DNA of 59,035 nt, from positions 1 to 59,035 of the forward strand of contig DUNA01000055.1 in assembly GCA_012839605.1 (NCBI GenBank), read 5' to 3'. Origin of the DNA: Bacteroidales bacterium (GTDB taxonomy: Bacteria; Bacteroidota; Bacteroidia; Bacteroidales; UBA932). How positions within the stretch are numbered: position 1 is the first letter of the stretch; the number at the start of each line of letters is the position of its first letter. Under the pieces are notes generated by a model, which was not told the DNA's origin, did not search any database, and saw nothing but the letters and a program-made list of their open reading frames with translations. Both the position numbers and the translations under genes were made by a program. Positions 1 to 59,035 of this stretch are shown piece by piece.

Positions 1-657
1 GGAAAAACAACCAGTTTTTACATGATTACAGGACTGATCAAACCCAATGGAGGAAAAATCTTCCTGGACGACGAGGAAATCACTACGTACCCCATGTACG
101 AGAGGGCACGAAAAGGAGTGGGTTACCTGGCGCAAGAAGCGTCTGTTTTTCGGAAGTTGAGTGTAGAAGACAACATCATGTCTGTCATGGAAATGTCTTC
201 TTTGACCAAGACGGAAAGAAAAGACAGAATGGAGCAATTGATAGCCGAATTTGGGTTGCAAACGGTAAGAAAAAATTACGGAATTCAGCTTTCGGGGGGA
301 GAAAGAAGGCGTTGCGAAATTGCCCGGGCGTTGGCATTGGATCCAAAGTTCATCTTGTTGGACGAACCGTTTGCCGGCGTAGACCCTATTGCCGTAGAAG
401 ACATCCAGCACATTGTGGCCCGCCTGAAGACAAAGGACATAGGTGTGATCATTACAGACCATAACGTCCATGAAACGCTAGCCATAACAGACAGGGCTTA
501 TTTGCTTTACGAAGGAAGCATCTTGGAAAGCGGAACGGCAGAAGAATTGGCATCCAATCCGGAAGTAAGGCGTAAGTATTTGGGTCAAAGTTTTGAGCTT
601 AGGAAAATCATTCCTATTGATCAGCAAACGTCACCCCGGCAAACTCCAAAATCTTAA
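1..657 (+). CDS. lptB: LPS export ABC transporter ATPase LptB (5' truncated)
   Basis: ATPase that powers extraction of lipopolysaccharide from the inner membrane and its export through the Lpt bridge. The reading frame is open from base 1, which begins inside the Walker A loop (GKTT), so the N-terminus lies outside the window. Visible in order: a [12 protein letters not shown] stretch typical of LptB, the ABC signature LSGGE near base 290, Walker [11 protein letters not shown] near base 352, and the switch histidine in TDHNVHE near base 457. About 218 residues are present. Its 3' end overlaps the convergent M23 lipoprotein gene by 44 bases. LptB is preferred over other ABC ATPases because of the QEASVFRKL and ITDHNV signatures; other Lpt genes are not visible here. 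Confidence 0.9.
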
Positions 658-1902
658 GAGCTGTATCTCTATACAAATCAGGTTGAATATACTTTCTGTA
701 CGGCGCTATGGAAGCCAAAAAGTGGGCCATATTGTCTTCCGCGATGGGATCTGCAGGAGGCGATTCCATAGTCAACGGGTTGATGGGCTTTCCGTTCTTC
801 CATACCCTGAAGTCCAAATGAGGTCCTGTTGACATCCCCGTGCTTCCCACATATCCAATGACTTCACCTTGTGCCACGCGTTTGCCTACTACCAGCCCTT
901 TCGCAAAACGTGACAAATGCAAATAGGCCGTTGTATAGACGCTGTTGTGTTTGATTTTTATTGTATTGCCGCCGCCTTTCGTATACGTTCTCTCTATTAC
1001 CCTCCCGTCCCCAATGCTCATAACCGGCGTCCCTGTAGGTGCCGCATAATCTACACCTGTATGGGGGCGAACCACCCGCGTTATGGGATGTCTGCGGGCG
1101 TACGAAAAACCGGAGCTGATTCTAGAGTATTTCAAAGGGGCTTTCAAAAACGTCCTTTGCAAATTGACTCCATTCTGATCCCAATAGCCCGGTACGCTAT
1201 CGCATACATACCTGAAAGCCAGTCTCTCTTCTCCGGAACGTGTAAAAGAAGCGGCCAAAACAGGACCTATATCTACTTCTCTGCCTTGCAATATATACGC
1301 TTGGTAGTACGCTTTAAAGACATCTCCTTTTTGCAAACCGAAGAAATCTGTAGTCCATGCAAAAACTTCCGACAACCCGTTCGCAACCAGCGGGTTTTGT
1401 CCGGCATCCACCATGTCTTGCCACAAAGAACGCTCTATAGTCACTTCCAAATATTTTTCTTCTATATCTAACGGAATTTCCTGCCGCCTTACCCACAAGC
1501 TGTCTTCCAATGAAAAACAAACGTACGTTCTGTAATTTTCCTGGTAAATCATATAAGAGGGAACCTCTTCTTGCTCTTTGTACAAAAGGGTATATTCATT
1601 TCCGGCCTGTAGTTTTCGCATATCAAAAACCCCGCGTCCTGTTTGTGCTATTTGATAAATCTTTGGTTGCCCTATGCCTCTTCCTAGCAACAGCGTAGAA
1701 AAACTTTCGTTTTTCTTAATGACTGCTTCTTCCGTTTGATACGGATAAACCGGTATTTCAAAAAGCGTACAAAAGGTGGCTGTCTTTTCATCCAAAAAGT
1801 GTTCTTCCACTTCTTCTGTTGATAACTTTTTTCTTCCGATTTTTTTGTGCACCCTATTGCTAAAAGAGTGGTTATCAGGAAAATATATTTGCAATATTTC
1901 AT
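614..1902 (-). CDS. M23 (LytM-type) peptidase lipoprotein, frame broken near its N-terminus
   Basis: Probable outer-membrane or periplasmic lipoprotein with a peptidoglycan endopeptidase domain. The ATG at 1902 opens a lipoprotein signal peptide ([18 protein letters not shown]), but that frame soon degenerates. The rest, from about residue 20, continues in the -1 frame to a stop at 614. The switch maps to a run of seven A's (minus strand of 1840-1846), within ACA AAA AAA TCG, a perfect A AAA AAA slip site; one extra A would also restore a single frame of about 429 residues. M23 motifs: HTGVD (first zinc pair), LHLS, and PHLD where the family normally has HLH. The promoter -7 element at 1931-1924 supports the 1902 start rather than the longer open frame from 2017. 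It may be a programmed frameshift, a real mutation or a sequencing error. Confidence 0.75.
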
Positions 1903-1923
1903 AATGTTCGCATTCTCTTTCCA

Positions 1924-1931
1924 CAAAATTA
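1924..1931 (-). promoter_or_regulatory. -7 promoter element for the M23 lipoprotein gene
   Basis: On the minus strand this reads TAATTTTG, matching the Bacteroidota -7 consensus TAnnTTTG. A transcript would start near 1917, about 15 bases before the lipoprotein ATG at 1902. I see no clear -33 TTG at the normal distance. Confidence 0.5.
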
Positions 1932-1945
1932 AGAAAAAACGGAGC

Positions 1946-1985
1946 AAAGTGGAAATATTTGTAAGAAAATGGAAAATAGTGGAAA
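1946..1985 (+). promoter_or_regulatory. Candidate MraZ operator (TGGAAA repeats upstream of mraZ)
   Basis: Three copies of an (A/G)TGGAAA unit begin at 1949, 1969 and 1979, i.e. spaced by 20 and 10 bases, one or two helical turns. MraZ is known to bind short TGG-containing direct repeats with about 10-base period just upstream of its own gene, so this looks like the autoregulatory site of the dcw operon. The assignment is by analogy. Confidence 0.5.
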
Positions 1986-1993
1986 AATTTTTC

Positions 1994-2001
1994 TATTTTT
2001 G
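1994..2001 (+). promoter_or_regulatory. -7 promoter element of the mraZ/dcw operon
   Basis: TATTTTTG matches TAnnTTTG exactly. The predicted transcript start near 2007 lies after the GTG at 2001, so it argues for the GTG at 2025 (or ATG at 2050) as the mraZ start. It sits directly downstream of the TGGAAA repeats, where a bound MraZ would block RNA polymerase. Confidence 0.5.
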
Positions 2002-2024
2002 TGGCTAAGAAAAACATCTATCCT

Positions 2025-2474
2025 GTGGCTAAATTTATTGGAGAATACATGGCGAAAGTGGACGACAAAGGTCGTCTTGTTTTCCCTTCTGCCCTGAAGG
2101 CGTTGGCCGATCCCGATAAACCGCTACGATTTGTTGTGAAAAAAGATTTGTTCAGTCCCTGTCTTCAAATGTATGCATACGACGAATGGGAGAAAGAATC
2201 AGAAGCGGTAAAAGCTCGGCTTAACCCCTCTTTCAACCGTGAGCATGCTGTATTCTGGCGTGCGTACATGAGCAACAGGGCCGTTGTTGAACCCGACGAA
2301 AAAACAGGAAGGATATTGATCCCAAAACATTTACTCAATATGATAGGAGTGGAAAAGGAAGTTGTATTTGCAGGGGCTGATTTTAAGATTGAATTGTGGG
2401 CTAGAGAATCCTATCAAGCGAGTTTGATTACAGAAGATAATTATGTGTCGCTTGCAGAAAAGCTGTTGTCTTAA
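2025..2474 (+). CDS. mraZ: MraZ, transcriptional regulator of the division and cell wall cluster
   Basis: Ring-forming DNA-binding protein of the AbrB/MraZ fold that regulates the dcw operon it heads. About 149 residues from the GTG at 2025. The two tandem MraZ half-domains are visible: DDKGRLVFPSALK near residues 12-24 and DEKTGRILIPKHLL around residue 100. The GTG at 2025 is chosen because the typical family start is a few residues before the FIGEY-type strand and because the -7 element ends at 2001; the frame is also open from a GTG at 2001, and an ATG at 2050 is possible. It is followed two codons later by rsmH, the usual order. Confidence 0.93.
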   Translation: MAKFIGEYMAKVDDKGRLVFPSALKALADPDKPLRFVVKKDLFSPCLQMYAYDEWEKESEAVKARLNPSFNREHAVFWRAYMSNRAVVEPDEKTGRILIPKHLLNMIGVEKEVVFAGADFKIELWARESYQASLITEDNYVSLAEKLLS

Positions 2475-2485
2475 TATTGGCTCCT

Positions 2486-3367
2486 ATGGTTCCTTATCAT
2501 ATACCGGTTCTTTTGAGAGAAAGTATCGCCTTTTTGGATGTAAAACCGGAAGGCATATACTTGGATGCCACATTTGGAGGCGGAGGACATAGCGGAGCCA
2601 TTCTGGAAAAATTAGGACCTGCAGGCCGCCTTCTGGCCTTTGATCAAGACGCCCGGACGAAACAGAACGTTCCTAACGACAAAAGAATCACTTGGATTCA
2701 TTCCAATTTTCGCTTTATCCACCAAGTGTGCAAATACAGAAACATACCGACAGTAGACGGAATCATTGCAGATTTAGGAGTGTCGTGGCACCAGTTTGAT
2801 ACACCGGAACGCGGCTTCTCTTTTCGTTTTGACGCCCCCTTAGATATGCGGATGAATGCTTCTGCCAAAAAAACAGCAGCCGACGTCCTCAACGAATACC
2901 CACAAGAAGAGCTGGCACATCTGTTTCGCATGTACGGCGGGCTGAGTCATGCAGGGGCTGTAGCCGGCGCCGTAGTGAAAGCTCGCAGCAAAGCCCCCAT
3001 TCACACGGTAAACGATCTGCGCAACGCATTGGAACGGTTGATTCCGCGTACGTATGAACACAAATTTTTGGCAAAAGCATACCAAGCACTCCGCATAGAA
3101 GTAAACAACGAATTGCCGGCACTGGAAGGGTTCCTGAATCAGAGCATTCCTTTGCTCCGCACCGGAGGACGTCTGGTGGTCATTGCATACCATTCTTTGG
3201 AAGACAAAATGGTCAAACACTTTATAAGAAACGCTGCTCTTGAGGGACGTTTGGAACCGATCACAAAGAAACCCGTTGTGCCTTCGGAAGAAGAAGTATC
3301 CCAAAACACAAGAGCGCGTAGTGCCAAATTGAGGGCCGCTGAAAAAAAGGAGGCACTGCATGCGTAA
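2486..3367 (+). CDS. rsmH: 16S rRNA (cytosine(1402)-N(4))-methyltransferase
   Basis: Methylates N4 of C1402 in the decoding centre of 16S rRNA using S-adenosylmethionine. 293 residues, a normal length. Signature segments: YHIPVLLRE at the N-terminus, the SAM-binding DATFGGGGHS, ADLGVSWHQFD, GFSFR..PLDMRMN, and the C-terminal IAYHSLED. The ATG at 2486 is taken; a TTG nine bases earlier is unlikely. Second gene of the dcw run; its last codons overlap ftsL by 8 bases and contain the strong ribosome binding site for ftsL. The partner enzyme for the same rRNA position, RsmI, is encoded at 35151. Confidence 0.96.
   Translation: MVPYHIPVLLRESIAFLDVKPEGIYLDATFGGGGHSGAILEKLGPAGRLLAFDQDARTKQNVPNDKRITWIHSNFRFIHQVCKYRNIPTVDGIIADLGVSWHQFDTPERGFSFRFDAPLDMRMNASAKKTAADVLNEYPQEELAHLFRMYGGLSHAGAVAGAVVKARSKAPIHTVNDLRNALERLIPRTYEHKFLAKAYQALRIEVNNELPALEGFLNQSIPLLRTGGRLVVIAYHSLEDKMVKHFIRNAALEGRLEPITKKPVVPSEEEVSQNTRARSAKLRAAEKKEALHA
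3347..3353 (+). promoter_or_regulatory. Strong Shine-Dalgarno for ftsL
   Basis: AAGGAGG lies six bases before the ftsL ATG at 3360, inside the 3' end of rsmH. Bacteroidota generally do not rely on Shine-Dalgarno pairing, so a full-strength site is notable. Confidence 0.5.
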
Positions 3368-3686
3368 AAGTGAACAAATCATATCAACGCTTTTTGGCGG
3401 AAGAGTCTTGTTGGAAGGCATCTTCTCCAAGCACCTGTATTTCATCCTATACATTTTTTTGCTACTCATTTTATACATAAGCAGCAACAACGTTGTTGAA
3501 AATACCCGACTACAAAACTACAGACTTGAAAAAGAACTTCAGGTGCTGTACGCAGATTATACAAGAAAGACAGCTACGCTCATGCAATGGAGCCAACAGC
3601 AAGAGATTGAGAAACGACTGAAAGCAAGGGGATCGGACCTGAAGGCTCCAACAAATCCGCCTGCCTGGATAAAAAGTACGCCATGA
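3360..3686 (+). CDS. ftsL: FtsL-like divisome protein
   Basis: Small bitopic division protein that joins FtsQ and FtsB-type partners to activate FtsWI septal synthesis. 108 residues: a short cytoplasmic segment, one transmembrane helix at about residues 25-43 (very hydrophobic, rich in I, L and Y), then a periplasmic region predicted to be coiled coil (residues 48-90). Sequence identity to known FtsL is not obvious by eye, as usual for this family. The call rests on topology, length and position between rsmH and ftsI. It overlaps both neighbours (8 and 4 bases), indicating translational coupling. Confidence 0.85.
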   Translation: MRKSEQIISTLFGGRVLLEGIFSKHLYFILYIFLLLILYISSNNVVENTRLQNYRLEKELQVLYADYTRKTATLMQWSQQQEIEKRLKARGSDLKAPTNPPAWIKSTP

Positions 3687-5461
3687 ATACATACCAAAAA
3701 ATGTTGATCGTGTATTTCACGTACCTGCTTGTTGCGTTTTTGGCCATCGGCAAAATCGTACACCTGCAGTTTTTCTCTGACTACAAAAACAAACTAGACG
3801 ATATCGTATTCAGAACGTTTGATATTCCCGCCGGCCGAGGCAGTATTCTGGCATACGACGGGCACGTGCTGGCCACTACCGTTCCTTTCTATGAAATTCG
3901 CATGGATTGTTCCTTGCCTTCCGACGAAATGCTCAACCGCCACCTGGACGATCTTTCCGTTGCATTGGCCCGCATGTTTCAAGACAAATCTGCATCTGCT
4001 TACAAGAGAGATATAACGCAAGCCCGAGTCACAAAAAAACCGGGGTACAGAAACCTCCCTTTGGGAAACCGAACGGTCTCACACGATGAACTGCTGAAAA
4101 TCAAGCAATTTCCCATTTTCAATTTGGGGCAATTCCGAGGCGGATTGATAGTAAACGAAAAAGACAAGAGAATTTACCCTTACAAAAGACTGGCCTACAG
4201 AACCATTGGCTACATAAGCGACAACGAAGAAGCCGGTGTAGGTATTGAATACGCTTACAATACCTATTTGAAAGGACATCCTGGCAAACAACGGATGCGT
4301 CGCCGTTCCGGAGACGACCGGTGGGTTCCCGTATCGGGGCGTCCGGATGTGGACCCCAAGAGCGGATTGGACGTAGTCACAACTTTAGATATCCGAATTC
4401 AAGAAGCGGCAGAAAATGCGTTGAGAGAGCAATTGGCCAAAGACTCCATTTTTGAAGGAGCCACAGCCGTTGTCATGGAAGTAAGTACAGGAGCCATCCG
4501 GGCCATTGTCAATATGAAAAAAATGAAAAACGGGCTGTACGACGAAACGTTCAATTACGCCATCAGCCAATCCACCAACCCCGGATCGACATTTAAATTG
4601 GCCACTTTGATTGCGCTTTTGGAAGACGGGTACGTAAAATTGACAGACAGCATACGAACAGGCAAAACCGGCTGGAGGTATTACGGAAACACGTTTAGGG
4701 AAGCTACTGGTGGCTTGGGAACCATCACCGTACAACAAGCGTTCGAGAAATCTTCCAACGTGGCTTTTGCCATGATGGTTGTTGACAAATATGGAGAACG
4801 AGAAAAACAGTTCATCAACAAGTTATACAATATGAAACTGAACGAAAAGTTGAATATTGAGCTTCTTGGAGAAGGACGGGCCATGATCCCCTTTCCCGGA
4901 GAACCGGGGTGGTCCAAATTGTCGCTTCCCATGATTGCCATGGGGTATGAAATGCAATTGACACCGCTCCACACCTTGACCTTTTATAACGCCATAGCCA
5001 ACAACGGGCGCATGGTCACTCCTTATTTCATAGAATCGCTTATGCAACACGGGAAAGTAATAGAGCGTTTTGAACACGCTCCTTTAAGCGGTACGCTATG
5101 CACTTCTTCCACATTAAAATTCGTACATCAAGCTTTGAAGGGTGTTGTTGAAGAGGGAACGGCCGGTAGAATACACGATACCCGTTATCCCATTTCCGGC
5201 AAAACGGGAACGGCACAAATTGCCTACGACGGTGCGTATGTTCATAACGGATACAGGAAACACCAAGCGTCTTTTGTGGGTTTTTTCCCTTCAGATGCCC
5301 CCATGTACAGCATGATTGTCATTTTGTATTCCAATCCCACCCGAGGCAATTTTTACGGAGCCTCTTGGGCAGCCCCCGTATTCAAGAAGATTGCAGACCA
5401 CATATACATTACAAACCCCTATTGGAACGCTCCTGTCAACGCGTCGCAAAAAGCATCCTGA
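3683..5461 (+). CDS. ftsI: Septal penicillin-binding protein (FtsI/PBP3 family transpeptidase)
   Basis: Class B penicillin-binding protein that cross-links septal peptidoglycan with FtsW. 592 residues. One N-terminal membrane anchor (about residues 8-27), then the PBP dimerisation domain (FDIPAGRGSILA..G) and the transpeptidase domain with the three active-site motifs: STFK (nucleophile Ser near 301), SSN near 356 and KTGT near 506. The protein stops soon after the transpeptidase domain; I see no C-terminal PASTA repeats, which many Bacteroidales homologues of about 700 residues carry. Overlaps ftsL by 4 bases; murE follows after 11 bases. Confidence 0.95.
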   Translation: MNTYQKMLIVYFTYLLVAFLAIGKIVHLQFFSDYKNKLDDIVFRTFDIPAGRGSILAYDGHVLATTVPFYEIRMDCSLPSDEMLNRHLDDLSVALARMFQDKSASAYKRDITQARVTKKPGYRNLPLGNRTVSHDELLKIKQFPIFNLGQFRGGLIVNEKDKRIYPYKRLAYRTIGYISDNEEAGVGIEYAYNTYLKGHPGKQRMRRRSGDDRWVPVSGRPDVDPKSGLDVVTTLDIRIQEAAENALREQLAKDSIFEGATAVVMEVSTGAIRAIVNMKKMKNGLYDETFNYAISQSTNPGSTFKLATLIALLEDGYVKLTDSIRTGKTGWRYYGNTFREATGGLGTITVQQAFEKSSNVAFAMMVVDKYGEREKQFINKLYNMKLNEKLNIELLGEGRAMIPFPGEPGWSKLSLPMIAMGYEMQLTPLHTLTFYNAIANNGRMVTPYFIESLMQHGKVIERFEHAPLSGTLCTSSTLKFVHQALKGVVEEGTAGRIHDTRYPISGKTGTAQIAYDGAYVHNGYRKHQASFVGFFPSDAPMYSMIVILYSNPTRGNFYGASWAAPVFKKIADHIYITNPYWNAPVNASQKAS

Positions 5462-5472
5462 AAAACAAACTT

Positions 5473-6948
5473 ATGAAGTTGTCGACCCTCATACAACCCC
5501 TTCTAGACAGTAAGATTACCGGACAGGTAGATCGCAATATCGCGGATATTTGCCAAGATTCTCGTCGCGTTCAAGAAGGAAGCCTGTTTGCTGCATTGCC
5601 GGGAAGCAAAACTGACGGACACCTGTTCATAAGAGACGTGGTACAAAAAAAGGCGGCGGCCGTTTTATACCAAAGGGGATGTTTTGACGATACTGCGTGG
5701 ATGAACGCACACACGTCTACCACAACGTTTATAGAAGCGACCGACAGCCGCAAGGCGCTCGGTATCATAGCTCACGAAGCTTATGATTGCCCTTCGGAAA
5801 AAATCACCTTGATAGGTATTACGGGAACGAACGGGAAAACTACGACGGCCACCCTACTCTATACGCTCTTCAACCAAATGGGTTTGAAAAGCGGCTTGCT
5901 GTCCACCATTGCCAATTACGTGGGAGAAGAGATGGAACCGACGGCCTTAACCACACCGGACGTGTTGACCATCAACCGCCTGCTGTCAAAAATGGTGCAA
6001 AGCGGTTGTTCCTATTGCTTTATGGAAGTCAGTTCTCATGCCATAGATCAGCAGAGAACAGCCGGGTTGCATTTTGCAGGGGGCATTTTCACAAACCTGA
6101 CCCACGACCACCTGGATTACCACAACACATTTGACAAATACAGGGATACAAAAAAAGCTTTCTTCGATACCCTGCCCTCTGATGCTTTTGCTTTGACCAA
6201 TGCAGACGACAGGAACGGAAACATAGTAATTCAAAATACCCGCGCCCGCGTACACACATACGCTTGCAAACAATGGGCAGACTTCACCGCCCGTGTTCTG
6301 GAACGGACTGTGGAAGGAATGCAAATTGTCATAGACGGAACAGAGCTCTGGAGTCCGCTCATTGGTATGCACAACGTCTACAACCTCTTGTCTGTATACG
6401 CCTGTGCTCGTTTGTTGGATAGGCCGGCAAAGGAAACATTACGCCGTCTGAGCTCTTTGCAAACAGTAAGCGGTCGCATGGAGTACGTCCGTGGCGGCAA
6501 CCATTTGACGGCCGTTGTAGATTATGCCCACACGCCCGATGCGTTGAAAAATGCTTTGACTGCTTTGCGTGAATTGTTGCTGCCGGGCCAACAGCTCATT
6601 TGTGTAGTGGGGTGTGGCGGCGATAGAGACCGCGCCAAGAGGCCTGTGATGGCACAAATAGCAGACACACACGCAGACGTCTGCGTATTTACATCTGACA
6701 ACCCCCGGTTTGAAAACCCGGAAACAATCCTGGACCATATGATGGATGGTTTGTCGGCAGAAAGCAGAGAGCGCTGCCTGCGCATCACAGACAGATACCA
6801 AGCCATCAAAACAGCCGTTCGCACAGCGCCCAAAGGAGCCGTCATCCTGGTGGCGGGCAAAGGACACGAAACGTACCAAGACATACAAGGTGTGAAGAAA
6901 CACTTTGACGACAAAGAAATACTTACCCAATTGTTAAACACCGGCTGA
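5473..6948 (+). CDS. murE: UDP-MurNAc-L-Ala-D-Glu:meso-diaminopimelate ligase
   Basis: Adds the third amino acid of the peptidoglycan stem peptide in the cytoplasm, using ATP. 491 residues from the ATG at 5473; the open frame runs further upstream, but that part overlaps ftsI and does not resemble MurE. Mur-ligase ATP loop GTNGKTTTA is near residue 117, LTHDHLDYH in the middle domain, and DNPR near the C-terminus. DNPR is the motif that selects meso-diaminopimelate rather than lysine, so this organism should have a mDAP-type wall. MurF is not in the cluster. Confidence 0.96.
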   Translation: MKLSTLIQPLLDSKITGQVDRNIADICQDSRRVQEGSLFAALPGSKTDGHLFIRDVVQKKAAAVLYQRGCFDDTAWMNAHTSTTTFIEATDSRKALGIIAHEAYDCPSEKITLIGITGTNGKTTTATLLYTLFNQMGLKSGLLSTIANYVGEEMEPTALTTPDVLTINRLLSKMVQSGCSYCFMEVSSHAIDQQRTAGLHFAGGIFTNLTHDHLDYHNTFDKYRDTKKAFFDTLPSDAFALTNADDRNGNIVIQNTRARVHTYACKQWADFTARVLERTVEGMQIVIDGTELWSPLIGMHNVYNLLSVYACARLLDRPAKETLRRLSSLQTVSGRMEYVRGGNHLTAVVDYAHTPDALKNALTALRELLLPGQQLICVVGCGGDRDRAKRPVMAQIADTHADVCVFTSDNPRFENPETILDHMMDGLSAESRERCLRITDRYQAIKTAVRTAPKGAVILVAGKGHETYQDIQGVKKHFDDKEILTQLLNTG

Positions 6949-6949
6949 T

Positions 6950-8314
6950 ATGCTATACCACCTATTTGAATATTTGAAACAATACGTAGATTTTCCAGGA
7001 AGTGGTCTGTTTCGGTACATTTCCGTACGTGCTATTTTTTCCGTTATCGTAGCGCTTCTTCTTTCTATGATAGCCGGTAAGCACATCATTGCCCGTCTGA
7101 AAAAGCATCAGATTACAGACCAAGCAGTCAAGACCGGAGAAAACGGCAAGTCAGGAACACCTACCATGGGAGGCATCATTATCCTCTTGTCGCTCTTTGC
7201 TTCTGTGTTTCTTTTATGCGATTTGACAAATCTCTACGTACAGCTGCTGCTCGTCTCTACCCTTTGGCTCTCTTTGATAGGGTTTTTAGACGACTTGCTC
7301 AAACTTCGTTACAAAGCAGGGAAAGAAGGCGGCCGCCTGATGCGTTTTCTGCAAACACTGCAGCGCAAAGACCGCGACGGCATGAAAGGGAAACTGAAGA
7401 TATACGGACAAGTAGGATTGGGTTTGATTGTGGGATTGGCTTTGTTTTTTAGCGACAGAGCCGTCATTGTAGAGTTAGGAAAAATTCCAAAAGACGTAAA
7501 CGACACAGAACAAGTTGTTGTTCCGGAAGATATCCGCCATGTAAAGAGCACCAAAACCACCATCCCTTTTCTCAAAGACAATTTGTTTGACTACTCCTGG
7601 CTTACGCCCTTAAAAGGAGAAGCAGGACAAAAAGCCGGATGGGTAGTATACGTATTGGTGGCCATTTTTATTGTTACGGCCGTATCTAACGGTACAAACT
7701 TGACCGACGGCCGAGACGGACTGGCCACAGGAACGGTGGTCATAGCCGGGGTTACGCTGGGCATCTTGGCGTACCTGTCCGGTAACATCATTTATGCCCG
7801 TTATCTCAACATCATGTACATCCCAAATTCGGGAGAAATGGTCGTTTTCATGGCCGGTCTGATAGGTGCACTTGTGGGATTTTTGTGGTACAACACATAT
7901 CCGGCCCAAGTGTTTATGGGAGATGTGGGGAGCTTAACCCTGGGAGGCATTTTGGCCGTGTTTGCTTTGATAATTCGCGTGGAATTGTTGTTGGTCATCT
8001 TGTGTGGCGTATTCCTGGCGGAAAGCGTATCTGTTATCCTGCAGCGGTGGTGGTACAAACGCACACGCATACGTAAAACGAAAGAATTGATGGAGCAGGG
8101 ATCCTATACCTCCGGGGACATCGTACCCGGAGAACGGATTTTTGTACGTACTCCGCTCCACGACCATTACATATACGACAGAAAAAAAGTAGAAGGCAAC
8201 ATCCGCCTGAAAGATCCGGAAAAACCCATAGCTGAACCAAAAGTAGTCGTTCGTTTCTGGATTATCAGTCTGTTGCTTGCCGTTTTAACAGTGATCACTC
8301 TAAAAATCAGATAA
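6950..8314 (+). CDS. mraY: Phospho-N-acetylmuramoyl-pentapeptide-transferase
   Basis: Integral membrane enzyme that transfers phospho-MurNAc-pentapeptide to undecaprenyl phosphate, making lipid I. 454 residues with about ten hydrophobic helices. Conserved acidic motifs: FLDDLLKLR near residue 112, NLTDGRDGLATG near 248 and MGDVGSLTLGG near 322. It is longer than the roughly 360-residue proteobacterial enzyme because of an extra loop around residues 180-225 between helices, which I associate with Bacteroidota MraY. The stop codon overlaps the murD ATG. Confidence 0.96.
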   Translation: MLYHLFEYLKQYVDFPGSGLFRYISVRAIFSVIVALLLSMIAGKHIIARLKKHQITDQAVKTGENGKSGTPTMGGIIILLSLFASVFLLCDLTNLYVQLLLVSTLWLSLIGFLDDLLKLRYKAGKEGGRLMRFLQTLQRKDRDGMKGKLKIYGQVGLGLIVGLALFFSDRAVIVELGKIPKDVNDTEQVVVPEDIRHVKSTKTTIPFLKDNLFDYSWLTPLKGEAGQKAGWVVYVLVAIFIVTAVSNGTNLTDGRDGLATGTVVIAGVTLGILAYLSGNIIYARYLNIMYIPNSGEMVVFMAGLIGALVGFLWYNTYPAQVFMGDVGSLTLGGILAVFALIIRVELLLVILCGVFLAESVSVILQRWWYKRTRIRKTKELMEQGSYTSGDIVPGERIFVRTPLHDHYIYDRKKVEGNIRLKDPEKPIAEPKVVVRFWIISLLLAVLTVITLKIR

Positions 8315-9663
8315 TGCCGCACGATATGAACAACAAGCTGGTTATTCTGGGAGGTGGGGAAAGCGGAATGGGAGCCGCCGTCTTGGCTAAAAAACAAGGC
8401 TACGACGTGTTCCTTTCCGACGCCGGCTTTATACAACCCTCTGTGAAAAAGGTGCTGAAGGAAATAGAGGTGCCTTTTGAAGAAGGAGGTCACACGCTAC
8501 CTGACATATTGCAAGCTCGGGAAGTAATCAAAAGCCCGGGCATACCCAACACGGCTCCCGTTGTAGAAGATGTCACTCAAATGGGCATCCCCGTTATTTC
8601 TGACATTGAGTTTGCCGCAAGATATACACCGGCCAAAAAAATCTGCATCACGGGAAGCAATGGAAAAACAACTACGGCTTCTTTGATTTATTATTTGCTG
8701 AAAAATGCCGGGCTGCATGTAGGTCTGGCCGGCAACGTAGGACAAAGCTTTGCGTATCAGGTGGCTACAAAAGACTACGACATTTACGTACTGGAGCTGA
8801 GCAGCTTCCAATTGGAAGGAATGTACGACTTCAAGGCAGATTTGGCCATTTTATTAAACATCACATCCGACCATTTGGACAGATACGGCGACGACCTTAT
8901 GGAATACGCCAAAGCCAAGTTCCGAATTACACAAAATCTGGATCAAGACGATTGCTTCATTTTTTGTCGTGACGACGAAATCACCATGGAGCAATTGGAT
9001 AAGATTGTGCTGAAAGCCAAAATGCTTCCCATATCACAAAAAGAAGTCGTAACGCAAGGAGCATACGCGCTAGACGGAAAGATGCACGTGACCTACGGCA
9101 AAGAAGAATTTGAGATGTTCCTTGACCGGCTGTCTCTCCAAGGCAGGCATAACGTATACAATTCACTGGCTGCCGCCCTGTCGGCAAAAATCATGGACTT
9201 GAGCAACCCACAGATCAGAGAGAGTTTGAGCTCATTCAAGGGCGTTCCACACCGGATGGAGCAAACAGCCAAAGTAAGAGGGGCCTTGTACATCAACGAC
9301 TCCAAAGCCACCAATGTGAATGCCGTGTGGTACGCATTGGAAAGCATGAATACACCTGTAGTCTGGATTGCAGGCGGACAAGACAAAGGGAACGATTACA
9401 GTTCTTTGTTTGAACCGGTTCGTGAAAAAGTAAAAGCCCTCGTCTGTTTGGGTACAGACAACAAAAAACTTTTGGAATCCTTTCAGGACAAAGTACCTGT
9501 GATTACAGAAGCTCACTCCATGGAAGAAGCCGTTGCACAAGCATACGATCTGGCCCGTCCGGGTGATACGGTATTGTTGTCACCGGCTTGTGCCAGTTTT
9601 GATTTGTTTAAAAACTTTGAAGACAGAGGAAATCAATTTAAAGAAGCTGTCAGAAAACTATAA
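8314..9663 (+). CDS. murD: UDP-N-acetylmuramoylalanine--D-glutamate ligase
   Basis: Cytoplasmic ATP-dependent ligase adding D-glutamate to UDP-MurNAc-L-Ala. 449 residues, normal length. N-terminal nucleotide-binding LVILGGGESG, the ATP loop GSNGKTTTAS near residue 113, LNITSDHLDRYGD in the central domain, NDSKATN and the C-terminal LLSPACASFDLFKNFEDRG segment typical of MurD. ATG at 8314 overlaps the mraY stop codon; an in-frame ATG at 8326 is an alternative. ftsW starts 3 bases after its stop. Confidence 0.96.
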   Translation: MPHDMNNKLVILGGGESGMGAAVLAKKQGYDVFLSDAGFIQPSVKKVLKEIEVPFEEGGHTLPDILQAREVIKSPGIPNTAPVVEDVTQMGIPVISDIEFAARYTPAKKICITGSNGKTTTASLIYYLLKNAGLHVGLAGNVGQSFAYQVATKDYDIYVLELSSFQLEGMYDFKADLAILLNITSDHLDRYGDDLMEYAKAKFRITQNLDQDDCFIFCRDDEITMEQLDKIVLKAKMLPISQKEVVTQGAYALDGKMHVTYGKEEFEMFLDRLSLQGRHNVYNSLAAALSAKIMDLSNPQIRESLSSFKGVPHRMEQTAKVRGALYINDSKATNVNAVWYALESMNTPVVWIAGGQDKGNDYSSLFEPVREKVKALVCLGTDNKKLLESFQDKVPVITEAHSMEEAVAQAYDLARPGDTVLLSPACASFDLFKNFEDRGNQFKEAVRKL

Positions 9664-9666
9664 AAG

Positions 9667-10911
9667 ATGAGTAAAAATACGCAAAAAGAAATGTGGTTGA
9701 AGGGCGATAAATCATTATGGTCCCTGATTCTCGTATTTTCCCTGCTCTCCTTGGTTTTTGTGTATTCATCTTCCAGCCGCCAGGCCGTTATGGAAAATAC
9801 CACCACGTTTTCCATAATGCTCAAACAAATGCGCCATATATTCTTAGGTCTTCTGATTGTTTATGTGGCCCATATTTTCCCGCTCGGATTTTATAGAAAA
9901 ATGGCTTACATAGCTTACGTAGCCGGTTTGATACTTCTGGTATATACACTCTTTGGCGGTGTGACCTTGAACGACAGCACACGGTGGTTGTCTATTGCCG
10001 GTTTTCGTTTTCAGCCCTCGGAATTTGCCAAAATCTTCCTGGTTCTTTTTGTAGCCAAAGTGCTTGAAGACAGAGAAATGAGCTCGTTTAAAGAGTTTTT
10101 CCTGTGGCTGTTTCTTCCCGTAGCCGTCTTTATCCTTCCTATTTTATGGGCAGGCTTTTCTACCGGCGTGTTGTTGGGCTTGACTGTGCTTGTGATGATG
10201 CTGGTGTCTAAAATAAAATTCAGATACATTGCCTCTGCCGTAGGTATTGTCGTACTGGCGGCCGGTTTGTCATACGGAGGTATGGTCCTCCACAGGACCA
10301 TCAAAAAGAGCGACCACACGTCCCTTGCTTCCACATCGCGTCTGGCGACTGTTGAGAAACGTATTTCGTCTTTTTTTGGTTCGGAAAAAGGAAAAGAAGG
10401 GGAAGAAAAAGAAGAAACAGACCAGGAAATGTACTCGAAAGTAGCCATAGCAACAGGAGGTATTGGCGGCAAGCTGCCCGGGAACGGAACGCTACGCGAA
10501 GTGCTCCCGCTATCAAACAGCGACTACATATTTTCCATCATTGTGGAAGAGACAGGACTTTTTGGAGGCATTGCCGTCATTAGTTTGTATATGTGGCTTC
10601 TTTACAGCGTTATCCTACTTGTAAGAAAATGTACAAAAACATTTTCTGCCATGTTGGTGAGCGGTTTGGGGATTTTAATTCTCTCGCAAGCCATGATACA
10701 TATACTCGTAAATGTGGGCGTGTTGCCCGTAACAGGACAAACCCTTCCCTTAATAAGTTTGGGTGGTTCTTCCGTAATGGCAGTGGGTCTTGCTTTTGGC
10801 ATGATGCTGTCTGTCAGCCGGGCTTTGGAAGAAGAGCGGCTGTACACTATGGAACTTACAGAAAAAGAAAAACAACAATGGTTGCCAAATGAAGCAGAAG
10901 AAGGAATATAA
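9667..10911 (+). CDS. ftsW: Septal peptidoglycan glycosyltransferase FtsW (SEDS family)
   Basis: Polytopic SEDS polymerase that uses lipid II to make septal glycan strands together with the FtsI homologue. 414 residues with about ten transmembrane helices. Visible: LVFVYSSSSRQA after the first helix, STRWLSIAGFRFQPSEFAK, and near the end NVGVLPVTGQTLPLISLGGSS, all hallmark segments. A charged Lys/Glu-rich loop (about residues 232-258) sits in the large extracytoplasmic region. The 3' end overlaps murG by 23 bases, a larger overlap than elsewhere in the operon. Confidence 0.96.
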   Translation: MSKNTQKEMWLKGDKSLWSLILVFSLLSLVFVYSSSSRQAVMENTTTFSIMLKQMRHIFLGLLIVYVAHIFPLGFYRKMAYIAYVAGLILLVYTLFGGVTLNDSTRWLSIAGFRFQPSEFAKIFLVLFVAKVLEDREMSSFKEFFLWLFLPVAVFILPILWAGFSTGVLLGLTVLVMMLVSKIKFRYIASAVGIVVLAAGLSYGGMVLHRTIKKSDHTSLASTSRLATVEKRISSFFGSEKGKEGEEKEETDQEMYSKVAIATGGIGGKLPGNGTLREVLPLSNSDYIFSIIVEETGLFGGIAVISLYMWLLYSVILLVRKCTKTFSAMLVSGLGILILSQAMIHILVNVGVLPVTGQTLPLISLGGSSVMAVGLAFGMMLSVSRALEEERLYTMELTEKEKQQWLPNEAEEGI

Positions 10912-12007
10912 AGTCATCATCAGCGGAGGAGGAACGGGAGGACACGTCTTTCCCGCCATTTCCATTGCCCACGCCATACGGGCACAAGTTCCTCAAGCAA
11001 ATATTTTGTTTGTAGGGGCTCTAGGGAAAATGGAAATGGAAAAAGTGCCCGAGGCCGGATATCCCATTACAGGACTCCCCATCAGCGGGTTGCAAAGGGG
11101 CTTTTCCAAGCGCGCCTTGGCAGCCAATGCCAAGCTGCCTTTTTTGTTGCTCAAGAGCATCCTCCGTTCGTTTCAGATTCTGCGCCAATTCAAACCCCAC
11201 GTAGCTGTTGGCGTGGGAGGTTACGCCAGCGGTCCTTTGCTTTGGGCTGCCGCCCGAAAACGGATTCCGTACGTATTGCAAGAACAAAACAGCTTTGCCG
11301 GAAAAACAAACCGCAAACTTGCCGGAAAAGCCACTTCTATTTGCGTAGCGTATCCCGGAATGGAGGCCTTTTTCCCGCCTTCAAAAATCGTGCTTACAGG
11401 GAACCCCATTCGCAGCGGTATTCGTCCCGCCTCGGCAAAAACAAAGGAAGAAGCCTTGCGGCATTTTGGTCTTTCGCAGGAACGCAAAACCCTTTTGGTT
11501 GTTGGAGGAAGTTTGGGCGCAGGTACCTTAAACAAATGTATAGAAACCTACTTGCCGCAAGCTGAAAAACACCCCGTGCAGGTCATCTGGCAATGCGGAA
11601 GAAGCGGTATAGAAAAAGCGACAGAAGCAGTGGGTAAATACCCGAATGCACCCGTTACCGCACATGAGTTCATAAGTCGTATGGATTTGGCTTTTGCAGC
11701 GGCCGACTTGGTGGTTACGCGAGCCGGAGCCGGCACCATTTCCGAACTGTGCGCTGCCGGTAAAGCCTGTATTTTCGTACCCTCTCCCAATGTGGCCGAG
11801 GATCACCAAACGCACAATGCCATGGCCCTTGTCAAAGAAAAAGCAGGACACATGGTACGCGATCGGGAAGCTTTAGAGACTCTGATGAGCAAAGCTTTGG
11901 AGTTGCTTTTTGACGACAAGGAGCTGAAATTGTTGTCACAAAACATATTGCAATTGAGCCGTCCCCACGCGGCGGAAGATATTGCTACACTTATTTTGAA
12001 ACTGTAA
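10889..12007 (+). CDS. murG: UDP-GlcNAc:lipid I N-acetylglucosaminyltransferase
   Basis: Peripheral inner-membrane glycosyltransferase (GT28) that converts lipid I to lipid II. 372 residues. The N-terminal phosphate loop GGGTGGHVFPA is at about residues 13-23, the second glycine motif GVGGYASGP near 109, and the UDP-GlcNAc site near 266-290 (TRAGAGTISELCAAG and a following PSPNVAEDHQ..NA). Its start lies inside ftsW and its TAA overlaps the murC ATG, so the three are translationally linked. Confidence 0.96.
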   Translation: MKQKKEYKVIISGGGTGGHVFPAISIAHAIRAQVPQANILFVGALGKMEMEKVPEAGYPITGLPISGLQRGFSKRALAANAKLPFLLLKSILRSFQILRQFKPHVAVGVGGYASGPLLWAAARKRIPYVLQEQNSFAGKTNRKLAGKATSICVAYPGMEAFFPPSKIVLTGNPIRSGIRPASAKTKEEALRHFGLSQERKTLLVVGGSLGAGTLNKCIETYLPQAEKHPVQVIWQCGRSGIEKATEAVGKYPNAPVTAHEFISRMDLAFAAADLVVTRAGAGTISELCAAGKACIFVPSPNVAEDHQTHNAMALVKEKAGHMVRDREALETLMSKALELLFDDKELKLLSQNILQLSRPHAAEDIATLILKL

Positions 12008-13374
12008 TGAAGTACGTCTATTTTCTAGGTATAGGAGGTATTGGGATGAGCGCCCTGGCAAGGTATTATCACCGGGCCGGTGCGTTCGTGTACGGTTACG
12101 ACCTTACACAGACAAAACTTACCCATGTACTAGAAGAAGAAGGCATACGTATTCATTATGAAGACAACCCGGACTGGATCCCAACACAAATAAAAGAAAA
12201 CAAAGAACAAACAATCGTTATCTATACACCGGCCATTCCGGCTGACCACAAAGAATGGAAATGGTTCAGAGAAAACGAATACGATATCATAAAACGTGCT
12301 GAAGCACTGGGTCGTATTGCAAAAAATCATACGACTTTGGCCGTAGCGGGTACACATGGAAAAACCACCACCTCCACCCTCTTGGCTCATCTGTTGCAAC
12401 AATCCGGTGCCGGATGTACGGCGTTTTTAGGCGGAATTGCCAAAAATTACAACAGCAACCTCTTGTTGAGCGACGGCCCCTTTTTGGTGGCAGAAGCCGA
12501 TGAGTACGACCGTTCGTTCCTTACGCTACATCCTCAATCTGCCGCCATTACATCTGTTGGGGCAGACCACTTGGATATCTACGGCACGCTTCAAGCCATA
12601 AAAGATGCTTTTGCCCGGTTTGCTGCACAAATCACGCCGGGAGGAAATCTGGTGTTGAAAAAGGGAGTGGAATTGCCTTTGCATTTACAAAAAGAAGTAT
12701 CACTATACACATACGATTACGACAGTCCGTGTGATTTTTATGCCCAAAACATCTCTGCAGGCCCTGCTGGCACGTATTTCTTTGATTTGGTACTCAAAGA
12801 TTGCCTTGTGAAAAATTGCCGGTTGGGAATTCCGGGAAAAATCCATGTTGAAAACGCAGTAGCTGCCGCCGCATTGGCTTATTTGAACGGAACAGCCCCG
12901 GAAGCCATCCGTAAAGGCCTGGATACTTTCACAGGAGTGTCAAGGAGAATGGACGTGCGTTACCTTACGGAAACAAATTGCTACATAGACGACTACGCAC
13001 ACCACCCCGATGAAATTCGTGCAACCGTTCTCTCTGTAAGAGCCTGGTTTCCCGACAAAGAAATTACCGGCATTTTTCAGCCGCATCTCTATTCCAGAAC
13101 ACGCGATTTTGCACAAGAATTTGCCCAATCTTTAAGCCTGTTGGACAAAGTAGTGCTCCTGCCCATATATCCGGCTAGGGAAGCCCCCATTCCGGGAGTG
13201 GATTCAGACATGTTGGCCCGGTTGATTGATGCAAAAGAAAAATATGTGATGGCTCCCCAAGATGTGGTGGAATTTGTGAAAAAACACAAGCCACAAGTAT
13301 TGCTTACCATGGGAGCCGGAAGCATAGACAGGCTGGTAACCCCTATTACACAATGCCTTGAAGAAATGACATGA
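12007..13374 (+). CDS. murC: UDP-N-acetylmuramate--L-alanine ligase
   Basis: First amino-acid ligase of the stem peptide; adds L-alanine to UDP-MurNAc in the cytoplasm. 455 residues. FLGIGGIGMSALA at the N-terminus (UDP binding), the ATP loop GTHGKTTTST near residue 115, EADEYDRSFL near 160, the central SVGADHLDIYG, DDYAHHPDEI near 325 and the C-terminal FQPHLYSRT. These identify MurC rather than Mpl. The start overlaps the murG stop; ftsQ begins 2 bases after its stop. Confidence 0.96.
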   Translation: MKYVYFLGIGGIGMSALARYYHRAGAFVYGYDLTQTKLTHVLEEEGIRIHYEDNPDWIPTQIKENKEQTIVIYTPAIPADHKEWKWFRENEYDIIKRAEALGRIAKNHTTLAVAGTHGKTTTSTLLAHLLQQSGAGCTAFLGGIAKNYNSNLLLSDGPFLVAEADEYDRSFLTLHPQSAAITSVGADHLDIYGTLQAIKDAFARFAAQITPGGNLVLKKGVELPLHLQKEVSLYTYDYDSPCDFYAQNISAGPAGTYFFDLVLKDCLVKNCRLGIPGKIHVENAVAAAALAYLNGTAPEAIRKGLDTFTGVSRRMDVRYLTETNCYIDDYAHHPDEIRATVLSVRAWFPDKEITGIFQPHLYSRTRDFAQEFAQSLSLLDKVVLLPIYPAREAPIPGVDSDMLARLIDAKEKYVMAPQDVVEFVKKHKPQVLLTMGAGSIDRLVTPITQCLEEMT

Positions 13375-13375
13375 C

Positions 13376-14164
13376 ATGAAGAAGGTGTTTAAAAAAATAT
13401 TGATCGTCTTTGGCTACTTGGTACTTACAAGTATGCTGGTGGCTTATTTTTATTTCACCTCTGTTCTTGTACATAAGAAAACGGAAGACAGATGTCAAGA
13501 AGTAGCCGTTTACATCAGGGATAGCGCTGCCATTCCGTTGACAACTGCAGAAGAAATTTTTTCTTACCTGTCAGAAACAGGATGGGTGCTTCCGGGAAAA
13601 GAGTTTGCTTCCATAGATTTGTTTCAATTGGAAAAAGACATTGAGAAATTCAATGCCGTACGCAAATGCAACGCCGTCAGAAATATAAAAGGAACCTTAC
13701 GTTTGGATATATGGCAACACACCCCTCTTTTCTTATTGGAAATAGAAAACGGGACTTTCTATATTTCCAAAGACGGGTTCATATTCCCACGCCCGAACGA
13801 AAAACAGTTGCCCGTGCTTGTGGTAAACGGACACGTCCCTTTTTCACACGGACGGCTTTACAGAGGGAAAGCAGACTCTACAGACACATGGATTCAAGAA
13901 GCCATTCCCTTTGTGACCCACATTGTCAAAGACGCTTTTTGGTCAAAAAAGACAAAGAGCATATGGGTCCAGGCACCTACCGATGTTTGCCTGATGCCGG
14001 AAGAGGCTTTGGAATTAAAAATTGGAGACCTGCACAATTTTCCGGAAAAAATGTATCGCTTGCGAGAATTTTATCGCGTATTGGAACCGCGCGGAGGTGT
14101 GGAGAAATACAAAGTTGTAGATGCCCGTTACAAAAATCAATTGGTTTGCACACATAAAAAGTAA
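13376..14164 (+). CDS. ftsQ: FtsQ/DivIB-like cell division protein
   Basis: Bitopic divisome protein that links early and late division proteins. 262 residues: a short basic cytoplasmic N-terminus, one membrane helix at about residues 8-28, then a periplasmic domain. The segment FNAVRKCNAVRNIKGTLRLDI with a following P.FLLE resembles the beta domain of FtsQ (RRVWPDTL.I..E.P in proteobacteria), while the POTRA region is divergent. Position between murC and ftsA supports the call. It is followed by a 24-base gap holding the ftsA ribosome binding site. Confidence 0.87.
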   Translation: MKKVFKKILIVFGYLVLTSMLVAYFYFTSVLVHKKTEDRCQEVAVYIRDSAAIPLTTAEEIFSYLSETGWVLPGKEFASIDLFQLEKDIEKFNAVRKCNAVRNIKGTLRLDIWQHTPLFLLEIENGTFYISKDGFIFPRPNEKQLPVLVVNGHVPFSHGRLYRGKADSTDTWIQEAIPFVTHIVKDAFWSKKTKSIWVQAPTDVCLMPEEALELKIGDLHNFPEKMYRLREFYRVLEPRGGVEKYKVVDARYKNQLVCTHKK

Positions 14165-14173
14165 TATATATTT

Positions 14174-14179
14174 AAGGAG
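14174..14179 (+). promoter_or_regulatory. Shine-Dalgarno site deciding the ftsA start
   Basis: AAGGAG lies nine bases before the ATG at 14189 and directly abuts the in-frame ATG at 14180, which therefore cannot use it. This selects 14189 as the ftsA start. Confidence 0.55.
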
Positions 14180-14188
14180 ATGATACCT

Positions 14189-15520
14189 ATGAAAAAAACT
14201 GTTTCTGTTATAGACTTGGGGACCACAAAAGTGGTATGTTTGACCGGCATCAAAACGGATGATGGCTACAAAGTAATTGCATCCGGCCAAGCTCCTTCCC
14301 AAGGAATTATGAGGGGCGAAGTGGTAAACAACCAAACCGTACTGGAAACGCTCGTCCCCTTGCTGGAAGAATTGCAAGAAAAAACAGGTGTACCGGTAGA
14401 AGAAGCCGTTGTTGGGATAGCCGGACAGTACGTCCGTTGTAAATCTGTAAGCAGCCATTTCAACCGGGCAGATGCCGGCCGTCAGATTTCAGAAGAGGAA
14501 ATCTATTCTATGTGGCTGAGTATGTACAATTCAAGAGTCAATCCCGGCGAAGAAGTGCTGCATGTGGTTCCGCAATCTTACCACGTAGACGAGTACCGAG
14601 GCCTTACAAACCCAATAGGCACGTTTGGAAGTTCCATAGAAGCCAATTATAAAATTTTCATAGGTAAAAGCGTTTCTGCAGAACATACAAAAAGAGCCAT
14701 TGAAAGTGCAGGTGTACATTTAAAGAAATTGGTATTGGAACCGTTGGCAACGGCAGAAGCCGTTTTGGCAGACGATGAAAAAGAATTGGGAGTGGCCATG
14801 GTAGACATCGGAGGCGGTACTACAGATATTCTTGTATACCACGACAACATAGTCAGACATACAGCCGTCATTCCGTTTGGCGGAAACATCATCACAGAAG
14901 ACATCCGCCAAGGCTGTCAAGTTACCATGCGCCAGGCAGAACAAATGAAACATCAATTTGGTTCCTGTTATATAGATTTGGCACCGGACAATACGGCCAT
15001 TGTTCTTCCCGGTATAGGAGGACGTGAGCCCAGAGAAATATCTTTCAAATTCTTGTCCCATATCATAGAAGCGCGTATGGATGAGATTTTAGATGCCGTC
15101 CTGTATGAAATACAACAGAGCGGCTATGCAGACAGATTGGCTGCAGGTATTGTACTTACAGGAGGAGGTTCCCTGTTGGGAGATTTGGTTCCGTTCATCA
15201 AATTCAAAACGGGCATGGAAGCCAGAATCGCCCGGCCTCGTGGGGTGATATCTGACGACAGCGGCCAAATAAACCATGTCACGTATTCCTGCGCCGTAGG
15301 GATGCTCATTCACGCCTTTGAAGCCGTGGACCACTTTTCAGCCAACCGGCAACCTACCCTGGACGAAATTTTTGCCGAGGTAACTGCCGAAAAACCCAAA
15401 ACAGCCGGAAAAACAGGGCGCTCGGCTGCACCTAAAAAAGCCCAGTCTGACAAAGTAATCATTGGGAACCTTTTCAGTAGCATCAGCAAATTCTTTAAAG
15501 AATCAGATAACCAAGCGTAA
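14189..15520 (+). CDS. ftsA: Cell division protein FtsA
   Basis: Actin-like ATPase that tethers FtsZ to the membrane and recruits later divisome proteins. 443 residues from the ATG at 14189. Actin-fold motifs: SVIDLGTTKV (phosphate 1), VDIGGGTTDI near residue 207 (phosphate 2) and LTGGGSLLGDL near 325 (adenosine). The SHS2 (1C) insertion follows phosphate 1. After a Lys/Ala-rich linker (about residues 395-420) the protein ends with a short helix, SSISKFFKES, that could be the membrane-targeting amphipathic helix. Confidence 0.96.
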   Translation: MKKTVSVIDLGTTKVVCLTGIKTDDGYKVIASGQAPSQGIMRGEVVNNQTVLETLVPLLEELQEKTGVPVEEAVVGIAGQYVRCKSVSSHFNRADAGRQISEEEIYSMWLSMYNSRVNPGEEVLHVVPQSYHVDEYRGLTNPIGTFGSSIEANYKIFIGKSVSAEHTKRAIESAGVHLKKLVLEPLATAEAVLADDEKELGVAMVDIGGGTTDILVYHDNIVRHTAVIPFGGNIITEDIRQGCQVTMRQAEQMKHQFGSCYIDLAPDNTAIVLPGIGGREPREISFKFLSHIIEARMDEILDAVLYEIQQSGYADRLAAGIVLTGGGSLLGDLVPFIKFKTGMEARIARPRGVISDDSGQINHVTYSCAVGMLIHAFEAVDHFSANRQPTLDEIFAEVTAEKPKTAGKTGRSAAPKKAQSDKVIIGNLFSSISKFFKESDNQA

Positions 15521-15524
15521 GAAA

Positions 15525-16940
15525 ATGACACATAAAGAAGATGAATTCATTCCGTTAAATTGGGAAAACAACAGTTCCATTATAAAAGTAATAGGAGTAG
15601 GAGGAGGCGGTGGAAACGCAGTAAGCCATATGTATCGTCTGGGTCTTGCCGATGTGGATTTTATCATTTGCAACACAGATGCACAGGCCTTGGAGATGAG
15701 CCCTGTTCCGGAAAAACTGCAATTGGGTAGTTTGTTGACGGGAGGCCGCGGAGCCGGCTGCAACCCGGAAATTGCCAAAAAAGCAGCTCTTGAAAGCGAA
15801 GAGAGGATCAGAGCTCTGCTTGAAGGCGTGACAGAAATGGTCTTTATCACAGCCGGAATGGGAGGCGGTACGGGAACGGGAGCAGCTCCTGTCATAGCAC
15901 GTATTGCACAAAACATGGGATTGCTCACAGTGGGCGTAGTTACCCTTCCGTTCCGTGACGAAGGAAAAGATTTTTTGGAAAGAGCGTTGGACGGGATTGA
16001 AGAAATGCGACAACACGCAGACTCCATGCTCATCATAGATAACGAAAAACTGTACAAAGTATACGGAGACCTACCTATATTTGAAGCGTTCCAACGTACG
16101 GACGACATCTTAAATACGGCTGTAAAGAGCATTTCAGAGATTATCACCCAACCGGGCTTTATGAATGTGGATTTTGCAGACGTAAAAATGGTAATGAAAG
16201 ACAGCGGAATGGCCTTGATGGGTACCGGATCCGGTGCCGGAGAAAACAGAGCGGCTGAAGCTGTGAAAAACGCATTTGATTCGCCTCTTCTGGACGATGC
16301 CGATTTGACTCGGTCTAAAAACGTACTCATAAACATTACTTCAGGAAAAGAAAAAGCATTGTCCATGACAGAACTTTCAAGGATTATGCAATACATTTCT
16401 GATTACACGGGAGGAGCTTCCAACTTCAAACGCGGTATTGTTTGTGACCCCTCGTTGCAAGATGAAGTACGAGTAACGGTCATTGCCACAGGATTCAGTT
16501 TGCATTCGTTGCCTCCTATTGCTGTATACAGTGAAAACAAAGGCAACAAAACCGTAGAAAAAGAAGTCGTCTTTTTAGATGACCTATCCCAAGAAGAAGA
16601 CTCCTCAACTGCCATGGAACATGATGTCTCTGTAGAAGATCAAGAAGGCTTTGACAACGACATCCACATAACGCGCAAACCGAGCGTCTTTACAGTAGAT
16701 GCAACTTTTGAAACGTCTACGCAAACGACTCCGTTAAAAGGCAAGCCTGTGTTGATTGTGGAACCGGGGCAAGACATTACGGAATTGGAACAAATTCCGG
16801 CTTATAAAAGAAAGGAAGGCTACGGGTCTTCCTCTTTCGGAACAGATATTGTATCTCCGTCTAAACATACAATAGAAGAAAAAGACGGCCAACAAAGGCT
16901 GGGAACGGACAATTCGTTCATTCATCAAACGCAAGACTAA
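15525..16940 (+). CDS. ftsZ: Cell division protein FtsZ
   Basis: Tubulin-like GTPase that forms the division ring. 471 residues from the ATG at 15525, four bases after the ftsA stop. The GTP-binding motif GGGTGTGAAP is near residue 112, preceded by the N-terminal VGGGGGNAV loop, and the T7 catalytic loop (NVDFADVKMVM) is near residue 212. A long acidic, divergent linker follows residue 330. The tail has an IPAYKRKE segment near residue 425, comparable to the C-terminal conserved peptide of the family, then about 40 further residues ending NSFIHQTQD. Confidence 0.97.
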   Translation: MTHKEDEFIPLNWENNSSIIKVIGVGGGGGNAVSHMYRLGLADVDFIICNTDAQALEMSPVPEKLQLGSLLTGGRGAGCNPEIAKKAALESEERIRALLEGVTEMVFITAGMGGGTGTGAAPVIARIAQNMGLLTVGVVTLPFRDEGKDFLERALDGIEEMRQHADSMLIIDNEKLYKVYGDLPIFEAFQRTDDILNTAVKSISEIITQPGFMNVDFADVKMVMKDSGMALMGTGSGAGENRAAEAVKNAFDSPLLDDADLTRSKNVLINITSGKEKALSMTELSRIMQYISDYTGGASNFKRGIVCDPSLQDEVRVTVIATGFSLHSLPPIAVYSENKGNKTVEKEVVFLDDLSQEEDSSTAMEHDVSVEDQEGFDNDIHITRKPSVFTVDATFETSTQTTPLKGKPVLIVEPGQDITELEQIPAYKRKEGYGSSSFGTDIVSPSKHTIEEKDGQQRLGTDNSFIHQTQD

Positions 16941-16941
16941 T

Positions 16942-18507
16942 ATGTCAACTCAACAAGTAAGGGTGCGTTTTGCACCAAGTCCCACGGGTCCTCTTCATAT
17001 GGGCGGAGTTCGTACGGCTTTGTTCAATTACCTGTTTGCCAAAAAGCACAACGGGACTTTTGTTTTAAGAATAGAAGATACAGATTCGCGACGCTTTGTT
17101 CCCGGAGCCGAACAATACATTGTAGATGCACTTGCTTGGTGCGGCATCTTGCCCAACGAGGGCATACTTTCCGATGGCACACCTGCAAGCACCCCTTCCG
17201 ATCAAAATCCGTACGCTCCGTATAGGCAAAGCGAACGAAAGTCCATCTATAAAGAATATGCTTTGCGCCTTATTTCAACAGGCCATGCCTATTATGCCTT
17301 TGATGCACCGGAGGAGTTAGACAATATGCGCAAAGAGGCGGAACAGAACGGTCAAACTTTCGTTTACGACAGCGTGCTAAGAAAAAGGACAAGCAATTCT
17401 CTGCTTCTGTCGGAAGAGGAAACAGCCCAAAGACTGCAAGAAGGCAACGATTGGGTCATTCGTTTTAAAATACCGGAAGACACAACCGTTGCTATGGACG
17501 ATCTTATAAGAGGTTCCATGCACGTACACACCCACACTCTGGATGACAAAGTATTATGGAAAGCTCAAGACGGACTTCCCACCTACCATCTGGCCAATGT
17601 GGTTGACGACTACCTGATGCAGATTACGCACGTCATCCGAGGTGAAGAATGGTTGCCCTCCCTACCGCTACATTATTTGCTCTACGGGGCGTTCGGCTGG
17701 GAAACGGCCCGTCCGCAATTTGCACACGTGCCCTTGCTGCTCAAACCGGACGGAAAAGGAAAATTGAGCAAACGCGACGGCGACCGGTTGGGGTTTCCCG
17801 TATTCCCTCTGGAATGGAGCGGGTCTGACGGCGAAACAGCCACAGGATACAGAGAGTCCGGGTATTTTGCCGAGGCCTTCGTAAATCTCATTGCCTTGTT
17901 GGGGTGGAATCCGGGAACGGAGCAAGAACTGTTTTCTCTGGAAGAGTTGGTAGAGGCTTTTTCCCTGGAAAGAGTCCACAAATCGGGGGCACGCTTCAAT
18001 CCGGAAAAAGCAAAATGGTTTAACGAACAGTATTTGCGCACATACCCGCAAGAGCGTCTGTTGGAATTGTATCTACCCATCTTGGCATCGCACAACGTAA
18101 ATACTACTGGTGAAAAAGCCGGTAAGGTGCTAAGCCTGATAAAAAACAGAGCTTCTTTTGTACATGATTTTTGGGATTTGTCGTACTATTTTTTCCAACC
18201 TCCGACCTCTTACGATGAGCAGATGAAAAAGAAATTCATCACAGAACAGACACCGGATATCATACACCATGTAAAACAAACCTTGTCTGCATGTTCGCCT
18301 TTTGAAGCCACACATATTGGAAACGCACTCACCACATTGATTACGGACAAACAGTGGAAAACGGGACAAGTGATGAACACCCTCAGACTCACCCTGGTTG
18401 GTAAGGGAACGGGACCCGGTGTAGCAGAAATAATAGAAGTCATTGGAAAAGAAGACACCGCAAACCGCCTGGACAAGGCATTAAAGCAGTGGTTTGATGA
18501 AACATAA
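16942..18507 (+). CDS. gltX: Glutamate--tRNA ligase
   Basis: Class I aminoacyl-tRNA synthetase charging tRNA-Glu. 521 residues. The HIGH-type motif sits in PSPTGPLHMGGVRTALFN near residue 14, and the KMSKS-type motif is KLSKRDGD near residue 275. The C-terminal anticodon-binding region runs through KGTGPGVAEIIEVIGKE. It follows ftsZ after one base and continues the operon, so glutamyl-tRNA supply is transcriptionally tied to division genes here. Its last codons overlap the transporter gene. Confidence 0.96.
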   Translation: MSTQQVRVRFAPSPTGPLHMGGVRTALFNYLFAKKHNGTFVLRIEDTDSRRFVPGAEQYIVDALAWCGILPNEGILSDGTPASTPSDQNPYAPYRQSERKSIYKEYALRLISTGHAYYAFDAPEELDNMRKEAEQNGQTFVYDSVLRKRTSNSLLLSEEETAQRLQEGNDWVIRFKIPEDTTVAMDDLIRGSMHVHTHTLDDKVLWKAQDGLPTYHLANVVDDYLMQITHVIRGEEWLPSLPLHYLLYGAFGWETARPQFAHVPLLLKPDGKGKLSKRDGDRLGFPVFPLEWSGSDGETATGYRESGYFAEAFVNLIALLGWNPGTEQELFSLEELVEAFSLERVHKSGARFNPEKAKWFNEQYLRTYPQERLLELYLPILASHNVNTTGEKAGKVLSLIKNRASFVHDFWDLSYYFFQPPTSYDEQMKKKFITEQTPDIIHHVKQTLSACSPFEATHIGNALTTLITDKQWKTGQVMNTLRLTLVGKGTGPGVAEIIEVIGKEDTANRLDKALKQWFDET

Positions 18508-19708
18508 CACACCCAGGTGGTGGCCTTTGCTGACAACAAATTTTCTGGGCGTCTTTAACGACAATTACCTGAAAACCTTGACGTGCTTTATTGCCGTTGC
18601 TTGGGTAGGCACCCACTACGAAGGCCCCCTTGTTTCTTTGGCAGCGGGATTGCTGGTATTTCCGTATGTATTTTTCTCTCCTCTAGCAGGTCGTTGGGCC
18701 GTTGTTTACAACAAAATCAAAGTAGTACGTATTGCCAAAGCAGCGGAAATCCCCATCATGCTCTTGGCTTCTATAGGTTTTTTAACAAAAAGTGTTTGGC
18801 TGGTGATGACTTCCATATTGCTCATGGGAGTTCAAAGTTGTCTGTTTTCTCCTTCAAAATACGGACTCATCAGAGATATTGGTGGAGAGGAAAAAATTGC
18901 CTACGGTACGGGAAATATGGAAACGGTATCGTTTTTAGGTATGATACTGGGAACCATGTCGGCTTCCTTCTTTGCAGGAACCGTTCCGGCTTTGGGGTTG
19001 GCCGTTATGTTCCTTTTCATAGCCGTCACAGGATACTTTACTTCAAAACACATTGTGGCAAAAGAACCGGTTACTGAAGAAAGCAAAGAAACAGTCCGCC
19101 CTTTCCTCTTTTTATTCCAAAGTGTAAAAAATGCACGGTCCTACCGGGGCCTGAACCAAGTAGTCATAGCTTTGTCTGTTTTTTGGTTTGTGGCGGGGAT
19201 GATTCAAATGACCTTATTGATCTACTGCCGCAGAATTCTGGATATGACAGATTTTCAGACAGGGTTGGTACTGACGGCAGCCGCCGTAGGTACGGGAGCC
19301 GGCTGCTTCTTGTCGGGCTTGGTTTCCGGAAAATGGAACAACCGAATTGTGGTACCTCTATGCAGTTTGGGAATAGCTTTTGCCTTTCTTTCTGTATATT
19401 TTTTCTCTCTATCAGGCTTTTGGTTTGGTCTCTTGTTTTTCATAACAGGCCTGTTGTGTGGATTGTATAAAGTTCCCTTTGATGCAGCCATTATAGGCAA
19501 AGTCCCCGGACGCCGGCTAGGCCCCATGTTGGCATACGCCAACCAGATGTCCTTTTTATTTATTTTGGCCGCATCCGGAGTATTTGCCATCTTGACAAAA
19601 AACGGGAACACTGCTGCCGTATTTTTATTCCTGGGCGTACTCATGGCTGCTACAACATTGTTTGTGGTTTTTTCTAAGTATCTTTGGAGCCGCAATCAGG
19701 AAATATGA
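18497..19708 (+). CDS. Major facilitator superfamily transporter, LplT-like
   Basis: Inner-membrane transporter, 403 residues, about 12 hydrophobic helices. The N-terminus LLTTNFLGVFNDNYLKT resembles the start of lysophospholipid transporter LplT and of MFS domains fused to acyltransferases. That suggests flipping of lysophospholipids, but substrate cannot be read from sequence. The ATG at 18497 lies inside the end of gltX, and the stop overlaps the rfbC start (ATGA). No acyltransferase gene follows. Confidence 0.75.
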   Translation: MKHNTPRWWPLLTTNFLGVFNDNYLKTLTCFIAVAWVGTHYEGPLVSLAAGLLVFPYVFFSPLAGRWAVVYNKIKVVRIAKAAEIPIMLLASIGFLTKSVWLVMTSILLMGVQSCLFSPSKYGLIRDIGGEEKIAYGTGNMETVSFLGMILGTMSASFFAGTVPALGLAVMFLFIAVTGYFTSKHIVAKEPVTEESKETVRPFLFLFQSVKNARSYRGLNQVVIALSVFWFVAGMIQMTLLIYCRRILDMTDFQTGLVLTAAAVGTGAGCFLSGLVSGKWNNRIVVPLCSLGIAFAFLSVYFFSLSGFWFGLLFFITGLLCGLYKVPFDAAIIGKVPGRRLGPMLAYANQMSFLFILAASGVFAILTKNGNTAAVFLFLGVLMAATTLFVVFSKYLWSRNQEI

Positions 19709-20235
19709 AAATTGAAGAAAGCCGTATAAAAGGTATTTGGATCATTACACCACGCGTATTTGAAGACGAGCGAGGGTACTTCATGGAATCTTACCTGAAA
19801 GACAAACTGGAAGAAAAGACAGGTCCCATCACGTTTGTTCAAGAAAACGAATCCATGTCGCGTTACGGTGTAACAAGAGGATTGCATTTCCAAAAAGAAC
19901 CGTTTTCACAATCCAAATTTATACGTGTTGTAGTTGGAGAAATTTTTGACGTAGCCGTTGATATAAGAAGCGGATCATCCACATTCGGACAATTTTTTTC
20001 CACTCGTTTGAGTGCTGAAAACAAAAAACAATTGTTCATTCCCAAAGGATTTGCGCATGGATTTTGCGTGTTGTCTGAAAAAGCAGTCGTACAATACAAA
20101 ACAGACACCTTGTACCATCCGGAATCCGAGGGTGCCTTCAGGTACGACTCTCCTTCCTTAGGCATTCCCTGGCCTTTGTCCTCCACAGAAATGATCCTCT
20201 CTGAAAAAGATAAAAACGCACCGTTTTTTACATGA
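19705..20235 (+). CDS. rfbC: dTDP-4-dehydrorhamnose 3,5-epimerase
   Basis: Cupin-fold epimerase converting dTDP-4-keto-6-deoxyglucose to dTDP-4-keto-rhamnose in dTDP-rhamnose synthesis. 176 residues. Family segments: RGYFMESY, the catalytic histidine in TRGLHFQ, the catalytic Asp in VAVDIR, IPKGFAHGF, and YHPESEGAFRYDSP. The ATG at 19705 is preferred; the open frame extends seven codons further into the transporter gene. It is isolated here from rfbA, rfbB and rfbD. Linked by 4-base overlaps to both neighbours. Confidence 0.93.
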   Translation: MKIEESRIKGIWIITPRVFEDERGYFMESYLKDKLEEKTGPITFVQENESMSRYGVTRGLHFQKEPFSQSKFIRVVVGEIFDVAVDIRSGSSTFGQFFSTRLSAENKKQLFIPKGFAHGFCVLSEKAVVQYKTDTLYHPESEGAFRYDSPSLGIPWPLSSTEMILSEKDKNAPFFT

Positions 20236-20996
20236 TGCAAAACACTGTCGTTCTGGACAAACACGCTTTACAAGGTCCGGCTCCGGACGCCCAAACCTCC
20301 ATAAAGGAAGGAGTGGTGTTGTGTATGAACAAGCCTCTGAGTTGGACATCGGCAGATGTGGTACGCAAAGTGCGGTTTGCTTTGCAACGCCGTTGGCGTT
20401 TGAAAAAAATAAAAGTAGGTCATGCCGGAACGTTAGATCCGCTGGCAACAGGTTTGCTTATAATCTGTATTGGAAAGGCTACACAATTGGCCAATTTTTT
20501 TCAGGCTCAAGACAAGGAATACATAGCCGATATATTGTTTGGCGCAACTACACCTTCCTACGATTTGGAGCACCCCGTAGATCGTACGTATCCATGGGAA
20601 CACATAAACGAAAAGATACTGGAAGATGCACTACATCGTTTCCTTGGAGAGCAACAACAAGTCCCTCCCGTCTACTCTGCCAAAGTCATTGACGGCATAC
20701 GTGCTTATGAACTGGCAAGACAAGGAAACGCTCCAAAGATGAAAGAGCATACTATTTGCATACATGCTTTAGAAACCATAAGTTTTACTCCTCCCCGCCT
20801 TACACTCAAAATCAATTGCAGTAAAGGCACTTACATACGCTCGTTGGCACGAGATTTGGGGGCGGCTCTAGAGAGCGGTGCCCACTTGACTGCATTGCAC
20901 CGTTCCAAATCAGGTCCCTATACCGCTGAGGACGCTATGAGTGTAGAAGATTTTGAAGAATTTTTTAAAAATGAAATAAAAAACACGACTGTATGA
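20232..20996 (+). CDS. truB: tRNA pseudouridine(55) synthase
   Basis: Makes pseudouridine 55 in the T loop of tRNAs. 254 residues. The catalytic aspartate is in [11 protein letters not shown] near residue 70, preceded by the KPLSWTS segment; later motifs are [29 protein letters not shown] and [12 protein letters not shown]. No long C-terminal PUA domain is apparent. The start may be ATG 20232 or the next codon. ATGA overlaps link it to rfbC and to queA. Confidence 0.95.
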
Positions 20997-22042
20997 AGCT
21001 TTCACAATTCAATTTTGATTTACCGGCCGGATTGATTGCCCAATACCCCGTTGAAAACAGGGATGAATCCCGAATGATGGTTCTGCACAAAGATACCGGT
21101 CGTACGGAACATCTTATTTTTAAAGACATCATTCATCTTATGAACGAAAACGATGTCGCTATTTTCAACAACACAAAAGTATTTCCGGCAAGGCTCTTTG
21201 GAAACAAAGAAAAAACCGGAGCTGAAATTGAAGTGTTCCTTCTTAGGGAATTGAATAAAGACCAGCGTTTGTGGGACGTACTTGTAGATCCTGCTCGTAA
21301 AATCAGAATTGGAAACAAATTGTACTTTGGAGAAAACGAGGCCCTTGTTGCAGAAGTAATAGACAACACCACGTCAAGAGGAAGGACCCTGCGTTTTCTC
21401 TGCGACAGAACGTATGAAGAGTTCAAAGAAACGTTATACCGTCTTGGACAAATGCCCGTTCCGCGGTGGATTAGAAAACAGGCCGAGCCCATGGACGTGG
21501 AGCGTTACCAAACCGTATATGCAGAAATAGAAGGTTCCATTGCTGCTCCGGACGGAGGGTTGCATTTCAGCCGCGAATTGTTAAAACGCATGGAAATCAA
21601 GGGGGTAGAAAGAACACAAATCACCTTACACATAGGCATGGGCCATTTTAGAGCCGTAGACGTAGAAGACCTTTCCAAACACAAGATGGATTCTGAACCT
21701 ATGGCGATCACTCCGGAAACAGCCCAAGTGGTAAACAAGGCAAAGAGTACCGGGCATCGTGTATTTGCTACGGGAATTGATGTGTTGCGAGCCATAGAAA
21801 CGTCTGTAACCACAAAAAGAGAACTGACACACTTTGAAGGATGGACCAACAAGTTTATTTTTCCTCCTTACGATTTTTGTATTGCCAATGCGCTTGTCTC
21901 TAATTTTCATTTGCCAAAATCTACCATGCTTATGTTTGTAGCTGCATTTGGAGGATACGAAATGGTCATGGAAGCATACAAAGAAGCAAAAAAAGAAAAA
22001 TACCGCTTTGGGGCTTACGGAGATGCCCTATTGATTATCTAG
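20993..22042 (+). CDS. queA: S-adenosylmethionine:tRNA ribosyltransferase-isomerase
   Basis: Transfers the ribosyl group of S-adenosylmethionine to preQ1 in tRNA, making epoxyqueuosine. 349 residues, typical length. N-terminal [19 protein letters not shown], then [38 protein letters not shown], and the C-terminal [15 protein letters not shown] segment. With truB it forms a small tRNA-modification pair inside the operon. Confidence 0.96.
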
Positions 22043-22064
22043 CAGGTTAGGCGTATATTTGAGA

Positions 22065-23180
22065 ATGATTTGTGCGGAAGAAGATGTGTGTATATGTGCT
22101 CTGAGCCTGTGTTTCAGACACGAAGGCGGTTTAGCCAGAAAATTGTACGATTTTTACGGGAGTGCCCGTGCTGTTTTTCAACAACCTCTTGAAGAATTGG
22201 TCCAACACAAGGGCATGAGAAGAGGGCTTGTGAAGAACATTTCTGATCCCAACCTGTTCCAAGAAGCAGAAAAGACTGTCAAATGGTTGCAGTCTAAAAA
22301 CGTTCGGACTGTTTTCATATATGATGACTCCTATCCGTACCGTTTGAGAGAGTGTCCGGACGCACCCTTGCTTTTGTATGTTTTTGGTCAAACAGACTGG
22401 AATGCGTCCCATGTGTTATCTATAGTAGGTACAAGACGCGCTACTATGTATGGAAAAGACGTGTGCAAAGACATTGTTTCAGGATTTCCTCAACTGGGAC
22501 TACATCCCGTCATAGTAAGCGGCTTGGCTTTTGGCATTGATGTTACGGCTCATAAGGCCGCTTTGGAGCACAATTTGCCAACGATTGCCGTACTCCCGGC
22601 CGGCATAGATGTAATATACCCTGCATCGCACAGGTCCGTAGCCATAGATATTGCTAAAAAGGGAATGGTTATCAGTGAATTTCCACCCGATACGCAAGGA
22701 AACAAAAACAATTTCTTGCAACGCAACAGAATCATTGCCGGTTTGTCAGATGCCACATTGGTTGTTGAGTCCGGAGAAAACGGAGGTGCACTCATAACGG
22801 CACATCTGGCTCTGGGTTATTCCAGAGACGTACTGGCTGTTCCCGGTCGAACAACAGATAAAAATTCGAAAGGCTGCAACAACTTGATAAAAGAAAACAA
22901 AGCCGCACTCGTTACATGTGCACGCGACGTAGCGGACGTATTGCAATGGGATATTCCCGTAGAAAAAGACAGAAAGGCTGTACAACAAAAAATCTTTAAT
23001 ACCTTAGAGCCCGTAGAACAACAAATAGTAACGCAAATGCAACACACCGGCGGCAACATAGACGCATTGGCAGAAGCTTTGAATATGCCTTTCCCACAAT
23101 TGGCAGTCGCACTAACGAATCTGCAAATCAAAGGTGTGGTGGAATGCAGTGAAAACAAAGAATTCAGACTCCTTCTATGA
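22065..23180 (+). CDS. dprA: DNA-processing protein DprA
   Basis: Binds incoming single-stranded DNA and loads RecA during natural transformation. 371 residues from the ATG at 22065. The Rossmann-like core is clear: SIVGTRRATMYG near residue 122, VSGLAFGIDVTAH near 150, LPAGIDVIYPASHR near 177, FLQRNRIIAGLS and ESGENGGALITA. An N-terminal helix-hairpin-helix-like region and a C-terminal winged-helix (DML1-like) region flank it. The gene is linked to a ComEA-like gene product encoded at 35827, consistent with possible DNA uptake. Confidence 0.94.
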   Translation: MICAEEDVCICALSLCFRHEGGLARKLYDFYGSARAVFQQPLEELVQHKGMRRGLVKNISDPNLFQEAEKTVKWLQSKNVRTVFIYDDSYPYRLRECPDAPLLLYVFGQTDWNASHVLSIVGTRRATMYGKDVCKDIVSGFPQLGLHPVIVSGLAFGIDVTAHKAALEHNLPTIAVLPAGIDVIYPASHRSVAIDIAKKGMVISEFPPDTQGNKNNFLQRNRIIAGLSDATLVVESGENGGALITAHLALGYSRDVLAVPGRTTDKNSKGCNNLIKENKAALVTCARDVADVLQWDIPVEKDRKAVQQKIFNTLEPVEQQIVTQMQHTGGNIDALAEALNMPFPQLAVALTNLQIKGVVECSENKEFRLLL

Positions 23181-23947
23181 TGATAGACACACATGTACAC
23201 TTATACGACCAAGCGTACGATCAAGACAGAGACCAAGTAGTCGTACGCGCCCAAGAAGCCGGAGTTGCCCGCTGCATACTTCCGGCCATTGACAAAAATT
23301 CCTACCCGGCAATGGAAGCTTGTTTGCAAGCTTATCCCCATTTTTGTTACAAAGCCATAGGGGTACATCCTGGATCAATTGACAAAAACTACAAAACAGA
23401 ATTGGATTTTGCTTTTTCAAAGAAAAAAGACGCCGTAGCCGTAGGAGAAATAGGGCTCGATTTTTACCGTTCGCAAGAATTCAAAAAAGAACAGATAACA
23501 GTATTGGAAGAGCAGCTGGAGTGGGCCAAAGAATGGGATTTGCCTGTGATTATTCATTCGCGATCGTCTTTTCCTGAATTGTTGGACACGTTCAAAAGGT
23601 GCCGGTTCCCCAATATGCGTGGTATTCTTCACGCTTGGTCTGCAGGTGTGGAAGTATTTCAAGAAGCCAACAAGTACGGTACATTTTATATGGGTATAGG
23701 AGGTGTGCTGACCTTTAAGAACGCTCGCCTGGCACACGTAGTGGAAAAAACACCCTTGTCAGACATTGTTTTGGAAACCGACGCCCCTTGGTTGGCTCCG
23801 GATCCTTATAGAGGCAAACGGAATGAAAGTGCTTACCTGGTGCACATTGTAAAAAAAATGGCAGCCATAAAAGAAATAAGTCTGCATGAAATTGTGTCTG
23901 TTACAACACAAAATGCATTATCTTTGTTGTTTAATAAAGAGACATGA
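23177..23947 (+). CDS. tatD: TatD family metal-dependent hydrolase
   Basis: TIM-barrel metal-dependent deoxyribonuclease/hydrolase of the TatD family. 256 residues. Metal ligands: the HVH pair at the N-terminus, the Glu in GEIGLDFY near residue 91, a His in IIHSRSS near 127, a His in ILHAWSAG near 152 and the Asp in ETDAPWL near 201. Several paralogues exist in most bacteria, so the symbol is family level. ATGA overlaps with dprA and ansA. Confidence 0.9.
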   Translation: MMIDTHVHLYDQAYDQDRDQVVVRAQEAGVARCILPAIDKNSYPAMEACLQAYPHFCYKAIGVHPGSIDKNYKTELDFAFSKKKDAVAVGEIGLDFYRSQEFKKEQITVLEEQLEWAKEWDLPVIIHSRSSFPELLDTFKRCRFPNMRGILHAWSAGVEVFQEANKYGTFYMGIGGVLTFKNARLAHVVEKTPLSDIVLETDAPWLAPDPYRGKRNESAYLVHIVKKMAAIKEISLHEIVSVTTQNALSLLFNKET

Positions 23948-24972
23948 AAAAACCGGCTGTTCTTGTCATATATACCGGAGGAACTATAGGAATGAAAGCT
24001 CATCCCGTAACGGGAGAGTTGGTGCCTTTCCGTTTTGAACACGTTTTGGAAGAGGTGCCGGAACTTAGAAAATTTGGGTTCCAAATAGACACCCTGTCTT
24101 TTGATCCCATTATAGATTCTTCCAATATCATTCCGGATTTTTGGATACGACTGGCTCTTCTTATTGAAGAAAAATACACCTTATACGACGGATTTGTCAT
24201 CCTACATGGAACAGATACCATGAGCTATACGGCCTCGGCCCTAAGCTTTATGCTTAAAAACCCGGAAAAGCCGGTCATTCTCACAGGCAGTCAATTGCCC
24301 ATAGGCATGCCCAGAACGGATGGAAAGGAGAATTTCATTTCTGCTGTAGAAATAGCTGCACAAAAAAGAGACGACGGCCACGCCATGGTGCCGGAAGTAT
24401 GTATTTTCTTTCAAGAGAAATTGTTCCGAGGCAACAGGACCTTTAAATACAACGCAGAGGAGTTCCGTGCGTTCCGTTCTCCCAATTACCCTCCCCTTGC
24501 AGAAGCAGGAATCCAAATCAAATACAATACACACGCCATCAAATACCCAAAAAAATGGGGGCAAAAACTTGAAGTATGCACCCGTTTGGGAACAGATGTA
24601 GCCATCTTAAAAATTTTCCCGGGTATTGAAGAAAAAACAGGCAAAGCGTTGCTGAACATTCCGGGATTAAGGGCTGTAATCTTGGAAACATACGGACGCG
24701 GTAACGCCCCTTCGCTTGACTGGTTGCTGAAAAGCTTGACGGATGCTGTAGCAAAAGATATCATTATCTTAAACATCACTCAGTGTCCGGCAGGAAGCGT
24801 ATCTATGGAATCGTATGCTTGCGGAGCTCGATTAAAAAAAGCCGGAGTGCTAAGCGGATTGGATATGACAACAGAAGCCGCATTGACAAAAATTATGTTA
24901 TTAACAGGACTACACTCTGACAATAAGAAAGTTAGAGAGCTTTTAACCGTTTCTTTAAGTGGTGAATTTTAA
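23944..24972 (+). CDS. ansA: Type I asparaginase
   Basis: Hydrolyses L-asparagine to aspartate and ammonia. 342 residues without a signal peptide, as expected of the cytoplasmic type I enzyme. The first catalytic threonine is in YTGGTIGM near residue 12; the second set, HGTDTMSYT, is near residue 89; ILTGSQLPIG follows near 117. Last gene of the 21-gene run; its stop is followed by the tRNA-Ser promoter. Confidence 0.93.
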   Translation: MKKPAVLVIYTGGTIGMKAHPVTGELVPFRFEHVLEEVPELRKFGFQIDTLSFDPIIDSSNIIPDFWIRLALLIEEKYTLYDGFVILHGTDTMSYTASALSFMLKNPEKPVILTGSQLPIGMPRTDGKENFISAVEIAAQKRDDGHAMVPEVCIFFQEKLFRGNRTFKYNAEEFRAFRSPNYPPLAEAGIQIKYNTHAIKYPKKWGQKLEVCTRLGTDVAILKIFPGIEEKTGKALLNIPGLRAVILETYGRGNAPSLDWLLKSLTDAVAKDIIILNITQCPAGSVSMESYACGARLKKAGVLSGLDMTTEAALTKIMLLTGLHSDNKKVRELLTVSLSGEF

Positions 24973-24980
24973 TACAAATG

Positions 24981-25010
24981 TTTGCATTTCTACTTTTTTA
25001 AGTAACTTGC
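24981..25010 (+). promoter_or_regulatory. Promoter of the tRNA-Ser gene
   Basis: TTTG at 24981 and TAACTTGC at 25003, separated by 18 bases, resemble the Bacteroidota -33 (TTG) and -7 (TAnnTTTG) elements with one mismatch. Transcription would start about 17 bases before the tRNA. Confidence 0.45.
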
Positions 25011-25032
25011 GATGTTTTTAACTTATTTATAA

Positions 25033-25121
25033 GGAGAGGTGGCCGAGTTGGTCGAAGGCGCGCGCCTGGAAAGTGCGTAAACTCCAAAAGGGTTTCGTGG
25101 GTTCGAATCCCACTCTCTCCG
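25033..25121 (+). tRNA. tRNA-Ser (anticodon GGA)
   Basis: An 89-base serine-type tRNA with a long variable arm. The acceptor stem pairs GGAGAGG with TCTCTCC (last pair G-T), the anticodon loop contains CTGGAAA (anticodon GGA, reading TCC/TCT), and the T arm is GTGGGTTCGAATCCCAC. The discriminator base is G at 25121 and CCA is not encoded, so the CCA-adding enzyme at 43534 is required. It lies alone between ansA and exbB. Confidence 0.95.
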
Positions 25122-25126
25122 CAACG

Positions 25127-25155
25127 ACAATATTACAACGAACAATATTACAACG
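25127..25155 (+). repeat. Short tandem duplication upstream of exbB
   Basis: ACAATATTACAACG occurs at 25127 and again at 25142 (period 15 bases), between the tRNA and exbB. It ends just before a TTTG at 25156 that could belong to the exbB promoter. Function unknown. Confidence 0.6.
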
Positions 25156-25196
25156 TTTGATAACTATAAATTCTTAACTCTAATTATTCAACAGAA

Positions 25197-25934
25197 ATGA
25201 AAAAGTTTTTCGTATTTTTGGCAGTTCTAGGGTTCATTACCATTTCTGCTCAGTACGCAGTTGCACAAACAGCCACCTTGACAGGTGAAACAGAACAGGT
25301 TGAAATCCCCGTTCACCAACAACTCAAAACAAAATTTATTGAAGGTGGTCCCGAATTTATGGCAGTTATTCTGCTTTGTTTGGTGTTTGGCCTGGCTTTA
25401 GCCATTGAGCGTATTATTTATTTGACGCTAGCAGAAACAAATACCGGCAAATTGCTAGATAAAGTGGAAAACGCCATGAAAGAAGGTGGTGTAACAGCTG
25501 CTATGGATGTTTGCCGCAATACTCGTGGACCGGTAGCAAGTATCTTTTATCAAGGCCTCTCTCGTGCAGACCAAGGACTTGAAATTGTAGAGAAGTCTAT
25601 CACTTCATACGGTTCTGTGCAAATGAGCCAACTTGAAAAAGGTCTTTCTTGGATTCAGCTCTTTATTGCTATTGCACCTATGTTAGGTTTCATGGGTACA
25701 GTTATTGGTATGATTGCGGCCTTTGACGCTATTGAAGCTGCTGGAGATATTTCTCCCAACATTGTAGCCGGCGGTATCAAGGTTGCTCTTATTACCACTG
25801 TTTTTGGTCTTATCGTAGCCATTATTCTCCAATTGTTCTACAACTACCTGGTTGCCAAAATTGACGGTATTGTACTGAAGATGGAAGATGCTTCCATTGC
25901 AATGGTTGATATTTTGGTCAAATACGAAAAATAA
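25197..25934 (+). CDS. exbB: MotA/TolQ/ExbB proton channel family protein
   Basis: Inner-membrane proton-channel subunit that, with ExbD, energises TonB-dependent outer-membrane transport. 245 residues. A signal-like N-terminus ending near AVAQ at residue 23 is followed by a short extracytoplasmic stretch and membrane helices at about 54-75, 150-178 and 194-217. The last two carry the conserved GFMGTVIGM and ITTVFGLIVAI segments of the family. First gene of a four-gene operon. Confidence 0.93.
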   Translation: MKKFFVFLAVLGFITISAQYAVAQTATLTGETEQVEIPVHQQLKTKFIEGGPEFMAVILLCLVFGLALAIERIIYLTLAETNTGKLLDKVENAMKEGGVTAAMDVCRNTRGPVASIFYQGLSRADQGLEIVEKSITSYGSVQMSQLEKGLSWIQLFIAIAPMLGFMGTVIGMIAAFDAIEAAGDISPNIVAGGIKVALITTVFGLIVAIILQLFYNYLVAKIDGIVLKMEDASIAMVDILVKYEK

Positions 25935-25943
25935 AACAAGGAA

Positions 25944-26369
25944 ATGAAGAATATATCAAAAATAACCGTATGGGTACTCTTTGCAGTCAGTATCTTGCTT
26001 ACTATATTGTATCTAATCAATATTGGCGGTAACAAACTGGATGCATGGACATATACCTATCTGAACTGGGCCTACGTGATGATAGCCCTATCTGTTATTC
26101 TGATTGTCCTGTTGCCTATATTGACTTTCAAACAAAGAACCGTTAAAATAAAACCCCTTTTGATTACTTTGGCAATCGCCATTGTACTTGTTGGCGGCTC
26201 TTATTTGTTAGCTCCGGGTACACCTGTTACCTTAGCAACAGGAACTGTAGTGGAAGGGTCTGTGGTAAAGTTTACAGACACCTCTATTTATATGACTTAC
26301 ATTCTGGTGGCATTTTCGGGCATTGCCATAGTAGGCGGCTCGATATACAATGCCCTCAGAAAGAATTAA
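25944..26369 (+). CDS. Small four-helix membrane protein in the exbBD operon
   Basis: Unknown function. 141 residues with four predicted membrane helices (about residues 8-28, 40-60, 68-86 and 116-136) and short loops; no catalytic motif seen. It sits between exbB and the first exbD with gaps of 9 and 21 bases, so it is co-transcribed. I recall a similar small membrane protein in exbB-exbD operons of other Bacteroidota, which suggests an accessory role in the energising complex, but this is inference. Confidence 0.8.
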   Translation: MKNISKITVWVLFAVSILLTILYLINIGGNKLDAWTYTYLNWAYVMIALSVILIVLLPILTFKQRTVKIKPLLITLAIAIVLVGGSYLLAPGTPVTLATGTVVEGSVVKFTDTSIYMTYILVAFSGIAIVGGSIYNALRKN

Positions 26370-26390
26370 TCCGGTAAATTTTAAACAATT

Positions 26391-26978
26391 ATGGCAAAAC
26401 CAGCAGGTGAAATCAATGCAGGCTCAATGGCAGATATAGCTTTCCTGCTGCTTATATTCTTTCTGGTAACCACTACCATGGACGTTGAAACAGGAATCCA
26501 ACGCCGTCTGCCTCCTATGCCCGATGAAAATCAGAAGCAAGAAGTTGAGCAGATTAACAAAAGGAACATTATGGTAGTTCTAATCAACCAGAGTGACCGC
26601 TTGTTCGCAGGCGGGCAGGAAATGCACATTACCATGCTGAAAGACAAGGTCAAAGAATTCATTGTCAACCCCGCCGACCTTCCGGACCTTCCGGAAAAAC
26701 GTGAAAGGAACATCGAAGACTTTGGGCCCATCATGGTTTCCCGTGCCGTTGTATCTCTGCAAAACGACCGCGGTACTTCATACGACGCCTACATTCAAGT
26801 TCAGAACGAACTGGTGAAAGCGTTTAATGAAGTTCGGGACGAATTTGGCATGCAACATTTTGGTAAGAAATACAATTCCCTAGATGAAGACCAGCAGCGG
26901 ATAGTCAGAGAAGCCGTTCCCATGAACCTCTCTGAAAGAGAACCCAGGGAAGTTGGAACCAGAAGAAGAAGAAGATAG
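26391..26978 (+). CDS. exbD: ExbD/TolR family biopolymer transport protein (first copy)
   Basis: Bitopic partner of ExbB. 195 residues: a short N-terminus, one membrane helix starting SMADIAFLLLIFFLVTTT with the conserved channel aspartate (D15), then a periplasmic domain of about 160 residues that is longer and more charged than usual and ends in a run of arginines. The Asp is the proton-carrying residue in ExbD. Followed by a second, divergent exbD, the common two-ExbD arrangement in Bacteroidota. Confidence 0.93.
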   Translation: MAKPAGEINAGSMADIAFLLLIFFLVTTTMDVETGIQRRLPPMPDENQKQEVEQINKRNIMVVLINQSDRLFAGGQEMHITMLKDKVKEFIVNPADLPDLPEKRERNIEDFGPIMVSRAVVSLQNDRGTSYDAYIQVQNELVKAFNEVRDEFGMQHFGKKYNSLDEDQQRIVREAVPMNLSEREPREVGTRRRRR

Positions 26979-26982
26979 GAGG
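26977..26982 (+). promoter_or_regulatory. Strong Shine-Dalgarno for the second exbD
   Basis: AGGAGG eight bases before the ATG at 26991, overlapping the stop codon of the first exbD. Confidence 0.5.
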
Positions 26983-26990
26983 AAATCATT

Positions 26991-27470
26991 ATGGCAAAAT
27001 TTAAATCGAGCTCAAGTAAAGAACTGAAACCCCTGAACACGGCATCCCTTCCGGATATTGTGTTTATGTTGTTGTTCTTTTTCATGATATCTGTAAGCTT
27101 CCGCCAAACAGAAACAGTAGTTACCGTTAAGCTCCCGGAAGCAACAGAAATTGCGAAATTGGACAGAAAAGACTTAGCAAGCTATATCAATATTGGTACG
27201 CCTCTGACAACTTATCAATCTCAATACGGAACAGATGCAAGGATTCAGCTCAACGACGCATTTAGCAACATTGACGATATCCGTGACTTTATTGCAGCAT
27301 CGCGCGAATCTATGTCAGAAGCAGACCGTCCCTTTATGACGGTTGCCTTAAAAGTAGATGAGAACGTTCGTATGGGTATTGTAACAGATGTGAAACAGGA
27401 GTTACGCCGTTGTTCTGCACTTAGGATTATGTATTCCACGCGCAGAAAAGCAGAGAAGACCTATTTCTGA
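26991..27470 (+). CDS. exbD: ExbD/TolR family biopolymer transport protein (second copy)
   Basis: Second ExbD of the operon, 159 residues. One membrane helix with the channel aspartate in ASLPDIVFMLLFFFMISV (D near residue 22), then a periplasmic domain ending VKQELRRCSALRIMYSTRRK. It differs clearly from the first copy, so the two probably form a mixed dimer in the ExbB pore. The operon ends in the hairpin terminator that follows. Confidence 0.92.
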   Translation: MAKFKSSSSKELKPLNTASLPDIVFMLLFFFMISVSFRQTETVVTVKLPEATEIAKLDRKDLASYINIGTPLTTYQSQYGTDARIQLNDAFSNIDDIRDFIAASRESMSEADRPFMTVALKVDENVRMGIVTDVKQELRRCSALRIMYSTRRKAEKTYF

Positions 27471-27490
27471 TAAATACAGTACATAAAGAC

Positions 27491-27527
27491 GACCGACCGG
27501 AAACATGACCGGTCGGTCTTTTTTTTT
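27491..27527 (+). terminator. Intrinsic terminator of the exbB-exbD operon
   Basis: A perfect 10-bp GC-rich stem (GACCGACCGG / CCGGTCGGTC) with an 8-base loop is followed by nine T's. The last T begins the -7 element of the next gene. Confidence 0.93.
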
Positions 27528-27534
27528 ACCTTTG
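27527..27534 (+). promoter_or_regulatory. -7 promoter element of the alkaline phosphatase gene
   Basis: TACCTTTG matches TAnnTTTG exactly and begins at the last T of the upstream terminator. It implies a transcript start near 27540 and supports the ATG at 27561. No clear -33 element. Confidence 0.5.
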
Positions 27535-27560
27535 CATTGAAACCAACTTATTTATTTCAC

Positions 27561-28772
27561 ATGAAACGTTTATTTACAATTCTTACCATCGCAGTCTTAT
27601 TTGCAAGTTGCCAACAACAGCAACCGCAAGCAAAATATGTGTTTTACTTCATTGGCGACGGAATGGGACTGGCCCAGGTTTCCCTGGCAGAAGTCTGGCT
27701 GGCAGACCAAAACGGTGATATCGGCTCCGTTCCTCTCAGTTTTTCGGAATTTCCCGTATTGGGAACGGCAACTACACATAGTGCCAGCAACATCATCACA
27801 TGCTCTTCTGCAGCCGGCACGGCATTGGCTACCGGTGAAAAAACAAAAAACGGCATGCTGGGTATGACTCCCGATACGCTCCCCATACAAGCCCTGACTT
27901 ATAAAATCAAAGAAGCGGGATTCAAAGTAGGTGTTACCTCTACGGTCACTATAGACCACGCTACCCCTGCCGCTTTTTACGCAAGCGTACCGTCCAGGTC
28001 TGATTATTATGACATATCCTTACAACTGGCAGAAACCAATTTTGATTTCTTTGGCGGCGGCGGCTTTATCCAACCGGAAGGAAAAGAAAAAGACAAACCC
28101 CACGTGATTCCCATCATTGAAGAAGCCGGCTATACGTTTGCATACGGCATGGAGGAATTTGAGGAATTAAAGGACGCAGAAAAAATGGTACTGCTGCAAA
28201 ACAAAGACAAAAAGTACCTGGAAGCCGTTCCGTTTGCTATTGACCGCGACGAAGAAGATATGACGCATGCAGACATCATCCGTGCGGCTATTGAATTTTT
28301 GGATAATGAAGAAGGCTTCTTCTTGATGAGCGAAGGCGGACGTATTGACTGGTCCTGTCACGCAAACGACGCCCTTACCACCATTCTTGAAACAATAGAT
28401 ATGGACCTGGCCGTCCAAATAGCTGTGGCCTTTGCTGAAAAACATCCGAACGAAACATTGATTGTGGTTACGGCAGACCACGAAACAGGCGGCTTGTCTT
28501 TGGGATGGGAAAAACGTTATACCATGCACTTTGACCAATTGGAAGAACAAACGGCTTCTAAAGACAAACTGCTGGCCGACGGCAAAAAGAAAGAAGTGGA
28601 GAAAATTGAAGAAATGAACCGCAAGGCAAGAGTGGGATGGACCACCTCTTCCCATACCGGTATACCTGTACCTGTATATGCCATGGGCACACGCAGCCAA
28701 TTGTTTGGAGGAAGAATAGACAATACAGATATCCCCAAGAAAATTCTGGAAGCCATGGGCGTACCCTTTTAA
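27561..28772 (+). CDS. Alkaline phosphatase family lipoprotein
   Basis: PhoA-family phosphomonoesterase, 403 residues, exported as a lipoprotein: signal MKRLFTILTIAVLFASC with lipobox cysteine at residue 17. The metal ligand Asp is in YFIGDGMG. The nucleophile region reads ITCSSAAGTALATG, where the classical enzyme has TDSAA; the nucleophilic Ser is kept but the preceding Asp is Cys. The late metal motif TADHETGG is near residue 306, and a final His motif SSHTG is near residue 370. Expressed from its own promoter. Substrate unknown; the Asp replacement may be a subfamily trait. Confidence 0.88.
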   Translation: MKRLFTILTIAVLFASCQQQQPQAKYVFYFIGDGMGLAQVSLAEVWLADQNGDIGSVPLSFSEFPVLGTATTHSASNIITCSSAAGTALATGEKTKNGMLGMTPDTLPIQALTYKIKEAGFKVGVTSTVTIDHATPAAFYASVPSRSDYYDISLQLAETNFDFFGGGGFIQPEGKEKDKPHVIPIIEEAGYTFAYGMEEFEELKDAEKMVLLQNKDKKYLEAVPFAIDRDEEDMTHADIIRAAIEFLDNEEGFFLMSEGGRIDWSCHANDALTTILETIDMDLAVQIAVAFAEKHPNETLIVVTADHETGGLSLGWEKRYTMHFDQLEEQTASKDKLLADGKKKEVEKIEEMNRKARVGWTTSSHTGIPVPVYAMGTRSQLFGGRIDNTDIPKKILEAMGVPF

Positions 28773-28825
28773 CGCATAAAAAGAGGTATTCATCGGGTTG
28801 TATTCCTATGTTCGTCGGAGATCTT

Positions 28826-28856
28826 TTGTACGATTGTACATGTAGCCGTATGTTTG
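28826..28856 (+). promoter_or_regulatory. Promoter of the LiaF-like/LytTR locus
   Basis: TTG at 28826 and TATGTTTG at 28849, separated by 20 bases, match the Bacteroidota -33 and -7 elements in sequence and spacing. Predicted transcript start near 28863, 20 bases before the ATG at 28883. This is the best full promoter in the window. Confidence 0.65.
28827..28840. promoter_or_regulatory. Inverted repeat between -33 and -7 (candidate operator 1)
   Basis: TGTAC-GATT-GTACA is a perfect 5-bp dyad overlapping the -33 element. Its place inside the promoter suits a regulator binding site. Confidence 0.45.
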
Positions 28857-28866
28857 TTTTCAAACA
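28851..28866. promoter_or_regulatory. Inverted repeat over the -7 and start site (candidate operator 2)
   Basis: TGTTTG-TTTT-CAAACA is a perfect 6-bp dyad that includes most of the -7 element and the predicted transcript start, where binding would repress. It could also form a small 5' hairpin in the mRNA. Confidence 0.45.
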
Positions 28867-28882
28867 ATAAAATAGTATTCAA

Positions 28883-29671
28883 ATGGAAATTTTAGACAAC
28901 GGGGACTACAGAGATCCCATAGAACATAGAAATGAGGGCCCCCGCTCCGGAGGCCTGTTTATTGGGGTGGCTTTTATGATAGTGGGGCTGATTTTGCTGC
29001 TCCATTACACAGGTTTGATTTCTTCAGGAGTAAAAAACATTGTACTGTCGTGGCAAATGATCGTGGTAGCTATTGGTGTATATTTGCTAACCAGAAAACA
29101 AACTACCCAAGGCTTAGTATTGTTATTCATAGGAGGTGTTTTCCTATTGCCCAGGCTTAAATTCCTTCCAATTTTTTCAGATTGGGGTTGTTTCTCCTGG
29201 GTTTCTTGGGCAACCATGTGGCCCATCATACTAATCGCTCTAGGTATTCTCATTTTCGTTCGTTCCGGAATCACAAACCGAGGCCAAAATTCAAGCCACA
29301 ACCATAAGGAATTTTCAAAATTCACCAGCAGAAGTGAAAACGGGAAAGTGTATTACTCTCTGGTTTTCAGAGGGGCCGATAACGTATTCCTTGAACCGAT
29401 ATTCCGCGGAGGTAAGATTGAAACTGTCTTTGGAGGCTTGACACTAGACCTGCGCAAAGCCGAATTGCAGGAAGGAGTTTCCGTTTTGCACCTATCTACT
29501 GTATTTGGAGGTGCCACTTTGCTGGTTCCTCCCCATTGGAACGTTGAAGTACAAAGCAACTGTGTATTTGGCGGCTTCAAGGACAACCGGCCGTATGTAG
29601 ACAAGACAGATACCCACTCCCGATTGATCATTAAAGTAGAATGTGTTTTTGGAGGTGCAGAACTCAAGTAA
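28883..29671 (+). CDS. LiaF-like membrane protein with cytoplasmic/periplasmic beta domain
   Basis: 262 residues. Four membrane helices in the first half (about 24-45, 51-69, 75-90, 108-127), then a C-terminal domain of about 110 residues with repeated VFGG turns (ETVFGGLTLDLR, STVFGGATLLVP, NCVFGGFKDN, ECVFGGAEL). This is the pattern of LiaF/YvqF-type envelope-stress proteins, where the C-terminal part controls a regulator. Its 3' end overlaps a LytTR regulator gene by about 29 bases, suggesting that the two act as sensor and output. Ligand unknown. Confidence 0.85.
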   Translation: MEILDNGDYRDPIEHRNEGPRSGGLFIGVAFMIVGLILLLHYTGLISSGVKNIVLSWQMIVVAIGVYLLTRKQTTQGLVLLFIGGVFLLPRLKFLPIFSDWGCFSWVSWATMWPIILIALGILIFVRSGITNRGQNSSHNHKEFSKFTSRSENGKVYYSLVFRGADNVFLEPIFRGGKIETVFGGLTLDLRKAELQEGVSVLHLSTVFGGATLLVPPHWNVEVQSNCVFGGFKDNRPYVDKTDTHSRLIIKVECVFGGAELK

Positions 29672-30413
29672 ATATACCCGAATAGTAAGCGGAAGCGCCT
29701 TGATTTTACTGGCATTTCCGGTTTCTTTTTTACCGGGTCTACTGCTTTCTTTGCCTCTTCCGATCTTATGGGCAGATGCGCTGGCATTAGCTGCCTCCCT
29801 CTCTCTCCTCGGCTTTTTTACCTGGAAAATGAAAAGATACGGCATGCCGGAAGCTGTGCGGTATTTGCTTTTTTTCATAGGTACTTCCGGTATACCTCTA
29901 TTGGCTCTATCGCTTTTGTTTCCTACAGATATTTTCAAACTGTACCTTCCCCTCTATCCCATGCGACTGCTTTTCATCGCCTTGCTGTGTTTGGTTTTCT
30001 TGTACCGGGAAAGGAGTCAAAAAGAAGATACCGAACAGACATCGGTAATACCCGAACAACCATCGAACAACACTCCCGAAGGACCGTACCCGGAACATAT
30101 CCTAGTCCGTTCCGGAAGCAGTTTGAAAGTCATTCCTCTAACAGACTTGATACTCATTCAAGCCGAGGGAGATTATATAAGAATAGTTACATCGGACGGT
30201 TTCTGGCTTAAAGAAGAAACCATGAAAAAGATGCAAGAAATACTACCTCCATCGCAATATGTGAGGGTACACCGCTCTTTTATTGTTAACATCGGCAAAA
30301 TAAGCCGAATAGAACGTTGTGGCCAGCAACAATACGTCCACCTGACAAACGGAACGTCGGTACGAATAAGCGCATCTGGGTATATGAGCCTCAAGAATGT
30401 CTTAGGTTTTTAG
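29643..30413 (+). CDS. Membrane-bound LytTR-domain transcription regulator
   Basis: 256 residues. Four membrane helices (about 13-35, 38-56, 66-87 and 96-115) precede a charged linker and a C-terminal LytTR DNA-binding domain (about 150-250) with ILIQAEGDYIRI, the VHRSFIVNIGKI segment and IERCGQQQYV. There is no receiver domain and no kinase gene nearby. The start is uncertain: GTG at 29643 or 29655; both lie inside the LiaF-like gene. The likely model is a membrane-anchored regulator controlled by its LiaF-like partner and acting on their shared promoter. Confidence 0.85.
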   Translation: MFLEVQNSSKYTRIVSGSALILLAFPVSFLPGLLLSLPLPILWADALALAASLSLLGFFTWKMKRYGMPEAVRYLLFFIGTSGIPLLALSLLFPTDIFKLYLPLYPMRLLFIALLCLVFLYRERSQKEDTEQTSVIPEQPSNNTPEGPYPEHILVRSGSSLKVIPLTDLILIQAEGDYIRIVTSDGFWLKEETMKKMQEILPPSQYVRVHRSFIVNIGKISRIERCGQQQYVHLTNGTSVRISASGYMSLKNVLGF

Positions 30414-30421
30414 TATTTTTG
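30414..30421 (+). promoter_or_regulatory. -7 promoter element of ahcY
   Basis: TATTTTTG, directly after the LytTR stop codon, matches TAnnTTTG; the ahcY ATG is 17 bases downstream of it. Confidence 0.45.
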
Positions 30422-30437
30422 CAAAAAATAAAACCAT

Positions 30438-31832
30438 ATGGATTATAAGATAAAAGACTTGGGATTGGCTGATTTTGGCAGGAAAGAAATTGAGCTGGCG
30501 GAACAGGAAATGCCCGGACTTATGGCGCTGCGTACCCGCTACAAAGGCAAACAACCTTTGAAAGGTGCCAGAATCACCGGAAGTCTTCATATGACCATTC
30601 AAACGGCTGTGCTTATAGAAACACTCAAAGAACTGGGTGCAGATGTAAGATGGGCTTCTTGCAATATCTTTTCTACTCAAGACCATGCCGCAGCCGCTAT
30701 AGCCGCTGCCGGAATTCCTGTATTTGCCTGGAAAGGAGAAACCATAGAAGAATATTGGTGGACTGCTTTGCAAGCTCTTTCTTTCCCGAAAGGCATGGGA
30801 CCTCATTTGATTGTGGATGACGGCGGGGATGCGACTTTATTGGTTCACAAAGGCGTTCAGGCAGAAAAAGATCCTTCTACATTAGACAAGCTCACAAACA
30901 ACGCGGAAGAGAGAGCCATAGCTGCTATCTTAAGGCAGAAATTGCAAGAAGATCCCGGTTTTTGGACACGGATGGCTGCACAGATCAAAGGAGTAAGTGA
31001 AGAAACGACTACGGGAGTACACAGGCTTTACCAGATGTTTGAAAAAGAAGAGTTGCTCTTTCCGGCCATCAACGTAAACGATTCCGTTACAAAATCCAAA
31101 TTTGACAATTTGTACGGATGCCAAGAATCTTTGGCAGACGGACTCAAACGAGCCACAGATGTAATGATTGGTGGAAAAGTAGTCGTTGTATGCGGATACG
31201 GAGACGTCGGAAAAGGCTGTGCCAGAAGTATGCGCTCTTACGGAGCTCGAGTCCTCGTCACAGAAGTAGACCCCATTTGTGCGTTGCAAGCTTCTGTAGA
31301 AGGCTTTGAAGTACGCAGATTGGAAAACTGTCTGGAAGAAGGACGGATTTTTGTTACAGCAACGGGAAATTGCGATGTCATTACCGTTGAGCACATGGCA
31401 GCCATGAGGGACAATTCCATTGTATGCAATATCGGCCATTTTGACAACGAAATTCAAGTAGATGCATTGCTAGCCTACCCCGGCATAAAACGCACCACCA
31501 TAAAACCGCAAGTAGACCAATTCACATTCCCGGACGGACATTCCATCTTGCTTCTAGCAGAAGGCAGGCTCGTGAACTTAGGATGCGCCACAGGACACCC
31601 CTCCTTTGTCATGAGCACCTCTTTTACAAACCAAGTATTGGCACAAATAAGCCTATGGAGCGAACCTCATGAAACGGGAGTCTACCTGCTCCCTAAAAAA
31701 CTGGACGAGGAAGTGGCACGATTGCACCTGGACTATTTGGGTGTTGAACTCACGACTATGACAGACAAACAAGCAAAATATATTGGTTATCCTAATGAAG
31801 GACCTTATAAACCACATTTTTACAGATATTGA
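30438..31832 (+). CDS. ahcY: Adenosylhomocysteinase
   Basis: NAD-dependent hydrolysis of S-adenosylhomocysteine to adenosine and homocysteine, clearing the product inhibitor of methyltransferases. 464 residues. [20 protein letters not shown] near residue 45, [15 protein letters not shown] near 75, DDGGDATLL near 130, [12 protein letters not shown] near 217, NAD-binding [10 protein letters not shown] near 253 and the C-terminal [16 protein letters not shown]. Start ATG at 30438. Its stop overlaps a possible TTG of asnS; ATG of asnS follows 3 bases later. Confidence 0.97.
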
Positions 31833-31834
31833 TT

Positions 31835-33226
31835 ATGACAAAATCACGTACAAAAATTAAAGAAGTGCTGCAACTGCAAGCCGGTATCCCTGTGCAAGTG
31901 AAAGGGTGGGTACGTACAAAAAGAGACATCAAAAACATCACCTTTATAGCTCTGAACGACGGCTCTACAGTTGATAACGTCCAGATAGTATGTGATATGA
32001 AGGTTTTCACAGAAGACCAACTGCGTCCCATTACTACCGGAGCCTGTATAAGGGCTAAAGGCATGCTTGTGGCATCCCCGGGGGCAGGGCAATCTGTTGA
32101 AATAGAAGCACAAGAGATCGAAATATACGGCACGGCAGACCCGCAGTCTTATCCTTTGCAAAAAAAAGGACACAGTATGGAATTTCTCAGAGAAATTGCC
32201 CACCTGCGGCCGCGTACCAATACGTTTGGTTGCATATTCAGAATCCGTCATGCCATGGCCTATGCCATTCATAAATACTTTAACGACAAAGGCTTTGTAT
32301 ATATACATACACCTATTATAACGGCCTCTGACTGCGAAGGTGCCGGTGCCATGTTTCAAGTGACTACCTTAGATTTGGAAAATCCACCCAAAAAGAAAGA
32401 CGGCGGCATAGATTATACGCAAGATTTCTTTGGAAAGCTCACGAGTCTAACCGTAAGCGGCCAATTGGAAGGAGAGCTGGGAGCTATGGCTTTGGGAGAA
32501 GTGTACACGTTTGGCCCTACTTTCCGTGCAGAGAACAGCAATACACCAAGGCATCTTGCCGAATTTTGGATGATTGAACCGGAAATAGCCTTTTACGACA
32601 TCCATGAAAACATGGACCTGGCAGAAGATTTCATCAAATATTTGGTCCGCTACGCCTTGGAGAATTGCAACAGAGACCTGCAATTTCTCAACAAGATGAT
32701 TGATAAAGACATCATCAACAGATTGGAAGGCGTGTGCAAAACGGCATTCGCCAGAATTACCTATACAGAAGCTGTAGATATCCTACTAGAAAGCGGGCAA
32801 AATTTTGAATTCCCGGTATCGTGGGGCGTGGATTTGCAAAGCGAGCACGAAAGATACCTTGTGGAAAAACATTTTCAACGTCCCGTCATTGTAACAGACT
32901 ACCCTAAAGAAATCAAGGCGTTTTATATGAAAGAAAACGAAGACGGAAAAACCGTCAGAGCCATGGACGTCTTGTTCCCAAAAATTGGGGAAATCATTGG
33001 AGGTTCTCAAAGAGAAGCAGACTATGAAACCCTCAGACGCCGCATTAAAGAAATGGACCAATCGGAAGAAAATTTACAATGGTACCTGGATACGAGACGT
33101 TTTGGAACGGCTCCTCACTCAGGATTTGGATTGGGATTTGAACGATTGCTTCTGTTTATCACAGGTATGGCTAACATCAGAGATGTTATTCCTTTTCCCA
33201 GAACACCAAAATCTGCAGAGTTTTAA
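31835..33226 (+). CDS. asnS: Asparagine--tRNA ligase
   Basis: Class IIb synthetase charging tRNA-Asn. 463 residues. N-terminal OB-fold anticodon domain ([15 protein letters not shown]... about residues 15-100), motif 2 in [20 protein letters not shown] near 230, and motif 3 in [10 protein letters not shown] near 430. The motif 2 form RAE.S.T.RHL.EFWM.EPE separates AsnRS from AspRS. ATG at 31835 is preferred to the TTG two codons earlier. Confidence 0.97.
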
Positions 33227-33229
33227 ATT

Positions 33230-33844
33230 ATGTTGGTCATTGGCATTGCCGGAGGTACCGGTTCCGGAAAAACAACGGTAGTAAACAAAATCTTAGAAAG
33301 CCTTGACAAGACTCAAGTTACTGTAATACCGCAAGATTCCTATTACAAGGACAATTCCCATCTTCCGTTGGACAAAAGACAAGAATTAAATTTTGACCAT
33401 CCCCAATCCATAGACTGGGAATTGATGGTGAAACATTTGAACTTTCTTAAAACCGGACATCCTATAGAACAGCCTATATATTCTTATATAACATGTACAC
33501 GGTCTCAAGAAACCATCCATATAAAACCTACGCGCGTCATTATTGTGGAAGGGATTCTTATTTTTACAGACCCTCCCCTAAGAGACTGTCTTGACATGAA
33601 AGTGTATGTAGATGCAGATCCGGATGACAGACTCTCTCGTGTTATATCAAGAGATATTGTAGAAAGAGGACGCTCTGTAAATAAAGTGTTGGAAAGATAT
33701 GAGAAAACGGTAAAACCTATGCATTTGCAATTCATAGAGCCTACCAAGCGTTACGCAGATATCATTATTCCGCAAGGTGGCCATAACAAAGTGGCCATCA
33801 AGATGCTCATATCTGCCATAGAGCAAGTGTTGCGCACCCGGTAA
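33230..33844 (+). CDS. udk: Uridine kinase
   Basis: Phosphorylates uridine and cytidine in pyrimidine salvage. 204 residues. P-loop GGTGSGKTT at residues 8-16, then QDSYYKDNSHL near 36, FDHPQSIDW near 55, VEGILIF near 105, and SRVISRDIVERGRS near 145. Three bases after asnS. Confidence 0.95.
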   Translation: MLVIGIAGGTGSGKTTVVNKILESLDKTQVTVIPQDSYYKDNSHLPLDKRQELNFDHPQSIDWELMVKHLNFLKTGHPIEQPIYSYITCTRSQETIHIKPTRVIIVEGILIFTDPPLRDCLDMKVYVDADPDDRLSRVISRDIVERGRSVNKVLERYEKTVKPMHLQFIEPTKRYADIIIPQGGHNKVAIKMLISAIEQVLRTR

Positions 33845-33855
33845 CTATTTGGGTA

Positions 33856-34566
33856 ATGAAGAAAGAAACAAAGACAGGTGTTTATCTGACCGTCATTGTA
33901 CATTTGGTGGCGTTGATCGTTATTTTGTCTGCTCAGATTTCCTCTTTGGTAAGAAAAGAGTCGTCTTTTGTTTTGGATTTCAGCCAACAAGAAAAATGGG
34001 AGGAAGAACAACGCAAAGAACAGATGAGAGCAGAAATCAGCGAAGGGTTGGATGAACTCATCTCTGAAATTCAAAGACAAACAAGAAATGTTGCGGTAGA
34101 TGCCACCCAAAGAAACAGAATGCTTAGGGACGATCGCCACAAAGACCCTGCAGAAGTCTATAAAGAAGCGGAAGAGTTGCAAAAACGCCTGGATGCTGCC
34201 AGAAGAGAAATAGAAGAACAAACCGGACCGGAAGTTCCGGTAGCGAACAAAAAAGACGAGAAAGAAGAAAAAGCAAAACCTTATACAGGTCCCGCCGTAC
34301 TGGAATACTCCCTGGAAGGAAGAAAAGCTATTAAATTACCTATTCCAGTATACAAATGTTTGGGAGGTGGCGACGTGACCGTAGCCATACAAGTAGACAG
34401 AAGTGGCATTGTGAAAAGAGTGGCGATTGTGCAAGATTTCTCTTCGCAAGATAGGTGTCTGCAAGAGTTTGCCTTGCGAGCAGCAGGTCTCAGCCGCTTT
34501 ACAGCGTCTGAACAAGCACCTCCTCTACAGCCCGGAGAAATTGTCTACCGTTTTATTCCACAATAA
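33856..34566 (+). CDS. TonB-like energy transducer with coiled-coil spacer
   Basis: 236 residues. One N-terminal membrane helix (about residues 9-30), then a long charged, Glu/Arg-rich segment predicted to be coiled coil (about 40-125), and a C-terminal domain (about 150-236) whose pattern GGGDVTVAIQVDRSGIVKRVAI..FSSQDRCLQEFALRAA is TonB C-terminal-like. The usual Pro-rich spacer is replaced by the coiled coil. I recall a similar protein with an FVLDF motif after the membrane helix across Bacteroidales. It may couple ExbBD-type energy to an outer-membrane partner, but no receptor gene is near. The adjacent gene product has the Pro/Glu-rich stretch instead. Confidence 0.75.
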   Translation: MKKETKTGVYLTVIVHLVALIVILSAQISSLVRKESSFVLDFSQQEKWEEEQRKEQMRAEISEGLDELISEIQRQTRNVAVDATQRNRMLRDDRHKDPAEVYKEAEELQKRLDAARREIEEQTGPEVPVANKKDEKEEKAKPYTGPAVLEYSLEGRKAIKLPIPVYKCLGGGDVTVAIQVDRSGIVKRVAIVQDFSSQDRCLQEFALRAAGLSRFTASEQAPPLQPGEIVYRFIPQ

Positions 34567-34591
34567 CCCTAAAAAAACGTATTTTTACTCT

Positions 34592-35161
34592 GTGAACGAA
34601 AAAGAATACAACCAATTAAAGGAACTGCTCAGAGAATTGGAACAGAGAATTGACGCCCTTTACAAAGGCGCAACAACCGAACTTGAAGCCGAGCCTGTTG
34701 CCGGACCTGAACCTGCTGCTGTAGCAGTAGCTATGCCAGAATTTGAGCCTGAACCTGTTGCCGAGCTTGTTGCCGAGCCTGTTGCCGAACCTGTTGCTGA
34801 ACCTGAAGCCGTTGCCGAGCCGGAGCCTGCCTTTGAGTTGGAGACAAAACCGGAAAAAGAACCGGAAATTGTTGGCGACTTGTTTGCTCCTATGGCCAAC
34901 AGACCCACCGTTGCAGACTCTTTAGCCAAATACAAAAACAGCGGGCCCTTAAACGATATTATTCCACTGAATGATAGACTTTTATATTTAAAGGTTCTTT
35001 TTTCTGACAACAGAGAGCTTTACGATTCCACCCTTTCCCGCTTGCAATCATTTGATAGACTGCAACAAGCAGAAGATTACCTGGGGACCCACTTTCCCTC
35101 CTGGGAGTTGTCTTCACCGGCTGTGCAGAAATTTTTATCGCAATTAAAGCATGTGTTCTAA
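34592..35161 (+). CDS. Conserved Bacteroidales protein with Glu-Pro-Val-Ala repeats
   Basis: Function unknown. 189 residues from a GTG at 34592. Three parts: a short helical N-terminus (KELLRELEQRIDALYKG), a low-complexity region rich in Glu, Pro, Val and Ala (about residues 30-100) made by tandem 12-base repeats, and a C-terminal alpha-helical domain (about 110-189) with PLNDRLLYLKVLFSDNRELYD. The C-terminal domain resembles a small domain I recall in many Bacteroidales (INDRFLFQRELF...). The GTG start is inferred from the position after the upstream stop; the frame is open further upstream inside the TonB-like gene. No signal peptide. Confidence 0.75.
   Translation: MNEKEYNQLKELLRELEQRIDALYKGATTELEAEPVAGPEPAAVAVAMPEFEPEPVAELVAEPVAEPVAEPEAVAEPEPAFELETKPEKEPEIVGDLFAPMANRPTVADSLAKYKNSGPLNDIIPLNDRLLYLKVLFSDNRELYDSTLSRLQSFDRLQQAEDYLGTHFPSWELSSPAVQKFLSQLKHVF
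34751..34810 (+). repeat. Tandem 12-base coding repeat (EPVA units)
   Basis: Five consecutive 12-base units close to GAGCCTGTTGCC, each encoding roughly Glu-Pro-Val-Ala, with a further isolated copy at 34691. In-frame repeats can expand or contract without breaking the protein. Confidence 0.8.
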
Positions 35162-35846
35162 ACTCATCATAGTGCCCACACCCATTGGGAATTTGGAAGA
35201 TATAACGCTAAGGGCTTTGGATGTGCTCAAGCAATCAGACCTTATTCTAGCAGAAGACACACGTACGAGCGGTATTCTTTTAAAAAAATACAACATTACC
35301 ACCCATAGGCAATCTTACCACACATTTAACGAACACAACCAAGTAGACACCCTCATTAAAACCATTGGAGAAGGAAAACAAGTGGCGCTTATAAGCGATG
35401 CCGGTACGCCTGGCATATCGGACCCTGGATTTCTTCTGATAAGAGCTTGTATAGCTGCAGGTATACAAGTAGAATGTCTTCCCGGTCCCACGGCGCTCAT
35501 TCCGGCTTTGATAAACAGTGGTTTTCCCTCGGACCGGTTTTGTTTTGAAGGGTTTCTGCCTTTAAAAAAAGGAAGAAAGGCACGCTTGGAATCGTTAGCC
35601 ACAGAAACACGAACTGTAATTCTCTACGAGTCACCGCACCGGTTGCTAAAAACATTGGGACAGTTGTCAGACGTGCTTGGGGAAGATCGCCCGGCCGTTG
35701 TTTGCAGAGAATTGACAAAAATCTATGAAGAAACCGTAAGAGGTTCTCTAAGAGAGCTCTGTACATGGTTTGAAGAACATCCGCCAAAAGGAGAAATAGT
35801 TATTGTGCTGAAAGGAAAAGGAAGGGATGAAAAGACAAAACAATAA
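35151..35846 (+). CDS. rsmI: 16S rRNA (cytidine(1402)-2'-O)-methyltransferase
   Basis: Tetrapyrrole-methylase-fold enzyme adding the 2'-O-methyl group to C1402 of 16S rRNA, the same base methylated by RsmH. 231 residues. N-terminal IIVPTPIGNLEDITLRAL, ILAEDTRTSG near 32-41, SDAGTPGISDPG near 83, PGPTALIPALINSGFP near 110, FEGFLP and YESPHRL. Overlaps the preceding gene by 11 bases and the next by 20. Confidence 0.96.
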   Translation: MCSKLIIVPTPIGNLEDITLRALDVLKQSDLILAEDTRTSGILLKKYNITTHRQSYHTFNEHNQVDTLIKTIGEGKQVALISDAGTPGISDPGFLLIRACIAAGIQVECLPGPTALIPALINSGFPSDRFCFEGFLPLKKGRKARLESLATETRTVILYESPHRLLKTLGQLSDVLGEDRPAVVCRELTKIYEETVRGSLRELCTWFEEHPPKGEIVIVLKGKGRDEKTKQ

Positions 35847-36513
35847 AAACAAACACAAGTACATTGTTCACGCCACCGGTATAGCAGGGATTCTTATTTT
35901 GCTGCTTCTAAGATTGTTTGTAAAACAACCGGCTACTACATGGCACACAGAATGGGCACATGAAATAAGCGATACGATCTTCCATAACAATTCGTCGCAA
36001 ACAATTGCTCCTTTGCCCAAAAAAAACACCTTGCCTGTACGCGATACCCACAAACGTGCCAAAGCAGACTCCTCCGCTGTTCCGGTTAAAACAGAGTCGT
36101 ACCGGCCGCATACTCCCTTAAAAATTGAACTCAATACAGCAGATAGTTTGGACCTTTTATCCCTTTACGGTATTGGACCTTATTACGCACAAAAGATTCT
36201 GGAATACAGAAAACGACTGGGCGGCTTTGCCATTCCTGAGCAACTTTTAGAAATAAAAGGCTTTGACAAAGAACGGTTGGACGGATTTTCAGACAAGGTT
36301 TTTGCAGATTCCACACTCATATTAAAAACAGATCTAAAAACAGCTACAGAAGCACAATTGGCCAACCACCTGTATATTGGAAAATATTTAGCCCGGTGCA
36401 TAATCCTGTACAGAGAAGTATCCCACCCCGATTCGTGTTCCATGCATCATTTGGTTGAGCACGGAATTCTCACAAAAGAACAAGCCCGCCGGATAAGTTG
36501 GTATCTGCATTAA
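35827..36513 (+). CDS. ComEA-like helix-hairpin-helix membrane protein
   Basis: 228 residues: basic N-terminus, one membrane helix (about residues 14-30), a linker of about 60 residues, then two helix-hairpin-helix units. The first carries IELNTADSLDLLSLYGIGPYYAQKI near residue 98, the ComEA-type motif; the second is more divergent (about 165-228). ComEA proteins bind DNA at the cell surface during natural transformation, which fits with dprA in the window, but a structural role is also possible. Overlaps rsmI by 20 bases. Confidence 0.8.
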   Translation: MKRQNNKNKHKYIVHATGIAGILILLLLRLFVKQPATTWHTEWAHEISDTIFHNNSSQTIAPLPKKNTLPVRDTHKRAKADSSAVPVKTESYRPHTPLKIELNTADSLDLLSLYGIGPYYAQKILEYRKRLGGFAIPEQLLEIKGFDKERLDGFSDKVFADSTLILKTDLKTATEAQLANHLYIGKYLARCIILYREVSHPDSCSMHHLVEHGILTKEQARRISWYLH

Positions 36514-36525
36514 ACAGGATTTGTC

Positions 36526-36533
36526 TATCTTTG
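36526..36533 (+). promoter_or_regulatory. -7 promoter element adjoining the ABC ATPase start
   Basis: TATCTTTG matches TAnnTTTG exactly and ends only 5 bases before the ATG at 36538, so transcript and coding region would begin at about the same base (leaderless). No well-placed -33 element. Confidence 0.45.
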
Positions 36534-36537
36534 TTTT

Positions 36538-37467
36538 ATGAATATTCTATCTACTAAAAATGTGGTCAAGGCCTTTGAAGGACACTTGGCTCTGGATAGA
36601 GTCAGCATAGACATCCCAAAAGGAAAAATATTTGGACTTTTAGGACCTAACGGAGCCGGAAAAACCACATTGCTAAGAATTGTCAATCAGATTACAGCTC
36701 CCGATTCAGGAAGCGTTTTTTTTGATGGACAGCCTTTAGAGGCTAACGACGTTTTCAAAATAGGATACTTACCTGAAGAAAGAGGGCTGTATAAAAAAAT
36801 GAAAATTGGAGACCAAGCCATGTACCTTGCCAAACTCAAAGGCATGTCCCATTCAGATGCCTTGTCCAGCCTGAAAGCTTGGTTTATCCGATTTGAAATA
36901 CAGGCTTGGTGGAATAAAAAAATTACTGAACTTTCTAAAGGCATGGCACAAAAGGTGCAGTTTGTCACAACGGTAATGCACAACCCCAAGTTGCTGATTC
37001 TAGACGAACCTTTCAGTGGTTTTGATCCCATTAACGTGGAACTTATAAGAAAAGAAATCATCAGACTCAAAGAGGAAGGCACGTCCATTGTCTTGTCTAC
37101 TCACAATATGGAGTCTGTAGAAGAAATGTGTGATTCCATAGCTCTTATAGACAACGCACGTTTGATTGTTTCCGGCGAATTGCAGGACATCAAACGAATT
37201 CATGGCGACAACCATCTTGAAATCCTTTACCGCGCATCGGAACCGTTCTCGGAAAGCACATCTGCTGATGCTCCATTTTCTATCATTTCTAACGGTACAA
37301 AAGACGATTTGTTTCAAACCGTCATTGAACCGAAAGAAGGATACAGCACCAATCAAATTCTGGAACACCTCTTTCCACACGTAAGCATTATAGGTGTCAG
37401 TGAAATTATTCCCAGTATGCGCGACATCTTCATCAAACTGGTTCATAAAAAGGAGGGAAATACATGA
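36538..37467 (+). CDS. ABC-2 type transporter ATPase (NatA-like)
   Basis: Cytoplasmic ATPase of an exporter; 309 residues. Walker A GPNGAGKTT at 36-44, signature LSKGMAQKVQF near 131, Walker B LLILDEPFSGFDP near 150, H-loop LSTHNMES near 183. A C-terminal extension of about 100 residues follows the nucleotide-binding domain, as in NatA-type proteins. Overlaps its permease gene (ATGA). In Bacillus, NatAB is a sodium exporter; the substrate here cannot be inferred. Confidence 0.9.
   Translation: MNILSTKNVVKAFEGHLALDRVSIDIPKGKIFGLLGPNGAGKTTLLRIVNQITAPDSGSVFFDGQPLEANDVFKIGYLPEERGLYKKMKIGDQAMYLAKLKGMSHSDALSSLKAWFIRFEIQAWWNKKITELSKGMAQKVQFVTTVMHNPKLLILDEPFSGFDPINVELIRKEIIRLKEEGTSIVLSTHNMESVEEMCDSIALIDNARLIVSGELQDIKRIHGDNHLEILYRASEPFSESTSADAPFSIISNGTKDDLFQTVIEPKEGYSTNQILEHLFPHVSIIGVSEIIPSMRDIFIKLVHKKEGNT
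37449..37456 (+). promoter_or_regulatory. Strong Shine-Dalgarno for the ABC permease
   Basis: AAAGGAGG ends seven bases before the ATG at 37464, inside the 3' end of the ATPase gene. Confidence 0.5.
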
Positions 37468-38804
37468 ATTTTAAGAAAATCAATCTGATTGTCAGAAGAG
37501 AATTCATCATTCGTGTGAGGAAAAAATCGTTCCTTATAGCTACTTTTTTAACTCCTTTATTTATGGCGGCCATCATTACGGTACCTATGATTATGGCCAC
37601 TGTGAAAGACACAAGGGAAAAAATTGTGGAAGTGCTGGACCCAACAGGAATAGGCCAATCTGTATTAGAAGATCAAACGTATTTTCGTTTCCGCTTCCGA
37701 GAGACAGGCGATCTGGATAAAATCAAACAGACGTTCGATGCAGGCAATCTTCATGCAGTTTGCGTAATCGATTACAAAGAGAACAGCATCCCGGAAATCA
37801 AAATGTACAGTACGGGACAAATTGATTCAGATATACAAAGGTATGTGTCAGGCCAAATCAGCAGAGAAGTTGAAAACCGCAAGTTGGCTTCATACAATAT
37901 CCCCCAGCTGCAAGAAATTATTGAAGACATCAAAACTTCCATTCCTGTAAAAACATTTACATGGACAGAAGAGGGAGAAGAGAAAGAAATCATTACAGAA
38001 GTATATATGGCCATAGCCTATTTGAGCAGTTTCCTCATCTACATGTTCATATTTATGTACGGTTCTATGGTCATTAGGGGTGTGATTGAAGAAAAAACAA
38101 ACAGAATAGTAGAGGTCATTATCTCTTCCGTCAAACCGGTAGAGCTCATGCTAGGGAAAATCATTGGAGTAGCTTTCGTGGCTTTACTACAATTCTTATT
38201 GTGGATTGTGCTGACAGCCATTATCTTCCTTATTGTCATGGCTGCAATAGGATCGGGTACGATAGCGGAAATGGGACAAGTTGCCCCTCAGATGCAAGGA
38301 GGCATTTCCGGCGCCATTGCGGCACTGGATACAGGAGACGGTATGTTTACGGGCATTGCTAATACGTTGTCACAATTACAAATAGGACAATTTGTATTGA
38401 GTTTCTGCTTGTATTTCATTGGCGGATACCTCATGTATGCCTCTATGTTTGCAGCCATAGGATCTGTATCCGATGCGGAAACAGACACACAACAATTCCA
38501 GTTGCCCATAACCATCCCCCTTATTTTGGGACTTTTCATCATGATGCATACGTTCCAGCACCCGGACAGCAGTCTGTCCATCTGGGCCTCTATCATACCT
38601 TTTACTTCACCTATGATTATGCTGGCACGCCTTCCCTTTGGAAGTGTACCGCTTTGGCAGTTGTTAACATCACTTGCACTGCTGTTTCTTACTTTTATAA
38701 CTATCGTACATTTTTCTGCCAAAATATACAGAGTGGGCATCCTCATGTACGGGAAAAAAATAACGTGGAAAGAGCTTTGGAAATGGATGAGATACAAAAA
38801 CTGA
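37464..38804 (+). CDS. ABC-2 type transporter permease (NatB-like)
   Basis: Membrane partner of the preceding ATPase. 446 residues: one membrane helix near the N-terminus (about 22-45), a large extracytoplasmic domain (about 50-170), then five or so helices to the C-terminus. The segment VIRGVIEEKTNRIVEVIISSVKPVELMLGKIIG near residues 200-235 is the typical coupling region of this permease family. The pair may export an antimicrobial, peptide or ion. Its stop overlaps the ATG of the next gene. Confidence 0.88.
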   Translation: MNFKKINLIVRREFIIRVRKKSFLIATFLTPLFMAAIITVPMIMATVKDTREKIVEVLDPTGIGQSVLEDQTYFRFRFRETGDLDKIKQTFDAGNLHAVCVIDYKENSIPEIKMYSTGQIDSDIQRYVSGQISREVENRKLASYNIPQLQEIIEDIKTSIPVKTFTWTEEGEEKEIITEVYMAIAYLSSFLIYMFIFMYGSMVIRGVIEEKTNRIVEVIISSVKPVELMLGKIIGVAFVALLQFLLWIVLTAIIFLIVMAAIGSGTIAEMGQVAPQMQGGISGAIAALDTGDGMFTGIANTLSQLQIGQFVLSFCLYFIGGYLMYASMFAAIGSVSDAETDTQQFQLPITIPLILGLFIMMHTFQHPDSSLSIWASIIPFTSPMIMLARLPFGSVPLWQLLTSLALLFLTFITIVHFSAKIYRVGILMYGKKITWKELWKWMRYKN

Positions 38805-39565
38805 TGAGAAAATACATATTGACCGCCATCTGCCTTGTAGGGCTTGGACTTACTGTTTTGGGTGCCCAAACCATCAAAGCGCAACGGGTATGGATGGACA
38901 CCACGGAATACAGTCACAAAGCATCCGAAAGCATTGTCAACATTATAAACACGTACAGTCCTCAGCTGCATGTGAAAATGAACAAAGTGGTTGGGTATAC
39001 CACACAAACCATGTACTCCTATGCACCGGAGAGTCCTCTATCCAATATGGCGGCCGATGCTTTACTGGCTATAGCCAAAAGGCATTACGGTACGGATAAA
39101 GTAGACTTTGCCCTTACAAATTTTGGAGGAATCCGGACATTTTTCCCAAAAGGAGACCTTACCCTCTATTACGTATACGCAGCCTTCCCATTTGAAAATG
39201 CACTTGTACTTGTTTCATTAAAAGGGGAGCACGTTCTGGAATTGTTTGAACACATGGCGTTGAGCCGAGTAGAAGCTTTGGCCGGTGTACAATTGGTTAT
39301 TGAAGAAGGCAAAGTAAAAGAATTGCTCATCAACGGCCACCCTGTGGATGAAAAAAGAACATACCACATAGCTACTATTGATTTTCTACTGGGCGGAGGC
39401 GACAGAATGACTGTTCTTTCTAAGAATACAGGCACGGATTATTCCGGCATTACGCTAAGAGATGTTATGCTGCAGTACATTACTGCCTTTTATGAAAAAG
39501 GAGAACCCATTCCGGCCAAAACAGACAAACGTGTAGTCGTTATCCAAAAAGACAATGCATCATGA
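38804..39565 (+). CDS. 5'-nucleotidase C-terminal domain protein (exported)
   Basis: 253 residues with an N-terminal hydrophobic signal/anchor (about 5-25). The rest matches the substrate-binding C-terminal half of UshA-type 5'-nucleotidases: SPLSNMAADALL, FALTNFGGIRTFFPKGDLTLYYVYAAFPFENAL, and IDFLLGGGDRM. There is no metal-binding catalytic half in this polypeptide; the next gene supplies it. The ATG at 38804 overlaps the permease stop; an upstream in-frame ATG at 38783 is possible. Confidence 0.9.
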   Translation: MRKYILTAICLVGLGLTVLGAQTIKAQRVWMDTTEYSHKASESIVNIINTYSPQLHVKMNKVVGYTTQTMYSYAPESPLSNMAADALLAIAKRHYGTDKVDFALTNFGGIRTFFPKGDLTLYYVYAAFPFENALVLVSLKGEHVLELFEHMALSRVEALAGVQLVIEEGKVKELLINGHPVDEKRTYHIATIDFLLGGGDRMTVLSKNTGTDYSGITLRDVMLQYITAFYEKGEPIPAKTDKRVVVIQKDNAS

Positions 39566-40371
39566 AAAAACACCCCGCACACATCTTAACAACCTTGTTG
39601 TTTTTGATTTTCATCTTTCCCGCATTTGCTCAGGACTTGGTAATAATCCACACGAATGATTTTCACAGCCAAATAGAACCTTTTACTACGGGACGTAACG
39701 CAGGTGCAGGAGGTTTGCTCAGTCTATCAGGCTATTTGGAAGAAACAAGAAAAGAACACCCCAACTTGCTTTATTTGGACGCCGGCGATTACAATCAAGG
39801 TACACCCTACTTCAATTTGTTTGACGGACAAGTTGAAATAGACGCTATGAATGCTATGGGACTGTACGCTACAACTCTTGGGAATCATGAATTTGACAAC
39901 GGTCTGGAAGATTTGGTAAGAAGATTAAAAATGGCTGATTTTCACACACTTTGTGCAAATTACGACATCCGTTACAGACCTCTTAGAAGAATAGTCAAAC
40001 CGTATGTCATTTATAAAACAAATTCAAAAAAGATTGGTATTATTGGACTGACCATCAATCTAAACGGATTGACATCGGGAGAAGTCTTAAAAAAGATGCA
40101 TTACAAAGACCCCATAGAAACGGCCAACCGGTTGGCGCTTTTGCTGAAAAAGAAAGGTTGCAATATGATTATCTGTCTTACACATTTGGGAGTGAAGACA
40201 GACGTGCGGTTGGCAGAAAAATCCAGAAATATTGATTTGATTATTGGAGGCCATTCGCATACATTCCTTGAAGAACCTTTGATTGAAAAAGATTTAGACG
40301 GCAAAGAAGTTGTTGTCGTACAGACAGGAGCACAAGGAGTATATGCAGGCAGAATAGATATTCATTTTTAA
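39562..40371 (+). CDS. 5'-nucleotidase metallophosphatase domain protein (exported)
   Basis: 269 residues with a cleavable signal peptide ending near PAFAQ (residue 24). Catalytic half of a UshA-type nucleotidase: [13 protein letters not shown] (metal ligands), [25 protein letters not shown] (catalytic His) and [14 protein letters not shown] near residue 227. It ends where a fused enzyme would continue into the C-terminal domain. That domain is encoded by the preceding gene, overlapping by 4 bases, so the two products probably assemble in the periplasm. Confidence 0.92.
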
Positions 40372-40382
40372 AAAGCCAATGT

Positions 40383-40976
40383 ATGTTTCTGGAAACTCAA
40401 AAGAAAAGTGGAAGAATAGAGGTGATTTGCGGATCTATGTTTTCCGGGAAAACAGAAGAGTTAATCCGAAGACTCAAAAGAGCTCGCTTTGCCAATCAGA
40501 GGGTGGAAATTTTCAAACCACGTGTCGATAGCCGTTACTCCGGAGACGAAGTAGTATCTCATGACCAACACTCCATACCCTCTACGCCTGTAGATTCGGC
40601 AGAAAGCATTTTGCTTATGGCCAACAACGCAGACGTTGTGGCTATTGATGAAGCCCAATTTTTTGAGCAAAACCTGGTGCGTGTGTGCCAATTGCTGGCC
40701 AACAATGGAATACGAGTCATTGTAGCCGGATTGGATATGGATTTTCAAGGCAATCCCTTTGGTCCCATGCCTCACCTAATGGCCGTAGCGGAACACATTA
40801 CTAAAGTACATGCCATCTGCGTACGCTGCGGGGACCCGGCACAATATTCTCACAGACTTAGTGATAGTACCCGACTGGTGGAGTTGGGAGAAAAAGACAT
40901 ATACGAACCTTTATGCAGACATTGCTACAATTTAACAACCCATGAAAGAAAATCTATTTACACACCTGGAAGTTAA
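40383..40976 (+). CDS. tdk: Thymidine kinase
   Basis: Type II thymidine kinase for dTMP salvage. 197 residues. P-loop [11 protein letters not shown] near 19-29, DEAQFF near 88, the lasso region, and zinc-binding cysteines in CVRCG near 147 and CRHC near 179. ATG at 40383, 11 bases after the nucleotidase gene; its last 35 bases overlap alr. Confidence 0.96.
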
Positions 40977-42048
40977 TATCCCAAACATCAAGCACAACTT
41001 GCGTTATTTCCGCTCGTTTTTGAAAGAAGAAACGAAAATACTCATTCTTGTGAAAGCAAACGGTTACGGACACGGTACCGGAGAATTTTCACGCATTTTG
41101 GAAGAAATAGGTGTAGATTATCTAGCTGTTGCCTCTTCCATGGAAGGCATAGCCATAAAAGAAGCAGGTGTAAAATTACCTGTTATCGTGTTGTCTCCCG
41201 GCATGGAAGAGTACCCTTTGCTGCTACAACATGGTTTAGAGCCTAGCTTGCCTTGCACAGAAGCGTTCTTGCGTTTTGTCAAAGAAGCAGAGCTTTTGGG
41301 GAAAAAAGCATACCCCGTACATATCAAATTGGATACGGGCATGCACCGTTTGGGATTTAAAAAGGACGAGCTGGAAGATTTGGCGGCTTATTTACCCAAT
41401 GCAAAATCTGTACAAATTGCTTCTGTTTTTTCACATTTTGCTGCTTCTCCCGCTCCGGAACACGACGAATATTCAAAGCTCCAAATGGCACTCTTTGAAG
41501 ACTTGTCCTCTTTCCTTCTCAAACAACTAGATTACAAACCACTCCGGCATTTGCTCAATTCTCCCGGTATTGAACGCTTTGCCAAAGAGGCAGAGTACGA
41601 TATGGTAAGATTGGGGATTGGCCTGTACGGTATGTCGTGTATAGACAACAGTTTGCTCAAACCTACAGCGTTCTTGCGGACACCTGTATTGCAAGTAAAA
41701 ACATTGGCTCCGGGAGAGACTGTGGGTTATGTAAGAGCAGGATTGGTAAAAGACGCTCCGGCCCGTATAGCCACATTGGCTATTGGTTACGCAGACGGAG
41801 TGAACAGACACCTGAGCGGCGGGAAAGCCCATTTCTCTGTACACGGTCACAGAGTCCCTACTATCGGAAATGTTTGTATGGATATGTGTATGGTGGATGT
41901 AACGGATATTGACGTAAAACCCGGCGACATGGTAACGATTTTTGGAGAAGATCCCACTATTTTTGAATTGGCAGAAATTCTGGGTACCATCCCCTACGAA
42001 ATCCTTACTTCTGTAGCACATCGCGTACACCGCGTCTTTAAGAAATAG
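40942..42048 (+). CDS. alr: Alanine racemase
   Basis: PLP-dependent conversion of L- to D-alanine for peptidoglycan. 368 residues. The PLP lysine is in VKANGYGHG (K38), the substrate-binding region [11 protein letters not shown] near 130, the catalytic tyrosine in GYADGVNR near 281, and [10 protein letters not shown] near 312. The ATG at 40942 lies inside tdk. It is a standalone racemase, not fused to MurF as in some Bacteroidetes. Its stop abuts the end of holA on the other strand. Confidence 0.95.
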
Positions 42049-43095
42049 TCAGGCCATCATCCTACAAACCATTTCCATCAACAACTCTCCGTCTGATGCA
42101 CTGCCTCTTTCAGAAGATTTGTACAAACTGTCGTAATGGTATAAGGTTTTTATGGCATGTAATGTGCGCTCAAACGTAAAGTAGCGAGCAGCCTTTGCCG
42201 TTTCCTTTACTACAAAACCGGAATAAATACCCATTTTGACACCCACCTCTTTGTCCGATAACGAAGGGTTTTCCATTTTTATGGTATGGAATTTCAGCAC
42301 TCTGGATAACTGGGTATACAAAAGACTGATGAGCATAACAAGAGGATACTTTTTGACGTTTTCTGCAAAATATTGAATAATGGGTTGTGCTTTGGAAAAG
42401 TTCCCTTCGGACACGTAACCAAACAGCACAAAGGGACTAAAGTCCCTATTGATCCCCACAGATTTCTCTACCATGTCTGTAGTAACAAGCCATGTGTTTT
42501 CCGGAGCCAGCACAAAAAGCTTATCTATCTCCATAGCCATACGTTGCAAATCTGTTCCTAAAAATTCAGCCAAAAGCCGCGCCGCCTGAGGCTCAATATT
42601 TGTTTGGCGTCCCTTCATGTATTGCATGATCCAATCCGGCATTTCGTAATCACGTGGAGCAACAGACTCCAGCACTTCGCAATGTTTCTGTGCCGTCTTC
42701 CAAAACTCCGTTCTTTTATCTATGGATTTCCCCATAAAACAGAGTACGAGAACACAAGTGGGATTCATAGATTTTACATATGCACTCAGCCCATCAAGTT
42801 GCTTGAGCTGTTGCGCTTCTTTAACCAATATGACTTGACGCGAGGCCATGACAGGATACCTTCTGGCGCTGTCTATAATCTGGTTCACAGAAACATCCTG
42901 CCCGTAAAACACCATCTGATTAAACGGTTTTTCATCTTCTGTCAACGCATGGGCTGCAATATATGAAGCCAATTGGTTTACATAAAAAGGTTCTTCTCCC
43001 ATGAGTACATAACACGGCTTGTAATTCCCTGCTTCCAAGTCTTTTAAAATCCTCCCGTACGTAGCGGAGGTGTCTTTGTAGCTTATTTTAGCCAT
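42049..43095 (-). CDS. holA: DNA polymerase III subunit delta
   Basis: Clamp-loader subunit that opens the beta clamp. 348 residues. N-terminal YVLMGEEPFYVNQLASYI, then ASRQVILVKEAQQLK, and in the C-terminal part LFVLFGYVSEGNFSKAQPII. No Walker motif, as expected of delta. Start ATG at 43095; the -7 element at 43107-43100 lies directly upstream, so the mRNA may have no leader. The divergent neighbour is the HsdR_N gene. Confidence 0.92.
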   Translation of the reverse strand: MAKISYKDTSATYGRILKDLEAGNYKPCYVLMGEEPFYVNQLASYIAAHALTEDEKPFNQMVFYGQDVSVNQIIDSARRYPVMASRQVILVKEAQQLKQLDGLSAYVKSMNPTCVLVLCFMGKSIDKRTEFWKTAQKHCEVLESVAPRDYEMPDWIMQYMKGRQTNIEPQAARLLAEFLGTDLQRMAMEIDKLFVLAPENTWLVTTDMVEKSVGINRDFSPFVLFGYVSEGNFSKAQPIIQYFAENVKKYPLVMLISLLYTQLSRVLKFHTIKMENPSLSDKEVGVKMGIYSGFVVKETAKAARYFTFERTLHAIKTLYHYDSLYKSSERGSASDGELLMEMVCRMMA

Positions 43096-43099
43096 ACAA

Positions 43100-43117
43100 C
43101 AAATTTACATAAATTTG
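43100..43117. promoter_or_regulatory. Divergent promoters: palindrome of two -7 elements
   Basis: CAAATTTACATAAATTTG is a near-perfect dyad in which each arm is an exact TAnnTTTG -7 element, one for holA (minus, 43107-43100) and one for the HsdR_N gene (plus, 43110-43117). The start codons lie only 4-5 bases beyond each element, implying leaderless or nearly leaderless messages and mutually exclusive polymerase binding. Confidence 0.55.
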
Positions 43118-43121
43118 CACA

Positions 43122-43541
43122 ATGAACAGTCCGTCGCAGATTTATTGTGTAGTTAGGAAAAAATGGGTTGACCGCACGCCGGAAGAAGAAGTACGGCAGC
43201 ATATAATAAAATACCTGAATGCTGCTTGCGATATACCGCTTCATCTTATGGTATGTGAATATCCTATCAAGCACCTGGGACACAGAGCAGATTTGGTGGT
43301 ACACAACAGGAATGGCTTGCCTTTTATACTCGCAGAATTCAAGGCACCCGCTGTTGTCCTAAACAACAATGTGCTTGAACAAATCAGACGCTATAACGAA
43401 ACGCTACGGGCCGCATATTTATTAATAAGCAACGGGATAACGACTCTGTTTTGGATATTTAACAAGAAGACGAACCGTTACGAACCTATGAAAAACATAC
43501 CTCCTTTTGAGGAATTGTTAAACAATACCCACCATGAATAA
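43122..43541 (+). CDS. Small HsdR_N-domain protein
   Basis: 139 residues, almost entirely the nuclease-like N-terminal domain of type I restriction HsdR proteins (HSDR_N): RTPEEEVRQHIIKYL near residue 18, HRADLVVHNRNGLPFILAEFKAP near 57 with the D...EFK catalytic-type pattern, and YLLISNG near 100. There is no helicase or other restriction gene nearby. I recall a homologue at the same place next to holA in other Bacteroidales, so it is probably a chromosomal housekeeping protein rather than a restriction remnant. Overlaps cca by 8 bases. Confidence 0.85.
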   Translation: MNSPSQIYCVVRKKWVDRTPEEEVRQHIIKYLNAACDIPLHLMVCEYPIKHLGHRADLVVHNRNGLPFILAEFKAPAVVLNNNVLEQIRRYNETLRAAYLLISNGITTLFWIFNKKTNRYEPMKNIPPFEELLNNTHHE

Positions 43542-44946
43542 TCCAATCTCATCTGACATTTTCAAGATCGTATCGCAACAAGCCGAATTGCAAAAGGTAA
43601 GGGCTTTTGTTATTGGCGGCTATGTGAGGGATTATTTTTTGGGAAGAATTTCCACAGATATAGATATTGTTGTTGAAGGAAACGGATTGGACTTGGCAAA
43701 AAAAATAGCAGAGGTACTAAAAGTCAAAGTAACGCTTTTTAAAAATTTTGGAACTGCCATGTTGCGATACAAAGGCATGGAGATAGAATTTGCCGGAGCG
43801 CGTAAAGAATCTTATTCCTTCGACTCTCGTAAACCCGTAGTTGAAGACGGTACGTTAGAGGACGACAGAAACAGACGCGATTTTACTATCAACGCCATGG
43901 CTTTTAGTTTGCAAAAGGAAGACTACGGAGCTTTGATTGACCCGTTGGGTGGTTTGAAAGACCTAAATGACAAACTCATACGGACTCCTTTGGATCCAAA
44001 TACAACATTTAGTGACGATCCTCTTAGAATGATGCGGGCTATCCGCTTTGCCACGCAATTGCAATTTGCTATTCATCCTAAAGCCATGACTTCTATAAAG
44101 TCACAAAGAAACAGATTGGACATTGTGTCGCAAGAAAGAATTACAGCCGAACTCCAAAAAATCATCGCTTCTCAAAAGCCTTCCATCGGCTTTTATCTCT
44201 TAGACAAAAGCGGTCTGTTGCCTCAAGTTTTACCTTGGCTCTCTGCTTTAAAAGGAGCTGAAACAATGGAGGGAAAAGGCCATAAAGAAAATTTCAGCCA
44301 CACACTCCAAGTACTCGACAACGTTGCCATGGAAAGCGACAACATTTGGTTGCGTTGGGCTGCTTTATTGCATGATGTGGGAAAACCGGCCACCAAACAC
44401 TTTGATCCGGATACAGGCTGGACGTTTCATGGGCATGATTTTATTGGAAGCAAAATGATTCCTTCTATTTTCAGAAAGCTTCGTTTGCCCATGGGAGAAG
44501 AAATGAAATACGTAAGGAAATTGGTGCAGCTGCATTTAAGACCTATAGCCCTTGTAGATGAAACGAGTGATTCCGGTATTCGCAGATTGTTGTTTGATGC
44601 AGGACCGGATATAGACGACCTGATGTTGTTGTGCCGAGCCGATATTACATCAAAAAACCCCAGAACGGTAAAACGTCATTTGGAAAATTTTGAGTGGGTC
44701 AATAAAAAATTACAAGAAGTAGAAGAAAAAGATGCCATACGCAACTTCCAGCCTCCCATAACGGGACAAATCATTATGGAAACGTATGATCTACCCCCGT
44801 GCCGTGAAGTAGGCCTGATCAAAGATTACATCAAAGACGCCATTCTGGATGGTGAAATAGGCAACAACTATGAAGAAGCCTATGCTCTTATGGAAAAACG
44901 TGCCAAGCAGCTAGGAATAAGCACACCCCGTGACCGGAAAAATTAA
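43534..44946 (+). CDS. cca: CCA tRNA nucleotidyltransferase / poly(A) polymerase family with HD domain
   Basis: Adds or repairs the 3' CCA of tRNAs; needed here because the tRNA-Ser gene does not encode CCA. 470 residues. The nucleotidyltransferase head has [22 protein letters not shown] near residue 29 (catalytic D.D), [10 protein letters not shown] near 88 and [10 protein letters not shown] near 113; the HD phosphohydrolase motif LHDVGKP is near residue 283. A poly(A) polymerase activity cannot be excluded. The 3' end overlaps folE on the other strand by 4 bases. Confidence 0.92.
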
Positions 44947-45506
44947 TGCAGAAGGTGCATAAATTCTTCTCTTGTTCGTACATCTTTTAAGAAAGCACCC
45001 GTAAACGCAGAAGTGACCAATTTTGAATTCTGTTTCTGCACACCTCGTATTTGCATGCACATGTGTTCGGCTTCTATTACAACGGCCACCCCCATTGGAT
45101 TGAGCGTGTCCTGTATACAATCACGTATTTGCACCGTCAACCTCTCCTGAACCTGCAACCTTCTGGCGTACGTTTCCACTACCCTTACAATTTTACTCAC
45201 TCCTGTTATAAAGCCATTGGGGATATATGCCACATGAGCCTTTCCATAAAAAGGGAGCATATGGTGTTCGCAAAGCGAATACATTTCAATATCCTTTACT
45301 AATACCATCTGCTGATATTCTTCTGTAAAACGAGCCGAATTCAAAATATCCGCCGGATTTTCCTGGTATCCCTTCGTTAGAAATTGCATGGCTTTGACTA
45401 CTCTTGCCGGCGTCTTCACCAAGCCTTCCCTATCCGGGTCTTCCCCCAACAATTCCAATATTTCCTTATAATGGTCTTCCAGTTTTTTTATTGTCGAATG
45501 AGTCAT
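44943..45506 (-). CDS. folE: GTP cyclohydrolase I
   Basis: First enzyme of tetrahydrofolate (and queuosine precursor) synthesis from GTP. 187 residues. [18 protein letters not shown] near residue 22, the zinc motif [12 protein letters not shown] near 78-90, the [12 protein letters not shown] segment near 95, and [12 protein letters not shown] with the second cysteine near residue 148. Typical type I length. Own promoter upstream. Confidence 0.96.
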
Positions 45507-45528
45507 GATTCAAAAGCTTTAAGAGTTG

Positions 45529-45536
45529 CAAAATTA
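45529..45536 (-). promoter_or_regulatory. -7 promoter element of folE
   Basis: On the minus strand TAATTTTG matches TAnnTTTG; start ATG of folE is 23 bases downstream. The remaining gap to 45635 is AT-rich with no other clear feature. Confidence 0.45.
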
Positions 45537-45635
45537 CAAAAAAAACAACTCTCCGCCTCTTAAACTTTTAGATATACAACAAGTCAAAGAAAACAGTCGT
45601 ACCACACTAATCATTTTTTTTGTACATTCGCAGCT

Positions 45636-46349
45636 ATGGAAAAAGAAGTAATCATCAAGGTTGAGGGAATCAAAAAGATTTACCAAATGGGGACTCAGGA
45701 AGTACGTGCCCTGAACGGAGTAGATATTGAGATAAGAAAGAACGAGTACGTAGCCATCATGGGACCTTCCGGGTCCGGGAAGTCTACTTTGATGAACTTG
45801 TTAGGTTGTCTTGACACCCCTACAGAAGGAACGTATATCCTTAACGGTACAGATGTAAGCCAAATGAAAGACGACCAATTGGCAGAAATAAGAAACAAAG
45901 AAATAGGATTTGTCTTTCAATCATTCAATTTGTTACCACGTTACAATGCTCTGAACAACGTTGCCTTACCTTTGATATATGCAGGTCTTACAAGGCAAGA
46001 AAGAGAAGTGGAAGCAAAAAAAGCTCTAGTAAGCGTAGATCTTGAAGACAGAATGGACCACAAACCCAACGAACTGTCAGGAGGGCAAAAACAAAGGGTT
46101 GCTCTTGCTCGAGCCATGGTCAACAACCCGTCTATTATTTTGGCAGATGAGCCTACAGGAAACTTAGACACAAAAACGTCTTTAGATATCATGGAACTCT
46201 TTGAGCAAGTATATGCCAAAGGAAATACCGTCCTTATAGTGACGCATGAGGAAGACATAGCCCGCTATGCCAGACGTGTCATACGGTTAAGAGACGGACT
46301 TATTGAAAGCGACCAAATAAATGAAAATCCTATTTTAGGTAATTCATGA
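45636..46349 (+). CDS. ABC transporter ATPase of the LolD/MacB family
   Basis: 237 residues. Walker [10 protein letters not shown] at 43-51, Q-loop [18 protein letters not shown] near 92, signature [15 protein letters not shown] near 148, Walker [13 protein letters not shown] near 168, and the switch [11 protein letters not shown] near 205. The family works with FtsX-fold permeases in lipoprotein release or macrolide/antimicrobial export, but no such permease gene is adjacent; instead its stop overlaps an adenosyltransferase gene (ATGA). The partner permease must be elsewhere. Confidence 0.9.
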
Positions 46350-46897
46350 GCAAAATATATACGGGCAAAGGAGATATGGGTACTACCTCTTTAGCCGATG
46401 GAAGAAAAGTCTCAAAAAACCACCCTCAAGTGGTAGCCTATGGGAAAACAGACGAACTGATTGCATGGGTAGGTCTTATTCGTTCACAGCCGGAGTTTGC
46501 AAAAACGGCACCCTTAAACAGATACAATACCATACTGCATTCCATCCAAGATCATCTGATGCACATAGCTGCCCTATTGGCATCTGCAAAAGAAAAAATA
46601 GATATTGTTCCTTATTTTTCAGAGGCAGTTGCAACTCTTGAAAAAACCATAGACGCTATGGACTCACAGCTTCCTGCTTTGCATTCGTTTATTCTTCCCT
46701 CCAAACCGGCTACGTCCTCCATCATTCATATTACTCGTACCGTATGCAGGGAAACGGAGCGACTATCTGTAACCCTTGGCACAGATGTTGTTTACGCAGA
46801 AATACTTGCGTACCTGAACCGTCTTTCAGACTTCTTTTTTGTCTTAGCAAGGCTTGTTACCCTACATTCAGGTTGCGAAGAAGACTTTTTTGTGTAA
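46346..46897 (+). CDS. PduO-type cob(I)alamin adenosyltransferase
   Basis: Transfers the 5'-deoxyadenosyl group of ATP to cob(I)alamin or cob(I)yrinate diamide. 183 residues, mostly helical. N-terminal [21 protein letters not shown] (ATP loop), [15 protein letters not shown] near 35, FILPSKP near 112, [15 protein letters not shown] near 129, and [13 protein letters not shown] near 155. The canonical RRAER segment is RETER here and FILPGG is FILPSK, so activity may be altered. Confidence 0.88.
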
Positions 46898-46902
46898 CTT
46901 TG
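46895..46902 (+). promoter_or_regulatory. -7 promoter element of the DUF2795 gene
   Basis: TAACTTTG begins at the adenosyltransferase stop codon and matches TAnnTTTG. It lies 31 bases before the ATG at 46933. Confidence 0.45.
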
Positions 46903-46932
46903 TTCACTTTTTTTAAAACAAACATTCTATCA

Positions 46933-47154
46933 ATGTACTGGACACTTGAATTGGCATCTAAGCTTGAAGACGCTCCCTGGCCTGCAACAAAAGACGAACT
47001 GATTGATTACGCTGCTCGTTCCGGGGCTCCGCTGGAAGTCACTGAAAATCTGACGGAACTTGAAGATGACGGAGAAGTTTACGACAGCATTGAAGACATC
47101 TGGCCCGATTACCCCAGTAAAGAAGATTTCTTCTTCAACGAAGACGAGTATTAA
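46933..47154 (+). CDS. DUF2795-type small acidic protein
   Basis: 73 residues, highly acidic, starting MYWTLELASKLEDAPWPATKDELIDYA and ending in NEDEY. I recognise this as an extremely conserved Bacteroidota protein of the DUF2795 family, function unknown. The DELIDYA.R.GAP segment looks like a small helical (Rho N-like or HeH) fold. It has its own -7 element, which argues for expression independent of the adenosyltransferase upstream. The start is certain from the conserved N-terminus. Confidence 0.92.
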   Translation: MYWTLELASKLEDAPWPATKDELIDYAARSGAPLEVTENLTELEDDGEVYDSIEDIWPDYPSKEDFFFNEDEY

Positions 47155-47180
47155 TCAACCAATAAGGAAGCGTCACCTAC

Positions 47181-47633
47181 CTAATACTTTATACTTTTCT
47201 GTATAAAGTAGTATTGCCGTGGAGTACACAGCTCCTTATTTTTAAACACCCTTGAAAAAGATCTGGCAGAATTGAATCCGCACTTTTCCGCCAAGCCTTC
47301 CAAATCAATTTTACCGGTCTTTTGCTCTTTTAAATACTCTTTTGCTTTCTCTACTCTATACAAATTCACCCAATCGCAAAAATGTGTTCCGTACATTCTT
47401 TTTATAGCCCTAGAAAGATAAGACCTGTTCGTATTTGTTTCCCTGCAAAGTTTCTCAATGGTTAGGTCAGAATCTAAATAGTATTCATATTGTACCATCA
47501 GTTGATTGACTCTAAATACGATGTCTTGCGGATTGTCCGGATAGGCTACGTCCTTTTTTATAAACAATATAGGATTTGTCAGAAGCCATCCTCGGGCACA
47601 CTGTTTCATTTTCTTTTTTAGTGTTTGTATCAT
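47181..47633 (-). CDS. AraC-type regulator, DNA-binding domain only
   Basis: 150 residues: a short basic N-terminus, about 30 linker residues, then an AraC/XylS helix-turn-helix domain (about 50-150) with LTIEKLCRETNTNRSYLSRAIKRMYG (first HTH) and LAEKCGFNSARSFSRVFK (second HTH). No sensor or membrane domain. It follows the larger membrane-bound AraC gene by 10 bases and shares its pattern (VN.LM..Y...; NYYRV..AKEY), so it is probably a truncated paralogue in the same transcript. Confidence 0.85.
   Translation of the reverse strand: MIQTLKKKMKQCARGWLLTNPILFIKKDVAYPDNPQDIVFRVNQLMVQYEYYLDSDLTIEKLCRETNTNRSYLSRAIKRMYGTHFCDWVNLYRVEKAKEYLKEQKTGKIDLEGLAEKCGFNSARSFSRVFKNKELCTPRQYYFIQKSIKY
47185..47210. 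terminator. Perfect AT-rich inverted repeat at a convergent gene junction
   Basis: TACTTTATAC-TTTTCT-GTATAAAGTA forms a 10-bp stem with a 6-base loop, inside the last codons of the AraC gene and just after the DUF2795 gene. It has no T tract on either strand, so termination is only a guess. Confidence 0.35.
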
Positions 47634-47643
47634 GTTCCTGTTC

Positions 47644-48759
47644 TTAGTCGTTATTGGTTTTTTGTTTTTTGCACCATTCCCCCGGCGGCATCCCTTCGTT
47701 CAACTGAAAAGCTTGATTTAAAGAAGAGAGTGAACTAAAACCGGCCACGTTACACAATTCTATCAACCTAGAATGTGGAAATTGCTTAAAATATTCTTTT
47801 GCGAATCTGACTCTGTAATAATTGACAAATTGCTTAAAACTCATTTTAGCATGTTGATTCAAAGCACGCGAAACATACGTGATATTTGATCCTATAGCGG
47901 CGGCCAGATCTTGTCTGGAAAAATAAGGACACTTGTAAGGCTCCTCTGTTTCTACATACTGTATTATACTTCTGTAGACGTTATAATGCACATAATTGAC
48001 AGAGTCGTTCGCTTTTTGTAATGTGTCCCAAGCCGGATTGCTTTTGTCTGAAATGAATATCTCTGCACCGGCACCTACTGTATGACGTGTGATGATTTTA
48101 GAGAAAATTGCAACCAAAAACAGCAGGTATACGACAAAGGATGCAATAAAGAAAAGATGCGCCGGAATGTATATGTTAAAATATACGAAAATATAAGCAG
48201 TCAAAGACATAAGCCACAAAAGCACAAGAATTTTTCTGTAAGACTTCTTTTCATCGCGGCAAATATTGTGCTGAAGTCTCATGTTCATGCCTATAGCTCT
48301 AAAAAGCTTCACTCCAAAATAGATGCTTGTGAAAGCCAATGCATACACAACAGAAGAAGGAAAAAAATGTAACGAAAAGCCTTTGCTGACCATCCGGTTC
48401 ACAACTAAAAACAAAAGAAAAGCAGATATAAAAAGAAAGGTACTTTTCTTAAGCAAGATTTTCTTTGCCTCTTTTAATCCTTCAGAAGACGCCATAATAC
48501 ACAAATAAGGCAGACGAGAAAGAGTTATACGTAAAAAATAATCCTCTTTCTTATAAAGGAATAAAAGATTTGTTCCTTTATATATCATAAAAAGTCGCAC
48601 GCAATATGTAACACCTAGTAAACATAAAGAGTACAAAAGGTAACGCATAATGCGTGATGGATAATAATGAAAAATTCTTTTTATGTTGACAGCTGCCAAC
48701 AAAGTAAAAGACGCTGCAAAATAAACAATAGCAGCCATGAGGTTAGAACTAAAATACAT
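47644..48759 (-). CDS. Membrane-bound AraC-type transcription regulator
   Basis: 371 residues from the ATG at 48759; the frame is open from an ATG at 48801, but a -7 element (48796-48789) makes the shorter start more likely. The N-terminal 230 residues hold six or seven membrane helices with short loops. An AraC helix-turn-helix domain follows (about 270-365) with QDLAAAIGSNITYVSRALNQ and LIELCNVAGFSSLSSLNQAFQ. This resembles the membrane-sensor AraC proteins of Bacteroidales. Signal unknown. It heads a two-gene unit with the short AraC paralogue. Confidence 0.85.
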   Translation of the reverse strand: MYFSSNLMAAIVYFAASFTLLAAVNIKRIFHYYPSRIMRYLLYSLCLLGVTYCVRLFMIYKGTNLLFLYKKEDYFLRITLSRLPYLCIMASSEGLKEAKKILLKKSTFLFISAFLLFLVVNRMVSKGFSLHFFPSSVVYALAFTSIYFGVKLFRAIGMNMRLQHNICRDEKKSYRKILVLLWLMSLTAYIFVYFNIYIPAHLFFIASFVVYLLFLVAIFSKIITRHTVGAGAEIFISDKSNPAWDTLQKANDSVNYVHYNVYRSIIQYVETEEPYKCPYFSRQDLAAAIGSNITYVSRALNQHAKMSFKQFVNYYRVRFAKEYFKQFPHSRLIELCNVAGFSSLSSLNQAFQLNEGMPPGEWCKKQKTNND

Positions 48760-48788
48760 TATAAAAACAATTTTGGTTATGTCTGTAA

Positions 48789-48796
48789 CCAAAATT
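48789..48796 (-). promoter_or_regulatory. -7 promoter element of the AraC pair
   Basis: On the minus strand TAATTTTG matches TAnnTTTG. It lies downstream of the longest possible ATG (48801) and 30 bases before the ATG at 48759, which it supports. Confidence 0.45.
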
Positions 48797-48841
48797 AACA
48801 ACCTGGTATGTAAAAAAAAACAGTGGTAATGGGGTTTTTGT

Positions 48842-48849
48842 TAACTTTG
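48842..48849 (+). promoter_or_regulatory. -7 promoter element of leuS
   Basis: TAACTTTG matches TAnnTTTG; the leuS ATG at 48875 is 26 bases downstream. Confidence 0.5.
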
Positions 48850-48874
48850 TGCTTTCTAAAAAGTACGGAATAGC

Positions 48875-51640
48875 ATGGAATATAATTTTTCAAAGATTGA
48901 AGAGAAGTGGCAATCCTATTGGGCAAAACACAAAACGTATCGTGTAGTTGAAGACCTTGACAAACCAAAATTCTATGTGTTGGATATGTTCCCTTATCCA
49001 TCGGGAGCAGGTCTGCATGTAGGACACCCCCTAGGGTACATTGCAAGCGACATTTATGCCCGCTATAAAAGATTGAAAGGTTACAACGTGCTACACCCCA
49101 TGGGTTATGATGCCTTTGGGCTCCCGGCGGAACAATATGCCATTCAGACGGGGCAGCCGCCACAAATAACAACGGAACAAAATATAGAACGGTATAGGGA
49201 GCAATTGGATAAATTGGGTTTTTCTTACGATTGGGATAGGGAAATACGTACGTGCGACCCACAGTACTACAAGTGGACACAATGGGCTTTCTTGAAAATG
49301 TTTGACCATTGGTACGATAAGGAAAAAGAAACGGCAAGACCCATAGAACAGCTTGTGGTATTGTTTGAAGAAAGAGGGAATGCCCATGTAGCAGCCGCTC
49401 ACCACTGTCCGTACGAATTTACGGCAAACGATTGGAACACCTATTCAGAAGCAAGAAAAGAAGAGGTGCTCATGTACTATCGGATAGCGTATCTTGGAGA
49501 AACTTCTGTCAACTGGTGTCCTGTCCTGGGAACGGTACTGGCCAATGATGAAGTAAAAGACGGTCTTTCCGTAAGAGGAGGACACCCTGTGATTCAAAAA
49601 GAAATGAAGCAATGGCAATTACGAGTATCCGCCTATGCAGAAAGGCTTTTAGATAGTTTGGATACGCTTGCTTGGTCCGATTCTTTAAAAGAAATGCAAC
49701 GCAACTGGATTGGAAGATCAGAAGGAGCTGAAATGGTTTTTCAAGTAAACAACGGCCCTGTTATTTATGAAATGCCCGTTTTTACTACTCGTCCGGACAC
49801 GTTGTTTGGTGTTACCTTTATGGTATTGGCACCGGAAAGCGAATGGACTGAAAAGTTAACAGCCAAAGAAAATCAACAACAAGTTGCAGATTACATTTCT
49901 TATGCAAAAACGAAAACAGAAAGAGAGCGCATGACAGATACACAACGCGTCACCGGTGTCTTTTCAGGCTCTTATGCTACCCATCCTTTTACAGGCGAAA
50001 AACTGCCAATATGGATTAGTGAATACGTAATGGCAGGCTACGGTACGGGCGCCATTATGGCTGTACCGGCACACGATAGCAGAGACTATTTGTTTGCCAA
50101 ACATTTTGATTTGCCCATAATTCCGCTTATTGAGGGATGCGATATCAGCCAAGAAAGCTTTGATGCCAAAGAAGGTATTATGTGCAATTCCGGATTCATG
50201 AACGGAATGACAGTTGCACAAGCTATAGAAGCAGCACTTCTAAAAATAGAAAAAGACAAATTAGGGGTTCGCAAAACAAATTACCGGTTGAGAGATGCCA
50301 TCTTTTCCCGGCAAAGATATTGGGGTGAACCGTTCCCTATATATTATGAAGGCAACATAGCCAGGCCTCTTCCCGAATCTGAATTGCCCTTGGTGCTGCC
50401 TCATATAGACTCCTATCAGCCTTCGGGAACGGGAGAGCCTCCTTTGGCCGGTGCTACAAATTGGAAGTATAAAGATTTTCCTATAGAAACATGTACCATG
50501 CCCGGTTTTGCCGGAAGTTCTGCCTATTTTCTTAGATACATGGACCCACACAATACAGAAGCGTTAGTCTCTGAAGAAGCCAATGCGTATTGGCAAAACG
50601 TAGACTTGTATATTGGTGGAACAGAACACGCGACCGGACATCTTATTTATTCCAGATTTTGGAACAAGTTCTTATTTGATTTAGGCTACATCTGCAAAGA
50701 CGAACCCTTTGAAAAATTGGTCAACCAAGGCATGATCCAAGGACGTTCCAACTTCGTTTACAGAATAAAAAACACCAATACGTTTGTTTCCTACAACTTG
50801 AAAGATGATTACGATACTACTGAAATCCATGTAGATATCAACATGGTAGAAAACGACAAGTTGGATATAGAAGCGTTCCGTCAGTGGAACCCGGAATACG
50901 CAAACGCCACTTTCATACTGGAAAATGACGAGTACATCTGTGGCTGGGCTGTGGAAAAAATGAGCAAATCTATGTTCAACGTAGTAAATCCCGATGATAT
51001 TTGTTCTCAGTATGGAGCAGACACCCTGCGTCTGTACGAAATGTTCCTGGGGCCATTGGAACAATCAAAACCTTGGGACATGAACGGTATTGATGGAGTA
51101 CACCGTTTTTTGAGAAAATTCTGGAAATTGTACTTTGATAAAGAAGACCGTTTTGCAGTTGCGGAAGAAGAGCCAACTGCTGCCGAATTGAAAACGTTAC
51201 ACCAACTCATACAGAAGGTAGCCTACGATATTGAACATTTTTCATTCAACACCACCGTGAGTGCTTTTATGATTGCTGTAAACGAACTGACTCAATTGCA
51301 GTGCCGTAAAAGAAGCATTCTGGAGCCTTTGGTTGTTCTCATTTCTTCTTATGCACCTCATATTGCAGAAGAGCTGTGGTCTCTGCTAGGCAATACATCG
51401 TCTGTAGCCCATGCATGCTTCCCGGTATACAACCCGGAGTATACAAAAGAAGATGCCTTTGAATACCCCGTATCTGTTAACGGCAAATTGCGCTTTAAAA
51501 TCAACTTAAGTAAAGAGTTGACAAAAGAAGCTATTGAAGAAGCCGTTTTAAAAGACGAAAGAACAGAAAAATATACGAGCGGATCTCTCATTAAAAGAAT
51601 TGTTGTTGTACCCGGTAAAATTATAAACCTTGTTGTATGA
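48875..51640 (+). CDS. leuS: Leucine--tRNA ligase
   Basis: Class I synthetase charging tRNA-Leu with proofreading. 921 residues. HIGH-type motif in [18 protein letters not shown] near residue 38, the CP1 editing domain with [17 protein letters not shown] near 307, and KMSKS in [14 protein letters not shown] near 693. An insertion of about 50 residues around 620-690 before KMSKS is seen. ATG at 48875. Its stop overlaps the YitT-family ATG. Confidence 0.97.
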
Positions 51641-52515
51641 AAGCCGTAAAAGAATATTTGCTCATAACACTCGGAATCCTTATTTACGTAACTGCGTGGA
51701 CCACGTTTATTGTTCCAAACCATTTGGTTGGCGGAGGTGTAGCAGGCATTTCAACGCTTATATACTATGCCACCAACCTGCCCATCAGTGTTTCCTTCTT
51801 TGCCTTTAATGTAATCCTCATTATCATTGGGCTCCGTACCGTAGGATGGAAGTTTGGCATAAAGACCATCTTTGGTGTTGGTATTACTACGTTGGCTTTC
51901 CAGTTTTTACCGGCTATTATACCGCAAGACCTGATTCAAGCCATGGCGTTGGACAACGGAAAACTCATATCGGCCCTTATGGGAGCGGCGGCATCCGGAG
52001 TAGGTATAGGAATGGTCATCGCCCAAGGCGGAAGCACAGGAGGAACAGATATCTTGGCTCAAATTGTAGGCAAATACCGCAACATATCACCGGGACGCTT
52101 TATGATGGCTTGTGACTTGGTCATCATTGCCTCGTTGTTTTTCATTTCAGACGAACCAACCGTTGGCTTAAAGCTGGCAGCCGTACTGTATGGCTATTTG
52201 ATCATCGGATTGTTTGGATACACAGTAGATATGATGTTGTCCGGTGCCAAACGGTCTGTACAATTTTTTATTTTCAGTGCAAAATACCAAGAAATAGCAG
52301 ACAGAATTTCCAACGAACTGCAACGCGGTGTAACTGTTGTGACATCGCAAGGTTGGTACACCAAAAACGAACAAAACGTACTCCTTATCATAGTCAGAAG
52401 AACAGAAGTAAATGCTGTGACAAAAATTGTGAAAGAAGTAGATAAAAATGCATTCCTTTCCAAAGCCAGCGTTTCCGGAGTATATGGAGCCGGATTTGAA
52501 GTGCTTAGAACGTAA
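51637..52515 (+). CDS. YitT family membrane protein (DUF161/DUF2179)
   Basis: 292 residues. Five or six membrane helices in the first 200 residues with the family signature [19 protein letters not shown] near 26, [14 protein letters not shown] near 131, and a C-terminal soluble DUF2179 domain (about 215-292) ending in [11 protein letters not shown]. Function is not established for the family. Overlaps leuS by 4 bases and its stop abuts the end of the M28 gene on the other strand. Confidence 0.9.
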
Positions 52516-53808
52516 TCACCGCATAGGAGCCAGTTCAAAATACACAGGAATGGTCATTTTTACAGGCACCTTCCGTTTGCTTTTCTCCCCGGCTTTCCAT
52601 TTGGGCGAAGCAGAAATGACTCGCAAAGCTTCTTTGTCCAGCAATGGATGAGCGGAACGTTCCACTTCCACCTGCGCTACAGTACCGTCTTTTTCTATGA
52701 TAAACGAAACCATCACCCGGCCTTTGATGCCTTGACTGATGGCCTCTTTTGGATACCGCTGGTATTTATAAACCCAACTGTCCAAGAAAAATTCAATGTT
52801 GCCTTTCATAAAAGTAGGCGGAACATCTACCTCTGTATAACTGTAGACTCGTTCCCCTGTTCCCGTATAAGTATTTTCTACAGGAGTGAGCAACTCTTCC
52901 GGACCGTTGGCTGTTTTCGATAGAAATTGAAACACATACCTGCAAAAGCTTTCCATTTTTTCAAAATCCAACCTATCGGGCGTATCCCTCAATGTTTGAT
53001 GGTATGGGTGTAATCCTGTAGTAAACAAACAAGCCGGAATGTTTTTTTCCATAAAGGCCTGGTGGTTGGAAGAAAAAAAGTCAGATCCGTATACTTCTAC
53101 TTGCGGCATAAACGGTTCCATTGCCAAAGTTGTAAGCACATGTTCTCTTTCGTAATGGGGCTGTCCGCAATACACTGCAGGTGTGTTTTCATGAGACATG
53201 TGTCCCAGTCTGTCCAAGTTCACCATCAATTTTACGGAAGCCTGCGGAAAGGCTCTGTTTATAAAATACCAAGCACCCAATCCGCCTCTTTCTCCCGCTC
53301 CAAAAGCAACAAACAGCAAACTTCTTTTGTACATGAAATACTGACTTTGAGCTGCTCCGGCCAGTTCTATCAACGCCGCCACTCCGGATGCGTTGGCGTC
53401 TGCTCCCGGATATATGCACAAACTATCTTTTCCGTTGATGCGCATGGTGTATGTTCCCAAGTTGTCGTAATGCGCTCCTACCACAATATATTCTTCCCTT
53501 AGCACGGGATCGTATCCCGGAATGACAGCTACAACATTTTGTGAATACAACGTATCGCCCGTCGTCGGATCTACATAAGAAAAGTCTTGGAAACCACCCG
53601 GATAGAGCAACTCCAATCCTTTCTCTTTAAAACGGGCCGAGACCCATGACGCTGTCTCTGCTTCTGAAGGCGTTCCGGCAAGTCGTCCCATGTACTTTTG
53701 CGAAGTCAATGCTTTTACATGGCTCTCCAAAGCCTTCTGAAAAGAATCCTGAGCCTGCAAAAGTGCAACGCTCAGGATACTAAGTAACAAAATGAAAAAA
53801 CGTTTCAT
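52516..53808 (-). CDS. M28-family peptidase fused to a TonB C-terminal domain (general base missing)
   Basis: 430 residues from the ATG at 53808; signal peptide ending near LLQAQ (residue 20). M28 aminopeptidase-like domain to about residue 300: metal ligands H113 (GAHYDN), D137 (GADANASG), E173 (AGERGG), D199 (NLDRLG) and H270 (HPYHQT) are all present. In Aeromonas aminopeptidase the general-base Glu precedes the metal-binding Glu; here that place is Gly172 (codon GGA), so the usual catalytic residue is lost. The C-terminal region (about 330-427) reads as a TonB C-terminal domain (GRVMVSFIIEKDGTVAQVEVERS..LDKEALRVI). Start overlaps the gcvT stop (ATGA). Possibly a non-catalytic binding protein. 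Confidence 0.85.
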   Translation of the reverse strand: MKRFFILLLSILSVALLQAQDSFQKALESHVKALTSQKYMGRLAGTPSEAETASWVSARFKEKGLELLYPGGFQDFSYVDPTTGDTLYSQNVVAVIPGYDPVLREEYIVVGAHYDNLGTYTMRINGKDSLCIYPGADANASGVAALIELAGAAQSQYFMYKRSLLFVAFGAGERGGLGAWYFINRAFPQASVKLMVNLDRLGHMSHENTPAVYCGQPHYEREHVLTTLAMEPFMPQVEVYGSDFFSSNHQAFMEKNIPACLFTTGLHPYHQTLRDTPDRLDFEKMESFCRYVFQFLSKTANGPEELLTPVENTYTGTGERVYSYTEVDVPPTFMKGNIEFFLDSWVYKYQRYPKEAISQGIKGRVMVSFIIEKDGTVAQVEVERSAHPLLDKEALRVISASPKWKAGEKSKRKVPVKMTIPVYFELAPMR

Positions 53809-54914
53809 CAAGGTTTATAAAAAGGAGGCCGGACCGCTACTGCTTTGAGGATCCGATTCCTTACTTGTATATAAAGATCTGTTCCTACCGGTGCAAAGGC
53901 CGTTTCCACATAGCCCATTCCAATGCCTATTTTCAAAGCCGGAGACATGGTGCCCGATGTGACGGTACCTATTTCTTTTCCATCAGCCGTGCAAATGGGA
54001 TAGCCTTGCCTGGGCACCCCTCTGTCTACCATAGTAAAGGCCGTCAATTTTCTGGATACTCCTTGTTCTTTTTGTTCTTGCAAGAAGGCTTTGTCTATAA
54101 AATCTCCTTTGGCTTCAGAAAATTTTGTAATCCATCCCAAACCGGCTTCCAAAGGCGAGGTCGTGTCGTCTATATCGTTTCCGTACAGACAGTATCCCAT
54201 TTCCAAACGCAATGTATCTCTGGCACCCAATCCAACAGGCTGCAAATCAAACTCTTTTCCGGCTTCAAACAAAGCGTTCCACAGTTTTTCCCCGTCTTCG
54301 TTAGACACGTAAATTTCACATCCCCCGGATCCTGTATATCCTGTAATAGATAACAACGCATTGGGAATTCCGGCTACATTGCATTTTTTAAACGTATAGA
54401 ACTCCATGTCCAAAATGGGGGAGTCTGTTATTTTTTGAACAATCTTCATAGCATGGGGTCCCTGAACGGCCAATAGGCACATTTCATCAGAGGCATCGTA
54501 CAATTCTTTGCCCGGGGTAATCCCAAAATTGGGGGCGTATTGACACAAATGGTCCCAATCTTTTTGAATATTGGCTGCGTTTACTACTAAGAGATACGTC
54601 TGATCATCTACTCTGTACAAAAGAAAATCATCTACAATACCGCCTTTTCCGTTTGGAAAACACGTGTACTGTATTTTTCCATCTTGCAAAGTGGACGCGT
54701 CGTTTGTAGTAACGTACTGAATAAATTCCAGAGCCCTGGGACCTTTGATCCAAAATTCACCCATGTGGCTGACATCAAAAACTCCGGCATTTTCTCGTAC
54801 CTGCATATGCTCTGCATTGATACCCTTGTACTCTATAGGCATGTTGTAGCCCGCAAAGGGTACCATCTTGGCTCCCAGCTCCTTATGGAACCGGGTGAAA
54901 ACAGTATTTTTCAT
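53808..54914 (-). CDS. gcvT: Aminomethyltransferase (glycine cleavage system T protein)
   Basis: Transfers the methylene group of lipoyl-bound glycine to tetrahydrofolate. 368 residues. N-terminal HKELGAKMVPFAGYNMPIEY, GVFDVSHMGEF near 43, the ALLSITGYTGSGGCEIYV folate-site region near 190, DTLRLEMGYCLYGNDI near 235, and GTVTSGTMSPAL near 318. The H and P subunit genes are not adjacent. Three bases after a SPOR lipoprotein gene. Confidence 0.95.
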   Translation of the reverse strand: MKNTVFTRFHKELGAKMVPFAGYNMPIEYKGINAEHMQVRENAGVFDVSHMGEFWIKGPRALEFIQYVTTNDASTLQDGKIQYTCFPNGKGGIVDDFLLYRVDDQTYLLVVNAANIQKDWDHLCQYAPNFGITPGKELYDASDEMCLLAVQGPHAMKIVQKITDSPILDMEFYTFKKCNVAGIPNALLSITGYTGSGGCEIYVSNEDGEKLWNALFEAGKEFDLQPVGLGARDTLRLEMGYCLYGNDIDDTTSPLEAGLGWITKFSEAKGDFIDKAFLQEQKEQGVSRKLTAFTMVDRGVPRQGYPICTADGKEIGTVTSGTMSPALKIGIGMGYVETAFAPVGTDLYIQVRNRILKAVAVRPPFYKP

Positions 54915-54917
54915 AAA

Positions 54918-55394
54918 TTAAAAATGTAGATTTTGTTTGGTATCGTATACCCAGACATCATACGGAGTAATGTCCAAGGCAAACATTTTATACATCCTGT
55001 TGTACGCATCGTGCAACACGTCGGTCTGATAAGCAGAAATCACAGAATACCCATTTTTAAACGATATTTTTACAGGCGTATACCCTTCTTTTTCTATGGA
55101 CTGCAGCATTCTTGCAGCATTGTTGTCCATAATAAAACTTCCTAAAACCACGTGGTACCGTTTCAGGGCTTTTTTCTGCGCTTCAATCTGCTCTAAAGAG
55201 TCCAAACGCAACTGCTCCAAACGAGCAGCTTCTTTTTCTGCCTCTACTTTTTCCAAAGAATCTTTAATCAATTGTTCTTGCTTTTCTCTCAATTCTTTAG
55301 ATGTGGGCATCCCCAGTTTGGAACGAACCCAATCACAGGAATTCAAACTGCCCAGCAGCATGATCCCAACGAGTAACGGGAATATTTTCTTCAT
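54918..55394 (-). CDS. SPOR-domain lipoprotein
   Basis: 158 residues. Lipoprotein signal MKKIFPLLVGIMLLGSLNSC with Cys at residue 20, a charged coiled-coil segment rich in Glu, Lys and Arg (about 33-75), then a SPOR domain (about 78-150; RYHVVLGSFIMDNNAARMLQSIEKEGYTPV). SPOR domains bind denuded septal peptidoglycan, so a division or wall-remodelling role at the envelope is likely. It heads a unit with gcvT and the M28 gene. Confidence 0.88.
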   Translation of the reverse strand: MKKIFPLLVGIMLLGSLNSCDWVRSKLGMPTSKELREKQEQLIKDSLEKVEAEKEAARLEQLRLDSLEQIEAQKKALKRYHVVLGSFIMDNNAARMLQSIEKEGYTPVKISFKNGYSVISAYQTDVLHDAYNRMYKMFALDITPYDVWVYDTKQNLHF

Positions 55395-55423
55395 AATAAA
55401 GAGATTAGATAATTATCACTACA

Positions 55424-55431
55424 CAAATATA
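55424..55431 (-). promoter_or_regulatory. -7 promoter element of the SPOR-gcvT-M28 unit
   Basis: On the minus strand TATATTTG matches TAnnTTTG; the SPOR gene ATG at 55394 is 29 bases downstream. It sits in the short divergent gap shared with capA. Confidence 0.45.
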
Positions 55432-55480
55432 CATGAAAAAAACGGGAACTGTAAAAAAAAGGGTAACTTGCCTATCTGTT

Positions 55481-56683
55481 ATGAAGAAAACAGCACGCTA
55501 CCTTTTTTTCCTTTGGCTGATAGCGGCTCCTCCGTATCTTTTTTCACAAGAACAAAGCCGTGTCCGTTTTTGCTTTACCGGTGATCTTATGCAACACGGA
55601 GCCCAGATTAGATCTGCAAAACAAGACGACGGCAGATACTCATACGACACGTGTTTTGTTTATATAAAAGACAGATTGAAAGAGGCAGATTTTGCCCTAA
55701 TCAATATGGAGACCTCGTTCAGCGGACCTCCGTATTCAGGCTACCCCTCGTTTTCTTCTCCCAACGCCTTGGCTCGCTCCATAAAACAAGCAGGGGGCAA
55801 TGTCTTCCTTACTGCCAACAACCACATACTTGACAAAGGAGACGAAGGAGCCTACAAAACAATAGCTCTTTACGATTCTTTGGAAATACAGCACTGCGGC
55901 ACAACAAATCCCTGGCTTATACTCCACAAACGGGGAATGCGAATAGCTGTTCTCAATTACACGTACGGATCCAACCGCCCTGCCTCAACATTTCCTATGA
56001 ACCGCATAGATACAACGCTCATAAAAGAGCATTTGGCCCAAGTACGCAAAGTAGGAGTAGATGCTATTTTGTGTTGTATGCACTGGGGTGTGGAATACAT
56101 GCTTCGTCCTTCTATCAAACAACGTTTTTACGCCCACTGGTTGCAAAAACAAGGTGTAACGGCTGTAGTGGGAGCGCATCCGCACGTACCGCAAAATATA
56201 GAATCACAAAAAGACAGCTTGGGAAACATGGATTTTCTGGTAGCTTATTCGTTAGGCAATTTCATTTCCAATCAACAAGACATCATCCCACGCATGGGCA
56301 TGGTATTGACTTTTGACATAGTGAAAACAGAAAGCGGTGTTCATATTGAATATCCTTGGTTTGAATACATATGGACATGGCGTCCCATAACAAAAAACCA
56401 TATGCTGTATCACGTTTTACCCGTATCTGACCCAACTTTATACCGGAACATTGTAACAAACCCGGCAGATACTTTACTCCTTACCAAGACACTTAATATT
56501 GTTAGAAAAACTATAAATACAACTTCTTTCGGTATTTTTGAACGTAGAAGATATCCGCCTTATGAACGAAAAAATCTTTATTTTGGAGAGCATCCATCCG
56601 TCCCTGCTTTATGGACCCGGCAACCCGTTTTTACCTCTATTGAAGGAAGCATTCCCTCAATTGAAAATTATCGCCAGAGGTGA
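55481..56683 (+). CDS. CapA family metallophosphatase-like protein
   Basis: 400 residues from the ATG at 55481, chosen because it opens a good signal peptide (MKKTARYLFFLWLIAAPPYLFSQ); the frame also has an ATG at 55433. CapA/PgsA motifs: FTGDLMQHGAQI, NMETSFSG, NNHILDKGDEG, HWGVEYM near 205, and VVGAHPHVPQNIE near 230. The family is named after poly-gamma-glutamate capsule synthesis, but most members are uncharacterised and no cap genes are nearby. Its 3' 122 bases overlap phoH in another frame, giving a Pro/Arg-rich tail that may be dispensable. Confidence 0.85.
   Translation: MKKTARYLFFLWLIAAPPYLFSQEQSRVRFCFTGDLMQHGAQIRSAKQDDGRYSYDTCFVYIKDRLKEADFALINMETSFSGPPYSGYPSFSSPNALARSIKQAGGNVFLTANNHILDKGDEGAYKTIALYDSLEIQHCGTTNPWLILHKRGMRIAVLNYTYGSNRPASTFPMNRIDTTLIKEHLAQVRKVGVDAILCCMHWGVEYMLRPSIKQRFYAHWLQKQGVTAVVGAHPHVPQNIESQKDSLGNMDFLVAYSLGNFISNQQDIIPRMGMVLTFDIVKTESGVHIEYPWFEYIWTWRPITKNHMLYHVLPVSDPTLYRNIVTNPADTLLLTKTLNIVRKTINTTSFGIFERRRYPPYERKNLYFGEHPSVPALWTRQPVFTSIEGSIPSIENYRQR
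56533..56540 (+). promoter_or_regulatory. -7 promoter element of phoH inside capA
   Basis: TATTTTTG within the capA coding region matches TAnnTTTG; the phoH ATG at 56562 is 22 bases downstream. This gives phoH its own promoter despite the overlap. Confidence 0.45.
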
Positions 56684-57581
56684 ACAACTGAAAGTACAAG
56701 GGTCGCCGGAAGACATTGCCCGTTTTGAAAGAAAACTGGACAGCCTTGTCCATCTGGCTGAAAAAAGACAACACCTGACAGAAGACAGTATTGTATCTGT
56801 TTTGCAAGGTGCCGTAAATCAAGCGGAAAGCGGATCTCCAACACAAGACAATGTACTTGTATACGGTATCAATGGCAATTTTATCAAAGCACGTACTAAA
56901 AATCAAGAAATCTTGGTAAAGGCTTATGAAAAAAACGATTTGATTTTCGCAGAGGGCCCTGCCGGAACAGGCAAAACGTATACGGCCATTGCCTTGGCCG
57001 TAAGAGCATGGAAGAACAAAGAAGTACGCAGAATCATTCTTACAAGACCGGCTGTGGAAGCAGGAGAACAATTGGGCTTTCTACCCGGCGACATGAAAGA
57101 AAAATTAGATCCGTACTTGCAGCCTCTATACGATGCGCTACGGGACATGATACCGTCAAAAAGATTGGAAGCGCTCATGCAAGAAGGAATCGTTCAAATT
57201 GCACCGTTGGCCTATATGAGAGGAAGAACGCTAGATCATGCTTGTGTTATTTTAGACGAAGCACAAAACACCAGTCTTTCTCAATTGAAAATGTTCCTTA
57301 CCCGTATGGGTAAAGACGCAAAATTTATCATTACAGGGGATACAAGTCAAATAGATTTGGTGAAGAAAAGCGATAGCGGTTTGTCCCGTTGCATGGATTT
57401 GTTAAAAGGCATAAAAGGTATTGCTTTCGTACGTTTTGATACGGGTGATATCATCCGTCATCCCTTGGTAAAAAAGATTGTGACTGCTTTTAGCCGGTTA
57501 CCAGCTTCCGGAAGCGCCTCCACCTCCACCGGTACCTCCACCAAATCCTCCAAAGCCGCCTCCGCCAAAACCACCCCCTGA
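56562..57581 (+). CDS. phoH: PhoH family P-loop ATPase
   Basis: Cytoplasmic PhoH/YbeZ-type ATPase linked to RNA metabolism and ribosome maturation. 339 residues from the ATG at 56562; a few earlier in-frame codons are open. Walker A GPAGTGKTYTA near 132, LTRPAVEAGEQLGFLPGDMKEKLDPY near 160 (family signature), Walker B VILDEAQNT near 228 and ITGDTSQIDL near 258. The normal fold ends near residue 312 (LVKKIVTAFSRL); the last 27 residues, rich in Ser, Thr and Ala, are read antisense to the glycine-rich tail of the TPM gene. It also overlaps capA by 122 bases. Confidence 0.92.
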   Translation: MNEKIFILESIHPSLLYGPGNPFLPLLKEAFPQLKIIARGEQLKVQGSPEDIARFERKLDSLVHLAEKRQHLTEDSIVSVLQGAVNQAESGSPTQDNVLVYGINGNFIKARTKNQEILVKAYEKNDLIFAEGPAGTGKTYTAIALAVRAWKNKEVRRIILTRPAVEAGEQLGFLPGDMKEKLDPYLQPLYDALRDMIPSKRLEALMQEGIVQIAPLAYMRGRTLDHACVILDEAQNTSLSQLKMFLTRMGKDAKFIITGDTSQIDLVKKSDSGLSRCMDLLKGIKGIAFVRFDTGDIIRHPLVKKIVTAFSRLPASGSASTSTGTSTKSSKAASAKTTP

Positions 57582-58322
57582 TCCAAAACCTCCTGAGCTT
57601 CCACCGGAACGAGAACCTCGATTGCCCCCACCCAAGAGATTGGCCAAAATCATCAATTCCAGCATGCCCGGTCCTTTCTTGTTGTTGCCTCCCAGATTGG
57701 TAGGCCCTTTTCTCTTATTGGCTATTACAATAATCAACAAAAAGACGAGCAAACTGATAAAACCGGCTACAAATACAATGGCAGCAGTCGTAATGTCGTC
57801 GTCAGCAGCCGTTGTACTGTACTCTTCTTCCGCAGCCGCCATGATTTTCATCACACCTTCCTGAACACCTTGAAAGTAGGCTCCGTTCTTAAAATGGGGA
57901 ATCATATGATCGCTGATAATGCGCTTGGACAAGGCATCTGTAAGAACTCCTTCCAATCCGTAGCCCACAGAAATGGCCACACGTCCACCTGCGTCTCCCG
58001 GCTTGTGCTCCAACAAAACAACAACCCCGTTGTTGTTTTTTGCAGAACCTATACCCCATTCCGACAAAATACGGTATGCGGCCATGGAAATCTCTTCTCC
58101 TTCCAAATCAGGCACAGTTACTACGCACACCTGCGAACCGGAAACGTTATCAAAAGCCACCAGTTCCCTTTCCAATTCGTATATTTCATGCGTCGTAAAG
58201 ATTCCGGAAAAATCATTTACAAGACGTTGTACAGAAGGACGCTCAGGAACTTGTGCCTGCAGCGGTCCCGTACAAACAGACCACATAAGAAGGGATAAAA
58301 CAAATACAATAGATTTTTTCAT
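57498..58322 (-). CDS. TPM-domain protein with glycine-rich tail (YgcG-like)
   Basis: 274 residues. Signal peptide (about 1-24), a TPM (YgcG) domain (about 32-165) with VNDFSGIFTTHEIYELEREL and GVVVLLEHKPGD, VAISVGYGLEGVLTDA near 117, one membrane helix (about 183-203), and a glycine/serine-rich tail ending GGGGGASGSW, the classic ending of this family. Proposed roles are in membrane protein or photosystem maintenance; function in bacteria is unclear. Its ATG overlaps the stop of the other TPM gene; its tail overlaps phoH on the other strand by 84 bases. Confidence 0.9.
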   Translation of the reverse strand: MKKSIVFVLSLLMWSVCTGPLQAQVPERPSVQRLVNDFSGIFTTHEIYELERELVAFDNVSGSQVCVVTVPDLEGEEISMAAYRILSEWGIGSAKNNNGVVVLLEHKPGDAGGRVAISVGYGLEGVLTDALSKRIISDHMIPHFKNGAYFQGVQEGVMKIMAAAEEEYSTTAADDDITTAAIVFVAGFISLLVFLLIIVIANKRKGPTNLGGNNKKGPGMLELMILANLLGGGNRGSRSGGSSGGFGSGGGFGGGGFGGFGGGTGGGGGASGSW

Positions 58323-58750
58323 TCTCCAAAAGATACTTCATTAGGAAGTTCACTGATACTTCCCGGCCGGTAAGGAAAAAAAGCAGACATTTTTTCTCCA
58401 ACTGCTTGAACGGCTTTGCAAATGCCTTCTACAAACTCTCCTGTTTCAAAAAATTTGGCCATAAGGGTTTTGACAGACTCCCAATATCCTTCCGGCACAA
58501 CAGCGTGAATGCCCGTATCTCCCACAATAGCAAATTTCTTAGATTCAGTGGCCAAGTATATCAATACGGAATTCCGGTCTTTCGTTTCGTACATCTTTAA
58601 GCGATTGAAAACAAACGCCGCTCTTTCCAAAGAAGAGGCGGGACAGTACGTTTCTATATGAACTCGTATGTCTCCGGACGTTTCCAGCTCTGCATTCGTT
58701 ATAGCAGCTTTAATTCTTTTTTTATCCTTGGCCGAAAAGAATTTTGACAT
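58319..58750 (-). CDS. TPM-domain protein, short form
   Basis: 143 residues from the ATG at 58750. A TPM domain over nearly the whole length: FSAKDKKRIKAAITNAELETSGDIRVHIE, FNRLKMYETKDRNSVLIYLATESKKFAIVGD and VEGICKAVQAVGEKMSAFFP. No clear signal peptide or membrane helix. It precedes the longer TPM gene with a 4-base overlap. Such pairs often stand beside lemA in Bacteroidota; lemA is not seen here, and a FISUMP-domain gene ends just upstream. An upstream ATG (58774) is possible, in frame. Confidence 0.85.
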   Translation of the reverse strand: MSKFFSAKDKKRIKAAITNAELETSGDIRVHIETYCPASSLERAAFVFNRLKMYETKDRNSVLIYLATESKKFAIVGDTGIHAVVPEGYWESVKTLMAKFFETGEFVEGICKAVQAVGEKMSAFFPYRPGSISELPNEVSFGE

Positions 58751-58751
58751 G

Positions 58752-59035
58752 TTATTCTGTTTGCGTTGCTTCATCAGGTTTACGTACGCATCTGACAGAT
58801 GCATAGACTGCATTTTTGTCTGCCGTTGCACACGAAAACCTGTCCATTGCATAGTGTATAAGCCTGTAATACCCCATGTCTCCATCAGAACAAGCTGCCC
58901 ACCAGAAAGAAGTTTGCCCAAATCCTGAAAAAGTATCTCCCTCTAAGATGGCATAGCCTGCGGGAAGGGCGTTCCAACCGGTTGTGTTTGTTTTTATATT
59001 GTCTGGGTGGTATTTCCACATTTTCTCTTTGTTGA
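58752..59035 (-). CDS. FISUMP-domain surface protein, 3' end (5' truncated)
   Basis: Only the last 94 codons are in the window; the frame is open to the window edge on the minus strand, so the start is outside. The segment TGWNALPAGYAILEGDTFSGFG, WWAA near the middle, YYRLIHYAM and the closing ASVRCVRK match the Fibrobacter succinogenes major paralogous (FISUMP) domain, found in secreted or lipoprotein surface proteins of Bacteroidota and Fibrobacteres. Function is unknown. The stop at 58752 lies one base before the short TPM gene start. Confidence 0.85.
   Translation of the reverse strand, partial: NKEKMWKYHPDNIKTNTTGWNALPAGYAILEGDTFSGFGQTSFWWAACSDGDMGYYRLIHYAMDRFSCATADKNAVYASVRCVRKPDEATQTE

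Follow-up and report, generated by a model that had tools for sequence, protein, structure and literature searches.

In a 59,035-nucleotide stretch of DNA from a Bacteroidales bacterium (contig DUNA01000055.1; this whole stretch is called the window below), one gene joins an M28 peptidase domain to a TonB C-terminal domain (TonB_C), with a glycine in place of the general-base glutamate of active M28 peptidases. The question raised by this locus is whether the encoded protein is still a peptidase and, if not, for what an M28 fold joined to a TonB-type domain would be kept. Its 430-amino-acid frame is intact over positions 52516–53808 of the minus strand, and the plus-strand reading of the same interval has stops. 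The gene, its parts and its neighbours are:

48875..51640, plus strand: leuS, on the opposite strand to the fusion in the window's genus
51637..52515, plus strand: YitT-family membrane protein, convergent neighbour of the fusion
52516..53808, minus strand: predicted M28 pseudopeptidase-TonB_C fusion gene, 430 aa, ATG at 53808, stop included
52531..52764, minus strand: TonB_C domain, residues 349–426 (Pfam PF03544, 8.2e-20; identity to the genome's own TonB)
52927..53538, minus strand: Peptidase_M28 domain, residues 91–294 (Pfam PF04389, 2.3e-24; fold match over residues 19–327)
52996..53001, minus strand: codons 270–271, His-Gln (Tyr-His in intact relatives), with the metal-ligand His lost (alignments)
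53293..53295, minus strand: codon 172, GGA (Gly), general-base column, Gly in 13/13 genus members
53749..53808, minus strand: N-terminal export signal, residues ~1–20, MKRFFILLLSILSVALLQAQ (from the sequence; the only strongly hydrophobic 19-mer)
53808..54914, minus strand: gcvT, directly upstream of the fusion, its TGA stop and the fusion's ATG having one base in common (TGATG)

Domains, predicted structure and family

The original prediction had described an exported protein in which an M28 domain is joined to a TonB C-terminal domain, and both parts of this description hold. Pfam recovers the two domains at the positions listed, the TonB_C match scoring 71.5 bits against a curated cut-off of 24.6 (PF03544), and sequence and hydrophobicity place a signal at the N-terminus, its kind and cleavage site having been assigned by eye. 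Structural modelling, which had been proposed as a check, gave a confident AlphaFold2 model from a 51-row family alignment (mean pLDDT 93.2, pTM 0.77), of which residues 19–327 match M28 structures, with Bacillus BSAP (6hc7, Z 33.4) as the best hit, Vibrio/Aeromonas AP1 (1amp) at Z 30.3 and the transferrin receptor (3kas) at Z 31.0 (263 residues aligned, rmsd 2.3). By homology (PF04389 at 2.3e-24, model Z of about 30) the window protein belongs to M28.

Relatives were gathered with a profile made from 28 of them, searched at E ≤ 1e-70 (a limit that by itself is no proof of a TonB_C part in the matches) against genomes of the same family that are at least 85% complete. The profile matched in 349 of 384 family genomes and in 15 of 24 genera, leaving 35 genomes without a match. 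One relative, L040, is Candidatus Egerieousia excrementavium, and its genus is placed in GTDB family UBA932 (release 95) according to PMC8035907; the host group of the fusion is the Bacteroidales family matching GTDB UBA932. After removal of 23 of 164 loci at 97% identity, 141 distinct rows remained, the window included, and as 76 of the 164 loci were hand-picked from the family-search matches listed, counts over these rows are not population frequencies. A contig-end fragment behind gcvT (L091), a possible family member, was counted with the outgroup.

The window gene is an orthologue with the conserved neighbours gcvT and leuS, and these neighbours give no functional hint. Of the 131 rows with enough sequence, 97 have gcvT upstream in the same orientation at a distance of up to 1 kb and 34 do not. 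Over 139 rows, leuS immediately follows the fusion in the same orientation in 117, has the reverse orientation in 13 (those of the window's genus) and is not within the limits used in nine. One locus, L028, has an intact M28 gene without TonB_C in the slot after gcvT, perhaps a pre-fusion state or a loss of TonB_C. A label 'SPOR' for the neighbour at 54918 found no support in Pfam. Outside the family, no M28-TonB_C fusion was seen among the matches listed from samples of 393 order and 395 phylum genomes, both of which include the window's own genome; since the limits used (1e-50 for the order, 1e-62 for the phylum) would hide fusions with a much diverged M28 part, this absence holds only for the matches listed, which end at or before model positions 340 (order) and 334 (phylum) of 432. 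Plasmid records gave 32 matches, none covering 80% of the query; the Prevotella match among them (H4, query 209–426) spans, by eye, a TonB-like gene and several short genes that are separate from it. Among the matches listed from the literature (titles and abstract openings), no description of an M28-TonB_C fusion was found.

The active site in the window protein and its genus

In the alignment, H113, D137, E173 and D199 of the window protein sit in M28 ligand columns, and the residue right before E173 is Gly172 (GGA), so that the replacement of the general-base Glu had been read correctly. The accompanying claim, that all five metal ligands are kept, stands for these four residues and fails for the fifth, H270. 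Pairwise phmmer alignments with Legionella LapA (6esl and 6ica) pair the enzyme His with Q271 and the enzyme Ile with H270, and in the family alignment all 29 intact relatives carry Tyr at column 270 and His at column 271, versus His and Gln in the window protein. H270 is not even fixed in the genus (His in 11 of 13, Gln in two members). The five-ligand set H, D, E, D, H of an active M28 peptidase is incomplete, its fifth column being Gln. In AP1 numbering H271 and E173 correspond to H256 and E152, both of which belong to the same metal site, so that site is the broken one. Two further columns deviate in the window protein: 248, with Asn versus Asp in 29/29 intact relatives and in the other 12 of the 13 genus members, and 244, with Phe versus Tyr in 25/29 intact relatives, a column not conserved in the outgroup rows. 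As a separate observation, His at column 270 (52999–53001), adjoining the lost His of column 271, occurs in 50 of the 109 base-less rows with a letter there and in none of the 29 intact rows.

All 13 genomes covered for the genus, among them that of the window, carry an orthologue. The alignment of homologues that had been suggested for testing whether the Gly is fixed gives Gly172 in 13/13, encoded by GGA, GGG, GGT and GGC, and with four different codons in use a read error at this position is ruled out. Over columns 113, 137, 172, 173, 199 and 271 the genus reads HDGEDQ (eight members), HDGQDQ (four) or HDGQDY (one). Homologues with Glu at column 172, named beforehand as a possible refutation, do occur, only outside the genus, and read as the older state and not as a sign of codon error. 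The earlier description of the protein as metal-binding is weakened in part: H113, D137 and D199 are the only ligands kept in all 13 members, H271 is lost in every one and E173 is Gln in five. That of a non-hydrolytic protein is well supported at the level of sequence. The window protein is an M28 fold lacking catalytic residues, i.e., a predicted non-peptidase M28 homologue. With its general base (172, Gly) and one metal ligand (271, Gln) gone, the M28 domain would no longer hydrolyse peptides.

Graded loss of the site and selection on the protein

Counting the window protein, there are 141 distinct members, and 29 of them have the six active-site residues complete. Column 172 is Glu in 30 of the 140 rows with a letter and some other residue in 110, comprising Ser (43), Gly (38), Lys (20), Gln (4), Met (2) and one each of Ala, Asp and Asn; the Asp, in L069, is counted as base-less and might still act as a base. 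When the 139 rows with all six letters are considered, 12 lack the base only, with five ligands kept, the reverse case of a base still present beside a missing ligand occurs in a single row, and the remaining 97 base-less rows have lost one to five ligands. The order of loss was apparently most often general base first, ligands later.

The base state changes at least nine times on a first tree, built without the six active-site columns and without fragments L078 and L089 (13 losses when only losses are allowed), and again at least nine times on a smaller second tree (mixture model; 69 chosen family rows of the 141 plus three outgroup rows), both trees being quick searches with weak inner branches (47/142 and 21/69, respectively) and with long branches that converge at the outgroup. 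Since intact rows are dispersed across the tree, loss seems to have happened repeatedly, though branch support is uneven. A recent change of the base is seen between L040 (Gln) and L189 (Glu), whose M28 domains are 92% identical. One orthologous gene spans intact sites, base-only losses and near-fully stripped sites, sometimes in close relatives, and with this range the order and consequences of an enzyme-to-pseudoenzyme change become testable with natural variants.

Selection was gauged from M28 dN/dS, which is 0.046–0.137 in the 20 of 23 broken-lineage pairs whose dS is finite, 0.045–0.085 in six of eight intact pairs and 0.072 in the mixed pair L040/L189, counted in neither set; dS is infinite in five of the 32 pairs and above 1 in nine of the 20 broken-lineage and three of the six intact pairs quoted, so the ratios are rough. 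On these values, broken M28 domains are under purifying selection about like that on intact ones. Columns 113, 137, 172, 173, 199 and 271, invariant in intact members, fall to ranks 91–196 of the 279 M28 columns in the 110 base-less rows, in which the scaffold residues D115 (110 rows), D275 (109) and G142 (110) are invariant where a letter is present and the TonB_C residues W345, Y352, P353, S401, P402 and W404 are each kept in 110/110. The catalytic letters are, by this measure, freer to vary and the M28 domain itself is not; conservation of the scaffold residues may reflect no more than upkeep of the fold. The striking feature is how many losses have occurred in a single orthologous gene on which selection still acts. 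Codon 172 is a single base away from a Glu codon, as a one-codon sequencing error would have it; given the fixed Gly with its four codons, the intact frame and dN/dS far below 1, such an error and a decaying pseudogene both have next to no probability and were rejected.

A possible role and comparison with known systems

The assembly that contains the window is 92.5% complete and encodes two TonB_C proteins, namely the fusion and a membrane-anchored TonB of 251 aa with a strongly hydrophobic N-terminal stretch, together with two ExbB-type proteins and 15 plug-domain matches, 14 of them over cut-off. Over 96 columns, which take in the stretch ahead of the domain, TonB_C of the fusion is 43% identical to this TonB of the same genome. 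The top hydrophobic 19-mer scores 1.77 in the fusion (residues 1–20) versus 2.89 in that TonB. The fusion seems to lack a membrane anchor comparable to that of TonB and has an M28 domain in the place of the linker; residues 1–20 of the fusion read as a cleaved signal, an uncleaved form being possible. The anchored TonB, the assembly's only other TonB_C protein, is located on another contig (C40), and positions 25197–27470 of the window (plus strand) hold exbB, a small membrane protein gene and two exbD genes in this order, with no adjoining TonB_C gene. In a Prevotella locus (L205, 2357–4245), three short genes with, by eye, TonB_C-like ends and signal-like starts, one of them lipoprotein-like, follow a TonB-like gene, and free TonB_C modules may, judging by sequence, exist elsewhere in Bacteroidales. 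TonB C-terminal domains are described in PMC9022066 and PMC11658791 as pairing with the TonB box of transporters, and their dimers as possibly binding peptidoglycan.

We favour, with a probability of about 0.55, a pseudopeptidase of the periplasm that has been retained for binding, TonB_C serving as its docking domain. Its ancestor would have been an active di-zinc aminopeptidase joined to a C-terminal TonB part, next to gcvT and leuS, the active site of which would then have been lost repeatedly, with the fold and the TonB_C domain held by selection. The present protein would be exported to the periplasm, the pocket or surface of its M28 domain would hold a peptide or protein, and TonB_C would dock it to outer-membrane TonB-dependent transporters, by TonB-style strand pairing, or near peptidoglycan. 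By analogy with TonB, the fusion could place an M28 domain that binds peptides or proteins at transporters or at the wall, with no coupling to energy, and the peptide- or wall-binding adaptor of the original prediction agrees with the kept scaffold and the purifying selection. A more specific version, which we consider doubtful, is a soluble periplasmic second TonB head, in which a peptidase-derived binder would occupy TonB boxes without energising them and peptidase activity would have been shed repeatedly as docking and binding took over; if true, such a head would tune or load nutrient import.

Two other readings weigh these observations differently. Were TonB_C the only working part, the protein would act at transporters as a soluble piece of TonB, in competition with TonB or as a buffer for it, and the dead M28 domain would be ballast, which would suit the export signal as the sole strongly hydrophobic stretch, the TonB_C signature residues present in every base-less row and the short exported-looking Prevotella proteins. 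Ballast should relax, however, and M28 constraint is about the same as in intact members, while L028 carries M28 without TonB_C in the same slot; we regard this reading as unlikely. Rather improbable is a protein that is still an enzyme, binding one metal through H113, D137 and D199 and acting slowly or on other substrates with another residue as base. Those three ligands are indeed kept in all 13 genus members, and losing the base alone need not end M28 activity: the E147A form of AaaA retains 46% activity, credited by its authors to neighbouring glutamates (PMC3426542), and the title of PDB entry 2anp calls an E151H aminopeptidase functional. AaaA, however, has a third glutamate beside its pair and the window protein has none, and against this reading stand also the loss of H271 in all 13 genus members, Gln for E173 in five and the fall in rank of the six catalytic columns. 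Glutaminyl cyclases, known other enzymes of the fold, keep all five ligands plus an active-site Asp and Glu according to PMC4000134, and an identity as glutaminyl cyclase was itself ruled out, two needed residues being missing (Gly172, Gln271).

A binding module docked by TonB_C, the reading that we prefer, would have TonB_C working outside energy-transducing TonB in Bacteroidales, many of which, going by record titles, come from animal guts. Two other proteins of the same genome have M28 with an intact site in another setting, next to PDZ in L112 and within a longer protein in L111, which makes the M28-TonB_C pairing a variation on a theme. Beside these, a second M28 protein of this genome (L113, G000:C70, 855–1889, minus strand), without TonB_C, reads HDKEDY, so that Lys replaces the general base and Tyr the His ligand, and it too looks inactive from its sequence; an outgroup row from another Bacteroidales record (L107), which lacks the base as well, looks similar, with Arg and Asn at these two columns.

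The M28 aminopeptidases AP1, Streptomyces SGAP, LapA and BSAP share with the fusion the fold and the order of active-site motifs, whereas the fusion misses the general base and one metal ligand and has TonB_C added. The AaaA autotransporter (PDB 9oqa, Z 29.5) resembles it in that M28 is fused to an envelope-targeting part; AaaA is an active aminopeptidase (PMC3426542) and has an autotransporter part where the fusion has TonB_C. CA_C2195 / DUF4910, an M28-like protein with one Zn, is bacterial like the window protein and has likewise lost part of its ligands; it may be without metallopeptidase activity according to PMC4000134, which also gives a MEROPS count of more than 550 non-peptidase M28 homologues. 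The fused domains differ between CA_C2195 / DUF4910 and the fusion, as do the losses. The transferrin receptor has, like the window protein, an M28 fold without catalytic residues; the fusion is bacterial and smaller, has intact-site orthologues beside it, and carries TonB_C where the receptor carries other domains. Transferrin receptors are catalytically inactive and serve protein-protein interaction, as stated in PMC4000134. Inactive M28 homologues such as the transferrin receptor are already known, and what is new here is the TonB_C fusion together with repeated, graded decay at one locus.
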